Source of the DNA: Dryococelus australis
Lineage: Eukaryota > Arthropoda > Insecta > Phasmatodea > Phasmatidae
Length of the DNA: 64,000 nucleotides
NCBI GenBank assembly: GCA_029891345.1
Contig: CM057000.1
Span: forward strand, 127,261,338 to 127,325,337
Reading direction: 5' to 3'
The position numbers and the translations under genes are program-made. The notes beneath the pieces were generated by a model. That model did no database searches. It saw only the letters and a program-made list of their open reading frames with translations, and had not been told where the DNA came from. Positions 1 to 64,000 of this stretch are shown one piece after another (positions within the stretch are counted from its first letter, which is position 1; the number at the start of each line of letters is the position of its first letter).

Positions 1-450
1 GAATTGCTGTGTGGCAACACCGACACGGCCCTTCATAGGGTAATTTCCTGTGTTTATGCAGCTCGCATCTGGCAGTGGTGTCGCTTGCGAGTACGAAAAA
101 TAATTCGCGATGAACGTGGAGATGTCACCGACACACACATGCTTCATTGCTATTTCTTCACCTTCCCCTCAGTTCGACGAAGAGCTGCGGCCTGGTTTGC
201 ACTTCATGCGATCGGTTTTTCGGTGGACCATTCGACACCGGTGACAGTTCAAGACTTTGTCCAGCTTCTTCGTCAAGATTGGTGGAACATGGCGCGGCGT
301 GGCATATTGCGTCAGTGGTACGGCAATTTTTTTATTTTCATTCTGACGTTTACGCCTACTGGAAGGGCGTGTATATTACCGAGGTTGGGTGTACGCCATG
401 CGCTGCCAACCCCTCGGTCCTTACAAGTGTACGATTTAATGTTCCAGTAG
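1..450 (+). CDS. LINE reverse transcriptase C-terminal fragment (partial)
   Basis: This is the C-terminal end of a LINE polyprotein, open from base 1 to the TAG at 448-450, with no start in the window. Early residues read LCGNTDTALHRVISC followed by an aromatic Ile-Trp-Gln-Trp stretch. That spacing of Cys, Asp-Thr, His-Arg and Cys, then a Trp-rich helix, is typical of the region after the reverse transcriptase domain in several LINE clades. No RT or endonuclease catalytic motif is in view. The first in-window Met codes are internal and should not be read as starts. An uninterrupted frame suggests a fairly recent copy. An alternative would be an unrelated Cys-rich domain. Confidence 0.6.
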   Translation, partial: ELLCGNTDTALHRVISCVYAARIWQWCRLRVRKIIRDERGDVTDTHMLHCYFFTFPSVRRRAAAWFALHAIGFSVDHSTPVTVQDFVQLLRQDWWNMARRGILRQWYGNFFIFILTFTPTGRACILPRLGVRHALPTPRSLQVYDLMFQ

Positions 451-727
451 TAATCGTCGATAGGTGGTAGTGTTATAAGTCAGTGTCACGTGTCGGGGTG
501 TACGTCGTGCGCTGCCCCTCACGTTAAATAATTTTTTATGTGTTCATCTTCTTTGTCAGTAAAACCAGTTCACAAAATGTTTATATCGTTTTGTGCCCCT
601 ATGTAAGAATTGTGTAGATATTTTATTGAGTATTTTGTTATTGTTTATATTGTGGGTTGAATGTGTACTGTATTATAGGTTAAGGGCCGCTGTATATCGT
701 TTGTCATAATAAATATATTAAAAAAAG
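1..727 (+). mobile_element. 3' end of a non-LTR retrotransposon (LINE)
   Basis: The window opens inside the last part of a retrotransposon reading frame, which stops at 450. An A-rich 3' untranslated stretch follows, with an AATAAA signal at 708-713 and a short A-rich tail at about 719-727. A reading frame ending in a Cys/His-rich segment, then a 3' UTR and A tail, is the normal 3' layout of insect LINEs. The 5' part lies outside the window. The clade is not determined. Confidence 0.65.
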
Positions 728-784
728 AATGGTTAGAGTCGTGGACTGGTAGTTTTTTGACTCGGGTTCAAATCTTGCTTAAGT
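728..784 (+). repeat. tRNA-like (SINE-type) fragment
   Basis: Directly after the LINE tail is a stretch resembling a tRNA from the D arm to the T arm: GGTTAGAGTCGTGGACTGG, then a T run, then GGGTTCAAATC (a good B box). There is no full cloverleaf, so it is read as a SINE-type or tRNA-pseudogene fragment, not a working tRNA gene. Confidence 0.5.
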
Positions 785-925
785 ACAAAATATTTTAACT
801 TTTTTAATGTAATTTTTATGCATGTTAGAACTCCCAAAAAAAAAAAAACGAAAATTAAAGACATTTTCATTACCGCTTTTTATTCTAACCGGAAAGTACA
901 GAAAACTAACTTGGAAATTAAGGGA

Positions 926-1060
926 GAGGTTCCGTGAAATTTACGGAAAGTCCGTTTCTGAAAATCAATGTGTCCGTAATTTTACGGAGATATTACGGAC
1001 ACTTCTGGATGCATTTTAACAGCACTTTTCCGTAAATTGAAGGGATTTTTTTTACAGTGT
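926..1060 (-). repeat. End of an ACACTGTAAA-type element with TTTACGGA repeats
   Basis: Read on the minus strand, this begins with ACACTGTAAAAAAAATCCC at 1060 and contains several copies of TCCGTAA/TTACGGA, including a hairpin at about 970-1000 (GTCCGTAAT pairing with ATTACGGAC). The terminus resembles the CACTSTAAA ends of repeats R and M4. Only one end was found, so it is a fragment or an element whose other end is too diverged to see. Confidence 0.4.
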
Positions 1061-3001
1061 GCAGGGTTAACTTGGGCGTAAAGAGAAAACTGAGCTTGGG
1101 CGACTCTATCAAAATGACGTACTGGTCAGCATCATTTTTATCAAACCTAATCTTCGGCCATCGTAAAAAATACTGCCGTCTGTTATAAATTGTAGTGTTT
1201 GACTCACAGACCCTATTTCGTAGAAGATGTCTAGAATTCTGCGCTGCGTCGAGTCCCGGGTTTGGTTCCGCGTCTTCCTTCATTTTGGCTTACGAGCCCT
1301 GGCACATTGATATACAGTTCTGTAATGTACAACGAGCTATACTTGAGGTTGTCGAACTAATTAATAATTCCCGCGTAGGAAGCGCGAGCAGACCTCTTCT
1401 GTATTTCTTAATAAAACCGTCTTCGCCCTCAGGCAGTCTGCTCTAATAACGACCCGATCTCGTACTCTTTCGTTAGTAAAACTGCAAAACCCTACCAGGC
1501 TTGCGACATTCGCCGCAGCCCGCCTGAAGGTACGAATGAAGATGGCTAAGCCGTAAACCAAAGCTTTAGGCGAAGCTTAAAAAGGTCCTCGTTACTATGG
1601 TAACTATCAACAAATGCTCAGGTGTGTGGCCACGTGACACTAAACGAACATTTCAAAACTGGAGACACATATAAAACTGCAAATATATAGAAAATTATAA
1701 TGTACAATAAATAACGTGTTTAAAAAATCATGTTAAGAGCAAATGCAACGAGAATAAATCTTAGCATGTACCACGGAATTGTATTCAAACTAGAAAATTA
1801 ATATCAGTTTCTTAACTCTGCATAATAGACTGTACGTGTTGTTGAGCATAAATAATGTCTAAAAAAGACAAATGCCATAATATGTGTGGCAAAACCTTTT
1901 CATAGAACCACAAAGCAGGTTGTCCATGCCTGGCATTTGAAATACTATTTGGAGTGCCAGCGGTTAAAAATATCACAAAACTCTACCTCCTCAATTAAAA
2001 TAATATACATATTCTTTATTCATTTTTGTGTGCTTTAAAAAGCATTAGAAATGGAGGCACCAAAATATACTTTTTTTTTTTAAATGTGCGTTAGTTATAA
2101 AAGTTCATAAAAATTAACGTTAGAATGACGTTCAGTAGATAGGCTTGTATTGCACACCGTCTTGACAGAAAAAAAAATTCTTTAAATTTGCTTGTCAATG
2201 TGGCTTCATATCGTTTAATCAAAATCATATGAAACTAAGCTTCTTCACAAATAAAATTCTTTCGCAGCCGCATGCATGTGAACGAAAACATCGGCTCTAA
2301 TAAAAACAGCTGTTCTGCCTGAGAATTATGAGCTCTGTAAAAGTGTCTTAAAATTCTATTGAAAGTTTTTTTTTTATTAAAGGTTGCAAATGTGCTTAAT
2401 TTTGTACACTTTTCAGAAAGAATATTCGTGGCTGTAAAACTATTTTTTTTTTTACCAATTGGAATGTGAATCTCATCATGTGAGTGGCAGTTAATAGAGA
2501 GTGTAGAAATGTGAAACAAAAATATGGTTTCATTCTTGGTTGTGAAGTGCATGGAGGAAAATCGAGGACTTGCCTTCGGAAATAACAGTCTTGACACGGG
2601 AAACGGACACCTTGTATCTTGCTTAGTAAGGAAATGTATTAACACTGCGTCAACAATGCAAACTGTGCGCAATATTACGATATCGTAAAGTGCAGAACCT
2701 AAAATTACAACTAAGTGAAATATATCATGTAAACTACTCTAGTCATCTGCGGATGGATACACCTAAAGACAACTAACCCCAAACAAACACAACTATCGAA
2801 GACACATGGTCAACATTGATGGATGTGTTTGTTTATACGTTTATTTTCAAAAGACAAACGCTTTTATATGAATTAAATATTTTAACAAATTTGAATTTTA
2901 TCTAACTGCGTTGAGAATTGGTTGCAGGAAGTATACAAACAGATCAGAGAACTCTCTTACGAAAACACTGTTACAATCCCAAAATAACACGTTATTTATG
3001 A
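1061..3001. other. No gene recognised
   Basis: AT-rich sequence with homopolymer runs. The longest open frames (96-145 codons) have no recognisable domain and are A/T biased. No repeat seen elsewhere in the window matches it. Confidence 0.5.
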
Positions 3002-3003
3002 TA

Positions 3004-3411
3004 TAGACTGTTCACGGTAAACTTAGCACTTTTTATAGCCCTTCTTAAAGTCTACTTGTATGCACGTTGTGTATTATTCCGCCTTATGCGATGGGCCTCA
3101 TCACTTTATTCATGCCTCGGTCGAAAGGAACTGCAAAATTATTACAAAAGTAAGTATTTTACAAATGTGTTCAATTTTACATTACGTTGCATTAAAATGT
3201 ATATAACGCGATATAAACAATCTAGGTCACCACAAATGGTTATCTAACATCTTTTGTTTGGTGTTAAGGGATGGAACTATTTTCCGTCCACCGTTACCAA
3301 CTTTACTGGGCGCATGTCACTCAGTGCGCCCGTTAAAATATATGCAGGCAGGAGCAGTGACTTTTTTCTAAGGATGATATCAAAAGTGCTCACTCTATCG
3401 TGAACAGCCTT
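3004..3411 (+). mobile_element. M1a TIR element
   Basis: Full-length non-autonomous copy. The left end is TAGACTGTTCACGG and the right end, read in reverse, is AAGGCTGTTCACGATAGAG. Flanking TA lies at 3002-3003 and 3412-3413. The interior matches the other long copies: a segment near TGCACGTTGTGTATT, a CTTTATTCATG motif, then GTTACCAACTTTACTGGGCG. It has no coding capacity. Confidence 0.85.
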
Positions 3412-3639
3412 TAGTCGTATTGGCGGAAAAGCAGTTCAGTGTTGGGGTACGAGGACTGGTTTTGAGCAGCTAACATGATCACTGTAATCTACATTCCCTC
3501 TTCAAACTCATATGCACCAGGAAGGATCTGGGCGACACAGAATAATCATCAGAAGAGAGGGAATTGTCATCTTCCGGCAGGACAAGTGCGAACTCAACTA
3601 TCGGCGTTTCTTCCATAAAGGTCTGTTCGCTATCAATTT

Positions 3640-3905
3640 AATGTATAATCCAATCGCGGTTACTTCCCATTTTTCTGAAGCCCTGCCGAAGTTCTGCTTC
3701 CAGGATATCCTCCACTTCATGCAAACTAATATTAACTTAAGTCTAGAAAATAAAACCAATGGATCACGCACCGAATTCGTGCTCAGTTCTATTAATATTT
3801 TGCATGAAAACTATTTCTTACTAGTCACTAACAACACATATGCTTTCTCAATGTTTTATTCATAATTTTGTAATGGAATATTACAATGTATAAATAATAT
3901 ACAGG
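3640..3905 (+). repeat. Repeat E, copy 1 (5' part)
   Basis: Similar to 9460-9653 and 42405-42680. Shared blocks include CGGTTACTTCC, AAGTTCT(G/A)CTTCCAGGATAT, the ATTCGTGC block and TTTTGCATGA. Both bounds are approximate. No transposase or RT motif is visible in any of the three copies. Confidence 0.55.
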
Positions 3906-4291
3906 CTAAAATTATATATAACTAAAAATAGGATACTTTTAAGTTAACAGATGTATGAAACGCTCGCGATACATGGCATATCCTATATAACAAGTAGACG
4001 ATCTTTGTCTGTCTATCCGTATTTAATACCTCTAAGTCCCTTGAAACTCTACAGAAGTTCTCCGAATTTTGCAGAGCGAGTTCTGAGGGTGAAATACAGG
4101 TCAAGTTCGAATTTACGCAAGATGAGATTACGCAATCATTACCTTTTACCCTAAGAACTCCTTTTTTATCTATTTTTTCCTTATGAAAATTTTTGTATTA
4201 ATGCATAGAGAATATTGCATAGGGATATGAAGTTAATGGAATATAATTTTTGTTTACTTTAAATATCTCGCTTCAATGTTGAGTTAATTAA

Positions 4292-4426
4292 GTGGGGCCG
4301 CTGTGGACCAGTGGATAGAGCGATTCCAAGTAGGGCCTTAGTGACTCAGTGGATAGAACTATGTTAAGTGGGGCCGCAGTAGCTTAGTGAATATAACTAT
4401 ATTAATTGGGGCCACAGTGACCAAGT

Positions 4427-4490
<64 letters not shown>

Positions 4491-4590
4491 AATGGGGCCT
4501 TAGTAGCTCATTTGATAGAGATATTCCAAGTGAGATCGCAGTGGCTCAGTGGATAGAGAAATAGTAAATGGGACCCCAGTTTTGTTATTA
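4292..4590 (+). repeat. 38-bp tandem array of tRNA A-box-like monomers
   Basis: Monomers start at 4292, 4330, 4368, 4406, 4492 and 4530, with a broken seventh at 4568. All complete ones are exactly 38 bp except the fourth, which is swollen by a (TA)n run at about 4430-4488. Each carries GGGGCCGCAGTGGCTCAGTG-like sequence followed by GATAGAG, so each holds a match to the tRNA A box (TGGCTCAGTGG). No B box is present. A second (TA)n run follows at 4591-4642. Confidence 0.8.
4430..4488. repeat. (TA)n microsatellite inside array monomer 4
   Basis: A pure AT dinucleotide run that begins exactly where other monomers read GTGGATAGAG. This suggests it grew from the GATA(TA) part of one monomer. Length may vary between assemblies. 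Confidence 0.9.

Positions 4591-4642
<52 letters not shown>
4591..4642. repeat. (TA)n microsatellite
   Basis: Dinucleotide run just downstream of the 38-bp tandem array, probably of the same origin. Confidence 0.9.
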
Positions 4643-4646
<4 letters not shown>

Positions 4647-4744
4647 GCAATAATTTTTTCTGTCTTTGTATGAATACCAAATTTTTAACATGGTAACTGT
4701 TCTAGCCCCATGGCAATACAAAAAAAAAAAAAAGGTCACGGGCC

Positions 4745-4850
4745 GGGTCCCCTAGTTTAGTAAATAACTAAACACGTCTTACATGAGGTGATTTTTTAAA
4801 GGTTTGATTAAGCAATTGCAAAGAAACAGCGAATAGACTATATGTAATAG
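4745..4850 (+). repeat. Repeat E, 3' part
   Basis: Shares the block AAAGGTTTGATT, then AAAGAAACAGCGAATAGAC, with the 3' parts of repeat E at 11060-11150, 36085-36172 and 42760-42840. Degenerate. Confidence 0.4.
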
Positions 4851-4859
4851 AGTTCTGAA

Positions 4860-5480
4860 TAGAACGTTTTGAAAAATGTGTGATTCATAATGAATGCACT
4901 CGTCGTTTGTTCAAAAATCACACACGACTAGAAATTATTTTGAATTCAAATAGAGTGATTTATTTGCAAATTTCATTGATTTTAATTTCGTTTAATTTTG
5001 CCATTTTATTTTGTCAGTATTTTCTGCGCAGGATTTTTCAATGATATAACACAAAACATAATAATAAAGAAACAAATTAAAATACAACTATTTTTTACAT
5101 AAAATTTAGGAGTTTATATTTTAATATTGTAAAGTAAAATAAAGCCCCCAGTTTTCTTAAGTAAAAATATAATATGTATAATGCTATTAATTACTGTTAT
5201 TCTTCTTTTCTCCTTTAATTATATTTTATGAAAGCTGTAGGTAAACGATATGAAATAAAATATTGCAAATCTTTTCACATCTAAACAACACATACGGTGC
5301 GCGATGATAATGAACTGTTTTGTAAAAGTACCTTCTTTCATTTTGATACGTACAGGTTCATTATGTACTCTTTTGTCATCGTAAATCGACTTTAAGTTAT
5401 GCGGTGGCATCACAAATAGTTCCCGTTTCCACCCGTACTATTGCATGGTGACTTACAGCAGAATATTTTTATTCTCGATG
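4860..5480. other. No gene recognised
   Basis: AT-rich, no repeat structure seen and no open frame with recognisable motifs. Confidence 0.45.
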
Positions 5481-5779
5481 TCTCTAACACTCTAAATTCG
5501 AATCAGTTGAAAACCACTTATTTGCAGTGAAATTCAGCAACTTGAATCAGTGAAAATGGCTCCACATAGAATCAAAGTAAAACCACTGATTGTTTCAGTG
5601 ATAAAATTTCACTGATTGAATTAGTAATGTGAAACTATTTCACTGACTAAATAAGTGACGGCCGACTGCAGCGAAGAATTAAATTCGGTTTATATTGGAT
5701 TTAGCCAAATAATTAGGTGGGATAAACATGTTAGCGATGGTTAACTTTTTTATGTTTCGCAATTTACCGTAATTTAAAA

Positions 5780-5905
5780 AAGAAACAAAAATTCGGAGGT
5801 GTTCGGGATTGAACACACACACACACACACACACATATGCCCTTTACATTTCGCTTTTAGACCGTGATTTTACCATTTGCGCTACCAACTCAAGTTGAAA
5901 GATAA
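5780..5905 (-). repeat. tRNA-like module inside M4, with (CA)n
   Basis: On the minus strand it reads AGTTGGTAGCGCAAATGG (A-box half), a middle containing a (TG)n run from 5835 to 5813, then GTTCAATCCCGAACACC (B-box half). The same module appears in M4 copy 2 (about 20015-20105) without the (CA)n expansion, so it belongs to the family consensus. Confidence 0.55.
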
Positions 5906-5924
5906 AAGAAAAATATATGATATA

Positions 5925-6585
5925 CAAAGGTTGGGGCATAAGTCATGGCAACTATGTTGTAGTGTGAGCATACCAGCGCGTGTGGATAATGGGAAATAGA
6001 CATAAGACGGGACAAGATAAGCACTACGTGTATGGACCATAAAGAACACGCCAACAATTGTTTTTCACATATTTAGTGAGGTAGATTACATGACAGCGCA
6101 GGTACCATATTTCATACACATTGCAACACACACACACCCGTTCGAAAGACCCTCGGAGTAGTCCCCTGCAGCGTTCACAGCACGCTGCCAACGACGTGGG
6201 AGGCGCCGAATACCATCTCCGCAACCCTGCCCCTCCCCACGTGGGGAACCTGATCATCTGTAGCTCCCGCCCACTTCGCAACTGCCCGGCATGGCAGGGC
6301 ATTGTTCCCAACAGCCTTCGCCAACTCCCTGTGGCATTCTCTGGTAGTTCTCCCGCGGGGGACGGCTGTTTAGACGTACGGGCGCTGCTCAACACGGGTC
6401 ACATCCATCTGGCACGGCGATCACCGGACAACTGATTTCACATTTCTCTCTGCGCTCGTACAGGCCAACCCTGCGCCATGTGGCACTGGGACCGCCTGTC
6501 TTCCCTGCGACACATGCCATTACGTGCGCCGATAACAGTTCGTCACAACATTTAATAGTTGACATGACTTACGCTTCAACCCCCA
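5925..6585 (+). mobile_element. Mariner-type TIR element nested in M4
   Basis: The left end reads GGTTGGGGCATAAGTCATGG then CAACTAT. The reversed right end reads GGGTTGAAGCGTAAGTCATG then TCAACTAT. TA lies on both sides (5923-5924, 6586-6587). M4 sequence resumes immediately after it, as judged against copy 2. The interior is GC-rich (about 6120-6530) and has open frames of 104 and 123 codons on opposite strands, neither with a recognisable DDE motif. It is probably a non-autonomous or scrambled derivative. Confidence 0.65.
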
Positions 6586-7119
6586 TAGTTCTCAGCAAAA
6601 TCATGAAGATTTAAATTGTTTGCCCAAACTTTTCGTTTTTGGTTTAATTGCTTTCGTCAGGAATGTTAGAATGAATTTTATATATGAGTGCACTACACCA
6701 CGTTATATGCGGTTTATACCTTCAAGCAGAGCGCTATGATGATTACGTGAAAACGAAATGAAAGGCTGAATGTTCACATTACCTCGTAAAATATTATTTT
6801 GAAAGACGAGACACATTTTATAAAGTATCCTGTATAAGTTTTATTATTTTATTCGTTGTTATTTGCTTAACGGTAATTTCCAAACGTTGTTTGACTGATA
6901 CATCAGTCAAAAAACAAACCGCATAAAACAACAGTGTAAAAAAAAATGACTGAAGATTCAGTGACAAATATCACTGAATCAACAATTGAAGGAATTACAT
7001 TTTTCCACTAATTCGTCAGTTAATTTCACTGAAGTGATAGTTGAATCTGCCAGGTACTCTTTGATTGATTGAAACAGTGGAATTCTTACTGATTCAGATT
7101 TAGAGTGTACACCGCCTTC

Positions 7120-7660
7120 CAATGACACCCAACACTGAAGATTACGTTTGCAGTTTTGTCGAAATCGGGTGGCGATACATCGTGTTTAGCATCGAGTTCA
7201 GGTTACGTCTTGGCACGAACGACAGCCGTGATACAAAATGGGTGACCCAGGACAGCGCACAAACGTGAGATTCTTTGTTTGGATACACTCCGCAGGATTG
7301 GTGGCGTCATGGTGTGGGGGGGGGGGGGGCATTTATAATTTCATCGCTTGTCACATGTGGGTTCCCGGTGGCCTTAAACGCCAAGGTGACATAACGATTA
7401 TCTGACAATGTGATCGTTCACGCCCAACCAACAAAAAACCGACAAGTTTGCTACAAGCACGCGAGCGACTTTGGAGAAGTTGCAGTGTGCTTGTGCATTG
7501 CTGTGTGACACTCCATCGAAGTTTCATCCGCTGAAGTTTACATCAATTGACTGCGTTTATTCACGCGATGGCGTGCCCGACTAACTTCCAGGAACGCAGG
7601 TTGGATCCACCCACACAAATGCCAGTACGAACACTTGGCATAAACTTTCCGAACCCCTCA
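7120..7660 (+). pseudogene. Decayed Tc1-like transposase
   Basis: Frameshifted translation gives pieces typical of Tc1 transposases. Around 7181-7230 it reads VFSIEFRLRLGTNDSR, where functional enzymes have F-S-D-E-S-R, so the catalytic Asp appears replaced. Around 7295-7330 it reads GGVMVWG followed by a G run and AF, and then a segment resembling VPGGLNAxxY. A run of 14 G at 7316-7329 sits inside the VWG codons and probably arose by slippage. Stops interrupt the remainder. It starts just beyond M4 copy 1. No TIRs were found for it. Confidence 0.6.
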
Positions 7661-7771
7661 CAAACTATAATACTGTCGTGGTTAAGCTATGTGCATGACG
7701 TAAAATAATGACTACCATTGTACATTAAAATTAAGCTCTTTGTGCCAGCGGACAGTCTGTCAAATGTATTA

Positions 7772-8175
7772 TAGTTAGAGTTGTTTGATATTTAGATATA
7801 TCGATAATTATCTACATTAAAAATAACATATCGATCGATATGTAACTTTGAAAAATATCGGTATATCGATGTTTCGATATTACCGAAGTTTTCGGTATTA
7901 TCGAAGTTTTCGGTATTATCGATTATTTCGGTATTGTATATTATTTTGATATTATCGATTATTTCAGTATTACAGAATATTTCGGTATCATGAATTATTT
8001 CGGTGTTATCTATTACTTCGGTATTATCTATTATTTCTGTATTGTAGATTATTTATGTATGATATATTAGTTCGGTATTATCGATTGTTTTGTTATTATC
8101 AATATAACGAATAAACCGAGTAACTGTCTGGAAAAAAAGATATTCAATTTTTATGATATCGAACAGCACTAATTA
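7772..8175 (+). mobile_element. M10 TIR element with internal ~19-bp satellite
   Basis: Left end TAGTTAGAGTTGTTTGATAT; reversed right end TAATTAGTGCTGTTCGATAT. TA lies on both sides at 7770-7771 and 8176-8177. The interior is an imperfect tandem array of TTCGGTATTATCGATTAT-like units (about 12, at 7860-8100) preceded by ATCGATCGAT-rich sequence. It has no coding capacity. Confidence 0.7.
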
Positions 8176-8187
8176 TAGTGGAGTAGT

Positions 8188-8424
8188 GGAGAGACTGGGC
8201 CGGCTCTTAACATCGAGGGCTTGAGAGCCAATGAGGGTGAAATTAAATGTGTATGGAGAAGCACTGGAAAGGGAGGCGCAGGTAATGCAGCAGATCCCCG
8301 AGAAAACCCGGCACGATTGTCACATGCGAAAATACGGGGGCGACCCCGCCGGGAATTGAACCCGGTTCGCCCAGGTTGGGGGGGGGGAGGGGGTGGGAGC
8401 AGTTTATCCATTACACCCTCGCGG
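8188..8424 (-). mobile_element. S1 SINE
   Basis: Minus-strand copy of the tRNA-derived family: B box as GGTTCAATTCC near 8355, body GGTTTTCTCGGGG, and 3' tail CTCAAGCCCTCGATGTTAAG. A G run (8377-8397) has expanded next to the tRNA head, and the body is shortened. Confidence 0.75.
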
Positions 8425-8499
8425 TCTGAAAATATATTATAGTTTAGTGAGGTCTTTACGGTCATTTTCTGTTGCATTCAAGGCCGCAACATAAGCCTA

Positions 8500-8946
8500 C
8501 AGTGTAGACTGGACGCGCTTGTGGCTAAGCCGCTCCCTAGGACAGACCTCGCATCCCCTGTATGCGCGAACACAATGCCGTTGTTCCGCGGCGACCTAAT
8601 GAGACTGCGAGAAGGGCTGGGGTCCTCCAACCATCTCGGCCTGGACCGCCGCAGGATTATCAGCGGTTGTTCGGCGCCAGCAGCGACGTGTCCTCATCGC
8701 CGATCGAAGCTGAGGGTGCGAGGGTGTAAAACCATCGGGCCCTCGGCGCGAGGCAGCGGCTATCGGATCAGCCCTGCCCCGGGCCCCGGTAATCGCTATA
8801 AATCCTACGCCCATGGCCGTGGTTCTAAAAAGGATGCAAAAGGGGTTGGTGGGGCGGCTATGCCAGGTCGCTCGGTCGCGTCGCGGTGGCGTACTGAACA
8901 GCGGCCCAGTTCGTTAATTACTTCGTTGTCCGGCGTCCGGCCATAA
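8500..8946 (+). other. GC-rich island with an unassigned 141-codon frame
   Basis: Very GC- and CpG-rich against the AT-rich surroundings. The open frame 8521-8946 starts with TTG, is rich in Arg, Pro, Ser and Gly, and shows no domain I recognise. It may be a transposon ORF fragment or a CpG-rich exon. The frame could also be a by-product of GC content. Confidence 0.25.
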
Positions 8947-9009
8947 TGCGACCTCTGGCGTTTTTTTTTCTAACTTCCGATGCATTGTTCGTCGCTGAAA
9001 AGACAGTGA

Positions 9010-9367
9010 AGGTATATATAAGCACTTTAGAAATTAATCTTAGAAAAAAGTCACTGCGCCCTGAGTGACATTCGCCCAGTAAAGTTGGTAACGATGGATG
9101 GAAAGTAATTCCATATATTAACATAGAATAAAAGTGATAGGTATCCATTTGTGATAACTTAAAATTATTTCTTTCGCTTTCTGTTTCTTTTTGATGCATC
9201 GAAGTGTAAAAATTTGCAGATTTCTTAAAGTATTTACTTTCTTAATAATTTCACAGTTCCATTTAACCCACGCACGAATAAAGTGATGAGGTAAGAATAC
9301 ACGACGTGTATACATGTAGATCTTAAGCAGGGCTTTCGAAAGTGCTCAATTTGCCATGAACAGCCTA
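9010..9367 (-). mobile_element. M1a TIR element (left terminus eroded)
   Basis: Minus-strand copy. The reversed right end reads TAGGCTGTTCATGGCAAAT with TA at 9368-9369. The other end has lost the CTGTTCACG block and is recognisable only from AAGCACTTTAGAAATTAATC onward. The interior matches the long copies. Confidence 0.8.
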
Positions 9368-9459
9368 TATAACGGAGTGGACAAGCAGCGATAGTAACCG
9401 AAGTAAGTCTGCAGCTTTTTTCGTGTCCGCAGACAAAAAGTGTTTTTCTTATTCTCCGG

Positions 9460-10130
9460 TGAGTGTGATCACTATAGTCCATTCACGGTTACTTCCAACT
9501 CTTCTGAAGTTTCGCCACAGTTCTACTTTCAGGCGATTCCTCCGCCTCGTGCAAACAAAGCTTAACCGAGTCTATCAAATTACTTCACAGACACATCGCC
9601 CCTCATTCGTGCGCATGCCGGTTAGTAAAATTCTGCGTGAGAACGTTTTCCTATAGGCTGTTCACGGTAAAATGAGCACTTTTGAAAGCCCCGATTAAGA
9701 ACTATTTGTATGCACATTGTGTATTCTTCCGCCTTATGTAAAATTAACATTGCCATGGACGTCGACACTTCATTCATACGTCGGTCAAGTGAAACTGTGA
9801 AATTATTATAAAAGTAAATATTGTAAAAATCTGCTCATTTTTACACTTCGATGCATTAAGAAATTCAGAAAGCGAGAGAAATAATTTATATCACAGATAG
9901 TTACTTAACACAGTTTATTCGACGCTGTTATATGGAACTACTTTCTCCTCCATCGTTACCAACTTTACTGGACACATGGCCTTCATTGCGCTCGTTAAAA
10001 TATACGCAGATAGAAGCAGTGACTAGTTTCTAAGGTTGATTTCAAAAGTACTCACTTTATCGTGAACAGTCTTTATTAGCTATTACCTACACACCTATTT
10101 TCTCCCAGGTTTTATTAAATTAATGGAAAC
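9460..10130 (+). repeat. Repeat E, copy 2, interrupted by M1a
   Basis: The left part (9460-9653) aligns with 3640-3860 and 42405-42590. The right part resumes at 10074 (GCTATTACCTACACACC versus GCATTACCAACACACC near 42594). The gap is exactly the M1a copy plus one TA, giving a clean insertion site. A 3' block similar to E is seen again at 10962-11150, beyond the minisatellite. Confidence 0.65.
9656..10073 (+). mobile_element. M1a TIR element nested in repeat E
   Basis: Both ends are complete (TAGGCTGTTCACGGTAAAAT left; AAGACTGTTCACGATAAAG reversed right) with TA at 9654-9655 and 10074-10075. Removing it and one TA restores repeat E. Confidence 0.9.
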
Positions 10131-10267
10131 AAAATGTGTTAAAAATGGAAGGATAGCCGGGCAGGAAGGAAAAGAAAACAGGTTCGAAATGGTCCGAGGA
10201 GAGGAAAAAGATAATAGTGAGAAAATGAAGGAGTGCTGGAGGAAGAAGGAACAACAAAGGACGAAGC

Positions 10268-10962
10268 ATTGAAATTGGTTTGTGGTCCCTAGAAGACACC
10301 AACGGAAAAAGAAGAAGAAGAAGGAAATTGGTTTGTGGTCCCTAGAAGACCCTAACGGAAAAAGAAGAAGAAGGAAATTGGTTTGTGGTCCCTAGAAGAC
10401 ACCAACGGAAAAAGAAAAAGAAGAAGGAAATTGGTTTGTGGTCCCTAGAAGACACCAACGGAAAAAGAAGAAGAAGAAGGAAATTGGTTTGTGGTCCCTA
10501 GAAGACACCAACGGAAAAAGAAGAAGAAGAAGAAGGAAATTGGTTTGTGGTCCCTAGAAGACACCAACGGAAAAAGAAGAAGAAGAAGGAAATTGGTTTG
10601 TGGTCCCTAGAAGACACCAACGGAAAAAGAAGAAGAAGAAGGAAATTGGTTTGTGGTCCCTAGAAGACACCAACGGAAAAAGAAGAAGAAGAAGAAGGAA
10701 ATTGGTTTGTGGTCCCTAGAAGACACCAACGGAAAAAGAAGAAGAAGAAGGAAATTGGTTTGTGGTCCCTAGAAGACACCAACGGAAAAAGAAGAAGAAG
10801 AAGGAAATTGGTTTGTGGTCCCTAGAAGACACTAACGGAAAAAGAAGAAGAAGGAAATTGGTTTGTGGTCCCTAGAAGACACTAACGGAAAAAGAAGAAG
10901 AAGAAGGAAATTGGTTTTTGGTCCCTAGAAGACACTAACGGAAAAAGAAGAAGAAGAAGGAG
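10268..10962 (+). repeat. Minisatellite, ~51-56 bp unit with (GAA)n tail, 13 copies
   Basis: Each unit has a constant block (GAAATTGGTTTGTGGTCCCT then AGAAGACACCAACGGAAAA) and a variable AGAAGAAG tail of 2-5 triplets. Copies are near identical. The last three share an ACTAACGG variant and the last alone carries TTTTTGG, which suggests directional spread. The purine-rich strand is plus. Upstream 10130-10267 is also purine-rich. Confidence 0.9.
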
Positions 10963-11150
10963 AAAATGAAATATTATAATTTATAAATAGAATATGAGTA
11001 AAAGTTAAATTTGACCAAAATCAAGGTCCTTCTATGTTGACACAAGTATAAAACACTTGTGATACGAGAATTGTTCAGGAAACAACTCATGCGCGGCGTG
11101 ATTGTACAAAGGTTTGATTCAGAAAGTGTGACAGAACCGTGAATCTCTAC
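10962..11150 (+). repeat. Repeat E, 3' part
   Basis: ATAGAATATGAGTAAAAGTT, then an AAGTATAA(A)AC block and CAAAGGTTTGATTC, match 42665-42815. The minisatellite separates it from the 5' half of the same E copy. Confidence 0.5.
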
Positions 11151-11159
11151 ATAGTATAA

Positions 11160-11799
11160 AACGAAGTCGCCTGGCCACGTGTGTCTTTATAATCGGATAA
11201 GGCTTAAAAATTTATTACTTGGTGGATTTTGATGAGGTTTACACTATCATTTTGATAATTTCTTGAGGAAGGTTTATGTATATACAACATTAATGTTTAA
11301 CGTAAATAAAGATAGAGAAATGTCGACGTTTACTAATTAAGTCGGAAAAAACCGCTTCTCGGGAGCTTACATGGCTTACGCTGACTTAACCAGAGTTACA
11401 CCAAATTAATGTAGGCCTACTGCATTGTTGTAGATATCAAAAAAGTCTACAAAAAGTCCGCGACAGCATATGTTTATCGTTTAAGGATGAACCACAGTAA
11501 CGATTTTTGTCTTTTGAAAAATTGGTGTTCACTTAATGAAGACGTTTTGAACAACACAGTATTAATACTATGTTAGTTGCCTTAAACATTTATATACTTG
11601 CTGTAAACCTAAACAACGCCATGTTTGTAAATAGCACCCGAGCGAGGCTGGGGCGGGTCGCTAGTAGACTATAATCGTAGTGAGAGCTTGTATCGCCAAT
11701 AACATATCTAAACTTGACAATATTAAAAACAAAAAAAAAATAAATTCACAATGATTTTTTTTCGGTGGCCAGAAAGGGATTTGTTCGTATTCATCCTGC
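11160..11799. other. No gene recognised
   Basis: AT-rich sequence without recognised repeats or frames. Confidence 0.45.
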
Positions 11800-11817
11800 A
11801 AATAAATAAATAAATAA

Positions 11818-11909
<92 letters not shown>
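11800..11909. repeat. (AAAT)n-(TA)n compound microsatellite
   Basis: A short AAAT tetranucleotide run (about 11800-11822) passes into a long TA run ending near 11909. Another short TA run is at about 11994-12011. Confidence 0.9.
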
Positions 11910-11913
<4 letters not shown>

Positions 11914-12278
11914 AATATAAACTATTTCGATTTCGCCACCATGAAGTTCGGCTGGGTTAATACCAACAAAACCCCTTGGCGACCCCCGCTAAATATATAT
12001 ATATATATATATTTTTTTTCAGTGCACCTTTTACAATCTGAATTTCCGCTACGTCTCTCTTTCTGTAAAACAATACAAACATGTTCCTTTGTTCTGCCGC
12101 CAAATAAATTCCTTTTGAATTCTACCCTGCATTCTGTTTCCTCATCGGACCGCACCTGTACACTCTCTAGAGTCGCTAATGTCTTATTTTTAGAAACAAC
12201 CAAGTACCGGGTTTGAAAATTGCTCGAGTGCATGTTTTACTATGCATGCAAATGCGTCCGCGATTCGCACATCGGCAG

Positions 12279-12528
12279 AAAAGTTTGACTTCTCACATAG
12301 TCCTACACATCTCCCAGTGTAACAGTGTAATCTCTTATGTCGCGGCGTAAGCGTTGTGCTAATATAATTGCACTTACATTTCCGTGTGATGAATTCCTGT
12401 CTGAAAAGTTTGACTCCGCAGATAGTCCTACACATCTCCCAGTGTAACAGTGTAATCTCTTATGTCGCGGCGTAAGCGTTGTGCTAATATAATCGCACTT
12501 ACATTTCCGTGTGATGAATTCCTGGCTG
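12279..12528. repeat. Tandem duplication, 2 x 125 bp
   Basis: Two adjacent copies (12279-12403, 12404-12528) beginning AAAAGTTTGACT, differing at a few positions. Each contains TCTCCCAGTGTAACAGTGTA and GTCGCGGCGTAAGCG. Minus-strand frames span both copies, but 125 is not a multiple of three, so a coding role is unlikely. Confidence 0.85.
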
Positions 12529-12529
12529 A

Positions 12530-13083
12530 ATTGACGAAAAGAGTGAATATGTAAATAATTGCGACAATGCCGGTATTGAACAGATAATGCAATATTAATT
12601 AAACAATGCACATATTTCTAATATCAGGAAGTTCTCAGCCTTACCGCTCTAGGAAACAGTAACGTTTTCCTGTTTTTTTTAATGTTTTATTTATATATAT
12701 ATATTTTTTTTAAGCAATTTAGAATGTGGGGCTGTTCTATTATAATATTCTAATGGAATTGTTGGATAACATTCAGACATGATTCTTAAGTTTCACGTAT
12801 TCGTTTTTTCGAATTAAGGGTTATGGTAATACTTGCCAACATATGCATGTAATCACGGAAGTCTCATTTCTTTGTTCCCAGCATGATTAGTACTACCATT
12901 TCAAAGAGATTTGACATAACTCTGTTTCCGACATATCAGACGGGAAATCATGGATAGCTTTTCATGTAATACAATTCATTTCATGAAGACGTACAAGCGA
13001 AAGTTTCGTTTATAAAACTGGATAAGGACAAAACATTTTACTGCATTGTTCATATTACGACTTGGTAGCGAGCGCAACGCACG
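12530..13083. other. No gene recognised
   Basis: AT-rich with short TA and T runs. Nothing recognised. Confidence 0.45.
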
Positions 13084-13114
13084 GAGGGAGGGGGGGGGAG
13101 GGGGGGGGGGGGGG
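13084..13114 (+). repeat. G-rich tract
   Basis: Thirty-one bases that are almost all G, broken only by A. It could form a G-quadruplex on the plus strand, and its length is prone to sequencing error. Confidence 0.85.
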
Positions 13115-14870
13115 TTAAACAAGCAAGTTTTGATTTCTTGAGGGAAAAAATAACACCCTTTTGTCATTTTCAAGAAACTCGAAAGCAGACCAGCACGCCC
13201 GCAGAATCTTGGTGCAGTTGCCTCATTCGAATCTATCCGTCAGTCTGACTATTATTATGTCAGATGTAATAAGGCAAACCCTTTCCTCGGAACATCGATG
13301 ACTAAATATTTTAGTAGTAGTTAATGATACATAAACAGTCTGAATTTCTGCAAATAGAGTTAGTCTGGTGTTGTGTTTCAGTGTTTCAGTATGATGCCTA
13401 ATCTTCAAAATAGAATTATATTTATATTTTAATAGTATTCTGTTCTATTTTCAAATCCACGGTGATCAATCATATTTATTTTGCACCTGCAGTAAATCAA
13501 GTTTTATTTTAGCATTTACTAATGAAAATTTCCCATGTAATACTACCATTAAAATGGGTTATAAGCGTTTTGTTGTGAATGCTTATGCAACTAAGCTGAT
13601 TTCCTCATGTTGTACAATATGACCAGAAACAGTCCTTTCCTTATTTTAACCTAATTGTGCAATATTTTGATTTTTTTTTTTTTTAAGTTAATGCAGTCTT
13701 GAATTCGAAAGCAGCTTTATTACTCAAGAAATGAAATTATAAATGTGATACAACTCAGGGATAAATTAATTGCAATATAAATGAATTTTTGGAGATAAGC
13801 GTTCGAAACGTATCTTCGAATGGAAATCTGGAATACCTACGGAGATATGAATAATTACGCAAAAATAATATAATGAACCAAATATAACAAACACAGCACA
13901 CAAGAGCCACTGCTAAATAAATAAAAAAACGGGTCTCAGAAGATTACCAAAGGTCGTAGATAAAACGAAGATTAAAAGGAAAAAAGCAAAAGTGGACGAC
14001 CTCTAACAACGTGGAAACACAACACGCAGAAAAACGAGGAGAAATTCGGGACCACAGAAGATGATGCAGAGGATAAGGAAAAAAGGGAGATGGTCAATTA
14101 CAGGACGGACGAATCCGTGAACTTAAAGTCGCAGTATCAATGATATAAGAAGGAATATTTATTATACGATACTTATTATTTGACTAGAGAAAATCTTTAG
14201 AATGAGGATAATTCTGATAAGCTACCGTAAAAATACACCATCCAAAAATAAAATAATAATCAAGTAAATACGAATGTATTTGCGGTAGGAATTGATATAA
14301 ATTTAACAAAATATACATGTATTTTAAACTGTTTTATTTAATGTACAGCACTAATATAATACTCCATTACTTTGCATAAATATAAACAAAGGAATTGTAT
14401 ATATATAAACTTCCTTTGTTTTAACTGAACTAATCCTGCTCACAAAATGTGTTTTCTGTAACAGCCAAATGTTGTCAAGATTTATAATAATTGCTCTAAA
14501 AACTTGACAAAAAAAAGCCAGCTGCATCAAACTGAGAAGTTTCAACTTGCACTCATTGTGAACATTTTGACATTTAACAGATACGCTTAGACACACAGTA
14601 TTCTATATCTATGACGTTGCATGTGAAGTGTCTTTAGTGATCTACGCTGTAAAGATCAGATAGCAATGTCCAGTGAGGGTTGTCCCTCATGTGTGGAAGG
14701 CATCATTCATAAGTGAGACTACATCCCCTAGTCCCAACGGTAGCATACTGTTGCGGTTTTCACTTAAGGTGACACCACTGATTAAAGGTTGGTAGATGAG
14801 AAAGGTGAAATAAAAGAGGCGATACCTAAAGATACCACTTCCCTCTAATGGCTATTAACACTGAGTACAA
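13115..14870. other. No gene recognised
   Basis: AT-rich. 13900-14150 is purine-rich on the plus strand. No domain-bearing frame and no repeat shared with the rest of the window was found. Confidence 0.45.
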
Positions 14871-14879
14871 ATACCCAGG

Positions 14880-15325
14880 AGTAGGATAGGGAAGGGCTGA
14901 TGAATGAATAGCTCTCTTTCCCTCCAACTCACCCCATAACAGCTGGAGACGGGAGCCCTCGAGTCCTACGTCCACCTCGCGTATCCCACGCCCCAGGAAG
15001 ACCTTATTTGCTGATTCGGATCCCCAGGCCACACTTCTCGACCCCCTCCTGTTAATGTGTTGCAACTCCTCTCCTATTCGCCGATAGCGTGGCGTGGGCG
15101 GAGTTATCGTTGCCGGCCGATGTCCATAATTCAGTTTCAGCCAGACCTAAATATTATGGCCCAACTTGCAGTGGTGCTCATGCTGACCCGGTCCCTGGGT
15201 TGGCTGCCGCTGACCGCCTTTCGGCTGGGCGCATCGCGTGGCTGGTGTTGCAATCGCAACAGTACTCACCTCGCTCCACCCTCATCAGCTCTGAAGACCT
15301 CGATTATCTCTTCACTCGCTCGCTA
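14880..15325. other. GC-rich island ending in an S1 SINE tail
   Basis: Base composition rises sharply to GC-rich. The overlapping plus-strand frames (15057-15326, 15089-15331) have no recognisable domain and run into SINE sequence at the end, so they are probably not genes. 15261-15322 matches the S1 3' body (ACTCACCTC, then CCCTCATCAGCTCTGAAGAC, then CTCTTCACTCGC). This may be a decayed retroelement joined to a SINE remnant. Confidence 0.4.
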
Positions 15326-15621
15326 GAATAGTATAGAAAATATTAATTTTTTTCGTTGTAATGGAACGGTTAAGATGAGGAAGACCGATTATATGGTCTT
15401 CAGAGCATGCACCCAACGTTGATATAATCCACGCCAATACAACATTCAAAATCAACAAAAATGAGCTTGTTTGTTTTAAATTTTCAAAGTGCAAGATTTT
15501 TTTATATGAATTACTAAAAATTGGTGAGAAGAAATTGACAAACATCTGAAAGCACTTGTTTACATTAACCGTGTTCTCGCCTCAAATCCTCTCAAAGTAG
15601 TTCTCGACAGTCTAATTAGTA

Positions 15622-16237
15622 AAGGTTATTCACGGTAACTTAGCTCTTTCGAAAGTCCTGCTTAAGAGCTACTTGTAGGCCCGTTGTGTATTCTTCCGTC
15701 TTATGTAAAATTGACATTGCCAAAGGCTTCATGCGAGGGTCAGGTGTACCTGTGGGAGCATTAGAAAAGTAAATATGTTGCAAATTTAGTCTTCTTTACA
15801 CGTCGATGCATTGACCCATTCAGACCTAGTGTACATGACTGCGTACATTACGCACGTGAAAGTAATTTTTGGTCTGTATTGCACATTGCGAAGCTCAATA
15901 ACCACAGATCTCACCTGTGGGTAAATTATTCTTAAATCGTCTTACCAGTCCACGACATAATTGGTTGAAATAACCGTAGCCGAACATATAGCCCACAGCT
16001 CATATTTTCAGACAAAGAAACAAGTGTTGTCGACTCAAGTTCAGCATGCATCATAAATGTTTTTGTGTGCAACACCTGAAACCGTAAATGAAAGTGGGTA
16101 TAAAAAAAAAAAAAATTATCACAAATGTTTACTTTACCCCCCATCATTACCTACTTTATTTGGCTCACGTCAATCAATGCGCCTGTGAAATGTTTGCAGA
16201 CGCAGTAACTTTTTTTCACTTTATCGTGAACAGCCTT
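15622..16237 (+). mobile_element. M1a TIR element with foreign interior segment
   Basis: Both ends are of M1 type (left AAGGTTATTCACGG, right GTGAACAGCCTT; TA on both sides). The first ~195 bp and last ~130 bp match long M1 copies. About 15816-16110 has replaced or interrupted the usual centre, giving 616 bp instead of ~420. The inserted part is unrelated to other repeats seen and ends in an A run. Confidence 0.7.
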
Positions 16238-16239
16238 TA

Positions 16240-17160
16240 GAAAAGCATTCTAACGTTTGGGTATGGCACATAGAGGGCAGGTCTGACCAGAAATGTTCCT
16301 ATTTCAACTATTTGGTATTTAATTCCAAATTACCCATGAAACCTTTCTCAATGATCGTGAGATATGCAAGCTTTGGTTTCCATGTTGTGTGGGTTCGGTT
16401 AGTGAAAATAAAGGCGTCAGTTGAAATTCCGCGTTATTGAAGATATTATTCCTGTTTAATTACCATTAATTATGAAGATCAGCAAGTTTGGCAACAAGTA
16501 CTTATAATTATTATCCAATCTTTTCTATTTCAAGATCCTTTTTTTACGAACCCACGACAGTACCGATATAGAGTTGGATATATTTTAAATATAAGAGGCT
16601 ATCTGTATAAATTTATAAGAAATGGCACATTGAACGGCCAATCGAATATTTGCGCTCATTTAAAGGATTACAACTAAAAAGTAATCCAATTAAAGTGAAC
16701 AGTTTTACTCTACAGCATAGCATGGTGGTGATAGTTTTTTGCTTCATATTTGTATCGTCACAAGGGGTACAGCACTATAGTGAACTAATAAGTATAATAA
16801 AATGGGGAAATATGTCCAATTTTATATATATTTTAATGAAGACACATACACATGATGTGTGTAGATCTGCGGACGGTTTTCTTGCCGCGGAATGCAAAAG
16901 TTGTTTCCCTCCTTGGATGTCATCGTGAAAATCTTTACCTCAAATTATAAAGGCTACTGTTCACCCGTTCTGCCAATAAATTTTATAATGCGCACTGTAA
17001 GAAGTAAACCTGAAACAGTAGTATCGATGAGCCCTTGCTAGCGTGTACAAAGTCTGCAAGGTGTGTCGGAGGAACACTTAGGTGCACTGTTCTCTAGCTG
17101 CAACGTGGCCAAGATCCTCGCGTGGAAATTACCGCAGAGGTGACGAGTATTTTCACCCTG
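16240..17160. other. No gene recognised
   Basis: AT-rich. The 92-codon frame at 16650-16928 has no recognisable motif. Confidence 0.45.
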
Positions 17161-17167
17161 AATGGAA

Positions 17168-17417
17168 GGTGTGGTGTGGTGGTTAGACTGCTCACCTCCC
17201 ACCTGGACGAACCAGGGTTCGATTCCCGGCGGGGTCGCTCCCAGATTTTCGCATGCGGGAATCGTGTCGGACGATGGCACTGGTCGGCTGGGTTTTTCTC
17301 GGGGTTCTCCCGTTTCCCCCCGCCTTGGCATTCCGACGCTACTCCGTGCTCACCTCAATCACCATCATCGGCTCTCAAGACCTTAATGTTAAAGACCCGT
17401 CCAAATCGCCTCACTCC
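17168..17417 (+). mobile_element. S1 SINE (best-preserved plus-strand copy)
   Basis: tRNA-derived head: GGTGGTTAGACTGCTC region, then B box GGTTCGATTCC at 17216-17226, followed by CCGGCGGGGTCGCTCC. The body contains GGGAATCGTGTCGGACGATG, then CTCGGGGTTCTCCCGTTTCC. The tail is CGGCTCTCAAGACCTTAATG, then a short CCAAATC...TCACTCC end. Its 5' base positions correspond to GGCCGCGGTGGCTGAGCGG in the family but are worn here. Confidence 0.85.
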
Positions 17418-17429
17418 ATTACAGAATCG

Positions 17430-18090
17430 AGAACCATGTATAATAAATTACTATCTATTATGATTAGCAGTGGAGCTTGTAGCTTGTATAATTTTGTGGC
17501 ATATTAATTGTAAAAATTTAATTTTACATGTATTCAATTACAAGAAAAATTACTGATATGTTACGTAGATAATATTATAGGCCGTTTAATAACCAAACCA
17601 TAACATGCGCCCGCCAACTAAAACTGTGAAATTATTAGAAAATTTCAATGTTGATTCTCCCTTATGGTGGAAGAATACCCAATGTGTATGGAAAAAAAAT
17701 CTTAAGCAGGGCTTTTAAAAGAGCTCAGTCTGAAATGACATTAAATTTTGATTATGTTACCTTAGGTTAGGTCAGTTTGGATAGGTAACCTTAGAAAGTG
17801 TAGTCGGGCTCAGGTGACGTCAATCACCATTTTACATTTGACGCTGTATATTCAGCAAATGAATGGGACACAAAATCTCGTTTCACATTGCTTTATTATT
17901 CTTTCCAAATATTCCCATAACAAAACTATTTCTAATAACAATTACATTATTTGTCACACATTACCCTTACTATACTTTCTAAATTACTTATAACATTTAA
18001 TCCAGCCAGCTATACAGCACACATTACTGCTACCTCTTGCTGCTACTGACACCAGACAACATGTGAGTTGGCCAGTCCTCAAAACCAGAA
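17430..18090. other. No gene recognised; possible M1 scrap at 17630-17745
   Basis: A degenerate stretch with CTTAAGCAGGGCTTTTAAAA resembles a reversed M1a end, but the terminus is lost. The rest is AT-rich and unassigned. Confidence 0.35.
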
Positions 18091-18096
18091 TCGCTA

Positions 18097-18520
18097 TAGG
18101 CTGTTCACAGTAAAATGAGCACTTTCGAAAGCCCTGCTTAAGATCTTCTTGTATCCACGTTGTTTATTCTTCCGCCTTATGTAAAATTAACATTGCCATG
18201 GGCCTCATCGCTTTATTCATACGTCGGTAAATTGAAACTGTGAAATTACTAGATAAGTAAAAACGTTATAAATTTGCTAACTTTTACACACTCGTGCATT
18301 AAAAAAACAGAAAGCGACTAAAAAAAAATTTAAATTATCACAAGTGGTAACCTAACACTTTTTATTCGACGTTAAAATATGAAACTACTTTCCATCTATC
18401 TTTACCAAATTTACCGGGCGTATGTCACTCAGTGCACCCGTTGAAGTATATGGAGGCATTGGCAGTGGCTTTTTTTTAAAGGTTGATTTCAAAAGTGCTC
18501 ACTTTATCGTGAACAGCATT
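18097..18520 (+). mobile_element. M1a TIR element
   Basis: Full-length, 424 bp. Left TAGGCTGTTCACAGTAAAAT, right GTGAACAGCATT, TA at 18095-18096 and 18521-18522. Interior as in the other long copies. Confidence 0.9.
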
Positions 18521-18811
18521 TACTCGCATTTAAAGTTATCGTCGCTGACGGCACGGTGGCTTGAATGCGCGAGCAGTGACTCTCCCCATTGTTGAGTTTC
18601 GCCTAATCTCACATATGCGGACGACAGTTCTGAAGGTCCAGCAGGCCGAGGGATTCGACTCGGAGAAGTCGTTGATTTGCACGAGCGGTATGCGTGTGTA
18701 AACGTCGTCCTGTCTGAACAACCGCATCTCCATACTTCAGAACGATTGGCTGCCAAACCAGATGGACGATTTTCCGGCCCGTAATGCACCCTCGGTAAAT
18801 GGTGTGGCGTG

Positions 18812-19066
18812 GAGGGATTTGGCCGCCTCTTAACATCGGGGTCTTGAGAGCCTATGAGGGTGAAGTGACGTGAGTTTGGAGTAGCGCCGGAATGTTTAAG
18901 GCGGGGCGAACAGGATCCTACCGGAAAAAAAAAACCCCCGCCGACCAGCGGCATCGTCCAGCACGATTGCCCAGTGCAAGAATCTGGGAGCGACCTCGCC
19001 GGGAATCGAACCTGGTTTGCCTAGGTGGGAGGTGAGCAGTCTTACCACAACGCCACTGCGGCTCCC
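18812..19066 (-). mobile_element. S1 SINE
   Basis: Minus-strand, nearly full-length copy. The tail lies at 18812 (CCGCCTCTTAACATCGG reversed) and the B box as GGTTCGATTCC near 19005. The head end reads GCCGCAGTGGCG reversed, near 19060. The body carries an A run expansion at about 18925-18934. Confidence 0.85.
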
Positions 19067-19123
19067 CTTAATAATTGGCATTCTCTGCTACAAGCACCCG
19101 AGGCGAACGTGCACAGTAAGGTA

Positions 19124-19356
19124 CAGGGCGAGTCCTTTAAAAAAGGCCCCGTGAGACGTGTGTAACGGATCGAGGGAATGAGGAAATACAGTCCAGTGTG
19201 ACAACAAAATTCCTGGAGTAGGTGCTGGAAGTGGCCGCCATTGACACTTCCCGCACCTGCTCCAGGTATTTTGTTGTCACACTGGACCGTATTTCCTCAT
19301 TCCCTCGCTCCTTTACACACATGTCCCACGGGGCCTCTTTTGAAGGACTCGCCCTG
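19124..19356. mobile_element. M2 near-palindromic TIR element, copy 1
   Basis: 233 bp, almost entirely two inverted arms of about 115 bp with roughly 10% mismatch. Ends CAGGGCGAGTCCTT on both sides; TA at 19122-19123 and 19357-19358. Copy 2 at 32949-33415 is the same length once its nested insertion is removed. It has no coding capacity; transcripts would form a long hairpin. Confidence 0.85.
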
Positions 19357-19776
19357 TATAACTGTCACGCAGTAGTTTCAGTTGGTTTTGTGTGTCACTA
19401 CCGTGTACTGCAGAAGTCGTCGCCCACTACACCTACATCTCCAAATAAAAATGACCCTTATTAAAACCAAGGGAGACATTCGTCTCGCCACTGGACACAA
19501 CTGTTCACCTATATTTTTCATTAAGATTTCACTCGAACTCTGTTTACTCCAGAAACGTGTAATGTTGTATGCTGTTCTGGCATGCCGAAAACCTTGTACA
19601 CAATTTCGGACCATATTGATATTCTTGAGACTTCAGACATGCCTCCGCAGGTGCGCAAATACTGCTATTGACAAACATTAGACATTCCGTTCACGATGTT
19701 CGATTCCTCGTTATTCCAAATCACAGCCCTTTTGGATATCTCATGTGCTGCCCCCCTAATGTATAAGTTAACACCT

Positions 19777-20585
19777 ACACTATAAATTCGAATCAGTTGA
19801 AAACCACTGATTGTTTCAGTGAAAAAATTTCACTGATTGAACAAGTCACGTGAAACAATTTTACTGGGTGAATAAGTGACGGCTGACTGCAGTGGCGAAT
19901 TAAATACTGTTTATATTACATTAAACCAAATAATTGCGTGAAATAAATGTATTTAAGATAGTTTACTATTTATATTGCGCAATTTAACGTAATTTGACAA
20001 AGTAAAAAAAACTCTGTAGTTGGCCGGAATTGAACTCGCACACACTTTTCACTTAGCTTATAAACCGTTACAGTAACATCTGTTCTAGCAATCCAAGCTG
20101 GAATGTAAGAGGAAAATATGTCTCATATCTGTAAACGAAACCTTGGAGATTTAAATTGTTTACTCTTTCTTTTCATTTTTGTTTTAATTGGTACCTTTAA
20201 AATTGTTAAAACGAATAGTTTCTATGAGTGCACATTTTATGCGGTTTAATCCTTCAAACAGATCGCTGTGATGATTGCATCAAAACGAAAAGAAAGACAT
20301 AAAAACGGAATGAAAGGGCGAATGTTCATATTCCCTTGTAAAACGGTGTTTTGAAAGACTAAACACCTTTTAGAAAGTAATTTTTGAATTGGTTTTATTA
20401 GTTTATTCGCTGTTATTTCACTTGATACGCGTTGTTTGACGGTCATTTTTAAACGTTATTTAATGTCCATTTTTACACGCTGTTTTACTGTTGTATCAGT
20501 CAAAAAATAATCCGCTGAAAAACAGTGAAACAATGACTAATGAAACAGTGGAATATATCACGAATCAGCAATTGAAGAGGAGTTC
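19777..20585 (+). mobile_element. M4 TIR element, copy 2 (right end displaced)
   Basis: Left terminus ACACTATAAATTCGAATCAG, then the same sequence as M4 copy 1, including the minus-strand tRNA-like module (about 20015-20105). It runs without the mariner-type insertion. Similarity stops near 20585. The missing right end is found in opposite orientation at 21340-21452. Confidence 0.7.
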
Positions 20586-20589
20586 TCTG

Positions 20590-21335
20590 ACCCATGTGTC
20601 GCCTAGCTACCGTGTCACACCACACACCATCCTGTTCGTCTCAGTAATTTAAATTTTGAATGTTGGTGACCAAATATTTCGCTCTCAGTTTCAAAGGATG
20701 CGGATTTTGTAATGGTTGCGGCAAACTTGTTAGCTCGTGATATTACGTCGGCAGGTCGAAGTCCGCAATGTTTTATGGACACATTTTAGACAAATAGTAA
20801 CCATTGCCTCAACGTAGTTCACTACCTTCATAATAGTACCTGTTTTTTTTTATATTTTTTAAAAATATAATTCTGTAGATTTTCGTTTCGTCATTGCTGC
20901 ATCTCTGTAAATGTGCAGACTATCGCTGAATATCTAATGCGATCACAAAATACGAATTTCATTATTATATAATGCTGCAAATTAAACACCAATCGAAATA
21001 CGTCATCGAGACCAAGCAAAACACACCAAGAAATTTAAATATTATGAATTCTGTAATATGCAAAAAATATTTTTACTTTCATGCAGGAAATATTTGGAAA
21101 GAATCACCTTCGACTGAGTGTTGGTCCATAGCAGTTTTACTACAAATCGAAAAATGCGTATTAATTTCACGCACATTGCTTGTAAATAGGCTAACTTTCG
21201 TGTAATTTTTTTTTTTCAAAAATTTAACATATTTTACTATGGCGGCTCAATGAATAAAATCACACCAGAAAACGGAATTTAAAAAGCCTGAAGGTAAATA
21301 CATTGTGTGAAAATACAGAATTGCAAACATCTGAA
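20590..21335. other. No gene recognised; segment between separated M4 parts
   Basis: AT-rich and unlike M4. It lies between the truncated M4 copy and the inverted M4 tail, and so may be the inverted interval. Confidence 0.4.
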
Positions 21336-21339
21336 GAAT

Positions 21340-21452
21340 GATTGTACAATCTTAATCATAGAACATTTCGCTGTTTCAATCAGTCAACAGTACCTGACTG
21401 ATTCAACATTCACTTCAGTGAATTTAACTGATCAATAAGTGAAAAGATTACA
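21340..21452 (-). repeat. M4 right end in inverted orientation
   Basis: The reversed sequence reads TCAGTTAAATTCACTGAAGT, then GTTGAATCAGTCAGGTACTG, then GATTGAAACAGCG. This follows M4 copy 1 at about 6990-7085. Its orientation is opposite to the M4 body at 19777-20585. Confidence 0.65.
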
Positions 21453-21805
21453 GATTCCCCTCTCCCCCACTCCTTCAGGTGGTTAGGAATGCTGTTATTG
21501 AGGATTTAAATGTAATTTGTACCAGATTTAGTATGTGGTGTATATTTGAGGTATTAATTATTTTTCCCAAAAAAAAAATGCCCAATTAAAATCGAAATAC
21601 ATAAAGAATAAACGTGATCACCGATGCCAATAAACTGAACAAGATTATTAAAAAACCCATAAAAATATGAACAGGAAAATAACCCTCGGTTATAAAGAAA
21701 ACGAGTACTTCATAACACACAATTTGAACTATGAATTTACATTTAATTAGACCCACGGGGAAAAGGTTTACATGTATTCTCATGGCATGCCTGAGAAACC
21801 CATTA

Positions 21806-22425
21806 AAGGCTGTTCATAATAAAGTGAACACTTTAGAAATGAACCTTAGGAAAAAGTCACTGTCCCTGCCTGCGTATATTTTAATGGGCGCACTGAGTGA
21901 CATTCGTCCAGTAAAGTTGGTAACGATGGATGGAAAGTACTTCTGCATTTTAACGTTGAACAAAAAGTGTTAGGTAATCATGTTTGATAACTTAATATTA
22001 TTTCTTTCGCTTTCCGTTTTTGTAATGCATCGAAGTGTTAAAATGAGCAGATTTGTGAAGTATTTACTTTATCAATAACTCCACAGTTTAATTTGATCAA
22101 GGCGTGCATAAAGTGATCAGGCCCACAGCAAGGTACAGGAATACACAACGTGTATATAGGCAATTCACGGTAAAGTGAGCACTTCTTATGGCCCTTCTAA
22201 CCGGCACTAATCACTAATAAATATAATTTATTACAGATTCAGACATTAACTTTTGGGAGTGAAGACAAGGCAATGTTTATATTAAAAAGTGATACGAACA
22301 TAGAAATCTGCCAAAAGGAAAAATTCAGCACGACCTTAAAAAGTGCTCACTTTATCGTGAACAGCCTATACACGTAGATCTTAAGCAGGGCTATCAAAAG
22401 TGCTCATTTCACCGAGAAAAGCCTA
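21806..22425 (-). mobile_element. M1a TIR element hosting a nested M1c
   Basis: Reverse-orientation long copy. The left end in the window reads AAGGCTGTTCATAATAAAG and the right end reads AAAAGCCTA. The interior matches other M1a copies up to the CACAACGTGTA block at 22154 and resumes at 22371 (CACGTAGATCTTAAGCAGGG). Confidence 0.85.
22157..22368 (-). mobile_element. M1c TIR element nested in M1a
   Basis: 212 bp, with TAGGC and GCCTA ends; TA at 22155-22156 and 22369-22370. Excising it with one TA gives CGTGTATACACGTAG, matching the CGTGCATACAAGTAG of intact M1a copies. The interior is the reverse complement type of 23823-24047 (shared TTTTTCCTTT, AATATAAACATTGC and TTTATTAGTG blocks). Confidence 0.9.
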
Positions 22426-22429
22426 TGCC

Positions 22430-22735
22430 TGGTGGAACAGAGTTCATTCCGACGCGGGTCCCTCTCTGCTTCTCCCTCGTAAAACGAGCAGCAACACACA
22501 CACACGTATCTCTTCCAAGTGTCGCTCTCGACGCGTAGACGGCGGCCCCACGGGGATGTCGCATGCTTCATGCGCGCCTCCGGAAGTTCTCGAACACAGC
22601 AGGGGGTTAGGAAGGAAGGGAGTTCGACCCGTCGAGGAAGTGAGGCTCAACGGCGCGCGCTCTGTACGACACTAGCATCAGCTCGCCCGCCGACAGCGGC
22701 GACGGAGCGGCCGAGTACGACGGGGCACTAACACC
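22430..22735. other. GC-rich island, unassigned
   Basis: CpG-rich stretch between M1 copies. Open frames of 91 and 70 codons have no recognised domain. It shares scattered blocks with 25270-25780 (GGGGATGTCGCA, CTCCGGA, GGGAGTTCG, GTCGA). The two may be remnants of one GC-rich element. Confidence 0.3.
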
Positions 22736-22741
22736 CAGGTA

Positions 22742-23093
22742 TAGGCTGTTCACGGCAAAATGAGCACTTTTGACAACCCTGCTTCAGATCTACTTGTATG
22801 CACGTTGCTTATTTTTAGCATTGTCACGTGACTCATCAATTTTTTTTAATGCGTTGGTTAATTGAAACTGTGAAATTTTATATAAAAAAAACGGAAAACT
22901 TTTAAATCTTTATAATTTTTACTCTTTGATGCTTTAAAATCAACAGAAAGCGAGACAAACAATTTAATTAATCACAAATGTTTACCTAAAAATTTTTTTA
23001 CTCGACAGTTAAGATGTATAGCTGATACGGGCAGTGACTTTTTTTTCTTCTAAGATTGATTTCAAAAGTGCTCACTTTATCGTGAACAGCCTT
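22742..23093 (+). mobile_element. M1a TIR element (internally shortened)
   Basis: Left TAGGCTGTTCACGGCAAAAT, right GTGAACAGCCTT, TA at 22740-22741 and 23094-23095. The interior lacks the GTTACCAACTTTAC block of other M1a copies. Confidence 0.85.
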
Positions 23094-23099
23094 TAAGGC

Positions 23100-23395
23100 T
23101 CCTCGTCCCAAACGCCAGCAGGGAATACACGTAGCTTCCCGCATAACAGCAATCGTAGTACGCGGTTTCTTAAAACAGGCGCTCGCGTAGATGTGACACT
23201 GTCATACTGAGAGAAAATCGAACAAAACATTTGTTTCTTATGGGGCCAATCATACATTTAGTTGCCCTAACAAAATATATTTTCAAACAAAAAAAAATTT
23301 GAAAAGCAACAAAATTACTTTTGTAAGTCTAGCAAAATATATGTGTGAATGAACAAAATCTCTGCGTTAGAATGTCAAATAATTATTTTTTTGAA
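23100..23395. other. No gene recognised
   Basis: AT-rich with repeated CTAGCAAAATATAT/CTAACAAAATATAT phrases. No assignment. Confidence 0.4.
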
Positions 23396-23402
23396 TCAAC
23401 TG

Positions 23403-23650
23403 TATACGGGACGATTCTCAATTAGACCAACAAACTTCAGGTGGTGATTCCACATGAAAAAGTAAAAGGAAAACATATGTGACACTTTATAACAAAAACG
23501 AATATTAAGGGACGTATAAGCCTTTAAAAAAAAAAAAAAAAACGAGGCTTTAAACCGTATTTGTGCAAAACATCGGCTCTTACGTTGAAGGATCCCGATA
23601 ACATTCAATAACGTTCCGAGAGTTGTCATTGTATTTTACTTCGTTACCGC
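23403..23650 (+). mobile_element. M5 foldback element, right-truncated copy
   Basis: Matches 38548-38790: GATTCTCAATTAGACCAACA, ACATATGTGACACTTTATA, a polyA run, then CGGCTCTTACGTTGAAGG and GTTCCGAGAGTTGTC. The right arm, which should fold back on the left, is missing. Confidence 0.7.
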
Positions 23651-23822
23651 TCTTCAATAAAAGTTAACTCTTGCAGGATCAACTCTACTTGAAGTAGTTT
23701 TGGTTTGGCCGATTAGATATGTAGGCTATGTTAATATAAAAAGTATGGGAGAATTTGAACCACAACATATACTTGCCTACACATGTTTTAATGTTTGCGT
23801 CTTAGCTAACCACGGGCATGTA

Positions 23823-24047
23823 TAGGCTGTTCACGGTAAAGTGAGCACTTTTTAAGGCCCTTGTAAATTTTTCCTTTCATCCAATATCCATCTCCTTGCT
23901 AATTTTAAATATAAACATTGCAATGTGGCCAATAAACACAGTGAATACATTCCACCACCCTCAAAATTTAAAGCCTAAGGCTCCAATAAGATATATTTAT
24001 TAGTGGTTAATGCCTTAAAAAGTGCTCACTTTACCGTGAACAGCCTA
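23823..24047 (+). mobile_element. M1c TIR element
   Basis: 225 bp. Left TAGGCTGTTCACGGTAAAGT; the reversed right end is the same for the first 16 bases. TA at 23821-23822 and 24048-24049. The interior differs from M1a and M1b and matches 22157-22368 in reverse. Confidence 0.9.
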
Positions 24048-24387
24048 TAGTTGTAAATATTAATCCTTGCGTAGGGTTATTTGGAAAAAAGGAGAATTCG
24101 TCTAGAAGGAGATACAATTATTTTTGTTGTTAAATCAAATAGCTTAAATCCGTTTACTATGAAAACAATATGCCAAACGATATTTGTTGCTTGAAGGTGT
24201 AAATATTTCGTAATATGAATGAACACAAAATACCGACTCTAATGTTTGCTCTGAAAAAATATTTACATTGGAATATTCCATATATCTTTGTAAAAATTAA
24301 AATATAGAAAACTACTTATTATGAGAGCCGCACGACGACTAGCCACGACGACTCTTAGGGTGCTTATTTTTGTAATAAACATTCGCG

Positions 24388-24667
24388 GGGCCACCTGTTT
24401 TTCTGCGAAAATATTTACGCGGAGGTACGTCTTCAATATCCGAAGTGCTTCCTTTGGATATTGACCGCATATCTTCGTGCGAAGAGAATCTGTTACATGA
24501 CTGAGCCAATCAGAATTAAGTTCCTCCTATACTGACCGTCCATGATTTGCGAGGAGACAGATAAGACGCGTAACAATTCAACTGATCCATCACGAAAGTG
24601 GTTCAGAACTAAAGTGTTTTGGAACACAACTTGTCCTGAAATATTTTCGCGAAAGGTAGGTGTCCCT
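24388..24667. mobile_element. M8 TIR element, copy 1
   Basis: About 280 bp. Left GGCCACCTGTTTTTCTGCGA, reversed right GGGACACCTACCTTTCGCGA. The interior has GCCAATCAGAATTA and an ACAACTTGTCCTGAAATATT block, both shared with copy 2. Confidence 0.55.
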
Positions 24668-24688
24668 AAGTACTACGTCCTTTATACG

Positions 24689-24944
24689 TAGGGATAGGAA
24701 AATTTCGCGAATTCATTTCGGTACAAGACAGACTTCAAACACATATAGAGTGAAGTCACCTTTGGAATTGGATCACCCACGCTGGATGCCCCTGAACCAA
24801 TAGCAGACTTGCAAGGAAACACCTTGCGAATCCCATGACTGCCAGGTGTGGGGCAACAGCCAATGAACACAGAGCTGAGGCTCTAGTTTACACAGGACTG
24901 AGGAGTCTAGCCTACAGGTCGTTGGCCTCGCGAAACTTTCCTAT
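24689..24944. mobile_element. TIR element lying between the two M8 copies
   Basis: Left TAGGGATAGGAAAATTTCGC, reversed right TATAGGAAAGTTTCGCGAGG. Abuts M8 copy 2 directly. The inner sequence is unlike M8. It contains AACCAATAGC and AGCCAATGAACAC. Confidence 0.45.
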
Positions 24945-25231
24945 AGGGACACCCGGATTTCGCGAAAAGATTTTCATACATTCTGGAGTTCAATATCCTA
25001 TGGGCACACCAACTGTTTTCGGTTTCTTATTGGAGGAGTGTCATTGCAAGAAAGATCTTCTCCTACTTAATTGGCCAATCAGAATTAGGTAACTTCAGTA
25101 GTGTGCGTCTTTGATTCGCTGGCATACACCTAAGATGGGTAACACGGAAACCATCCAATCCCGAAAATGTATCTGAGCTAAGGTGCTATGAAATACAACT
25201 GGTCGTGAAATATTTTCGCGAAATTCGGCTG
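24945..25231. mobile_element. M8 TIR element, copy 2
   Basis: Left GGGACACCCGGATTTCGCGA, right ATATTTTCGCGAAATTCGGC. Shares GGCCAATCAGAATTAG and ACAACTGGTCGTGAAATATT with copy 1. Same orientation as copy 1. Confidence 0.55.
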
Positions 25232-25269
25232 TCAACCAGACTGCGACTTTTTTTTGGATGTTCTCTTCA

Positions 25270-25780
25270 TACAGTAGGTTCGTCAGCCAGAGCGCCAATG
25301 AACATGCGGGGAGCTGAGACAGAGGGTGAGTGATAAAAGAGAAGGGGAGATCGACGCCGGAAGGGGATAATTGTGTAATGGCCGCGGCCACACGCGATCA
25401 ATGTTCCAACGGGCAGGTACGCAGGGGGTAATAAAGCTGAGTGGGGCTGGAGAGGAGAGCTGCCTGCGAGTTTGCGGGAGAGAACCAACTGGCGGGGGAT
25501 GTCGCACCCCTCCGGAGTTGTGAAGTATCGAGCCGTCGGAGGAGGGGGTGGATGTTCGCGAGTTCTACCCCCCTTGCCGCCACATGCCACCAACCCCCTG
25601 CGCAGGGAAGAAAAAAAAAAAAGGAGGAACTCTCTCCGAGGCTGTAAATCATAACGACACAGCCAGCGTCTCAAGTTGGTGCTCCTTCACCCCACCAACG
25701 CCCCCACACCCCCTCAACACCGCGGATAAGAGGGAAGGAGTTCGGCCACGTCGATAACTGTACCCCGACGAGTCTCGCCA
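25270..25780. other. GC-rich island, unassigned
   Basis: CpG-rich with several overlapping frames (up to 135 codons, minus strand) low in complexity and without domain signatures. Two polyA runs interrupt it. Possibly a remnant of the same element type as 22430-22735. Confidence 0.3.
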
Positions 25781-25790
25781 GTCCAGCACA

Positions 25791-26907
25791 GGGATTCTCG
25801 AAACTATTTTTCGCCTCGTTTCAATCGAGATCGACTTTAATTTCGATCAAAATGAAAAATGCACACCTCTAACTGGCTTTCTTTTCATTTCGATCCATTT
25901 CCGGCATTTCGACCGAGTTCTCATTTCGATCGAAAATTGTTAGTCGTTTTCAATCTGGCGGAGGGTTAGAGGACCCGTATTCGATTAAGATGTAAAGATT
26001 TCCATTTGTATGGGGCTGCATATTCACAAATTTCAATTAAGATAATGTATTTATGGACCTGGAACTCTATATATACGATTATATTGTAATTTTGCATACA
26101 CATTTGTTTCACAAAATAACCTGTAATTCAAATACATCAGTAATAGTTACGTTGTTGTATATAGATAGCGCTAAAGATAATAAATTATTTTCTTACTTCA
26201 AAGTATTATTTGTAATCGTGTATGAGTGTAAATGATTACAATGGGTAAGTATTAATTGATCAAATATGCGGAGGTTAAAAAAATGTCTATTTTTTTTAAA
26301 AACAAAGCACTTTTCTTTAACATTGCGGAAAATACGCTAATATATTTGCACTGTTTTAAAATATTTGTACGAAATCGGACCATGGTTCGTATTTTGTCGA
26401 TTTCTTCAAATAGCACTAAATTATTTACTTTGCTGGGTGCTGGAGGTGTATTGCTAATAACTTATGTAGCGACTGCGCTGTCAGCTTAATATTTAAATAA
26501 AGGGGTAGTTACAGATTAGGAATCGAAACAAACACACGCATTGTAAACAATGTTCTTTGTTAATAAAAATATTTATTCAATGTTAAGCATAAAATACGTG
26601 CCCACTCTCTGTTCTAAATAATTACTACTAATCTTAACACTTAAAATACAAATAAATATCAGTGTAAACACAAATAAGCGGTGAATGATGTAAATTCTGA
26701 TTGGCAACTGGTTTCATTTTCTCCAATGGCCATCCAGTGTTGCCACAGAGTCATCAGCGAAATCGATCGAAATTTCTTGTACCATTTCGATAGACTTGAA
26801 AAAAGTTACAGATTCGCTCTCTCACAAGTCGACCGAAATGGCACTCGATCGAAATGGATTTCGATCAAAATCGAAACGAGTAGATTAGTTGAGGAGTTAC
26901 AGAATCC
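25791..26907. mobile_element. M7 TIR element rich in TTTCGATC motifs
   Basis: About 1.1 kb. Ends pair as GGATTCTCGAAACT (left) and GGATTCTGTAACT (reversed right). The outer ~150 bp at each end are crowded with TTTCGATCRAAA and ATCGATCGA words in inverted arrangement. The centre (25950-26740) is AT-rich without a recognised frame. A single copy in the window, so bounds rest on the inverted ends alone. Confidence 0.55.
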
Positions 26908-26909
26908 AC

Positions 26910-27585
26910 GCACAGGTGTAGCCACGTCTTAGACACTGGATAGGAGTAAACAGAACGCTTAATTTATTTCCTATTTGATTTTGTCAGTATTGGCAGTATA
27001 AAACCTGAAAATAATTTGAATTTATTGATATAATTTAAATAAGCTACTTATCGATTTATGAATTTTTTTTTCAACGGAATTGAAATTAAAAAAATATTAT
27101 TTTATTTATTTAATTGTACAGGCTGAAGTACAATGATTTATATCAGACCACTTTTTTTTTTACGATGTTGGTGGTGATGTGAGCATTACATGTCGTATGA
27201 CCGTGCATTGTCGATTATGTGAGCTAGTTAAGTGTTTTAGCAACTATTTGGCGTTCTGTACCGACACTTGACAGCTCACAGAGGCCATTTATTTCTGGAT
27301 GTGATTCTACATATTTTAAATGTGAATATTGAACACATCTTTATTAAATGGGTGGAATTAGACACTTTAAATGATGTGCAGGGAACTGTTCATGTGTAGT
27401 AGTGCCAACCCGTGAACACATTTTTTTTTTTTTGACATTGGCACATTTGCACTGGGTAAAAAAAAAATCGCTCCACTGCTTTTCCTTGAGTAAGGTTTCT
27501 GCTACTTGTATGCTCGTTGCGTGTTACCAGCCACTGTTTATCGCAGTGCCTTCGGGGGAAAAAAAAAATTCCGCACATTTTCGGA
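26910..27585. other. No gene recognised
   Basis: AT-rich with T and A runs. The frame at 27402-27896 is an artefact that runs into the following SINE. Confidence 0.45.
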
Positions 27586-27589
27586 CAGT

Positions 27590-27804
27590 CCCACCACGGC
27601 GAACTGGGTTCAATCCCCGGCCGGGCCACCGGATTTTCGCACGTGGTAATCATGCCAGACGATTACTCTGGTCGGCGGATTTTCTCGGGGTCCTTTCGTT
27701 TTCTCCTGCCCCTTTCATTCTGGCAGCGCTCCATACTCACCTCGATCACCCTTATCGGCTCTCGAGATCTCGCTGTTTAGAGCCGCCCCAAATCTCTTCA
27801 CTCG
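27590..27804 (+). mobile_element. S1 SINE, head truncated
   Basis: Starts inside the tRNA head (CCACCACGGCGAACTGGGTT), keeps the B box as GGTTCAATCCC, the body TTTTCTCGGGG, and the tail CGGCTCTCGAGATCTCG to AATCTCTTCACTCGC. The A-box part is missing. Confidence 0.8.
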
Positions 27805-27809
27805 CTGTT

Positions 27810-29540
27810 CGGGGAGCTCTTACAAGATGTTATCGATATCTGCACTTCACAGATTTGCGAGTATTGTTCGATTCGCGGCACCTTCGCACTTTTTGAAAGA
27901 AACCTTTTTAGTGTTTAGTTCTTTCCTAAATAAGCCGTGTATCGCAAGCGTTTTATATACTTCGTTAACATGAAAGTACCTTATTTCTAAATAACCCGGA
28001 CATTCATTTATGTTTTATCTATAAATCATTGTATTTCAGTTATAATTAATGTGGATAAATGCAGTGAGAAGATGTGTACGTTTACATTGCATAGTAAAAA
28101 TATTTCTCGGTATAGTTTTCTGGACTCACCTAAATTTTTTTTTACATCCTGCGGATAAATATGCTGAAAGTAGAACTTCAGGGCTTCAGAAAAGTCGGAT
28201 GTTACTGTGAATGTGCAACAGACACGAAGCTAGCACAGAGTTTCGTAAACGTACATTAAAGTTGTTATTTTGTAAAGACCCGAATAACGAAATTTCGTGC
28301 AATTACGCACAGAAAAATTGTTTAATGCTGCTGCAACCAAAAAAAAAGTTACTATTGAGGTATTTCTCTTTAATCACTTACGTTGTAGCCACATTAATAA
28401 TGTTGTTACAAAAGTAACTTAAAATTAACCATTTACAAAGTCGCATATTTCTGTAATGCAAGCATACTGTTGAAGTATTCTTGTTAACAAGGCCTCCAAG
28501 TAATGTTGCCGCCACCAAAAGTTGTATTACACGCTAAAATTTACAGGAAGAACAAAATGTTTTGTGTTAACTGCGACATCGAAGAAACGTCCAACCAACA
28601 CAGCGTCACAGGGATTTCGCGTTGGGAAATAGTGGGTGGAGGTGAACGACGACTAGCTCTCAAAATGAAACATCTGTAATTAAATTTTAAATAACAGTGT
28701 GAGAAATAACTGTAACTCAGGCCAGTACTCAGGCCGTGCAAAGCAGTTTACGTGTGTCAGGTATGCACATATTTCTAGGACATAAAGTATTTCCACACAG
28801 CGATAGAGAACTGCAGTTTCGAGCTATATTATATGTTCATTCCCCACAACAGGAAGCAGAAACGGGTTTGTTAAGGTAGAGTAGTTGGTAAGGTGCCGTG
28901 TTTCGTGGAGTGCGTCAATCAATGTGGGCCCGTGTCCGAGTCCCCTGCCTGCGGTATTTTTTTTTCGTTAGCAAATATTTATTTTTGGACAAAATAATCG
29001 TAAATAATTTATTTTACACTGTAATTTTTATTTAAAGCAAAAAAAAAAAGAAAAAATAAAAAAAAAGAAAGTTTCAAAATACAAATGTTAACATCAGTGC
29101 AACTTAAAATTTGTTTTTCCGCAACACAAAAGTTGTTTTGCCACAACAGAAATGCCACTTTAATGTCGCCAGTACAGTAAATAGGTAACGTTATCACAAA
29201 AGAACTGAATGTTACAGTAATATTTAAACCTTAATATTATATTACGTTAACAGTATCGTTTACTGGCAGCTCACAGGTGACAAAAAATTAATTTTGTAGT
29301 AACATTAATGCTATTTAACACACTATTAAACTTTTTTTGTGCGAACTTCTTGGCAAATGCTTCGATACAAACATGCAAAACTGTAAGACGTCAGAATTGT
29401 CCACTATAGCTACACATTAGTTTTCAACAGTGTATCAATATTAAATGGATATCGAACTTTACGTAGTACATTTTTGTATTAGGTCGTGATACCAGTTTGT
29501 CCTTGCAGAACTTAACATTATTCTTGCCACATTACCAGTA
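27810..29540. other. No gene recognised, apart from a tRNA-like stretch
   Basis: AT-rich with many A and T runs. The only structure seen is the tRNA-like segment listed separately at 28866-28958. Confidence 0.4.
28866..28958 (+). repeat. tRNA-like segment
   Basis: TAGTTGGTAAGGTGCCG fits an A-box region and GTGTCCGAGTCCC a B-box region about 50 bases later. Pairing across the acceptor arm is not evident. Probably the tRNA-like module of an element whose ends were not located. Confidence 0.4.
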
Positions 29541-29547
29541 GTAGGAG

Positions 29548-29725
29548 CAGGGGGGTCCTGGACCACATGGTGTTAATTAGGATTAATTTACATATTATCA
29601 GACTAATTATCTAAGAGAATTAACTCACTAATCCGATTAATTTGCAAATAAGATTTGCGGATAATCCGATCAATTAATCCGATAAACCATCAATAAATCC
29701 CATGTGGTCTAGGACTGGTACGCCC
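29548..29725. mobile_element. Small foldback element
   Basis: About 180 bp. The arms pair as GGGTCCTGGACCACATGG with CCATGTGGTCTAGGAC. The inner part is filled with inverted AATTAATCCGAT words. Single copy in the window. Confidence 0.6.
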
Positions 29726-29729
29726 TTGC

Positions 29730-30570
29730 CACCATTGCCTGTATGTTGAAGTCAACTGGGTTTTAATAAATATGTAAATTAATATTTTTCCATGCTCGCG
29801 ACAAAACTATAAGAAATATACAAAGATTTAACAACGTGTAGTGTTAAAAACTAGCCCTCATATTCGCGTGGTTGTAAAATAACTGCTTCAGTGTAAGTTG
29901 GAGATGTTACAGATGTAATAATAAATTCATTTGGAACACAAAACATAAAAAAAGATTTTTAAAAGCAAAAGCCAAAAATCCTGCCGGCGACAAAAGGTTA
30001 ACAAACTTATAATTATCGTATAGTGACAATGAGTATCCTTATGACAGTTCATGTTTTTGTAATAGTAGGACTTCAGTGTAACACACGTTAAACAAATGTT
30101 ACACTTAATAAATTATTGGGAACTCAACATACAAGAGAATAGTTTTAAAAGCAATATTTGAGAAATCTCAAAAAGAAATCTGATAAAAACCGCGGTGGAA
30201 ATATAACATTAAAGGAACAAAGTAGTTTTTTTTAATGGCGATACGTAGCTGGATTGAACTTACAGAAAAATACTTTTAAATCCTATTTATTTCTAGAAGC
30301 GTTTATCGTGTATATGCAAAAATGAAAAGGTTTTCTTTTCCACCCTTGTAATTTATTATGACATTTCTTGTCTCTAGAATTAGGCATCTCTTAGAACGTT
30401 TTCAGTGTGTACTGGGAATATATTTCGTCATTTTCGGTTTCCCAATGCACTAGCACGTTCGGAATTCCAAAGTTATATTGAGCACACTGATTCTGCTTTT
30501 AGTTGACTATTGGAGGGAGATATTATGTAACCCTATTAGTGTGAAAAGTAACTAACATACACTTCTATTA
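29730..30570. other. No gene recognised
   Basis: AT-rich, unassigned. Confidence 0.45.
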
Positions 30571-30572
30571 AG

Positions 30573-30767
30573 AGTGAATGAAGAGATTTGGACATCTCAA
30601 CATCGAGGTTTTGAGAGCCGATGAGGGTGATTGAGGTGAGAATGGACCAGCGTCGGAATGTAAAGACGAAATAAACGAGAGATACCTGAGAAAACCTGCT
30701 GACGAACGGCATCGCCCGGTACGATTTTCACATGCGAAAAAAACCGAAGTGACCCGGCCGGGGATTT
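30573..30767 (-). mobile_element. S1 SINE, head truncated
   Basis: The tail (CAACATCGAGGTTTTGAGAG reversed) and body are well preserved. The copy stops at the B box (CCGGCCGGGGAT), so the tRNA head is lost. Confidence 0.75.
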
Positions 30768-30769
30768 AT

Positions 30770-31655
30770 GAAGAGTAAGGGATCACTGGGCACTCCCGCG
30801 TCGCTGCTTCTATAATATACGACAGCAACTCAACAAGATAAAAATCACCAATTAATAATTTTTTTTTTCGTATTCACTTCCAAATTAATTATTACTTGGA
30901 TGGCAAAAGATAAACGGGTACCCTCGTAGTATCCAAAGTCCGGACAGGAAAAACCGCAAACCACTGGATAATATTCCAATTTTATGAATATTTCAAATTT
31001 TAGGAACACTGTTAATGCTATGCGTTTACGATAGAAACAGCCATAAGTTTAACATAACGTGGTTGCAATATGAAAACGGCTCACTAGGGAATTATTACAA
31101 ATACCAGCCCATAGCTTTAGAGAGCTTCGACACGGTGATATGACTTAGAAATTTGCTTGGTCTATAGAAATAAACTAGCGTTGATAAAATTCAAAATATA
31201 AAAGAGGAATGGAGATAAACACTCATCTTCTACAATATACAGGTATAAATTAATAAATTAGCCATTACCTACGCTAAGTTATCATTTATACATAACGTGC
31301 AAAATGAGGCAATAACTAACGTACTTTCTCTTTGCCTTTTTAATGTGCTCATCTCGTATGAGCGTCGAAAGCAGTAACGTTTCATTATTATTCTGAATAA
31401 CAGCCGATGTGGTGATAATGTGTTGGAGATCCGCCAACATTTGCAGAATCGCGGCCGCATTGCTGGATCCGCTGTTTGAGCAGATCCCATACAACGGGTC
31501 GTAACATTAAACTCGAAAATCTCAGTAAAGCACACCGAGTTCGCCTGCAATAAAAAATAAGACAGCGAAACGAGTCATTTTTCGTTAAAAAACAGTCTCA
31601 TTTGGTTACGCGAAGCGAAATAGTTTGATGAAAATCGCAGACGATACAGCGTTGC
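30770..31655. other. No gene recognised
   Basis: AT-rich. The minus-strand frames 31269-31550 and 31282-31494 lack recognised motifs. Confidence 0.4.
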
Positions 31656-31656
31656 A

Positions 31657-32585
31657 CGGAATCTAAAACAGTTTTCGTACTTTTACAAGAAAAATGCTTG
31701 GAAACCCAGTCGCCAAGCAAATCCTTTGTGAAACTACGAAGAAGTTTCTTACAAAATCTGCAAAACATTTCTTTGTAATATCACAAATGATAGCCTTGTA
31801 TTACAACTGACATTATTGTGAAGTGTGCATAAAATTTCCTTTTTTTGTTCTAAAAAAAAAACAAATGTGATGAATTAGTAACAGAGAACGACATATAAAA
31901 AATTATTTTAAGATATAATTAAGAACAAAAACTTGCACTTCGCCAGCACCGGGATTAGAACTCACGCCTATGGCATTACTAAACCCGCACCTTCTACCAC
32001 AAGACAAACTTGACTTCCCATAACAATGCTCATTTTTACTCTAAATGTAAGTGCAATTACATTAAATATAATATTGAAGTTACGCGATTAAGAATAATAG
32101 GTATATGTATATCTGTTTAAGAGTTCAGTTTTTGTGTGGAGATATTTGGACGCCTCTTAACGACGAGGTATTGAGGGCCGATTTAAGAGTTCTGTATGGC
32201 TAGGAAACATTAACAAATATCGAATAATACGGTCACGTTTTATGGGAATTGTAGTTTTATTATGACTATTTGAGTTGTTTAAGTGTTTTTGCGTATTTCA
32301 AACTTGTAATACATATCTTTTTGTACGCAGCTACACTTTACATCACCAATAGTTTTTGAACAAACAGCTATATACGGTTTTACGTTGTTGAGTGTCCGCC
32401 ATTTCGCTGAAGCTCATGGATACGGCTCAGTATAGTACAAACATTTCCTAAGGTCTATTACGAACACGGACCTTGCAGTTTTACATACGAGTAGTTTTAC
32501 TAGAAAAATATTTGTACCGTTACAAGCACTTGTAAAATTACAAAGAATTTCTCAGTAAAAATTACAAATTTTTTTTTTAGAGTGC
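31657..32585 (+). mobile_element. Repeat R, copy 1
   Basis: About 0.93 kb, collinear with 61947-62850 throughout. The right terminus reversed reads CACTCTAAAAAAAAAATTTG. The left end is an imperfect inverted match (ATCTAAAACAGTTTTCGTAC). On the minus strand it carries a tRNA-like module at about 31945-32017 (CTTGTGGTAGAAGGTGCGGG, then GTGAGTTCTAATCCCGG) and a piece of the S1 SINE tail at about 32138-32182. It encodes no recognisable protein. Confidence 0.7.
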
Positions 32586-32589
32586 GTGA

Positions 32590-32946
32590 ACGGCTTTCCA
32601 TTGGTCCACGTCAACAGCCGATATGGCAACATAAATGATCACCGTTTATGCAATCGTAACCTTGTAGCGACGAGAGTTATCTGTTTACAAACTTTACGAT
32701 GGCAGTTTCCGAAGAATTTGTAAAAACACAAGACAATCTACCAAAAGTAGGTGGGGTCTTGAATTTCAAATATTTATAAATTACTAATTGCTACATAGTG
32801 CCAGAGATGTGAGGCGCTAAGGGAGAAAGGTAGGTTACAGTGACAAACGGATTTTTTTTTTTTCCGTTGGCATTTAGATCTGCTTTTAAAGTTCACAGCC
32901 ATGACGATGAATGGGGAAGATATGTAGGCCTAAAATGCTATTGGTA
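32590..32946. other. No gene recognised
   Basis: AT-rich, no frame or repeat recognised. Confidence 0.4.
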
Positions 32947-32948
32947 TA

Positions 32949-33415
32949 CAGGGTGAGTCCTTTAAATTAGACCCCGTGGGACATGTGTGTATAGGCTGTT
33001 CACGGTAAGTACTTTTGAAAGCCCTCTCATTTGAAATAATGGTGAAAAAATGTGTTTTATTTTAGCCCTAAACCTTAAATTCCGAGTGCAGTGGATTATA
33101 CACACACTGTTTATTACTTACAACGTAATATTTATTTAGAAATGTGGTTAGAGGATAAGAGATGGCTGAAAGAAAAAAGTAAGTAGGGCCTCAAAAGTGC
33201 TCACTTTACCTTGAACGGCCTATAACGGAGCGTGGTAATGAGGTAATACAGTCCAGTGTGACAGCACAATACCTACAGTAGGTGCTGAGAGTGGTCGCCA
33301 TTGACCTCGAGGTAGGTGTGCAGACGACACCTAAAGATATGAAAGGCACAAACGAGGGCATGCTGCGGTATGGTATCGATAGTACCACGGGGCCTCTTTT
33401 AAAGGACTCACCCTG
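32949..33415. mobile_element. M2 near-palindromic TIR element, copy 2, hosting M1b
   Basis: Ends CAGGGTGAGTCCTTTAAA on both sides. TA at 32947-32948 on the left; the right flank reads TC. The left arm is split at ACATGTGTG by an M1b copy. Without the insertion and one TA it is about 234 bp, matching copy 1. The right arm is more diverged than in copy 1. Confidence 0.85.
32992..33222 (+). mobile_element. M1b TIR element nested in M2
   Basis: 231 bp. TAGGCTGTTCACGG left, CCTTGAACGGCCTA right, TA at 32990-32991 and 33223-33224. The interior (TTCCGAGTGCAGTGGATTAT, AGATGGCTGAA) matches 42867-43107 and 56596-56818 but not the long M1a copies. Seven or so bases near the left end (AAGTGAGC) are lost. 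Confidence 0.9.
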
Positions 33416-33419
33416 TCTT

Positions 33420-35128
33420 GTTCGGTCGGCTAGAGAAAGCTATGGAGACGCCACAGTTGGATACGTGCAGTTAAAGAGAGGTGGCACAAAGTTCGTAGTA
33501 CAAGCAAGAATCTGCCCAGAACGTTAAGTTCGTAACAAAAACTAGTCAGTATAGTCAAAAATTGAAAAAGAAAATTATGAGATTGAAAGTGCGACATGCA
33601 AAGATTGTACTGACAGCCAAGATATGTAAACATAATGAATATTAGAAGATTAACTCACAATATGTAACTCAGAAAGTTAATAGTTCCGGGATTCCCCAAA
33701 ACGTTTTGTTTTATTTCAGTCATTCATCTTTCAAGAAAATTTAAGAAAATTTATTATTTTGCATCACATGCCCAAAAAAATTGAGCTTAAGTAGTTTTCT
33801 TTTAAATCTTTTTTTTTTTTGTAAACCTGATTTTAATCCATGGGAGGCGAGTGACAAACCAATTTAACCAACCACGGATCCGAGTGCAGAAATGAAAACA
33901 ATAATTCATTCCTCATGCAAAAGAAAACATCAGTTTATAGAAATGTTAAAAAGTTTGTAGAAAGGTTACATGTGGGATTCACAAGAATTTACCTTTCATA
34001 AATCTTCATTTCTGCACTCACCCTAAAATAAATAAATGTATTTATAGTGTGGTGTTTGTGAAGCTCAAAGAAATATTATTGGGTGAAAACTTAAGAATTC
34101 TGAAATCTACTGTTCGGGGAAAACTGTTGCGACAATGGCACACCAAAGAAGTGCCATTCCAGTGATAATTTTCTTAATTTGGTTCACTAGAAATTTGGAA
34201 CTATAGGCAGATATATTATGAAATCAGATATTTTAACATCATAATTTTTTTACGCAGTTTTCCAGTTTAGTAGGTCCACATAAAATAAACCTAAAATAAT
34301 GAGTAACAGCTTTCCAGTTTAGAACAAAAAAACACATGGTAGTTGATGCACGTATTCATCACGTTAATAGTATCATGTTCATATAAATTATAAATTAATT
34401 GTAACATTTTTCATGAACGTTTATCAGAGGAATACAATCATGGGGTATTCAACTGCTGAATAATTTGTGTTCACTAACATTTAGAATATATGTTTTCCAA
34501 ATGTATGAGAATTAGTGTTGTGGCTGTCAATATATCTTACGAAAACAAATCTGTGGTGGACAACAAAGGGATTAACTGGTTCTGAAACTTGTACAGTATC
34601 ATACAAATGACGTCAGTTCGGAGCATTGTGGAATACGTATCAGTTTCTTGTATACTGGTATGCCATTTTTTTTATACCTGGAAACCAGAAAATTGGTTTC
34701 CATGCGGAATCAAACAGATAGCTAGTAATCTGAAGCACGTCTTTTTTTTTTTTTTTTAAGCAAAGTATTTATTTCGTTTGGTCCTATATCTGAATGTTTT
34801 CCGATTGTTGCCTTAAGTATTTTGCTAACAACTTTGATCTGTATGTTTTGTTATGGACTATATGTCCTTAAATATTTACTACATAATTAGTTTAAACGTT
34901 ACACACTGAGAATAATTACAACGCTTAGCAAGTTTAAATAATTATTCTTACGTCGAAGGGATCATCGCAGCAATATAAGAGTGCATGTCACATGTACGTA
35001 CATGCCTCGGCACGCTGTTTCGAACCATTTCCGCCATATTTGTTCCACTTTTGGGGGGCGGTACAAAAAAACTATTTATGCGCAAATTTGTAGTTGTGCT
35101 ATATCATCTTGGCCCACAACACACACTG
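33420..35128. other. No gene recognised
   Basis: AT-rich. Nothing recognised apart from homopolymer runs. Confidence 0.4.
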
Positions 35129-35130
35129 CT

Positions 35131-35310
35131 TCCGAGAGCTATCTGTTTCGTGCTCTTACCTCCTTCCACTCGTATCGAGCTGGTGACGTCACAGCAGCGA
35201 CCATGTTGTGACGTACTTCTTCCGAGAGCTATCTGTTTCGTGCTCTTACCTCCTTCCACTCGTATCGAGCTGGTGACGTCACAGCAGCGACCATGTTGTG
35301 ACGTACTTCT
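35131..35310. repeat. Perfect tandem duplication, 2 x 90 bp, with CRE sites
   Basis: Copies at 35131-35220 and 35221-35310 appear identical. Each holds the palindrome TGACGTCA (35184-35191, 35274-35281), the full ATF/CREB half-site pair, and a further TGACGTAC. A 67-83 codon frame passes through both (90 is a multiple of three) but shows no known domain. Confidence 0.85.
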
Positions 35311-35626
35311 TCCATGGGAATTATAAACGCCTGATTTTTTAGCTGCCGCGAACAACTCAATTCAACTCCGGATTGAAACGTTTCACTTCAAATCATCTTC
35401 TTTGGTCGTGCTGTTTCGACAGGTATTCTTGCTGAAAAACACTTTAGTGCCCCATTGTGGCGCGTATGAACTCGGGACAAACGCGCTTAGTCCTTAGAAA
35501 GGGGCTTGTTTCGCAGTACACTTTTCGTATCATTTCCTTGGAAAGATAGGCTTACGTCTGTCTGGGATATACAGGTGGAACATCGACTTGAATGCTCAAA
35601 ACTCGGCACACACGTAAGTATACACT

Positions 35627-35912
35627 CTAAGAAACTATTCGGAAATGTATCATACCAGTGTATACGTTAAGTAAGAAAGCAGGGGTGGTAATATTTCTCC
35701 CTAGAGATCCACTGTAGCGTTCCTAGATTTGCTTAGGAAACAGTCAAACGAACAGGGAAGTTCCCAACGGTGTACAGTAGCAACGCTAAACATTCCTGTA
35801 TATGCAGCTTGATGTGTAGTATTATACCGTGCATTGTATAGGTTCAAAACTTCCATTACAGTTTCAGAAGTTTACCACAAATTTTTTTTACACTGGTAGT
35901 ATTCAGTTAGGA
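35627..35912. mobile_element. Possible short element with CACTCTAA ends
   Basis: Left ACACTCTAAGAAACTATTCG; reversed right CAGTGTAAAAAAAATTTGTG. The ends resemble those of repeat R and M4. Only short stretches pair, and no second copy was found. Confidence 0.35.
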
Positions 35913-36084
35913 CATCCTACGTTTATAGTTTTCTGCAACGCAGTGTGTTTATTTCGAAAATGGTAACCATTTTAATGTTTAGGTCATCATTTCATAATTC
36001 GGGAATTATTCGAATAAATTTTCTTTGTGTAATATTAATAAAAAATTAAATTAAACAAAATTTCGGTAGTTTTATGTCACGTGA

Positions 36085-36172
36085 CATATTAAAGACTTAA
36101 CCAAAGACGTCATAACTTAGGTGTGATTTGCAAAGCTTTGATTCAAAATGTGTGAAGATACTGGGAATAGAC
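36085..36172 (+). repeat. Repeat E, 3' part
   Basis: GCAAAGCTTTGATTCAAAAT, then GTGTGAAGATACTGGGAATAG, follow the E 3' blocks at 4800-4850 and 42800-42835. M1a has inserted immediately after. Confidence 0.4.
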
Positions 36173-36176
36173 TATA

Positions 36177-36601
36177 TAGGCTGTTCACGGTAAAATGAGC
36201 ACTTTTGAAAGCCCTGCCTAAGATCTACTTATATGCACGTTATGCATTCTTCCGCTGTATGTAAAATTAACATTTCCATGGGCCTCATCACTTTATCATG
36301 CGTCGACCAAGTGAAACTGTGAAATTATTAGAAAAGTGAACATTTTATAAATCCGCTATTTTTTACACGCTGATGCATTAAAAAAAACAAAAAGCAATAT
36401 AAAATATTTAAGTTAAGACAAATGGTTACCTAGCACTTTTTATTCGACGTTGAGATATGGAACTGCTTTCCATATATCGTTACCAACTTTACCGGGCGCA
36501 TGTCACTAAGGGCGACCGTTAAAATATATGCAGGAAAGGGCAGTGACATACATATCTCTAAGGTTGATTTCAAAAGTGCTCACTTTACCGTGAACAGCCT
36601 T
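36177..36601 (+). mobile_element. M1a TIR element
   Basis: 425 bp, full length. Left TAGGCTGTTCACGGTAAAAT, right CCGTGAACAGCCTT, TA at 36175-36176 and 36602-36603. Confidence 0.9.
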
Positions 36602-36604
36602 TAC

Positions 36605-37037
36605 AAGAGATCGCTCAGCAGGAATGTTGAGCCTGCAGCTGGGTGTGTTTGCCTGTGCGAATAGCTGTGGAGTCCGCGCTGACCGCAATTTGTCGCTGTA
36701 GTGCGGAAGAGATGCCTTCCCTTGGGAAGGGGGATGCTGGGGGGGGGTAATCCCCCCTCCCCCACCCAAGGCACAGCTGTCTTTCCGAAGCGAGCCGCTG
36801 TGAACGCTGACACGCGCAGACGAGTAATTATCCCGGGCCCCCGCGACCAGTGTTGGTTAGTTGTCGGGGCTTCCTCTCTGCCAACCCCTATGTGTTCCCC
36901 CACGCCAACTTGCTTCTGTTGTAGCAGCTGTCATGGCTGCGCCGTCCTCCTCTACCCCTCCCGCACTCGAGCGAAATACTCGTCAAGGAGCTCGGACTAA
37001 CTCCCTTGCGCCACCAACCAAGTTTGCTCCACTGTAA
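36605..37037 (+). other. GC-rich island with short Met frame
   Basis: GC-rich segment squeezed between two M1 copies. It contains a hairpin-like GGGGGG/CCCCCC pair near 36740-36765. A plus-strand frame starts at ATG 36933 (MAAPSSSTPPALERNTRQ) and stops at 37035-37037 after 34 residues. This could be a truncated transposon ORF1 start or a first exon with a donor at GTAACG. Neither can be settled here. Confidence 0.3.
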
Positions 37038-37140
37038 CGAAATTTCGCCGAGAAATTGTTTTTGAATTTTACAAATGTTTGCGCCGACTTCTAGGTTCGA
37101 ATCCCAGGTAACAGATTGGGTGTTAGTTGCTCATAAGTTA

Positions 37141-37502
37141 TAGACTATTCACTTTAAAATGTGCACTTTTGAAAGCCCTGCTATGCACGTTATGTTTTCT
37201 TCCGCCTTATGTAATATTAACATTGGCAATGGCCTCGTCATTTTATTCATGCGTCGGTCAAGCGAAAATGTGAAATTATTAGAAAAGTATATATTTTACA
37301 AATCTGCTCATTTTTACACTTCGATACATTAAAAAAACCCAGAGAGAGAATGAAATCATTTAAGTGATCAAAAATGGTTACATAAACACTTTTTATTCGA
37401 CGTTAAGATACGTGACTACTTCCCATACATCGTTAACAACTTTACAGAGCGCCTGTCACTGAGGTTGTTTTCTAAAGTGCTAAATTTATCGCGAACTGCC
37501 TT
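37141..37502 (+). mobile_element. M1a TIR element (worn)
   Basis: 362 bp. Left TAGACTATTCACTTTAAAAT, right CGCGAACTGCCTT, TA at 37139-37140 and 37503-37504. Lacks the TTAAGATCTACTTG block and part of the right interior. Confidence 0.85.
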
Positions 37503-37581
37503 TAGTTTGCAAGCCGTCCCATAAAAAAATCCTTAGTTATAACAGCGGGGTACGTTAATAAGCCCCATACGATAAAATTAA

Positions 37582-37650
37582 AAATGTTTGTAACGGTACA
37601 AAAATTGCTCTTGTAAAATCACCCATTCGTAAAACTACAAGGGCTGTGTT
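37582..37650 (-). repeat. Fragment of repeat R right end
   Basis: The reversed sequence has CTTGTAGTTTTAC and TTTTTGTACCGTTACAAAC, as in R at 32475-32535. It abuts the S1 copy at 37659. Confidence 0.5.
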
Positions 37651-37658
37651 TGTGAGAA

Positions 37659-37885
37659 GGGCCACGGTGGCTGAGCGGTTAGACTGCTCGCCTTCCATCA
37701 AGGCGAACCGAGTTCAATCCCCGGCCCTGCCATTCCCGGACTTCCACAAGTGGGAATCGTGCCGGACGATGCCGCTGGTCTCCGGGTTTTTATCTGGAAT
37801 CTCCAGATTCCCCCGCTTTTGAATTCCGGCGGTGCTACATTCTCGCCTCATTTCGCCCTCATCGGCTCTCAAGACCTGGCATCTC
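37659..37885 (+). mobile_element. S1 SINE with complete tRNA head
   Basis: Best head in the window: GGCCACGGTGGCTGAGCGGT then TAGACTGCTC. It includes the A box (TGGCTGAGCGG) and the B box as GGTTCAATCCC variants near 37710. The body GGGAATCGTGCCGGACGATG and the tail CGGCTCTCAAGACC are present; the last bases of the family are cut. Confidence 0.85.
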
Positions 37886-37889
37886 ATAA

Positions 37890-38545
37890 CAAAACCATAA
37901 AAATTACTTTTTTTCTAATTTCCAAATTTATATTTAACCCCGAAACAACTCTAAATGAAGGCTCTCATAATCGGGCTAATCGTAACTATAATTCAATAAA
38001 CTTAAATGAAAATAAATTTTAATTCATGTAGAAAGAAATACCAGTGCACAAAACGAAATATTTCTGCAGTTTGTCTTAAAACAAAATATTTATTATGTTA
38101 AGTAGTGTTAAAATGGTGACGTGTAACAAAAATGCGAACTTGGAGAAACGATGGTATTATTTTGTTTTTAGTTTTGGCAGGTTTCGTGCAAAACATGGTA
38201 CAATTTTGAAACATCACTCAAAGAAAATTGAATTTCGTGTCCTGATGAATTCTCTTTAAGTTTTCCAAAGTTGAGTTGAGAGTTTACGCACGCTAAGTGT
38301 GAATGTGAATAGATGCATGTATATATATATTTATTTATTTACTTATTTATTTTCATGCATACTTACGTTACTTTGAGATTGTGAATCCATGATTATAATA
38401 TAAATACACGGGGTGACTATCGCCTTCCTTTCTTCTTCTGGTTCACCTACGAACCGTCGCTTCATGTCTTGCATACCGTTGCAACCACAAACATGTTAAT
38501 TTTGCAAATCGTTTCCCTTTACGTCTCAAAATGTTAAGAATATAG
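37890..38545. other. No gene recognised
   Basis: AT-rich. The frame at 37750-38022 is largely SINE. Confidence 0.4.
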
Positions 38546-38547
38546 TA

Positions 38548-38942
38548 CAGAGTGATTCTCAACTAGACCGACAAACTTAAGGAGGCGATTCTTCATGGAA
38601 AAGTAAGAGGAGAATATGTGTGACACTTTATACCTAAACCGAATGTAAAGGGAGGCACGAGTCCTCAAAAAAAAAAAAAAACAGATTTTATGCCGTATTC
38701 GTGCAAAATACCGGCTCTTACGTTGAAGGTCCCGATAACATACAGTAATGTTCCGAGAGTTGTCGCTGTATTTTACTTCTTTACCGATATTTTGCACAAA
38801 TACGGTTTAAAACCTCGTTTTTTAAGGGCTCATACCTCCCTTAATATTCGGTTTAAGCATAGTGTGTCACATATGTTTTCCTTTTACTTTCTCATGAACA
38901 ATCACCTCCCGAAGTTTGTCGGTCTAATTGCGAATCATCCTG
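38548..38942. mobile_element. M5 foldback element, full copy
   Basis: 395 bp with arms of about 160 bp. Ends CAGAGTGATTCTCAACTAGA and, reversed, CAGGATGATTCGCAATTAGA; TA at 38546-38547 and 38943-38944. Inner loop about 38700-38790 (CGGCTCTTACGTTGAAGG). The frames on both strands arise from the arms and are not genes. Confidence 0.85.
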
Positions 38943-38944
38943 TA

Positions 38945-39425
38945 GATTCTCTTGCTTGATCAGGAATCATCTGGCAATAGTTCCGCTGCCACTCAAGTCA
39001 CTTACGTTTCATTGGTTTTACATTCCCTTGTTGATTCTGTATGACGCAACGACATTTCATTCATTTTCCTGTGTCTCATTCTCCCAATTTAAACGTTTGT
39101 TTTTCGTTATTAACTGTGCCCAACATTGTCAACATTAATATTATTTATATCGCGCCCATGTCCCTCTTGACCAGTAGACTCCATCTTTGGACTCTTAATA
39201 AACAAAAAGGATGGCAAAAAAATGCTTAGTAGTCCCTATAAGAAATTTCTAGTTCTTCTTTCGTAAATGACATGTTCCTTTTCACTTCTCCGTTACATAA
39301 TTTGAAATTAACATCAACATTTTAATTGAATTTGTAGTTTATATTCTGACACAAACTTAAATGTATTATATTGAACAATCTCAACAACGCTTGCCAATCT
39401 GCCAATCAGCTGCGCAATAAACTGT
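38945..39425. other. No gene recognised
   Basis: AT-rich, unassigned. Confidence 0.4.
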
Positions 39426-39426
39426 G

Positions 39427-39675
39427 GAGTGAAGATGTACGGGCGGCTCTAAAACATCGACTTCTTGAGAGCCGATGAGGGTGAAGCGGCGTGATTATGG
39501 AGCAGTGCTGGAATGCAAGGGCGGGGAAATGGGAGACCCTCGAGAAAACCCGTCGACCAGCGGCTTCGTTCGGCAGGATTTCCACATGCGGAAATCCGGG
39601 AGCTACACCGCCATGAATCGAACCCGGTTCTCCCAGGTGGGAAGGCAGCTGTTTTAACCACTATATCACCATGGC
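39427..39675 (-). mobile_element. S1 SINE
   Basis: Nearly complete minus-strand copy. Tail at 39427 (CGACTTCTTGAGAGCCGATG reversed), B box GGTTCGATTC near 39622, head ending GGCCATGGTGATATAG near 39675. Confidence 0.85.
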
Positions 39676-39699
39676 CAATAAGTGTAAAAATAAAGCAAA

Positions 39700-39872
39700 T
39701 TGGTTAAATATTAATTTTTCTAATAATTTTAGTTTCAATTGACCGACGCATGAATAAAGCGATCAGACCCATCGCAATATTAATTTTAAATACGGTGGAA
39801 TAATACACATCGAGCGTGCAAGTAGATCTCTATCAGGGCTTTTAAAATTGTTAGGTTTACGGTGAACACCTA
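39700..39872 (-). mobile_element. M1a TIR element, truncated
   Basis: Minus-strand remnant of the first ~170 bp, from TAGGTGTTCACCGTAAACC at 39872 to the TTATTAGAAAAATTAATATT region. The other end is absent, and S1 sequence lies next to it. Confidence 0.7.
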
Positions 39873-39895
39873 TAGTTGAGAGGTTTGGGGGCCAC

Positions 39896-40230
39896 GATCC
39901 TTCATTTCTAAAGCTTTTGCAAGAATTAATTTTTTGTACCCAAACGGGAGCCGATATTATAAAATCCTCTTATAATTTTGTTACAGATTGTTTTTATTAT
40001 GTAGTCAAATTTTTCTGACAAAAAAAAAGTGTAAACTTTTACCCAATTAATTAATTAGCGAAAGTCTGGTTTGTATAATAATTAGTTAAAACTATACAAT
40101 TTTTGAGTTGAAAAAATTAGACTACGCAATAAAAATAATTTGTAACAGATTCGTAAGAGGATTTTACAATATCGGGTCCCGTTTGAGTACAAAAAATTAA
40201 TTCTCACAAAAGCTATAGAAATGAAGGATC
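39896..40230. mobile_element. M3 foldback element
   Basis: 335 bp. Arms of about 125 bp pair from GATCCTTCATTTCTAAAGCT and, reversed, GATCCTTCATTTCTATAGCT. Both contain AATTAATTTTTTGTAC and a GGGxCCGATATTxTAAAATC block. Single copy, flanked by M1a and S1. Confidence 0.8.
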
Positions 40231-40237
40231 TTGGTCT

Positions 40238-40454
40238 AGAGCGAGACCTTGAAAACCGATTAGGATGAAAACGAAGTGGCTATAGAGCAGCGGCGGAACG
40301 CAAGAATGGCAGTACCAGGAGAAAACCCGCTGGCGAATGGCTACGTATTCCACGTTCTCCACATGCGATAATTCGGGTGACGTTGCCGGGAAACTAAGGT
40401 GGCGACCCGTGGTGGAGGGCGAGTTGTCTGACCACTTAACCACCGCGGCCCCCC
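40238..40454 (-). mobile_element. S1 SINE
   Basis: Minus strand. The head is clear (GGCCGCGGTGGTTAAGTGGT at 40454 reversed). The B box region has decayed (GTTTCCCGGCAACG), and the tail ends near GGTCTCGC at 40238. Confidence 0.75.
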
Positions 40455-40459
40455 TGAAC

Positions 40460-41285
40460 TAGAAGTCGCCGTCGTGACTGGAGGAAGTATCTTGGGTGGA
40501 CGTAGGGGAAAGTGGTTTCGTTCGAACGGGGAGAGGCCACTTCGCAATTCGCCACTGAGATTCGTCATTACTTCTACTTACAGCATCCGAAGCGATGAAT
40601 GCGTAGCCAGCACGATCACCTGATCTCCCACCAACTTACCTCTACACAGAATATTCGAGAACTCAGTCCCCAAACCCCAGACATAGTTTATTTGGTTCAA
40701 TAGTAACTCAAAAACCCTGTACACTTACATCAGGAAAGTTACTTATATGTCATTTAATTTTGTTCAAAGTTGTGACCTACAAAGCCTGGAAAGCAATGTG
40801 TGTATGTTAAGTTGCATAGGAAGTTAGGTGCGCGACGCATGCCTTGATCTGCAGGTGTTGTACACCGCAAATTTGGACACCAGTGTTTGATATAAAATTA
40901 TGTTTCCGGATATCAGTATAAATGGATTTTGTGTTACCATTGGTACAAAGAAACTATCTCCGGAGTTTTGAGACTGAGTATCTTTTGGCACATATTTAAG
41001 AGTGGGGTGGAACTTGTGAAATAGTTGTTTGCGCGAATACGCGTATCTTGGTAAATAATTGTTCTGAAAATACGACTTCTTATCAGAAAATATATAAATC
41101 AGTTATCTAGGTCCCGATTTTTTTTTACTTTTGTCATATTAAGTGTATTCTTCCATTAAAAAATCGTGAAAATGATCGAATATCGCATTTTTAAAGCTTG
41201 ACTATGCAGTTCTCTTAAGCGGCAAGAGAAAAGTACAAAGATACGGGCGTAGTTTAATATGTGCTCTTTTATCGCGTGTAATAAC
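40460..41285. other. No gene recognised
   Basis: Mixed composition, unassigned. Confidence 0.4.
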
Positions 41286-41535
41286 ACCCAATATGTTACA
41301 GATCTGATTTGCACAGCACAGCGTCACGACGGAACAACTGTACGCCTTGCGCGTAGGAGCGATGAGGCGCTATAAGTGCGTGAAAGTGTCGCCCGTATCG
41401 CTCCCTCGCTTCTTGACCTTGCAGCTCCATCCCACTCGTAACCGCACAGACATGGGAATCAGCTGGCACCAGTTTGGCTCTAACTACTCGGCTGCGGCAA
41501 GAAATCGAGGCTGTCTTTCCCATGTTCGCTATCTT

Positions 41536-41725
41536 CGAACGAGTTATTCGCGACATGCAGAAACGTTGCACAGTCTGTGTGGCCAATAGTGAGCACCATT
41601 TTGCTAAGACACTTCAGATGTGTATCCTTCCGAACGAGTTATTCGCGACATGCAGAAACGTTGCACAGTCTGTGTGGCCAATAGTGAGCACCATTTTGCT
41701 AAGACACTTCAGATGTGTATCCTTC
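41536..41725. repeat. Tandem duplication, 2 x 95 bp
   Basis: Units 41536-41630 and 41631-41725 begin CGAACGAGTTATTCGCGAC and look identical or nearly so. They lie in a GC-rich patch (41290-41830). 95 is not a multiple of three, so the duplication would shift any reading frame. Confidence 0.85.
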
Positions 41726-41829
41726 CGAACCACGATTCTGCAATGATAGCCATAATCAGCTATGCGAATGAACTGTGTGTCGAATAATGAATCGGACTGT
41801 CTACCGTCTCACGAACATGGCCGTCGCCA

Positions 41830-42400
41830 AAAATGTCTGGGCTCAATCTCGTTAGACTTTCGGTTCCTTATTGCGAAAATATAAATTTGCACCGTCTTTG
41901 CTCTGCCATGGTGATTACACTAATTTGTTTTCTAGTCTTGTCATAACGGTAATTTGGTTTTAAATAATATTTTAATTATAATGTATTACAATTTTTGTAC
42001 TTACGCTAAGGCGCACTTGAAATACAGCATTTTTAAGAGTCCTGGGTAAATGACAGATTCTTCCACTAACTATACAAGAGAATTCCGGATGAATAAACAG
42101 AAACAGATGCGAACAAGAACTCACTTAGAAATTGCAATGTTATTATATATTAGTATGTGAACAGTAAAACAAAGTAGGTATTGAAACAGCGGCATATATT
42201 TTTACGTGTTTGCTTCTCTCCACTTTACACCAAACGTCATGATTTCAAATAACCGAGGAGTAAAATTAAATGCAACCTCACCGTCTGCTACTAATACCGA
42301 ACCATTTAATGCACTATTGAAACTTCTCTTCAAATTTCTTTAATTATTTGGTAGTTTACTAACTCCCTTCCGACATTTCGAAATTTCCGCTATACTGTTC
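41830..42400. other. No gene recognised
   Basis: AT-rich, unassigned. Confidence 0.4.
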
Positions 42401-42404
42401 ATAA

Positions 42405-42845
42405 GTATAACCCATTCATGGTTACTTCCAACTTTTCTGAGGTCGTGCTAAAGTTCTACTTCCAGGATATTCATCCGCCTCATGCTAACAATGCTGGACG
42501 AAGTCTGGAAGATGATGCGAAAGGGACGACAACGCACAGTATTCGTGCGCACTCTGTGCAATAACATTTTGCATAAGAACTACATATTATTAGGCATTAC
42601 CAACACACCTGTTATCTCACTGTTTACATTCATTATACTGTAAACGAAATATTATTATTTATAGGCAGAATATAAGTAAAAGTTTAATTTAACCAACAAC
42701 AAGACACTTTTATGTAAACAGAAGTATAATACGTTTGTGATGAGTGGCATATTTACGAAATAACCAAACACGCCATATATGGGGGTGGTTTTCCTAAGGT
42801 TTGGCTCAAAAGTGTGAAGAAACCGCAAACAGATTTTACTCGCAG
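42405..42845 (+). repeat. Repeat E, most complete copy
   Basis: Joins in one piece the 5' blocks seen at 3640-3905 and 9460-10130 with the 3' blocks seen at 10962-11150, 4745-4850 and 36085-36172. It can therefore serve as the reference for the family. No TIR or coding frame identified. Confidence 0.6.
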
Positions 42846-42866
42846 GCTGCGAACGTTAACACCAAC

Positions 42867-43107
42867 TAGGCTATTCACGCTAAAGTGAGCGCTTTTGAAA
42901 GCCCACTCGTTTGGAATAATAGTCAATAAATATATTTTATTGTATCCTTGGGCGTTAACTTCCGGGTGAGGTGAAATATACACACTGTGTTCAATACGTA
43001 CCTTACAATATTTATTTTAAAAAGGTGGTTAAAGGACGAGAAATGGCTGAAACGGAAAAGTAACTAAGGCCGCCTCAAAAGTTCTCACTTTTTCCGTTAA
43101 CAGCCTA
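42867..43107 (+). mobile_element. M1b TIR element
   Basis: 241 bp. Left TAGGCTATTCACGCTAAAGT, right CCGTTAACAGCCTA. TA at 43108-43109; the left flank reads AC, probably mutated. Interior of the M1b type (CTTCCGGGTGAGGTGAAATA, GAAATGGCTGAAAC). Confidence 0.85.
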
Positions 43108-43109
43108 TA

Positions 43110-43440
43110 ACTGCTGTCGAAGCGTGTTGCGAAGTCGGCCGACAGTTTACAAAGACGAGAAATGCAGAGACCTCCAAGAAGCCATCGATCTCGGCCTCCC
43201 TGTCTTGCCGAGACTGCCACATGTATCACGAAGCTTGGCAAGGGAGTTAGTTATCGGTCCAGCCGCCAGGGGCTCTCTCCGCCGCAGGACTTGGGAAGGC
43301 CAGCAGAGACTAAGTGACCACCAGCACTTGCGCCAGCCATTAATCATCCCAGCACCGAGGAGAGAATTGCTCCACCTACCACATCCAGAATACTGCAGAG
43401 AGCGCCACTGTGAGGTCACGTGGATTGGCTGACACAGGCA
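43110..43440. other. GC-rich island, unassigned
   Basis: Plus and minus frames (102 and 139 codons) overlap head to tail, as expected from GC content. No domain recognised. Could be a host exon or transposon remnant. Confidence 0.25.
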
Positions 43441-43444
43441 CTTA

Positions 43445-43874
43445 GTGTTTGCTCTCACAGCAGCTTTTACAATATACTCTAAGATATTCAAAATAGTTTT
43501 TAATGAAAATGTAGACTCGGGCCTTAAAAAAAAAAAATTAAAATATCTCAAAAATGTTAGTTTCAATGTTACCAGAATTTGTCACGCAGGTGTATTCGTT
43601 TGTTTATTAAATCTTAAAAGACATACACAGAGACGAGGAATACGAAAATAAAGTATTTAGCAAGGCGTTAGCGAAAAAATAATTGTAAAATTGTTAATGG
43701 CGCAAGTGCTAAACAAAGGCCGTTTCAGCGAACGGAACACCAAACTCATAATTAACATCAAAAGTAAATTAAAAAATGAATATATGTGAAAATCAGGAAA
43801 GAAACGAACAGCCTTTTCATAACTTATACTGTAAAAATAATATTAACCTTCCCAAACGAATTTGATAATCCTAA
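43445..43874. other. No gene recognised
   Basis: AT-rich, unassigned. Confidence 0.4.
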
Positions 43875-43877
43875 GTA

Positions 43878-44446
43878 CACTATCTACCAAAAAGTAATTG
43901 GGCACCCGTGAAGATAGGTAATTCAGTACGTCAGTTGACTTGTGTTTCACGGCCTTCGGCGTAGGACCGCTAGTGTTTGTCCGTGGTAGCGTGAACACAG
44001 AGGCCTATTGTAACAATCTGGATAATGAAGTGCTCCCAACATTTTGGCGTGTTTACGGAATGAACCAGTGTTACCTTTACGATGACAATGCCAGGTGCCA
44101 TATTTCAAGGGCTACTATGCAGTGGTACGTCGACAAAAATGTTTGCCGATTGGACTGGCCCGCACAGAGCCCCGACCTCAACCCTATAGAACATCTTTGG
44201 GACGAATTGGATTGTCGGGTGAGGGCTCGTCAGGCGCGGCCAAAATCCATTGCTCAACTCATGGAATGGTTGCCAGAGGAATGGCGACGAATCCCCGTGG
44301 ATGTCCTGCAAACACTCGTAGAGAGTATGCCAGACAGGGTGGCTTCTGTTATAGCCGCAAGAACTGGAACTACGAGATTCTAACGGAGTGACAACCACCG
44401 AGCAAACATTGCGGTCAGGTGCCCAATTACTTTTTGGTAGATAGTG
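43878..44446 (+). mobile_element. Tc1-like element, internally deleted
   Basis: 569 bp. The terminal inverted repeats match for about 28 bp (CACTATCTACCAAAAAGTAA then TTGGGCACC). TA at 43876-43877 and 44447-44448. Between them only the last third of a transposase remains, fused to ~60 bp behind the left end. A full Tc1-like element is usually 1.3-1.7 kb, so about 1 kb has been lost. The near-perfect ends suggest it moved recently or was moved in trans. Confidence 0.9.
43940..44383 (+). pseudogene. Tc1-like transposase, C-terminal part
   Basis: Open to the TAA at 44381-44383 but begins without ATG (TTG at 43940), so it is the remnant of a longer gene. Tc1 transposases cut and paste DNA using a DDE triad. 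The second Asp is in YLYDDNARCH and the Glu in DLNPIEHLWDEL, with 34 residues between them, the D34E spacing of Tc1. The segment GPLVFVRGSVNTEAYCNNLD precedes the second Asp, as in complete enzymes. The DNA-binding domain and first catalytic Asp are deleted, so no activity is expected. Frame and motifs after the junction look intact. Confidence 0.9.
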
Positions 44447-44449
44447 TAA

Positions 44450-47400
44450 TATGAAATTAGTAAATTTATCACACCATCTTAAATGTATTTTACAACGAAC
44501 CTTTGAAACTGGCTGAATCGCTGTTATCAATACTTCTATCACACTATTTCCACTCACAATGTTTGCAAAGCTTCTGATGCTGGTAATTCCTGTCCAATAC
44601 ATTTCCAAATCATTTACAAGATGAGCTTGCTAGGAGTAGACAGGTTTTCTAGAGACTGAGTGCACGTTGCCCTGGTGGGTATAAATACTCTCCACTGTCA
44701 TGGTGAATGGGAAGCTGTAATGCTGGTCTGTGCTGGTCAGAAAACCCAAAATGCTGTGTCATTTTCAGGAATCCATTCTCGCGAATACCAACATCATATC
44801 TGCAACTACATCCGCCTGACTACATCCGTGTGAAAGGGTGGTTGTAGCTGTACATTAGGTCCCAACACGTTGCGACACGAGCACGGCAAGTCCCTTTACT
44901 TTTGGTAACATACCGTGGACTCCGCAGGTGTGTGAGGAGACAAAAGTTGCCATACACTGAACTTCGTCATCTGATGTGACATTCGGCAAATGTTCTTCGC
45001 TTCCCTGCTGTTCTTTGCTCTCAGTCTCGTAAGCTTTGCTCTGTTTGGTTCTTGCGTTCAAATTCGCAGGTAATGAAAATGCGTACGCATTTCCCGCCGA
45101 AGTGGAGAAAACGAGTCGAAGTTTCAAAAATACCTGCTTGGGACAGTGGTTAATAGTATACACTGCACAAAATGTGACACACAGCCTCCGAAGATTTTAA
45201 GAAAACTAGCCTAAACAGCACTTTGAAAATAGCTACCTTTTAATATTACCTGTCGCAGTTAAAATTAGCTCTCATTACTTTAACACGATAGTAGAATCCT
45301 TCATAATACGATTTTCTCGCAAGGCCTTTGAAGACAAGTGTATTAATATGACACATGGAGTAGGGCCTCTGTTAGCTTTGGCAAAGGAATGTTACCCAGT
45401 AGTGTATCAACTATGACTGTATCTCTTTGGAGCAAATTTCGAGCAGTTAATATTATGTGAAATTCCCATAGACGTAGATCAAGATGAAGCATTCAGATAA
45501 CTTATGTGCGCCCTTGACTAACCATCCAAAATTGTCTTTTATTGTACCATCGGCGAATCTGAACGTCGTGTCTACCCAAATTGCATACAAAGAGCTACAA
45601 CTAAGTTGTCTAACTTGTCTTAAGTACCATTTGCAGCATCACAGATTCCAAAATCATCGCCCCCATAAATCCTCATACACCAAAGCTGCTACTACAATAA
45701 AACCTTTGAAGTCATCCAGGATTCATGAGTAAATTATAAATATGGCTGTGTGAAAAATACTCTAATTGCGTTCGGCAAAATTTGCTTCGCCCCGACGTAA
45801 TTACTTGCAGACACATTTCACATCTGTGAATCAATGACTTCTTCGCCTTCCCAGTTACGTCTCTTTAATATCTGCCTTCAATATTTTAATAATCGTGTGA
45901 ACACCAGTCGCTGAGAATCATAACAGTTGTAGAATAATATCTGAAAAGGGGTTCGTTGGGACCGAGGCTGCACACAGACGTAATGTAAAGAAATGTGTTG
46001 CAAAAATATCTGCACTTGTACGAAAGAATTCTCGTATTATTTAGTTGGTAAACAAGAAAGATATGGTTGTTCAAAATAATCATAAACAAATACTCATGAA
46101 CCAATCAGTTTGGGCGTTGTTCTCTTATGCGGGTACTCAAAGAATCTGCAAAAATCGTGACTGATGAACATGCACTGGAAATTACCTAAGGAATAGCCAC
46201 GTGTGGTCTAAGTCACTGTAGAAGAGGTGGTACACAAGAAGACTTTTTTGTAACCCGACAGATATTTCTGTGATTTTAATTAATGTAAAATTTCATCCTT
46301 GCTGCCTGCTTAAACCGAAGTGCATAGGGAACTTTTATGAACTTCAGCCTATTATATAGTGCTTGCTTTATGATACAACAGAATAACAGCTGCTGAATAT
46401 GATTTTAAGGACAAATTAAACTGCTTTCTGGATTAGTGTGGCAGAAATCACTGAAACCAGAGAATACTAAAAATTAATTGTAATAATAAATACCTGAAGT
46501 TACACACTTAAATTTTCTTCAATAGTTATATATAAATGCATAGAAACCTCGTATATTAACAACGAAATAAATGAAACCAAAATTATAATAAATAACATTT
46601 ATATAAAAGATAGAAATTGGCAACTGAATAAATCGAGTGAATAGGTTAAACTGGAGTCTCTTACATTAATTTATTAATTTAATTTTACGATATTTGTTTG
46701 GCCAATAATACTAAAATTTTAACAGTCCAAAAATAATTTCTGCATAAATTATATTCATTGTATTTTTTCCCCGTAATATATATTTTGCAATGATTACCAA
46801 CCAATTTATAAGTTTCGCGCAACACAAAAAAATATTACGAACATTATAAAGTTGAAGACTTATAAAATATAATTAAACAGATCCGTTGTTGAGCCAACAA
46901 AATCTATGTAGATGATCCGGACATCTCAGTAAAGAAGGACTGATATTGCGTTGCGCCCATCGGAAGATCAGGAAGTGGATCTTTCATTTGTAGAGAGCCA
47001 GCCAAAAGCCAACAAGAACAACGAGAAGCAAAGTAAGCGAAGTTATACCCCTCCTCTCTCTTTCTGCAAAGAAATAAGAAGATAAATTCGAATTAATAAC
47101 CACTAACAAGAGGTGTTACTTAAAAACCAAATTGCTGGCAAACACATTTACCCGTTAGGAGGGTTCAAGTATAATTAACTGAGTAGGCACTCACCAACAT
47201 ACTTTCAATAGCGCGTAATTTACGGTAAACTACTTTAAAACTTGCAGGTTAAACTATACGATAAAACAATGAGGTTTGCCTGTGTTGGGGACACGGCCGT
47301 TTGTTTTGCGTGAATACGTCTACGTTGACGCGCTCGGACGCCTTGATGTTTATTTTACTTTCCCGGAACCGCTTCACTCTATCGTATGGGGTTTTATGGG

Positions 47401-48460
47401 TATCACGGGATTGCCTTTGAGATGCCCTTTTCGAACCGTTTTCGATTTCTGTATTTCGACTTGGCTTTTCGGCGAGTATAGGCTGAAATTGTGTTAAGAT
47501 TTCTTAATTTTTTATATTAAACGCATACAATTTCACCATTACCATCCCACACAAATGTTTTATAGACGCAATAGATCTATTTTAACGAGATCTGTCGATT
47601 GAAACTGAAACGAGCACCGTAGCTTCTCCTAGTCAAAAGTTATACTACGCTGAAGTTATGAGACTCGGCGAAACTAACTCAAAATTGCCCCCAGCCCCCC
47701 AACGCCCACCCCCCCCCCTCCTCGACCCTCAAATCGCGATGCTTCGCAGTCCTCACTCAACGTAAAATATTCTTTGATCCTTTGGCAATCGAGTGGTGTA
47801 ATTGGATTTTGAATATAGACGATAGATTAGGGGCTCCAATGCCAAACTTTATCCCCCAATTTTGTTATTATCGGATTTCATCGATTGCCTCCCTCTATGG
47901 TTGCAAATTTAAAGACGCATTGACGAAAAAAATAATTCAAACTGCGTGACTACCACCTGCAAAAATTTGTCACAAAATAACTCTTTACTGCGAGTAACGT
48001 CTGCCAGGTGCCGGAGAAGAAGTCAGAATAACGGCAGAGGCGACGCATTGATCGGCTCTCGTTATGCCAACATTAGTGTCTGTAGCACCCACGAGATGGC
48101 ACTAGGACGCTGAGAGCCGTATTTTTAATACACTGTATTTTTAATACAGTGTCACGTAGACAATCGCCAATGGCAGCGATTACCCGCACGACAGCAGCAA
48201 CTGCTCCGCAAAACAAAACAGCGATTAGCGTGCACCAAAAAAAAAAAAAAGAATACGACATGCATATTGATAAATCTTGAAAGCATTGCAAAATCCGCCT
48301 CTGGTAGCTGGCCAAGTTGAAGTCTTCTTGGTGTATTTGCGAGGCTAGACGTGACAGTAAAAAAACTTGCAGAGCCCTGAAAAATTAATAAACCCATTAA
48401 AATCCACGAAATTATTATTATTACCTAAGACTTATATTACTTGAACTAAACGAAGGTTTT
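44450..48460. other. No gene recognised
   Basis: About 4 kb without a repeat shared elsewhere in the window. Frames up to 102 codons show no domain. A short hairpin (ACACTGTATT, 3-base loop, AATACAGTGT) lies at 48130-48152, and a C-rich run at about 47695-47725. It is the longest stretch without a visible mobile element and may be older unique DNA or intron. Confidence 0.4.
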
Positions 48461-48463
48461 CTA

Positions 48464-48843
48464 TAGGCTGTTCGCGGTAAAGTGAGCACTTTAGAGAGCC
48501 CTGCTTAAGATCTACTTGTATACACGTTGTGTGTTCTTCCGCTGTATTTGAAATTAGCATTTCCATTTGCCGCGTCACTTTATTTATGCGTCGATCAAGT
48601 GAAACTGTGAAAATATTAGAAAAGAAAATATTGTACAAATATGTTCATTTTCATACTTCGAGGTATTAATAAAAAAAAAACAGAAAGCGAGACGTTAGTA
48701 TATGGGACTACTTTCCCCTCCATCGTTACCAACTTTACTGGACACATGTCACTCATTGCGTCCGTTAAAATATATGCTGGTAGAGGCAGTGACTTTTTTC
48801 TAAGGTTGGTTACAAAAGTGCTCACGTTATCGTGAACAGCCTT
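48464..48843 (+). mobile_element. M1a TIR element
   Basis: 380 bp. Left TAGGCTGTTCGCGGTAAAGT, right CGTGAACAGCCTT, TA at 48462-48463 and 48844-48845. Confidence 0.9.
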
Positions 48844-48930
48844 TAAAAGACTAGCAACTACCAAAAAAATTAAATCTAAGAGACAAAATAATTAGAAAAT
48901 TAAACTAGTTCGCAGGCTTCCGCGGCCATT

Positions 48931-49170
48931 GTCGTCAATTTCTAGGCTTCTGTGTTTGAGCCGCGTCGTAGATTTCTTCCCCAACATTTCGGCAAATCGT
49001 TGCAGCTGCCATCATCAGGGAACAATACGTGACGAATTGAGGACAGTCGAAGGAAGAGGCCCTTATAAGGTCCTATTCCTTCGACTGTCAGTGTCAGCCC
49101 TATAACTGCCGAAACGTTGGAGAAGAAATCCACATCGCGGTCCAAACCCAGAAACCTGGAAATAGAATTA
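48931..49170. mobile_element. Inverted pair of Penelope-like fragments
   Basis: Two inverted arms meet at a hairpin centred on TTATAA near 49068 (GACAGTCGAAGGA pairing with TCCTTCGACTGTC). Both arms, read outward from the centre, contain GCCGAAAYGTTGGRGAAGAA, then a CGCGG...CAAAC block and CAGAARCCTRGAAAT. Phrases of the GCCGAAACGTTGG kind are common in the terminal repeats of Penelope-like retroelements. No RT or GIY-YIG coding sequence is present. Confidence 0.5.
48987..49018 (-). ncRNA. Hammerhead ribozyme-like core
   Basis: On the minus strand the order is CTGATGA (49018-49012), T, stem II GGCA...TGCC (49010-49007 with 48994-48991), then GAAA (48990-48987), followed by TGTTGGGGAAG. CUGAUGA and GAAA flanking a short stem is the invariant hammerhead core. 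The GAAA-YGTT segment fits the very short stem III with an NUH cleavage site reported for Penelope-like elements. Stem I is weak here (TTCC against GGGG). The other arm of the inverted pair has GAAACGTTGG but has lost CTGATGA. Activity is not shown. Confidence 0.5.
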
Positions 49171-49174
49171 GAAA

Positions 49175-49538
49175 ATTGGCATAACATTTTTTTTTTTAAT
49201 GGCACAGCTTCAGGTTGTAGTAATGAAATCTGCAGTTCCTACTGTCAACTTGTTTACTTTTTACAGAGTACTATGTAGATGTAAATTAGAATGAGTCTCT
49301 AGTTTGCCCCTCGTTCGTCATGGAGATGAGTCGAGTGTGGTGTCGACCCACTTGAAGGTATGACCTGGAAGAACCAAACACGTGTTCCTCCCATTCAGAG
49401 TGTTGGCATTCAGGTACCAATGTTATATGGAAACTTGCTGGCATCAATATTTTCTTCATCATTTTGGTGTTGTTCGCCAACTACTTGGCCATTGATTAAT
49501 TGTGCTCTGCATCCCAGTATATGTTCTTCAAGGAACAT
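49175..49538. other. No gene recognised
   Basis: Minus-strand frames at 49286-49480 and 49410-49655 have no recognised domain; the second runs into the 113-bp array. Confidence 0.35.
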
Positions 49539-49540
49539 GC

Positions 49541-49992
49541 GCTTTTGAAGATTGTCAGTAGATGCACTTCGACTCCCATCATTCGTAGCACGGCGTCGAA
49601 GACTAACCCCGGCCATTGAAATTGCGCGTTGTGCAGCTTCTACACGTATATGCACTTTTGAAGATTTTCAGTAGATGCACTTCGACTCCCATCATTCGTA
49701 GCACGGCGTCGAAGACTAACCCCGGCCATTGACATTGCGCGTTGTGCAACTTCTACACGTATATGCACTTTTGAAGATTGTCAGTAGATGCACTTCGACT
49801 CCCATCATTCGTAGCACGGCGTCGAAGACTAACCCCGGTCATTGACATTACGCGTTGTGCAACTTCTACACGTATATGCACTTTTGAAGATTGTCAGTAG
49901 ATGCACTTCGACTCCCATCATTCGTAGCATGGCGTCGAAGACTAACCCCGGTCATTGACATTGCGCGTTGTGCAGCTTCTACACGTATATGC
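49541..49992. repeat. Tandem array, 4 x 113 bp
   Basis: Units start at 49541, 49654, 49767 and 49880, exactly 113 bp apart, with only a few substitutions. Each contains CTTTTGAAGATTGTCAGTAG, CATTCGTAGCACGGCGTCGA and CCATTGACATTGCGCGTTGT. The period is not a multiple of three, so any frame crossing it changes phase at each unit. Confidence 0.9.
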
Positions 49993-50141
49993 GCAGTTGT
50001 ACCATACAATTTTCAAAAATGTCGGTCGCAGGCAGGACACCTTTTGTTAGGCTCGTTTCACATCATGTACTGAAGAAACGACCTATCACATGATCCTGGT
50101 TTTATTGACAGCTGTCCTCTTTGTACTTTTTCAAAACATTA

Positions 50142-50629
50142 AATGTAACATACACTTATCTTTAACAAACGGTAGATGACTATATATAAAGACCATTAGA
50201 CTGTTTACGAATTTCGGTGGTGACGTATAGCTTACTTGGATTGGGAAGCGAGACTACAGGCAGACTAGAATTCGTCCACAGATTGAGGGCAAAATCTGTT
50301 GTCGTGTTATATGGAGAAGCTTATAATTTGTTTCGTCAGTGTATGTCAATTATGTATATATACACTCACAATTGCCATATATATATATATATATGGCAAT
50401 TGTGAGTGTATATATACATAATTGACATACACTGACGAAACAAATTATAAGCTTCTCCATATAACACGACAACAGATTTTGCCCTCAATCTGTGGACGAA
50501 TTCTAGTCTGCCTGTAGTCTCGCTTCCCAATCCAAGTAAGCTATACGTCACCACCGAAATTCGTAAACAGTCTAATGGTCTTTATATATAGTCATCTACC
50601 GTTTGTTAAAGATAAGTGTATGTTACATT
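50142..50629. repeat. Perfect 488-bp palindrome
   Basis: Two 244-bp arms meet with no spacer at 50385/50386 inside GCCATATATATA/TATATATATGGC. I compared the arms base by base and found no mismatch. The two 62-codon frames (50217-50405 plus, 50366-50554 minus) are the same sequence mirrored. An AT-rich (TA)n follows at 50632-50657. A clear target duplication cannot be called. Confidence 0.95.
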
Positions 50630-50659
50630 ATATATACTATATATATATATATATATAGT

Positions 50660-51072
50660 CTTAGTATCACACTGCTGGTCTCCTATTATGGAATTCTCTT
50701 ATATGGTTACATTATAGAAATACACTACGAGGTTCTTGAGTATTTAATAAAAGATACTGCAACTGGTTCATTTACTTCTTGTCGTGTTTGTTGTGTTTCC
50801 TGTCCTTGAACTTTTCTTCGCCAAATATATAAAACATTAGCAATATTTCGTCGCCTGCGCATATATTGCATTTTATTAGTTGTAAACAATACTATTCTAT
50901 CCCAGGTAGCACAAAAGTCCTATACCATATTTGCCATTTATTTTTATAACCTCTAAGTTCTTTTCAATTCCGGGTTTCCAGTACGCTATTATTTATTTTT
51001 GCAGAAATAAAGTAAAATCTACAGCTCGTAATCTTACTTTTTGACATGTACACGTCAACAATTTTTATTTTG
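50660..51072. other. No gene recognised
   Basis: AT-rich, unassigned. Confidence 0.4.
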
Positions 51073-52325
51073 TACAGGATGTTTCACAAGGAGTTACCGT
51101 CACTCACAGGGCTTATTCCTTATAAGGACATTTGGAGCAAAATATGCCAAATGTATGTGAGTCCTATTCCCAAAAGTTACAGAGTAATTTAAAAAATCTG
51201 ATAGGTAAAAAAAAAAACTTTCAGAAGTAAAAAAAATAATGATGAAACTGTTTACAGTTGAACATCGATCGCCATATCGACGTATTCTTCTGTGGGAAAA
51301 GTACATGGCATTGCAACACAATTACTACATCTCACAGCCAATGGCTACAACCACAGCAAATGCACCAGACAACACCGTGTTCACGCAATACACAGTGAAA
51401 CAGTCACATTTAACGATGGTCAAGGTCACGCAGTGTTCACATCAAAAGTCAAAAGGGCAGCAACACGTCACAAGCTGTTCATTCTGATGCGTTTCCAATA
51501 TTCCAAATTACTCTCTAAATATTGCGAAAAGTATCCAGTTGTAGGGCTTGGCCGACTTTGGCGCAAGGCAGCGGGGCACGGAGAGTCGGAGCTGTTCATG
51601 CTCTATCATTCCAGTCGGCTGGCGGCCATTTTCCCTCAAAATTTCCCTATTTACACTCAAAAACCACTGATCCCCACTTGCAAAACCGTTCCCCAAAAAG
51701 GCAAATTTCGATCCATCATAAGTATTTTGGGGGATAGCTTTCGAGGGCATAGCAATGGCGGCCATGTTGGTATTATAGGCATAGGGTATCTCAAATAAAT
51801 ACACAGGGCCCAGGGCCCAAAGTCAGACCTTACCATCAGCCATCTTTGTTCTGTTGGCCATCTTAGCCACCATCTTGGATCGCAAAATTATGGAGAAATT
51901 TTCAAAATACCAAAAAATCCAAAACATAATAACATTTTCAAATATATTTTTAAGATATTAAAATCAAATATTTAAAATTTTATTTTAAAAATATTAAATT
52001 AAAATTTTAAAGGTTTGGTGTTAGAGGGGATGGAGGAGGAGAGCTGACCAGCCGCCACGTTATGACGTCACCCAACCACCATATTAAATCCAAGTGACCT
52101 TAAACTCAACATCCCCACACATTTCACCAACGAGTTCCCTTCGACAAGTGGCGTGAAGAAGGCGGAATACGTCAAAAATGGTCGTTACATATTTCCCGAA
52201 GACGCGAATGAACTTGTTGATTGACTCAGATATTTGATTGCCCTTCAAAAAACGCAGGGATCTCTCTCGCATTGTTGAGATATCTTCAATCATCGATAAA
52301 ATAATAAGTAAAAGAATTAAATTTA

Positions 52326-52385
52326 TTTATGCATAGTAATGTGTGTTTATGCATAGTAATGTGAGTTTATGCATAGTAATGTGTA
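52326..52385. repeat. 20-bp tandem repeat, 3 copies
   Basis: Units TTTATGCATAGTAATGTGNN start at 52326, 52346 and 52366, differing only in the last two or three bases. In the loop of M6. Confidence 0.9.
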
Positions 52386-52842
52386 TTTAATAATTTCTTA
52401 AACAGTCCCTTCTGATTCTCTGAAAGACTTATTAATTGAGTGGGGTAAATAATCGATTGCGAGAGTCTGTGCAGCAGGAGGGCTGTGGTTCGACCTGAAG
52501 TATTGTGCATTAATCGGCTCGTTTATCGGGTGGAGTCAGTCGTTGGCTAGTATGGTTAGTCGATATGGCCCTTTGTTTGTACCAACTATTGATGGTCAAT
52601 TGTATGGGCTGTGATTTTTCTCGATTTTTCGAAATCAGTCTAATTGGGGCTAAGGTCGACGTGAAAAACAACCAACACGATAACTAAATAGACAACTCCT
52701 TTGTTGGTGAAATCGATAATTAATGGATATACTAGCATTACATAGGTGATGAGAGAATAAACAGACGACAAGAGAAAAGTATTGTCGTTGGAGTGCATTC
52801 GACATAATGAGCAAAGGTGAGGGGGTTGGAGATCTGTTGACT

Positions 52843-53030
52843 AATCAACCAATGAGAAGTATTGGTGGTGGATCAAACGACCATGAGTACTCAACCAATA
52901 AAAACACTTTTAGGGTGTGATGAGAACACACGTAATCAACCAATGATAAACTGGCAGAGGAAGTGGAAGGGAACCTACTGATTAACCAATGAGAAAAATT
53001 GGCGAGGGTCAGTCGTCTGCTGGACATGGT
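52843..53030. repeat. Four CCAAT motifs at ~45.5-bp spacing
   Basis: ATCAACCAATGAGAA and variants begin (at CAACCAAT or TAACCAAT) at 52846, 52892, 52937 and 52983. Spacings are 46, 45 and 46. The sequence between is only loosely similar, so this is either a decayed tandem repeat or an array of NF-Y type CCAAT boxes in the M6 loop. Confidence 0.65.
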
Positions 53031-53939
53031 GCTGAGGAAACCTAGGGAAATATGTTTTTAAAAATAAATTTTTAATCACTTTTTTTAAATTTGTTAGCAT
53101 TTTATAATTATTTTTGGAAAATTTTGTGATATTTCGCGTTTAAGGCCATGAAAGCTACCAAGGTCAAAGGTCAAGTGTTAGGTCACTTGGATTCAACATG
53201 GTGGCTAGGTGATATCATAACATAGAGACTGGTCGGCTGTGGTCCTCCGTCCCTTCTGAACCCAAACATTCAACATTTAAATATTTTTCCATTTTAAATA
53301 ATTTTTAAACCATTTTTGTACATATTTTCAATACATTTCGAAAGTTTTATATATTTTTTTTTTTTATTTGTTGTCATTTAAAACATTTTTTGGAGAATTT
53401 TTCTTGGGATCAAGGTCAAAGTTCACTGGGGTTAAGTTGAAAGATCAGGAGCAAGGTCACTGACATCCAACATAGCGGCTAAGATGGCTGATGGTTAGGT
53501 TTGACTCCAGACCTTGGCCCCTGTGTATCGATTTGGCATACCCTATGCTTATAAAACCAATATGGCTGCTACTGCTCTGCCCTCGAAAACTATCCCAACA
53601 AATCCTTCCGATGGATCGAAAAGTGCCTTTCGGGTGATAGTTCTCATAAATGGGGCGATCAGTGCTTTTTTTGAGGGAAAAACATGAAATTTCAATGGAA
53701 AAGGGGAATTTGGAGGGGAAAGGGGGAAATTTTGAGGGAAAAAGGGACAATTTGAGGTGAAAATGGCCATCGGCCGACCGGAATGACAGAGCATAAACAG
53801 CTCCGACGCTCCGCACCCCCACGATCTTGCGCCAAAGTCGGTTAAACCCTAATACTGGATCCATAAATATATGACATAATTTGTTGCGAATGATTTACGG
53901 AATAAGCCCTGTAAGTGGCTTTATGTTTAGCTTCCTGTA

Positions 53940-55019
53940 TACCACGAGAACAGAGTGAATGTTTCGTTGGACAGGGCAATTTGCTTATTTTCTGCCAAAA
54001 AAAAAAAAAAAGACGGTATTTCATAGCCCTCCGACTACCTCAGAAATGCTGAGAAAAGATGTAGGGTGGTGACAAATAGCTGCTATAATCCATTTAGTTA
54101 TGAATGCAAATAAGAAAAGGGAATTCGAATGTACTGTAGTTCATACAAGGAGGTTGGGCGAGGGGGATAGAATATGGGATTATTGTGGATGAGTGTAGTA
54201 CGTGGAGTGGATGCGAATAATTGCGAACATAGTGATAGCAGGGGTAGGAATAAAAAGCGTGTAACATGATTCCGAAAATTAATTGATGGTTGTAGAGCTT
54301 TGAAAGAAATTAGTCAATAATTAATTGGCGTGGGCATCAGTCGACCATTGGCTAAATGAGAATATGCACCATTACTTTTTGTGTGGTTGGAATGGAAATC
54401 AGATTCTGATCTCCAGGATGCAGATATTTATAATTAAAACGAATATTAATCTCAATAATATTATTGAATGAAATTTCTTAACTAATATAATGTTTGTTAT
54501 TTCGATATTTATATAATATATAATGTATAATAGCAAAAAATTAAATTATCAGGAGCAGCACGCTAGAGCAGTCAACCACACAAATAAGATGTTCCACTTG
54601 CATATACGTGTACATGTGCAAGGAGGTAGGTGACAGATTACGTTAAGACTTAAAAAAATAAATAATAAATACAAAAGAAAATTCTATGTCGGGATCATGT
54701 TTTACAATTTGTAACATTTCATCCTACACTTCTGGAAGTTTACAATTTTTTCAGATTGGCAAGCTTTGTTATCCAAGGTCACTCAGCGTCAGTCACTATG
54801 CAACTGTCAATGTTACATCCAATATGTACGCCATCTAAGATCGTTGGCACGCACCTCAAAAGAGAGAACTTATGGGAATTTGCAGGAATAAAGTTCGTAT
54901 TATTTAGTTAGTCTTTAAAACACAGCATTTAGATAATATAAAAGTTATTTACGATACATATAACAGCTGGAAATTTGAAATATAATTTACGCATTTCGAG
55001 CAACAAACTTATTTTCGAA
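53940..55019. other. No gene recognised
   Basis: AT-rich, unassigned. Confidence 0.4.
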
Positions 55020-55020
55020 T

Positions 55021-55026
55021 TTGTTA

Positions 55027-55097
<71 letters not shown>
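55021..55097. repeat. (TA)n microsatellite
   Basis: Long TA run ending in CACACACC. Confidence 0.9.
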
Positions 55098-55099
55098 CC

Positions 55100-56592
55100 C
55101 AGGTAAAAAGTTTAAAGTGGTCCAAGTTAGGAAACACTGCGTAGGGTCCGAGTTCGAGACTGTAAACCGTTAAAAACACCAAACTTAAAGAATAATCTGA
55201 AGATTTTACTTAATGATAAGAGAATTCGCCGAAACAAATAAATACCAATGAAAGAGCACTAAATTAGAAGAAAATATGAAATAGAATCATTAGTTTGCTC
55301 TTTTGATTAAGTAATAAGGTGAGGCAACATTTAAATAATTGCTTGTTTCTCAAAACGCTGGAATACTGTTTACCCCTGCTTTAGACAGGAAGGTTTGCCT
55401 TGAGCAACGATATTCTCGACGGAAATGAAGGTAAGACTACCACTGGTGGGAATACGTGGACTTCCTCTCAGAAGGAATGTGTACAGACGCATGCTGAAAC
55501 GTCGATAACTGCGGAGTGCTGTCAAGGTATATCGTATCTTCCAGTCTTCCAAACTGTGTTTGCTATTTAAAATACATAGGACCATAACTGACCTTTACAT
55601 ACTACATTCCTGGTCACGTCCCTTCAGACGTCTCACCAAATAAATATTATCAGAACTAAATAACACGACTAGAAATGTTTCAAACATGTAAAAAAAAAAA
55701 TCCGGTTAAGTCATTAACAAGACATGCATAATGAGCCCGGTGGTTACTCGTATTTTGTCACATCACGGAACCAAGTTTAACGGCAGGACATGCACCAAAA
55801 ATTAAGATTTTTTTTTTTAAATCGATGGGTTACTTTTCACATCACTGCATCAGTAGAGCCACGAATATTTCGCGAATCCATTCGGAGGCGAGGTAGACAC
55901 CAAACACTTGTTCTCCTCTCCTACTGTTGTGATTGGACGACAGTTCTTCAACTGCGAGCCAGTAAAAAGCAGGAAGCAGTAGCGTGAGTGAGTGTTTAAC
56001 AGTCCTGTACAGAGGCCTCACTTGATCACATCAACCAATAAGCAAACGATGTTGTCTCGAGTGTATAGAGGGCTGTCCAGTCTAGCTTGCTGCCAGCTCA
56101 ATCCCCGAAATGCTCGGGGCTCTATTCATCAGTCTTTCACAGAATTCTTCATTACTCCGGCCAACCAGTCGAGCTGCACTGTTTGCTTAGAGTCACCCTG
56201 AATTCACCATACAACAAATTGCCTGCAATTGGCATAAAACACGCGACACTATGGAAACGGCAGCTCTTGTTATGTCATAATTAATTTTTCCATTAATTTT
56301 ATATGTGGCATCCCCCATACCCCATCTTGTAGGCGTTAGTCCCTTCATTGTGATAGAGAACGATTCCCGAGGCAAGCCCTTTAATAGAGCGTTAGTGGGT
56401 GCTTATTTCGGTTGACAGAACGCGTGCTTCGCTGCTGCAGGGTTATTTGACTGCAGCAGTCACGGATACACACAGGACGACGAATAGTCACATGGAAGGG
56501 TACAGCAAACCAATGAAGACGACGAGAAAGGTCGTGATAACGCCATCATTGGATCAAAGCAGAAATAAAGCGGGTTGTTAATTCACGAGCAA
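55100..56592. other. No gene recognised
   Basis: Mixed composition. Frames of 60-71 codons lack recognised motifs. Confidence 0.4.
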
Positions 56593-56595
56593 ATA

Positions 56596-56818
56596 TAGGC
56601 TATTGACGGTGAAGTGAGCTCTTTTGAAGCCCCTCTCTTTTGGAATAATGTTCGATAACTATATTTTATTTTAACCTTAGACTTTAAATTCCGAGTGCGG
56701 TGAATTGTACACTCTGTATGTATTGTTTACGTGGCGATATTTATTCTAAAACATAAGATGGCTGAACATAAAAAGTAAATAGGACCACAAAAGTGCTCAC
56801 TTTAACGTGAACAGCTTA
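56596..56818 (+). mobile_element. M1b TIR element
   Basis: 223 bp. Left TAGGCTATTGACGGTGAAGT, right ACGTGAACAGCTTA, TA at 56594-56595 and 56819-56820. Interior of the M1b type (AAATTCCGAGTGCGGTGAAT, AGATGGCTGAAC). Confidence 0.9.
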
Positions 56819-56824
56819 TAGAAG

Positions 56825-59800
56825 GTTTGTGCGATACCTGGGGTGTGATGATGTGCGGTAACTGGGGTGTGATGTAAAAAGTACTGAGTGAAGACTGGAA
56901 TGCAATCAGGTAGTAAAGTAACGAGCTTCTAATTTGAAACAGAACAACTACCGCTAACAAGAAATATTGATGCTAATTGCAAAGCGCAAATATAAAAAAA
57001 AAATTGATCAAATTCCACTGATGATATTTATTTTAATTACTATCGATATGAAAGCGAGTTGCAAATATAAGTGAAGTAAACTGTGGGCGCAGTGACAGGT
57101 TTTCAGTACATTGCTAGATAATTTACTCTCCCCAGAGTTTCTTCAATACACTACGTTTCCGCTTAAAAATGCGGCTTCAGATAATTCTAAGTTCCGATTT
57201 AACTGCATATATTCAATGAAGAAAAAAAAAACCATTCCCAAATAAGCTTTTATCATGAAACAATCCGTGCCCCCCCCAGTCTGGACAGAGCGGTTACAGG
57301 ATGCATGAGATTGCGCAAGTTGTCTGAAAGTCCGTCTTCCCTACTAAAACTATCATTCACGTAAATACACCGAGATGAGTAAAACTATCTAATTCTGCAG
57401 AAGGGAATTTTGTGTTGTGTGTAGTGCTGTTGATGACGTAGACTTTGCCGAAGCAAGATTGCTTCAAAAACGTGTATGAAAACATGACATAGGATCATTA
57501 TTAGCTGACGCTGCATTCGAAAGAATGAACGCTGCTTTCATTTCACTGAGTAATATTGATCATATCCAGATGCTGAAGAATTGGACTGGCACCAAAAAAA
57601 AACATGGATGTGCAACTCAGATTTTGACCCCCAGCTGTATCATGGCTTTCATTCAAGACAACATATTAATTAGAGGGTATTGTGGAGCATGGAAACCAAG
57701 AAACAGGGACTTATTTTCATTGGGCTCCAGACTGGGGGCAAATGTGAAAATGTTTTGAATGAAACAAGCTACCTATATTTGGACTTGATAATAGTATTCG
57801 CAAATCGATATTACATGTTTCCTCGCCAAAAGTGTGCAAGCTTTATACGAACACAGTCTCACAGCAATGGTTCCATGAATTTTCGAGAGTACATTTCCAA
57901 TAATAGTTCATGGCGTGAATAAATAAGGCAAATATATTACTTTAGAAATGACGCCATTTGGAAATATCCCCGCACACATTAACATTATTCTGCATAATAT
58001 GGCGTGTGAAATGCTTGCATGGGACGATCTTTGAGAAAAAATACCTGTGTAGGCCCCTTAAATAATCGTGTTCTAGTGTGACATTGCTTTAGTTGTGTTC
58101 AAGCATAGTTACTTTCAAGGCGTATGTGAAATGCTTTGTGCTAAAAGAACTCGCTTAGACTTCAGATTACTGTTGCAAATCTAGAATCGCATCCTCCCAG
58201 TCTCCACGCACTATTCTAGTCGGAATTGGAACGTTGAGAAAGTACTGACTTATCAGGTGGAAAACGTATTAATCGACTAACTGACGAAGTAACCACTGTC
58301 TCCGTTTCAAAATTTAGAACCAGCCTACACAAAATTTATTAAATATATTTTACGACTCGATTTTCCTGTGTGGCGAAGTTAAGGCGACATGGCTCTGTCT
58401 TTCATTTAACCACAGAAAATAATAATAACGTACAATTAAACCAAAAACAAGTATGAATGTTAATCGGCATTACTAATATTATAAATCTCATCAACTAAAC
58501 AAAGCGAAATATTTACATTGCATATATAGTAAATATGTACAGCTTGTAAGTTTAAAATGCATAGATTTACAGTATAACGCCAGGTTCATAAATCGTTACT
58601 ATCAACTAAACATATCAGTAACATATGTAAACGTATTAGGTAAAGAAGGAAAAAAGAAAATAATTTGACAAGTCTTCAATTAATGAGACTAGATAAGTCT
58701 ATTACACGCAAGATCATATATCACTAAGTAATTTAACAACTTTAAATTGTTGCAAAAAAACAGAGGAAAGATGTTAAAGTAAACAAAAACGGAAAACAGT
58801 TTTTCATCACATACACACATATACTCATACATGTGGCATGACCCACTATTCACACTATTTTCAGTTTCTCAAATAGGGATCTTTTGAATAATGGCTGAGA
58901 GTCTCGCTGCCTACTGGGCTCTTCTAGTGCGTTCTAAGATTGCGCTGCAGCTACTGAAATGATTCATAATAAGCGCTGGTGTTGTGTTTAGGTATCAGCA
59001 GAGTCAGATTGACCTTAGAACGGGTCCTGATGTTGATATGACAGTTGAGGAAGTGTAAAATAGGATGAAAAGTTGGAATAAATGACCTTCCTTAGAAATA
59101 GTAGGTTGTATAATTTTTGCCTTTTATGAAGTCGAGTTTGGCGATTGATCTAAAGAAAAAAAAACTAATATGTAAGTTTAGTATTTCTATCCTTCACTCT
59201 GGAAACGTATTGAAATGTATACCGAGAAACAGTGACATATTTGTGACATGATCCAGCAGAAATATAGGCCAACGTATGCATCCAGGAAATCGCAAACTCC
59301 ACGAAAACTATTTGTGGATAGGGATACACGTGTCAACGAACTATTTATTCTGACCTATCGAGATAGACTGCCATTCCTTGGGAACTAAAATATTTGTAGT
59401 ATCATCTGTGTTCCTACATTCTCCATTGGTTGATCGTCAGATGCCTTTAAAAGTTGCACAAAATTTCCGATCAGAACACTTACACAAGATGTTGAATACT
59501 GCTACTGGAGCACCCGTTACTTACACACATACCGACACTGCAGTTGTATACAGTGATATACAATTTTCCAGTATGCCCTCCTCGAAAATAGTATTTTTCT
59601 CTGCGTGAGTGAACGTTCATATCCAAAGTGCATGGAGCTGTCTTCAGTGCGACCATCCGAGACCAGCGATACCTAGAACCAAATCATTAGATGACGGAGA
59701 ACTTTGCGTCGAAGTTGGACATTTGAAGATGATTCTCCGCCTGATATGATCTGCCACCAGAAGAATATCTCACTGTGTGGTGCTGAGCCAGCGACCCATC

Positions 59801-60246
59801 ACCTGATAAGAGTAAGTACCACTTGAAAACCTGCCAATAGTCATTTCCTTCTCCCGTCTAGATTTTCCGAGCGAGTGGTCGCTGATATTTCCTCCAAAAA
59901 ATATTCCAGTCTACGCAGTAGTGAACAGTGTTTGAAATTACTCAACAGAGTAGAATGCCAATATGTCGACATGTATGGCAGCACACATCGCGATACATTA
60001 GCGATATTTTTAATGAATAAAGTGCTATGCAATCGACTGCGATCTTAGTCGAGGACAACACAATTGTTATAAAGTTTCCTTGTGTAGATGTCCTTCATTT
60101 GCAGCTTTGAGATGTACTCTGTTTCTTTTTCTATGTTAATGATTATTGCTCGTTTTCTAATGTTGTCATAGTTGAATTCTGAATACTCGTCTGAATCCGC
60201 TTTTTAAAATTAATCATACAGACGGCAAGTATAAAGTAACATAATC
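56825..60246. other. No gene recognised
   Basis: About 3.4 kb of AT-rich DNA with no repeat matched elsewhere in the window. Frames of 77-80 codons at 57525-57922 have no recognised domain. Confidence 0.4.
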
Positions 60247-60250
60247 CATA

Positions 60251-60580
60251 TAGGCTGTTAACGGCAAAATGAGCACTTTTGGAAGCCCTGCTTAAGATCT
60301 ACTTGCATGCACGTTGAGTATTCTTCCGCCTTATGGAAAAGTAACATTGCCATGGGCCTCATCGTTTTATTCATGCGTTGGTCAAGTGAAAATGTGAAAT
60401 TATTAAGAAAGTAAATATTTTACAAATCGCAATTTGACGTTAAGATATGGAACTACTTTCCATTCATCGTTACCAACTTTACCAGGCGCATGCCATTAAG
60501 TGCGCCCGTTAAAGTATATGCAGGCAGGGGCAGTGACTTTTTCCTATGGTTGAATTCAAAAGTGCTCACTTTATCACCTT
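60251..60580 (+). mobile_element. M1a TIR element, right end damaged
   Basis: Left TAGGCTGTTAACGGCAAAAT. The right end reads CTCACTTTATCACCTT, missing the GTGAACAG block. TA at 60249-60250 and 60581-60582. The interior lacks the GATGCATTAAAAAA part. Confidence 0.85.
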
Positions 60581-60589
60581 TAGTTTTAA

Positions 60590-61440
60590 TTTCCAGCTGA
60601 TGGTGGACACACTTGTGCAGATAATACGGGCAATGCAGACTGTATGCCCTGTCCAGAAACTGTGGACTGAGTGCACGGCGACCTCTGTACAAACCGTACA
60701 CCTTGTGTGCAAGATACGCCTCGTTGATTCAGTTGCCCTGTACAGACGTTAAGGACTGTCTAGAATTTATGACCTTTGTCCTGTTTTTGGAATCTTGACG
60801 AGTGTGGTGTGATTGTTTTGTATATTGTTCTGCATGGTTAGCGTATGTTTGATAACTTGCTGGTTGGAGTCCACTATGAAATAACTTTCCTTAAACTTGG
60901 ACATTATTGGCTGGCCTAAGTGATAACTGCTGGTATTTCATAAATATAAGTTGCATAATAATCAAACATATTAAAACGAAACACCCATAACAATTGCAGT
61001 AGGATGTTTACCTCAAAGAAATGAAATCATTTATCACCAGATGAAATTTATAGAGATCAAACCTTTAAATGTACTTAATAATTAAAACTTGATACGTAAA
61101 TATAATTACAACAGTTTACTAGAATCTCAGTGTTGTGATGATAAAATTCAAATGAAACAAATTAATTGGGAAATTTTCAAGTATAACAATTTGGAAACTT
61201 CACCAAAATTTAAATTAATCCTAAATCATTCAACGGACAGCAAACATGGTCTTCCGTTAAGCTCTGGCTAGCTTTTAAGGACTCTTTCAAAACTTTCAAT
61301 TTAAATCGTCTCCACCACATTACACCCTGAGAGTTCTACAGAAAGGCACGCAACTTGGCATTTAAAAGGTACGACTGGGCTACACGAGTTAGAGGGGCGT
61401 AACGTAACTTAAAAACTAACATGAAACAGAAACTGAACCT
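60590..61440. other. No gene recognised
   Basis: AT-rich, unassigned. Confidence 0.4.
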
Positions 61441-61446
61441 ACGATA

Positions 61447-61870
61447 AAGGCTGTTTACGATAAAGCAAACACTTTGGCAATCAAAATTAGAAAAAAGTCA
61501 CTGCTCCTTCCTGCGTATATTTTAACGGGCGCACTGAGTGACATGCGCCCCTGTAAAGTTGGTAACGATGAATGGTAAGTAGTTTCATATATTAACTTCG
61601 AATAAAATGTGCCAGGTAACCATTTGCGATAACTCAAATGATTTCTTTCGTCTTCTGTTTTTTTTTATGCAACGAGGTGTAAAAATGACCGGATTTGCAA
61701 AAAAAAAAAAAAAATGTTTTCATAATTTCACAATTTCACCTAACCGTCGCATGAATAAAGCAACGAGGCTATCGGAAATGTTAATCTTACGTAAGGCGTA
61801 AAAATACACTGCGAACATACAAGTAGATCTTATGCAGCACTTTTAAAAGTGCTAACTTTACCGTGAATAA
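61447..61870 (-). mobile_element. M1a TIR element
   Basis: Minus-strand copy. Starts AAGGCTGTTTACGATAAAGC with TA at 61445-61446. The far end stops at ACCGTGAATA, so the last CAGCCTA bases are lost. The interior is typical. Confidence 0.85.
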
Positions 61871-61946
61871 ATAGATTATACCAGAGTGTACTCTCGCCTG
61901 AAGATAGTGAAACAACAAAATTTTTGGCGACAACTCGGTGGAGATC

Positions 61947-62850
61947 CATTCTGAAATTTTTTTTGTACTTTTACAAGAAAAATCCGTGGAAGCCCAGCTG
62001 CAAAGAAAATCCTTTGTAAAACTACAAAGAGTTTTCTTGTAAAATCTGCAAAACATTTCTTTGCAATATTACAAATGGTAGCCTTATATTACAACTGACG
62101 TTATTGAGAATTGTAAATAAAATTACTTTTTTTTCCCCCTTCTAAAAAAAACAAATGTAATGAATTAGTAACAGAGAAAAACTAAAAAAAAAAAAAATAT
62201 TACAAATATAATTTACAAAAAAAACATACCACGCCGGTAAGGGAATTAGAACACCACACCCCCCCCCCCCTTGATTTACTAGCCGGCACCTTTATCCACA
62301 AGACCAACTTACCTTACAGAACCAACTTTTATTTTTACTGTAAATATAGATACAAATAAATGATATAATATATAGGCCCAATATTTAAGTTATACGGTTA
62401 AGAAGAATAGGTACATTTTATTAATGTCAGTATTTGAACTAAGAGATTTGGACGCCTCTTAACAACGGGGTATTAAGAGTTGATTTAAGAGTTATGTTTA
62501 GCTAGGAAGCACTAATAAATAATTAATAATACGGTCACGTTTTATTGAACTTGTCGTTTTATTATGATCATTTGATTGGTTTTAAGTGTTTAACGTAATT
62601 CAAACTTGCAATACATTTATTTTTACACCCATAGCTTTTGCACAAACAGCTTTATGTGGTTTTACGTTGTTGAGCGTCCGCCATTTTGCTGAAGATCGTT
62701 GCTACAGCTCAGTATAGTACAATCATTTCCTAAGGTCTATTACAAGCATGGAACTTGTAGTTTGACAGTAAAAATCTTTGCGCTGTTACAAGCATTTGTA
62801 AAATTAAGAAAAATTGTTAAGTGAAAATTGCAAAATTTTTTTAGAATGCA
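61947..62850 (+). mobile_element. Repeat R, copy 2
   Basis: Collinear with copy 1 (31657-32585). It includes TTTTACAAGAAAAATCC, AAAATCTGCAAAACATTTCT, the minus-strand tRNA-like module (about 62235-62310, with a C run inserted), the S1-like tail piece at about 62440-62484, and GTTACAAGCATTTGTAAAAT near the right end. Reversed right end: CATTCTAAAAAAATTTTGC. Confidence 0.7.
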
Positions 62851-63190
62851 GGGTCGGGCAGGAGTCCGCCCTTAGGCGGGCGGGCAAGAGCCCGCCTATA
62901 AAGGGAGCAGTAAATAAAGCACCGATAACCGCTGGTAGCGGCAGCTGACCGAGCTGTTTGGTCAAATGCAGGCTGTCCGGGCATGCGACTGCCCCATTTC
63001 ACAAGGCGGGAGTTTACAAAAACGAACGCAAACGATGTAACTGCCATAACACCGCTCCTTCGAATTCGCGGTAAACGAGGGCTCACGTACAAACAGTGAA
63101 TTTTCAAGCCACTTCTTGAAGTCGACAGCAACTTGCAAAACACAAGCCGTTCCCCAGCCCCACTTGGATAGTGGAAGAAATTCTTAAACA
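62851..63190. other. GC-rich island with hairpins
   Basis: Begins with GTCCGCCCTTAGGCGGGCGG and GAGCCCGCCTATAAAGGG, which fold into overlapping hairpins and include TATAAA. An AATAAAG follows. A minus-strand frame (62841-63230, 129 codons) has no recognised domain. It might be an LTR-like or promoter-containing fragment, but no second copy is in view. Confidence 0.3.
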
Positions 63191-64000
63191 ATCGACGGCG
63201 GGAAGGCAGCACAGTGTCAATTTGCGACAATATATACCAAACATTTCCAATAGTAGCTACTAAATTGTTTATAATGTTAATATTTGTAACAAGTTTAAAT
63301 AATTTTTTACACCCCCTAGAATAGAACGGTTGGAAAATATTCCGTCATCTATAAATATTCTCACAATTTTCTTGTCCGCTTGTATTTAAAAATGTCAAAG
63401 TTTATGGAGCTGCGTATGTACGAAGTATGTCTATTCTTTATACAATTCTACACCGTTTGTGACAGCTTTACCAAATATAGCAGGAATGCTCTTCAGTACC
63501 TATCTTAAAATAATGTGTAGACCAAAACAAACTTCACTCCTCCCCCTTCCCCACATTGGTCTGAAACTCCCCCCCCCCCCCCCGAAACCATGAAACGGAG
63601 CAGTATATCTCAATTTATATGACAATTATGAAAATCTGCAATTTTTTTCATTCGTGCTCTACACAAGTATGAACGTATAATTAAGTAGAAAGGAATTTAA
63701 AAGATAATGGAATTAATTTTCATGAAGTTTACATACCTGAATCCAATAAAGCCAGTAGAAATAGGCATGTCAGCTCAAAGCCTCCTGATATGCACGCAGG
63801 TACGTGATAATTATTTACTATGTCATATCCATACATGGCTACAAAGAATGACGTCACACGTTGAAGTCGAGCTACTGAAAGAAAAGGGTGGCGACGGGAA
63901 ATGAGCGTGATGTAAATATATCACTTGGCCAATGAATGATCAGTCGCCAAAAACAGCCATATTACTGCACACGCCATATCTCTCTCCATGTGGTACGCTC
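63191..64000. other. No gene recognised
   Basis: AT-rich with a C run at about 63571-63582. The 65-codon frame at 63707-63904 has no recognised motif and may be chance. Confidence 0.4.

Follow-up and report, generated by a model that had tools for sequence, protein, structure and literature searches.

What kind of sequence is a palindrome whose two 244-bp arms match perfectly and meet without a spacer, and how could it have come to lie in an animal genome? We addressed this question for a locus of Dryococelus australis within a stretch of 64,000 nucleotides (assembly GCA_029891345.1, contig CM057000.1, positions 127,261,338 to 127,325,337 of the forward strand), referred to here as the window and numbered from its first base. 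The palindrome is unusual for its perfection, yet it is no new kind of thing: most likely it is either a small mobile element without coding sequence or a copying error by local fold-back, and a function of its own is improbable.

The palindrome covers 488 bp (50142–50629), with 244 of 244 pairs complementary and a spacer of 0, and a second inverted-repeat listing gives the same pair. Its axis (50385/50386) falls inside an alternating (AT)9 tract. These results confirm the earlier note on this DNA, which had described a mismatch-free 488-bp palindrome without spacer and identical arms centred on an AT run. The chance expectation for arms of at least 244 bp in 64 kb of the same composition is about 3e-137. 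Folded as single-stranded DNA, the palindrome reaches −295.7 kcal/mol compared to −42.1 ± 4.4 kcal/mol for 100 shuffled sequences (0/100 as good), and the predicted fold as RNA is −439.2 kcal/mol; both energies are those of any perfect palindrome of this length. The further statement that transcripts would give perfect dsRNA stands at this predicted energy as a matter of thermodynamics, for an RNA that spans both arms. The coordinates of the arms, of the central tract and of the sequence features at the edges are compiled in Table 1.

Table 1 Features of the palindrome and of its edges (positions in the window)
Feature	Position	Strand	Remark
ACATTA adjoining left edge	50136–50141	+	same 6 bp at 50625–50630, 5 bp inside right end
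Left arm	50142–50385	+	244 bp, 35% GC
First TA of arm, candidate left copy of the target site in the case of a TA-targeting element	50146–50147		inferred, weak
ACATACACT immediately after first TA, possible element end	50148–50156	+
Inverted recurrence of ACATACACT within arm	50338–50346	-	mirror at 50425–50433
Central alternating AT tract, (AT)9	50377–50394		contains axis
Right arm	50386–50629	-	left arm on opposite strand, 0 mismatches
Mirror of outer ACATACACT, possible other element end	50615–50623	-
Mirror TA, possible right target-site copy	50624–50625		inferred
AT-rich run starting at right edge	50630–50659		contains alternating tract 50638–50657

Among the best 20 zero-spacer perfect palindromes listed for the window, the next 19 all lie in one AT tract (11822–11909) and have arms of at most 44 bp. 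A local inverted-repeat BLAST listing missed several foldbacks, and we therefore used a listing of 159 inverted-repeat pairs (arms of at least 25, at most 600 apart). Five non-AT foldbacks picked from the 25 longest of these pairs carry 24/142, 24/127, 8/81, 12/77 and 9/65 mismatches, and the remaining 100% pairs in the 25 longest are alternating AT tracts. The claim that all other foldbacks carry many mismatches consequently holds for the five non-AT foldbacks checked (8–24 mismatches), drawn from the 25 longest of 159 pairs. The long foldback next most similar to the palindrome lies at 19153–19325 and has 81-bp arms with 8 mismatches and an 11-bp spacer. Alternating AT tracts of 60 and 50 bp, separated by ~100 bp, are found at 4429–4642.

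The window reads as a repeat-rich animal genome, and some peptides derived from its repeats appear similar to those of stick insects such as Dryococelus australis. It contains 105 inverted-repeat pairs of at least 60 nt, 30 tandem-repeat rows and only three open reading frames of at least 150 aa. Tandem repeats include a 53-bp unit present 13 times with 95% matches (10271–10961), a 95-bp unit present twice with 100% matches (41536–41730) and a 113-bp unit present four times at ~97% likeness (49537–49992), the last of which ends 150 bp to the left of the palindrome. A coding or RNA gene was rejected as the identity of the palindrome: its longest open stretch, 71 codons at 50190–50402, matched no Pfam family, ARAGORN detected no tRNA in the window, and no Rfam family was found in the window at gathering score.

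Both edges are sharp. Comparison of the reverse-complemented left flank with the right flank yields identities of 45%, 36% and 30% for the adjoining 20, 50 and 200 bp, respectively, where random 50-mers share 26% on average (95th percentile 38%), and minus-strand BLAST between the 5-kb flanks returned no match at E 0.01. Since the flanks diverge at once on either side, the palindrome is sharply bounded. Its surroundings are AT-rich: an alternating run of at least 12 within the next 30 bases, as seen from the right edge, occurs at 0.6% of window positions, a fraction that about doubles if either edge is counted.

We tentatively place first, at somewhat less than even confidence, the reading that a MITE-like or foldback non-autonomous DNA transposon, non-coding and palindromic over its whole length, was inserted here at an AT-rich site. 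The mobility of such an element, its enzyme and the position of its ends we infer as follows. The arms would represent its terminal inverted repeats, joined without internal sequence, and a transposase provided in trans would recognise the ends and insert the element. The most plausible enzyme would be of the TA-targeting Tc1/mariner type, with AATG-TA-CATT as the target. The arms would be identical either because the copy is recent or through upkeep by hairpin-templated repair. In size and form the palindrome agrees with known insect MITE-like elements: at 488 bp it is short, as MITEs are (generally <600 bp), and, with an open stretch of 71 codons at most, it has no recognisable coding frame. 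It also possesses terminal inverted repeats, the whole unit being one inverted repeat, which is true of any palindrome and hence does not discriminate. In Anopheles gambiae, 6 of 32 novel MITE-like clusters are reported to be palindromic repeats (PMC3212995), and Tc1-like elements are described as favouring AT-rich sites (PMC4877112). The sharp edges and the presence of a Tc1-like transposase fragment in the window likewise speak for the transposon. The earlier proposal of a newly inserted foldback element remains the leading reading, although insertion is not proven.

The ends of the putative transposon were examined for target-site duplications. With symmetric ends trimmed by 0–15 bp, there is no duplication of 3–10 bp and only TA or AT pairs are found; because every TA in the palindrome is mirrored by necessity, a TA duplication is nearly empty evidence. 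If asymmetric ends are allowed, CATTA/ACATTA at the left edge is repeated at the right end, where 5 bp of it lie within the palindrome, a duplication that we do not favour since it would need 5 bp of chance complementarity. A better sign of a transposon end than either duplication is the inverted recurrence of ACATACACT within the arm, which was noticed after the fact and arises in 0.22% of 5000 shuffles, or in 0.58% if either orientation is accepted; outside the palindrome, ACATACACT occurs once in the window, at 30555. Symmetry over 4 bp of the AATG-TA-CATT type is shown by only 14 of 4635 TA sites when pure-AT sites are set aside, and by 151 of 5092 when they are included. Elements with terminal inverted repeats in Drosophila are reported to prefer palindromic targets, with symmetry up to 3 bp past the duplication (PMC3276498), a preference in favour of the transposon. 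The 4 bp of symmetry needed here is one above that reported value and argues against it. The window moreover contains no second copy, and none of the duplications is informative, two further points against the transposon.

A Pfam scan of 8 other open reading frames of the window gave one hit above cut-off, a Tc1-like transposase fragment at 43922–44380 (DDE_3, E 5.1e-8, 33.3 bits compared to a cut-off of 28.6), and one sub-threshold hit (Rap-GAP_dimer, E 0.075). The fragment belongs to a short Tc1-like element (43876–44448) in which perfect 31-bp inverted repeats beginning with TA surround an open frame of 153 aa (between stops) matching DDE_3, and which looks like an internally deleted copy. 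The outer part of the arm bears a weak likeness to its repeat at 43876–43906, noted post hoc and equalled in score by 1.5% of 3000 random 60-mers. This match would place the end at the TA at 50151–50152 and ACATACACT would place it at 50146–50147, so that the two hints disagree; we take ends in common with this element as a lead only.

Searches for further copies covered the window and several sequence collections. In the 64-kb window, no second copy was detected by blastn (E 1e-3) or nhmmer (E 10). A candidate at 30553, where the 12-mer TAACATACACTT recurs, was rejected as chance, its neighbourhood scoring 24 and thereby within the 18–27 range of 30 random windows. Searches with the 488 bp at E 1e-5 returned nothing from 'phages', 'plasmids' or 'ecoli_genomes', and a bacterial, phage or plasmid origin was rejected. 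Three 21-base arm words had no exact match in viral_contigs. One 18-base arm word had 2 matching stretches in genome_contigs, where chance alone would give about 7 over 257 billion bases, and beyond this word the arm found only chance-level matches (E at least 0.8). These phage, plasmid, bacterial and contig collections are without animal genomes and therefore say little on copy number.

A local fold-back duplication is nearly as likely as the transposon and was absent from the four options of the earlier note. It would have started from a single ancestral arm followed by an AT tract, in which a 3′ end, left by a break or a stall, turned back on itself, copied 244 bp and rejoined the AT-rich sequence beyond; we regard this course of events as quite possible, though again at less than even confidence. 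The right arm is a reverse-complement copy of the adjacent sequence, and fold-back copying predicts (i) perfect arms and (ii) no clear target duplication, both of which are seen. An AT tract at the axis is combined with an AT-rich run from the right edge, comparable to only 0.6% of window positions. This run suits fold-back duplication at least as well as the transposon, and a transposon preferring AT-rich targets would also explain the right edge. Priming by fold-back is covered in a review (PMC7999016), and perfect inverted repeats are reported to arise by local template switching (PMC7954356). In great apes, however, the reverse-copied stretch of such switches is reported to have a median length of 12 bases and never to exceed 128 (PMC7954356), against which 244 copied bases are long. 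The process moreover requires two switches, and homology at the right junction amounts to no more than about 1 bp. The order of the transposon over fold-back duplication is close and a matter of our judgement of how frequent palindromic MITEs are.

The perfection of the arms sets an upper bound on their age. A mutation rate of 2.8e-9 per site per generation was assumed. At this rate, 0 differences in 244 pairs limit the age to at most about 2.2 million generations (95% bound), and at 1e-8 per site per generation the bound is about 0.6 million generations. The palindrome can therefore not be claimed to be very young, as had been suggested. Gene conversion or hairpin-templated correction between the arms is possible; since such correction could hide more age, both bounds may be understated.

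A third explanation, in which the second arm is a sequencing or assembly artefact and absent from the genome, we consider improbable. Long-read data do contain fold-back reads (PMC12870357), and the published Dryococelus australis assembly was built from PacBio CLR reads with wtdbg2 and scaffolded with Omni-C reads, its methods section describing no polishing (PMC10268593). A fold-back read would mirror to its end, whereas the two flanks of the palindrome show no relation to each other right from its edges and do not mirror towards a read or contig end. As the flanks gave no match at E 0.01 and agree at 36% of the adjoining 50 bp, the assembly artefact of inverted-read joining put forward in the earlier note is disfavoured, and the immediate divergence of the flanks rules against a simple fold-back artefact as the main reading. 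The tool presented in PMC12870357 calls an artefact only for a fold near the read midpoint, which the palindrome does not resemble, and three PacBio samples in that work were without systemic fold-backs, these being samples other than CLR genomic data of Dryococelus australis. Least probable of all is a selected locus, either a gene for a long hairpin RNA or a cruciform whose perfection is maintained for the use of its pairing: a single transcript is predicted to form a 244-bp duplex at the energy given above, but such folding is common to any perfect palindrome, the single arm is without special structure (z −0.24, 79 of 200 shuffles as good) and the window holds no Rfam match at gathering score.

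Comparison with known systems places the palindrome close to several of them by form. Palindromic MITE-like elements of Anopheles gambiae are likewise non-coding, a few hundred bp long and built of arms that meet (PMC3212995); they constitute multi-copy families, whereas the palindrome is represented by one copy in the 64-kb window, and the two are likened by form and not by sequence. Template switches (PMC7954356) and fold-back priming (PMC7999016) share with the palindrome the local reverse-complement copy that produces perfect inverted repeats. Human PATRRs, as described in PMC4940405, are spacer-free and several hundred bp long, and the palindrome is like them in this respect and in being at least nearly perfect; they differ in composition, with >90% AT compared to ~65% AT in the arm. 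A survey of perfect inverted repeats with spacers of at most 8 reports no human arms >140 bp and finds arms in the hundreds of bp and above to be rare overall (PMC13155455). Long perfect spacer-free palindromes thus seem uncommon in animals.

If the palindrome is one of many copies, it represents an ordinary young repeat family. We give somewhat less credence, though still an appreciable amount, to a single-copy, non-transposon locus at which a completed fold-back-and-rejoin event at the AT tract doubled 244 bp exactly in place. If true, this locus would carry a reverse copy about twice the longest reported from great apes (128 bases; PMC7954356) and exceed the longest human perfect arm in the survey (140 bp; PMC13155455), and it would persist in an animal genome despite the fragility expected of long perfect palindromes. 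A perfect case of 244 bp, if real, would offer natural material for work on the stability of cruciforms, on hairpin-templated correction and on the birth of MITEs or inverted duplications.
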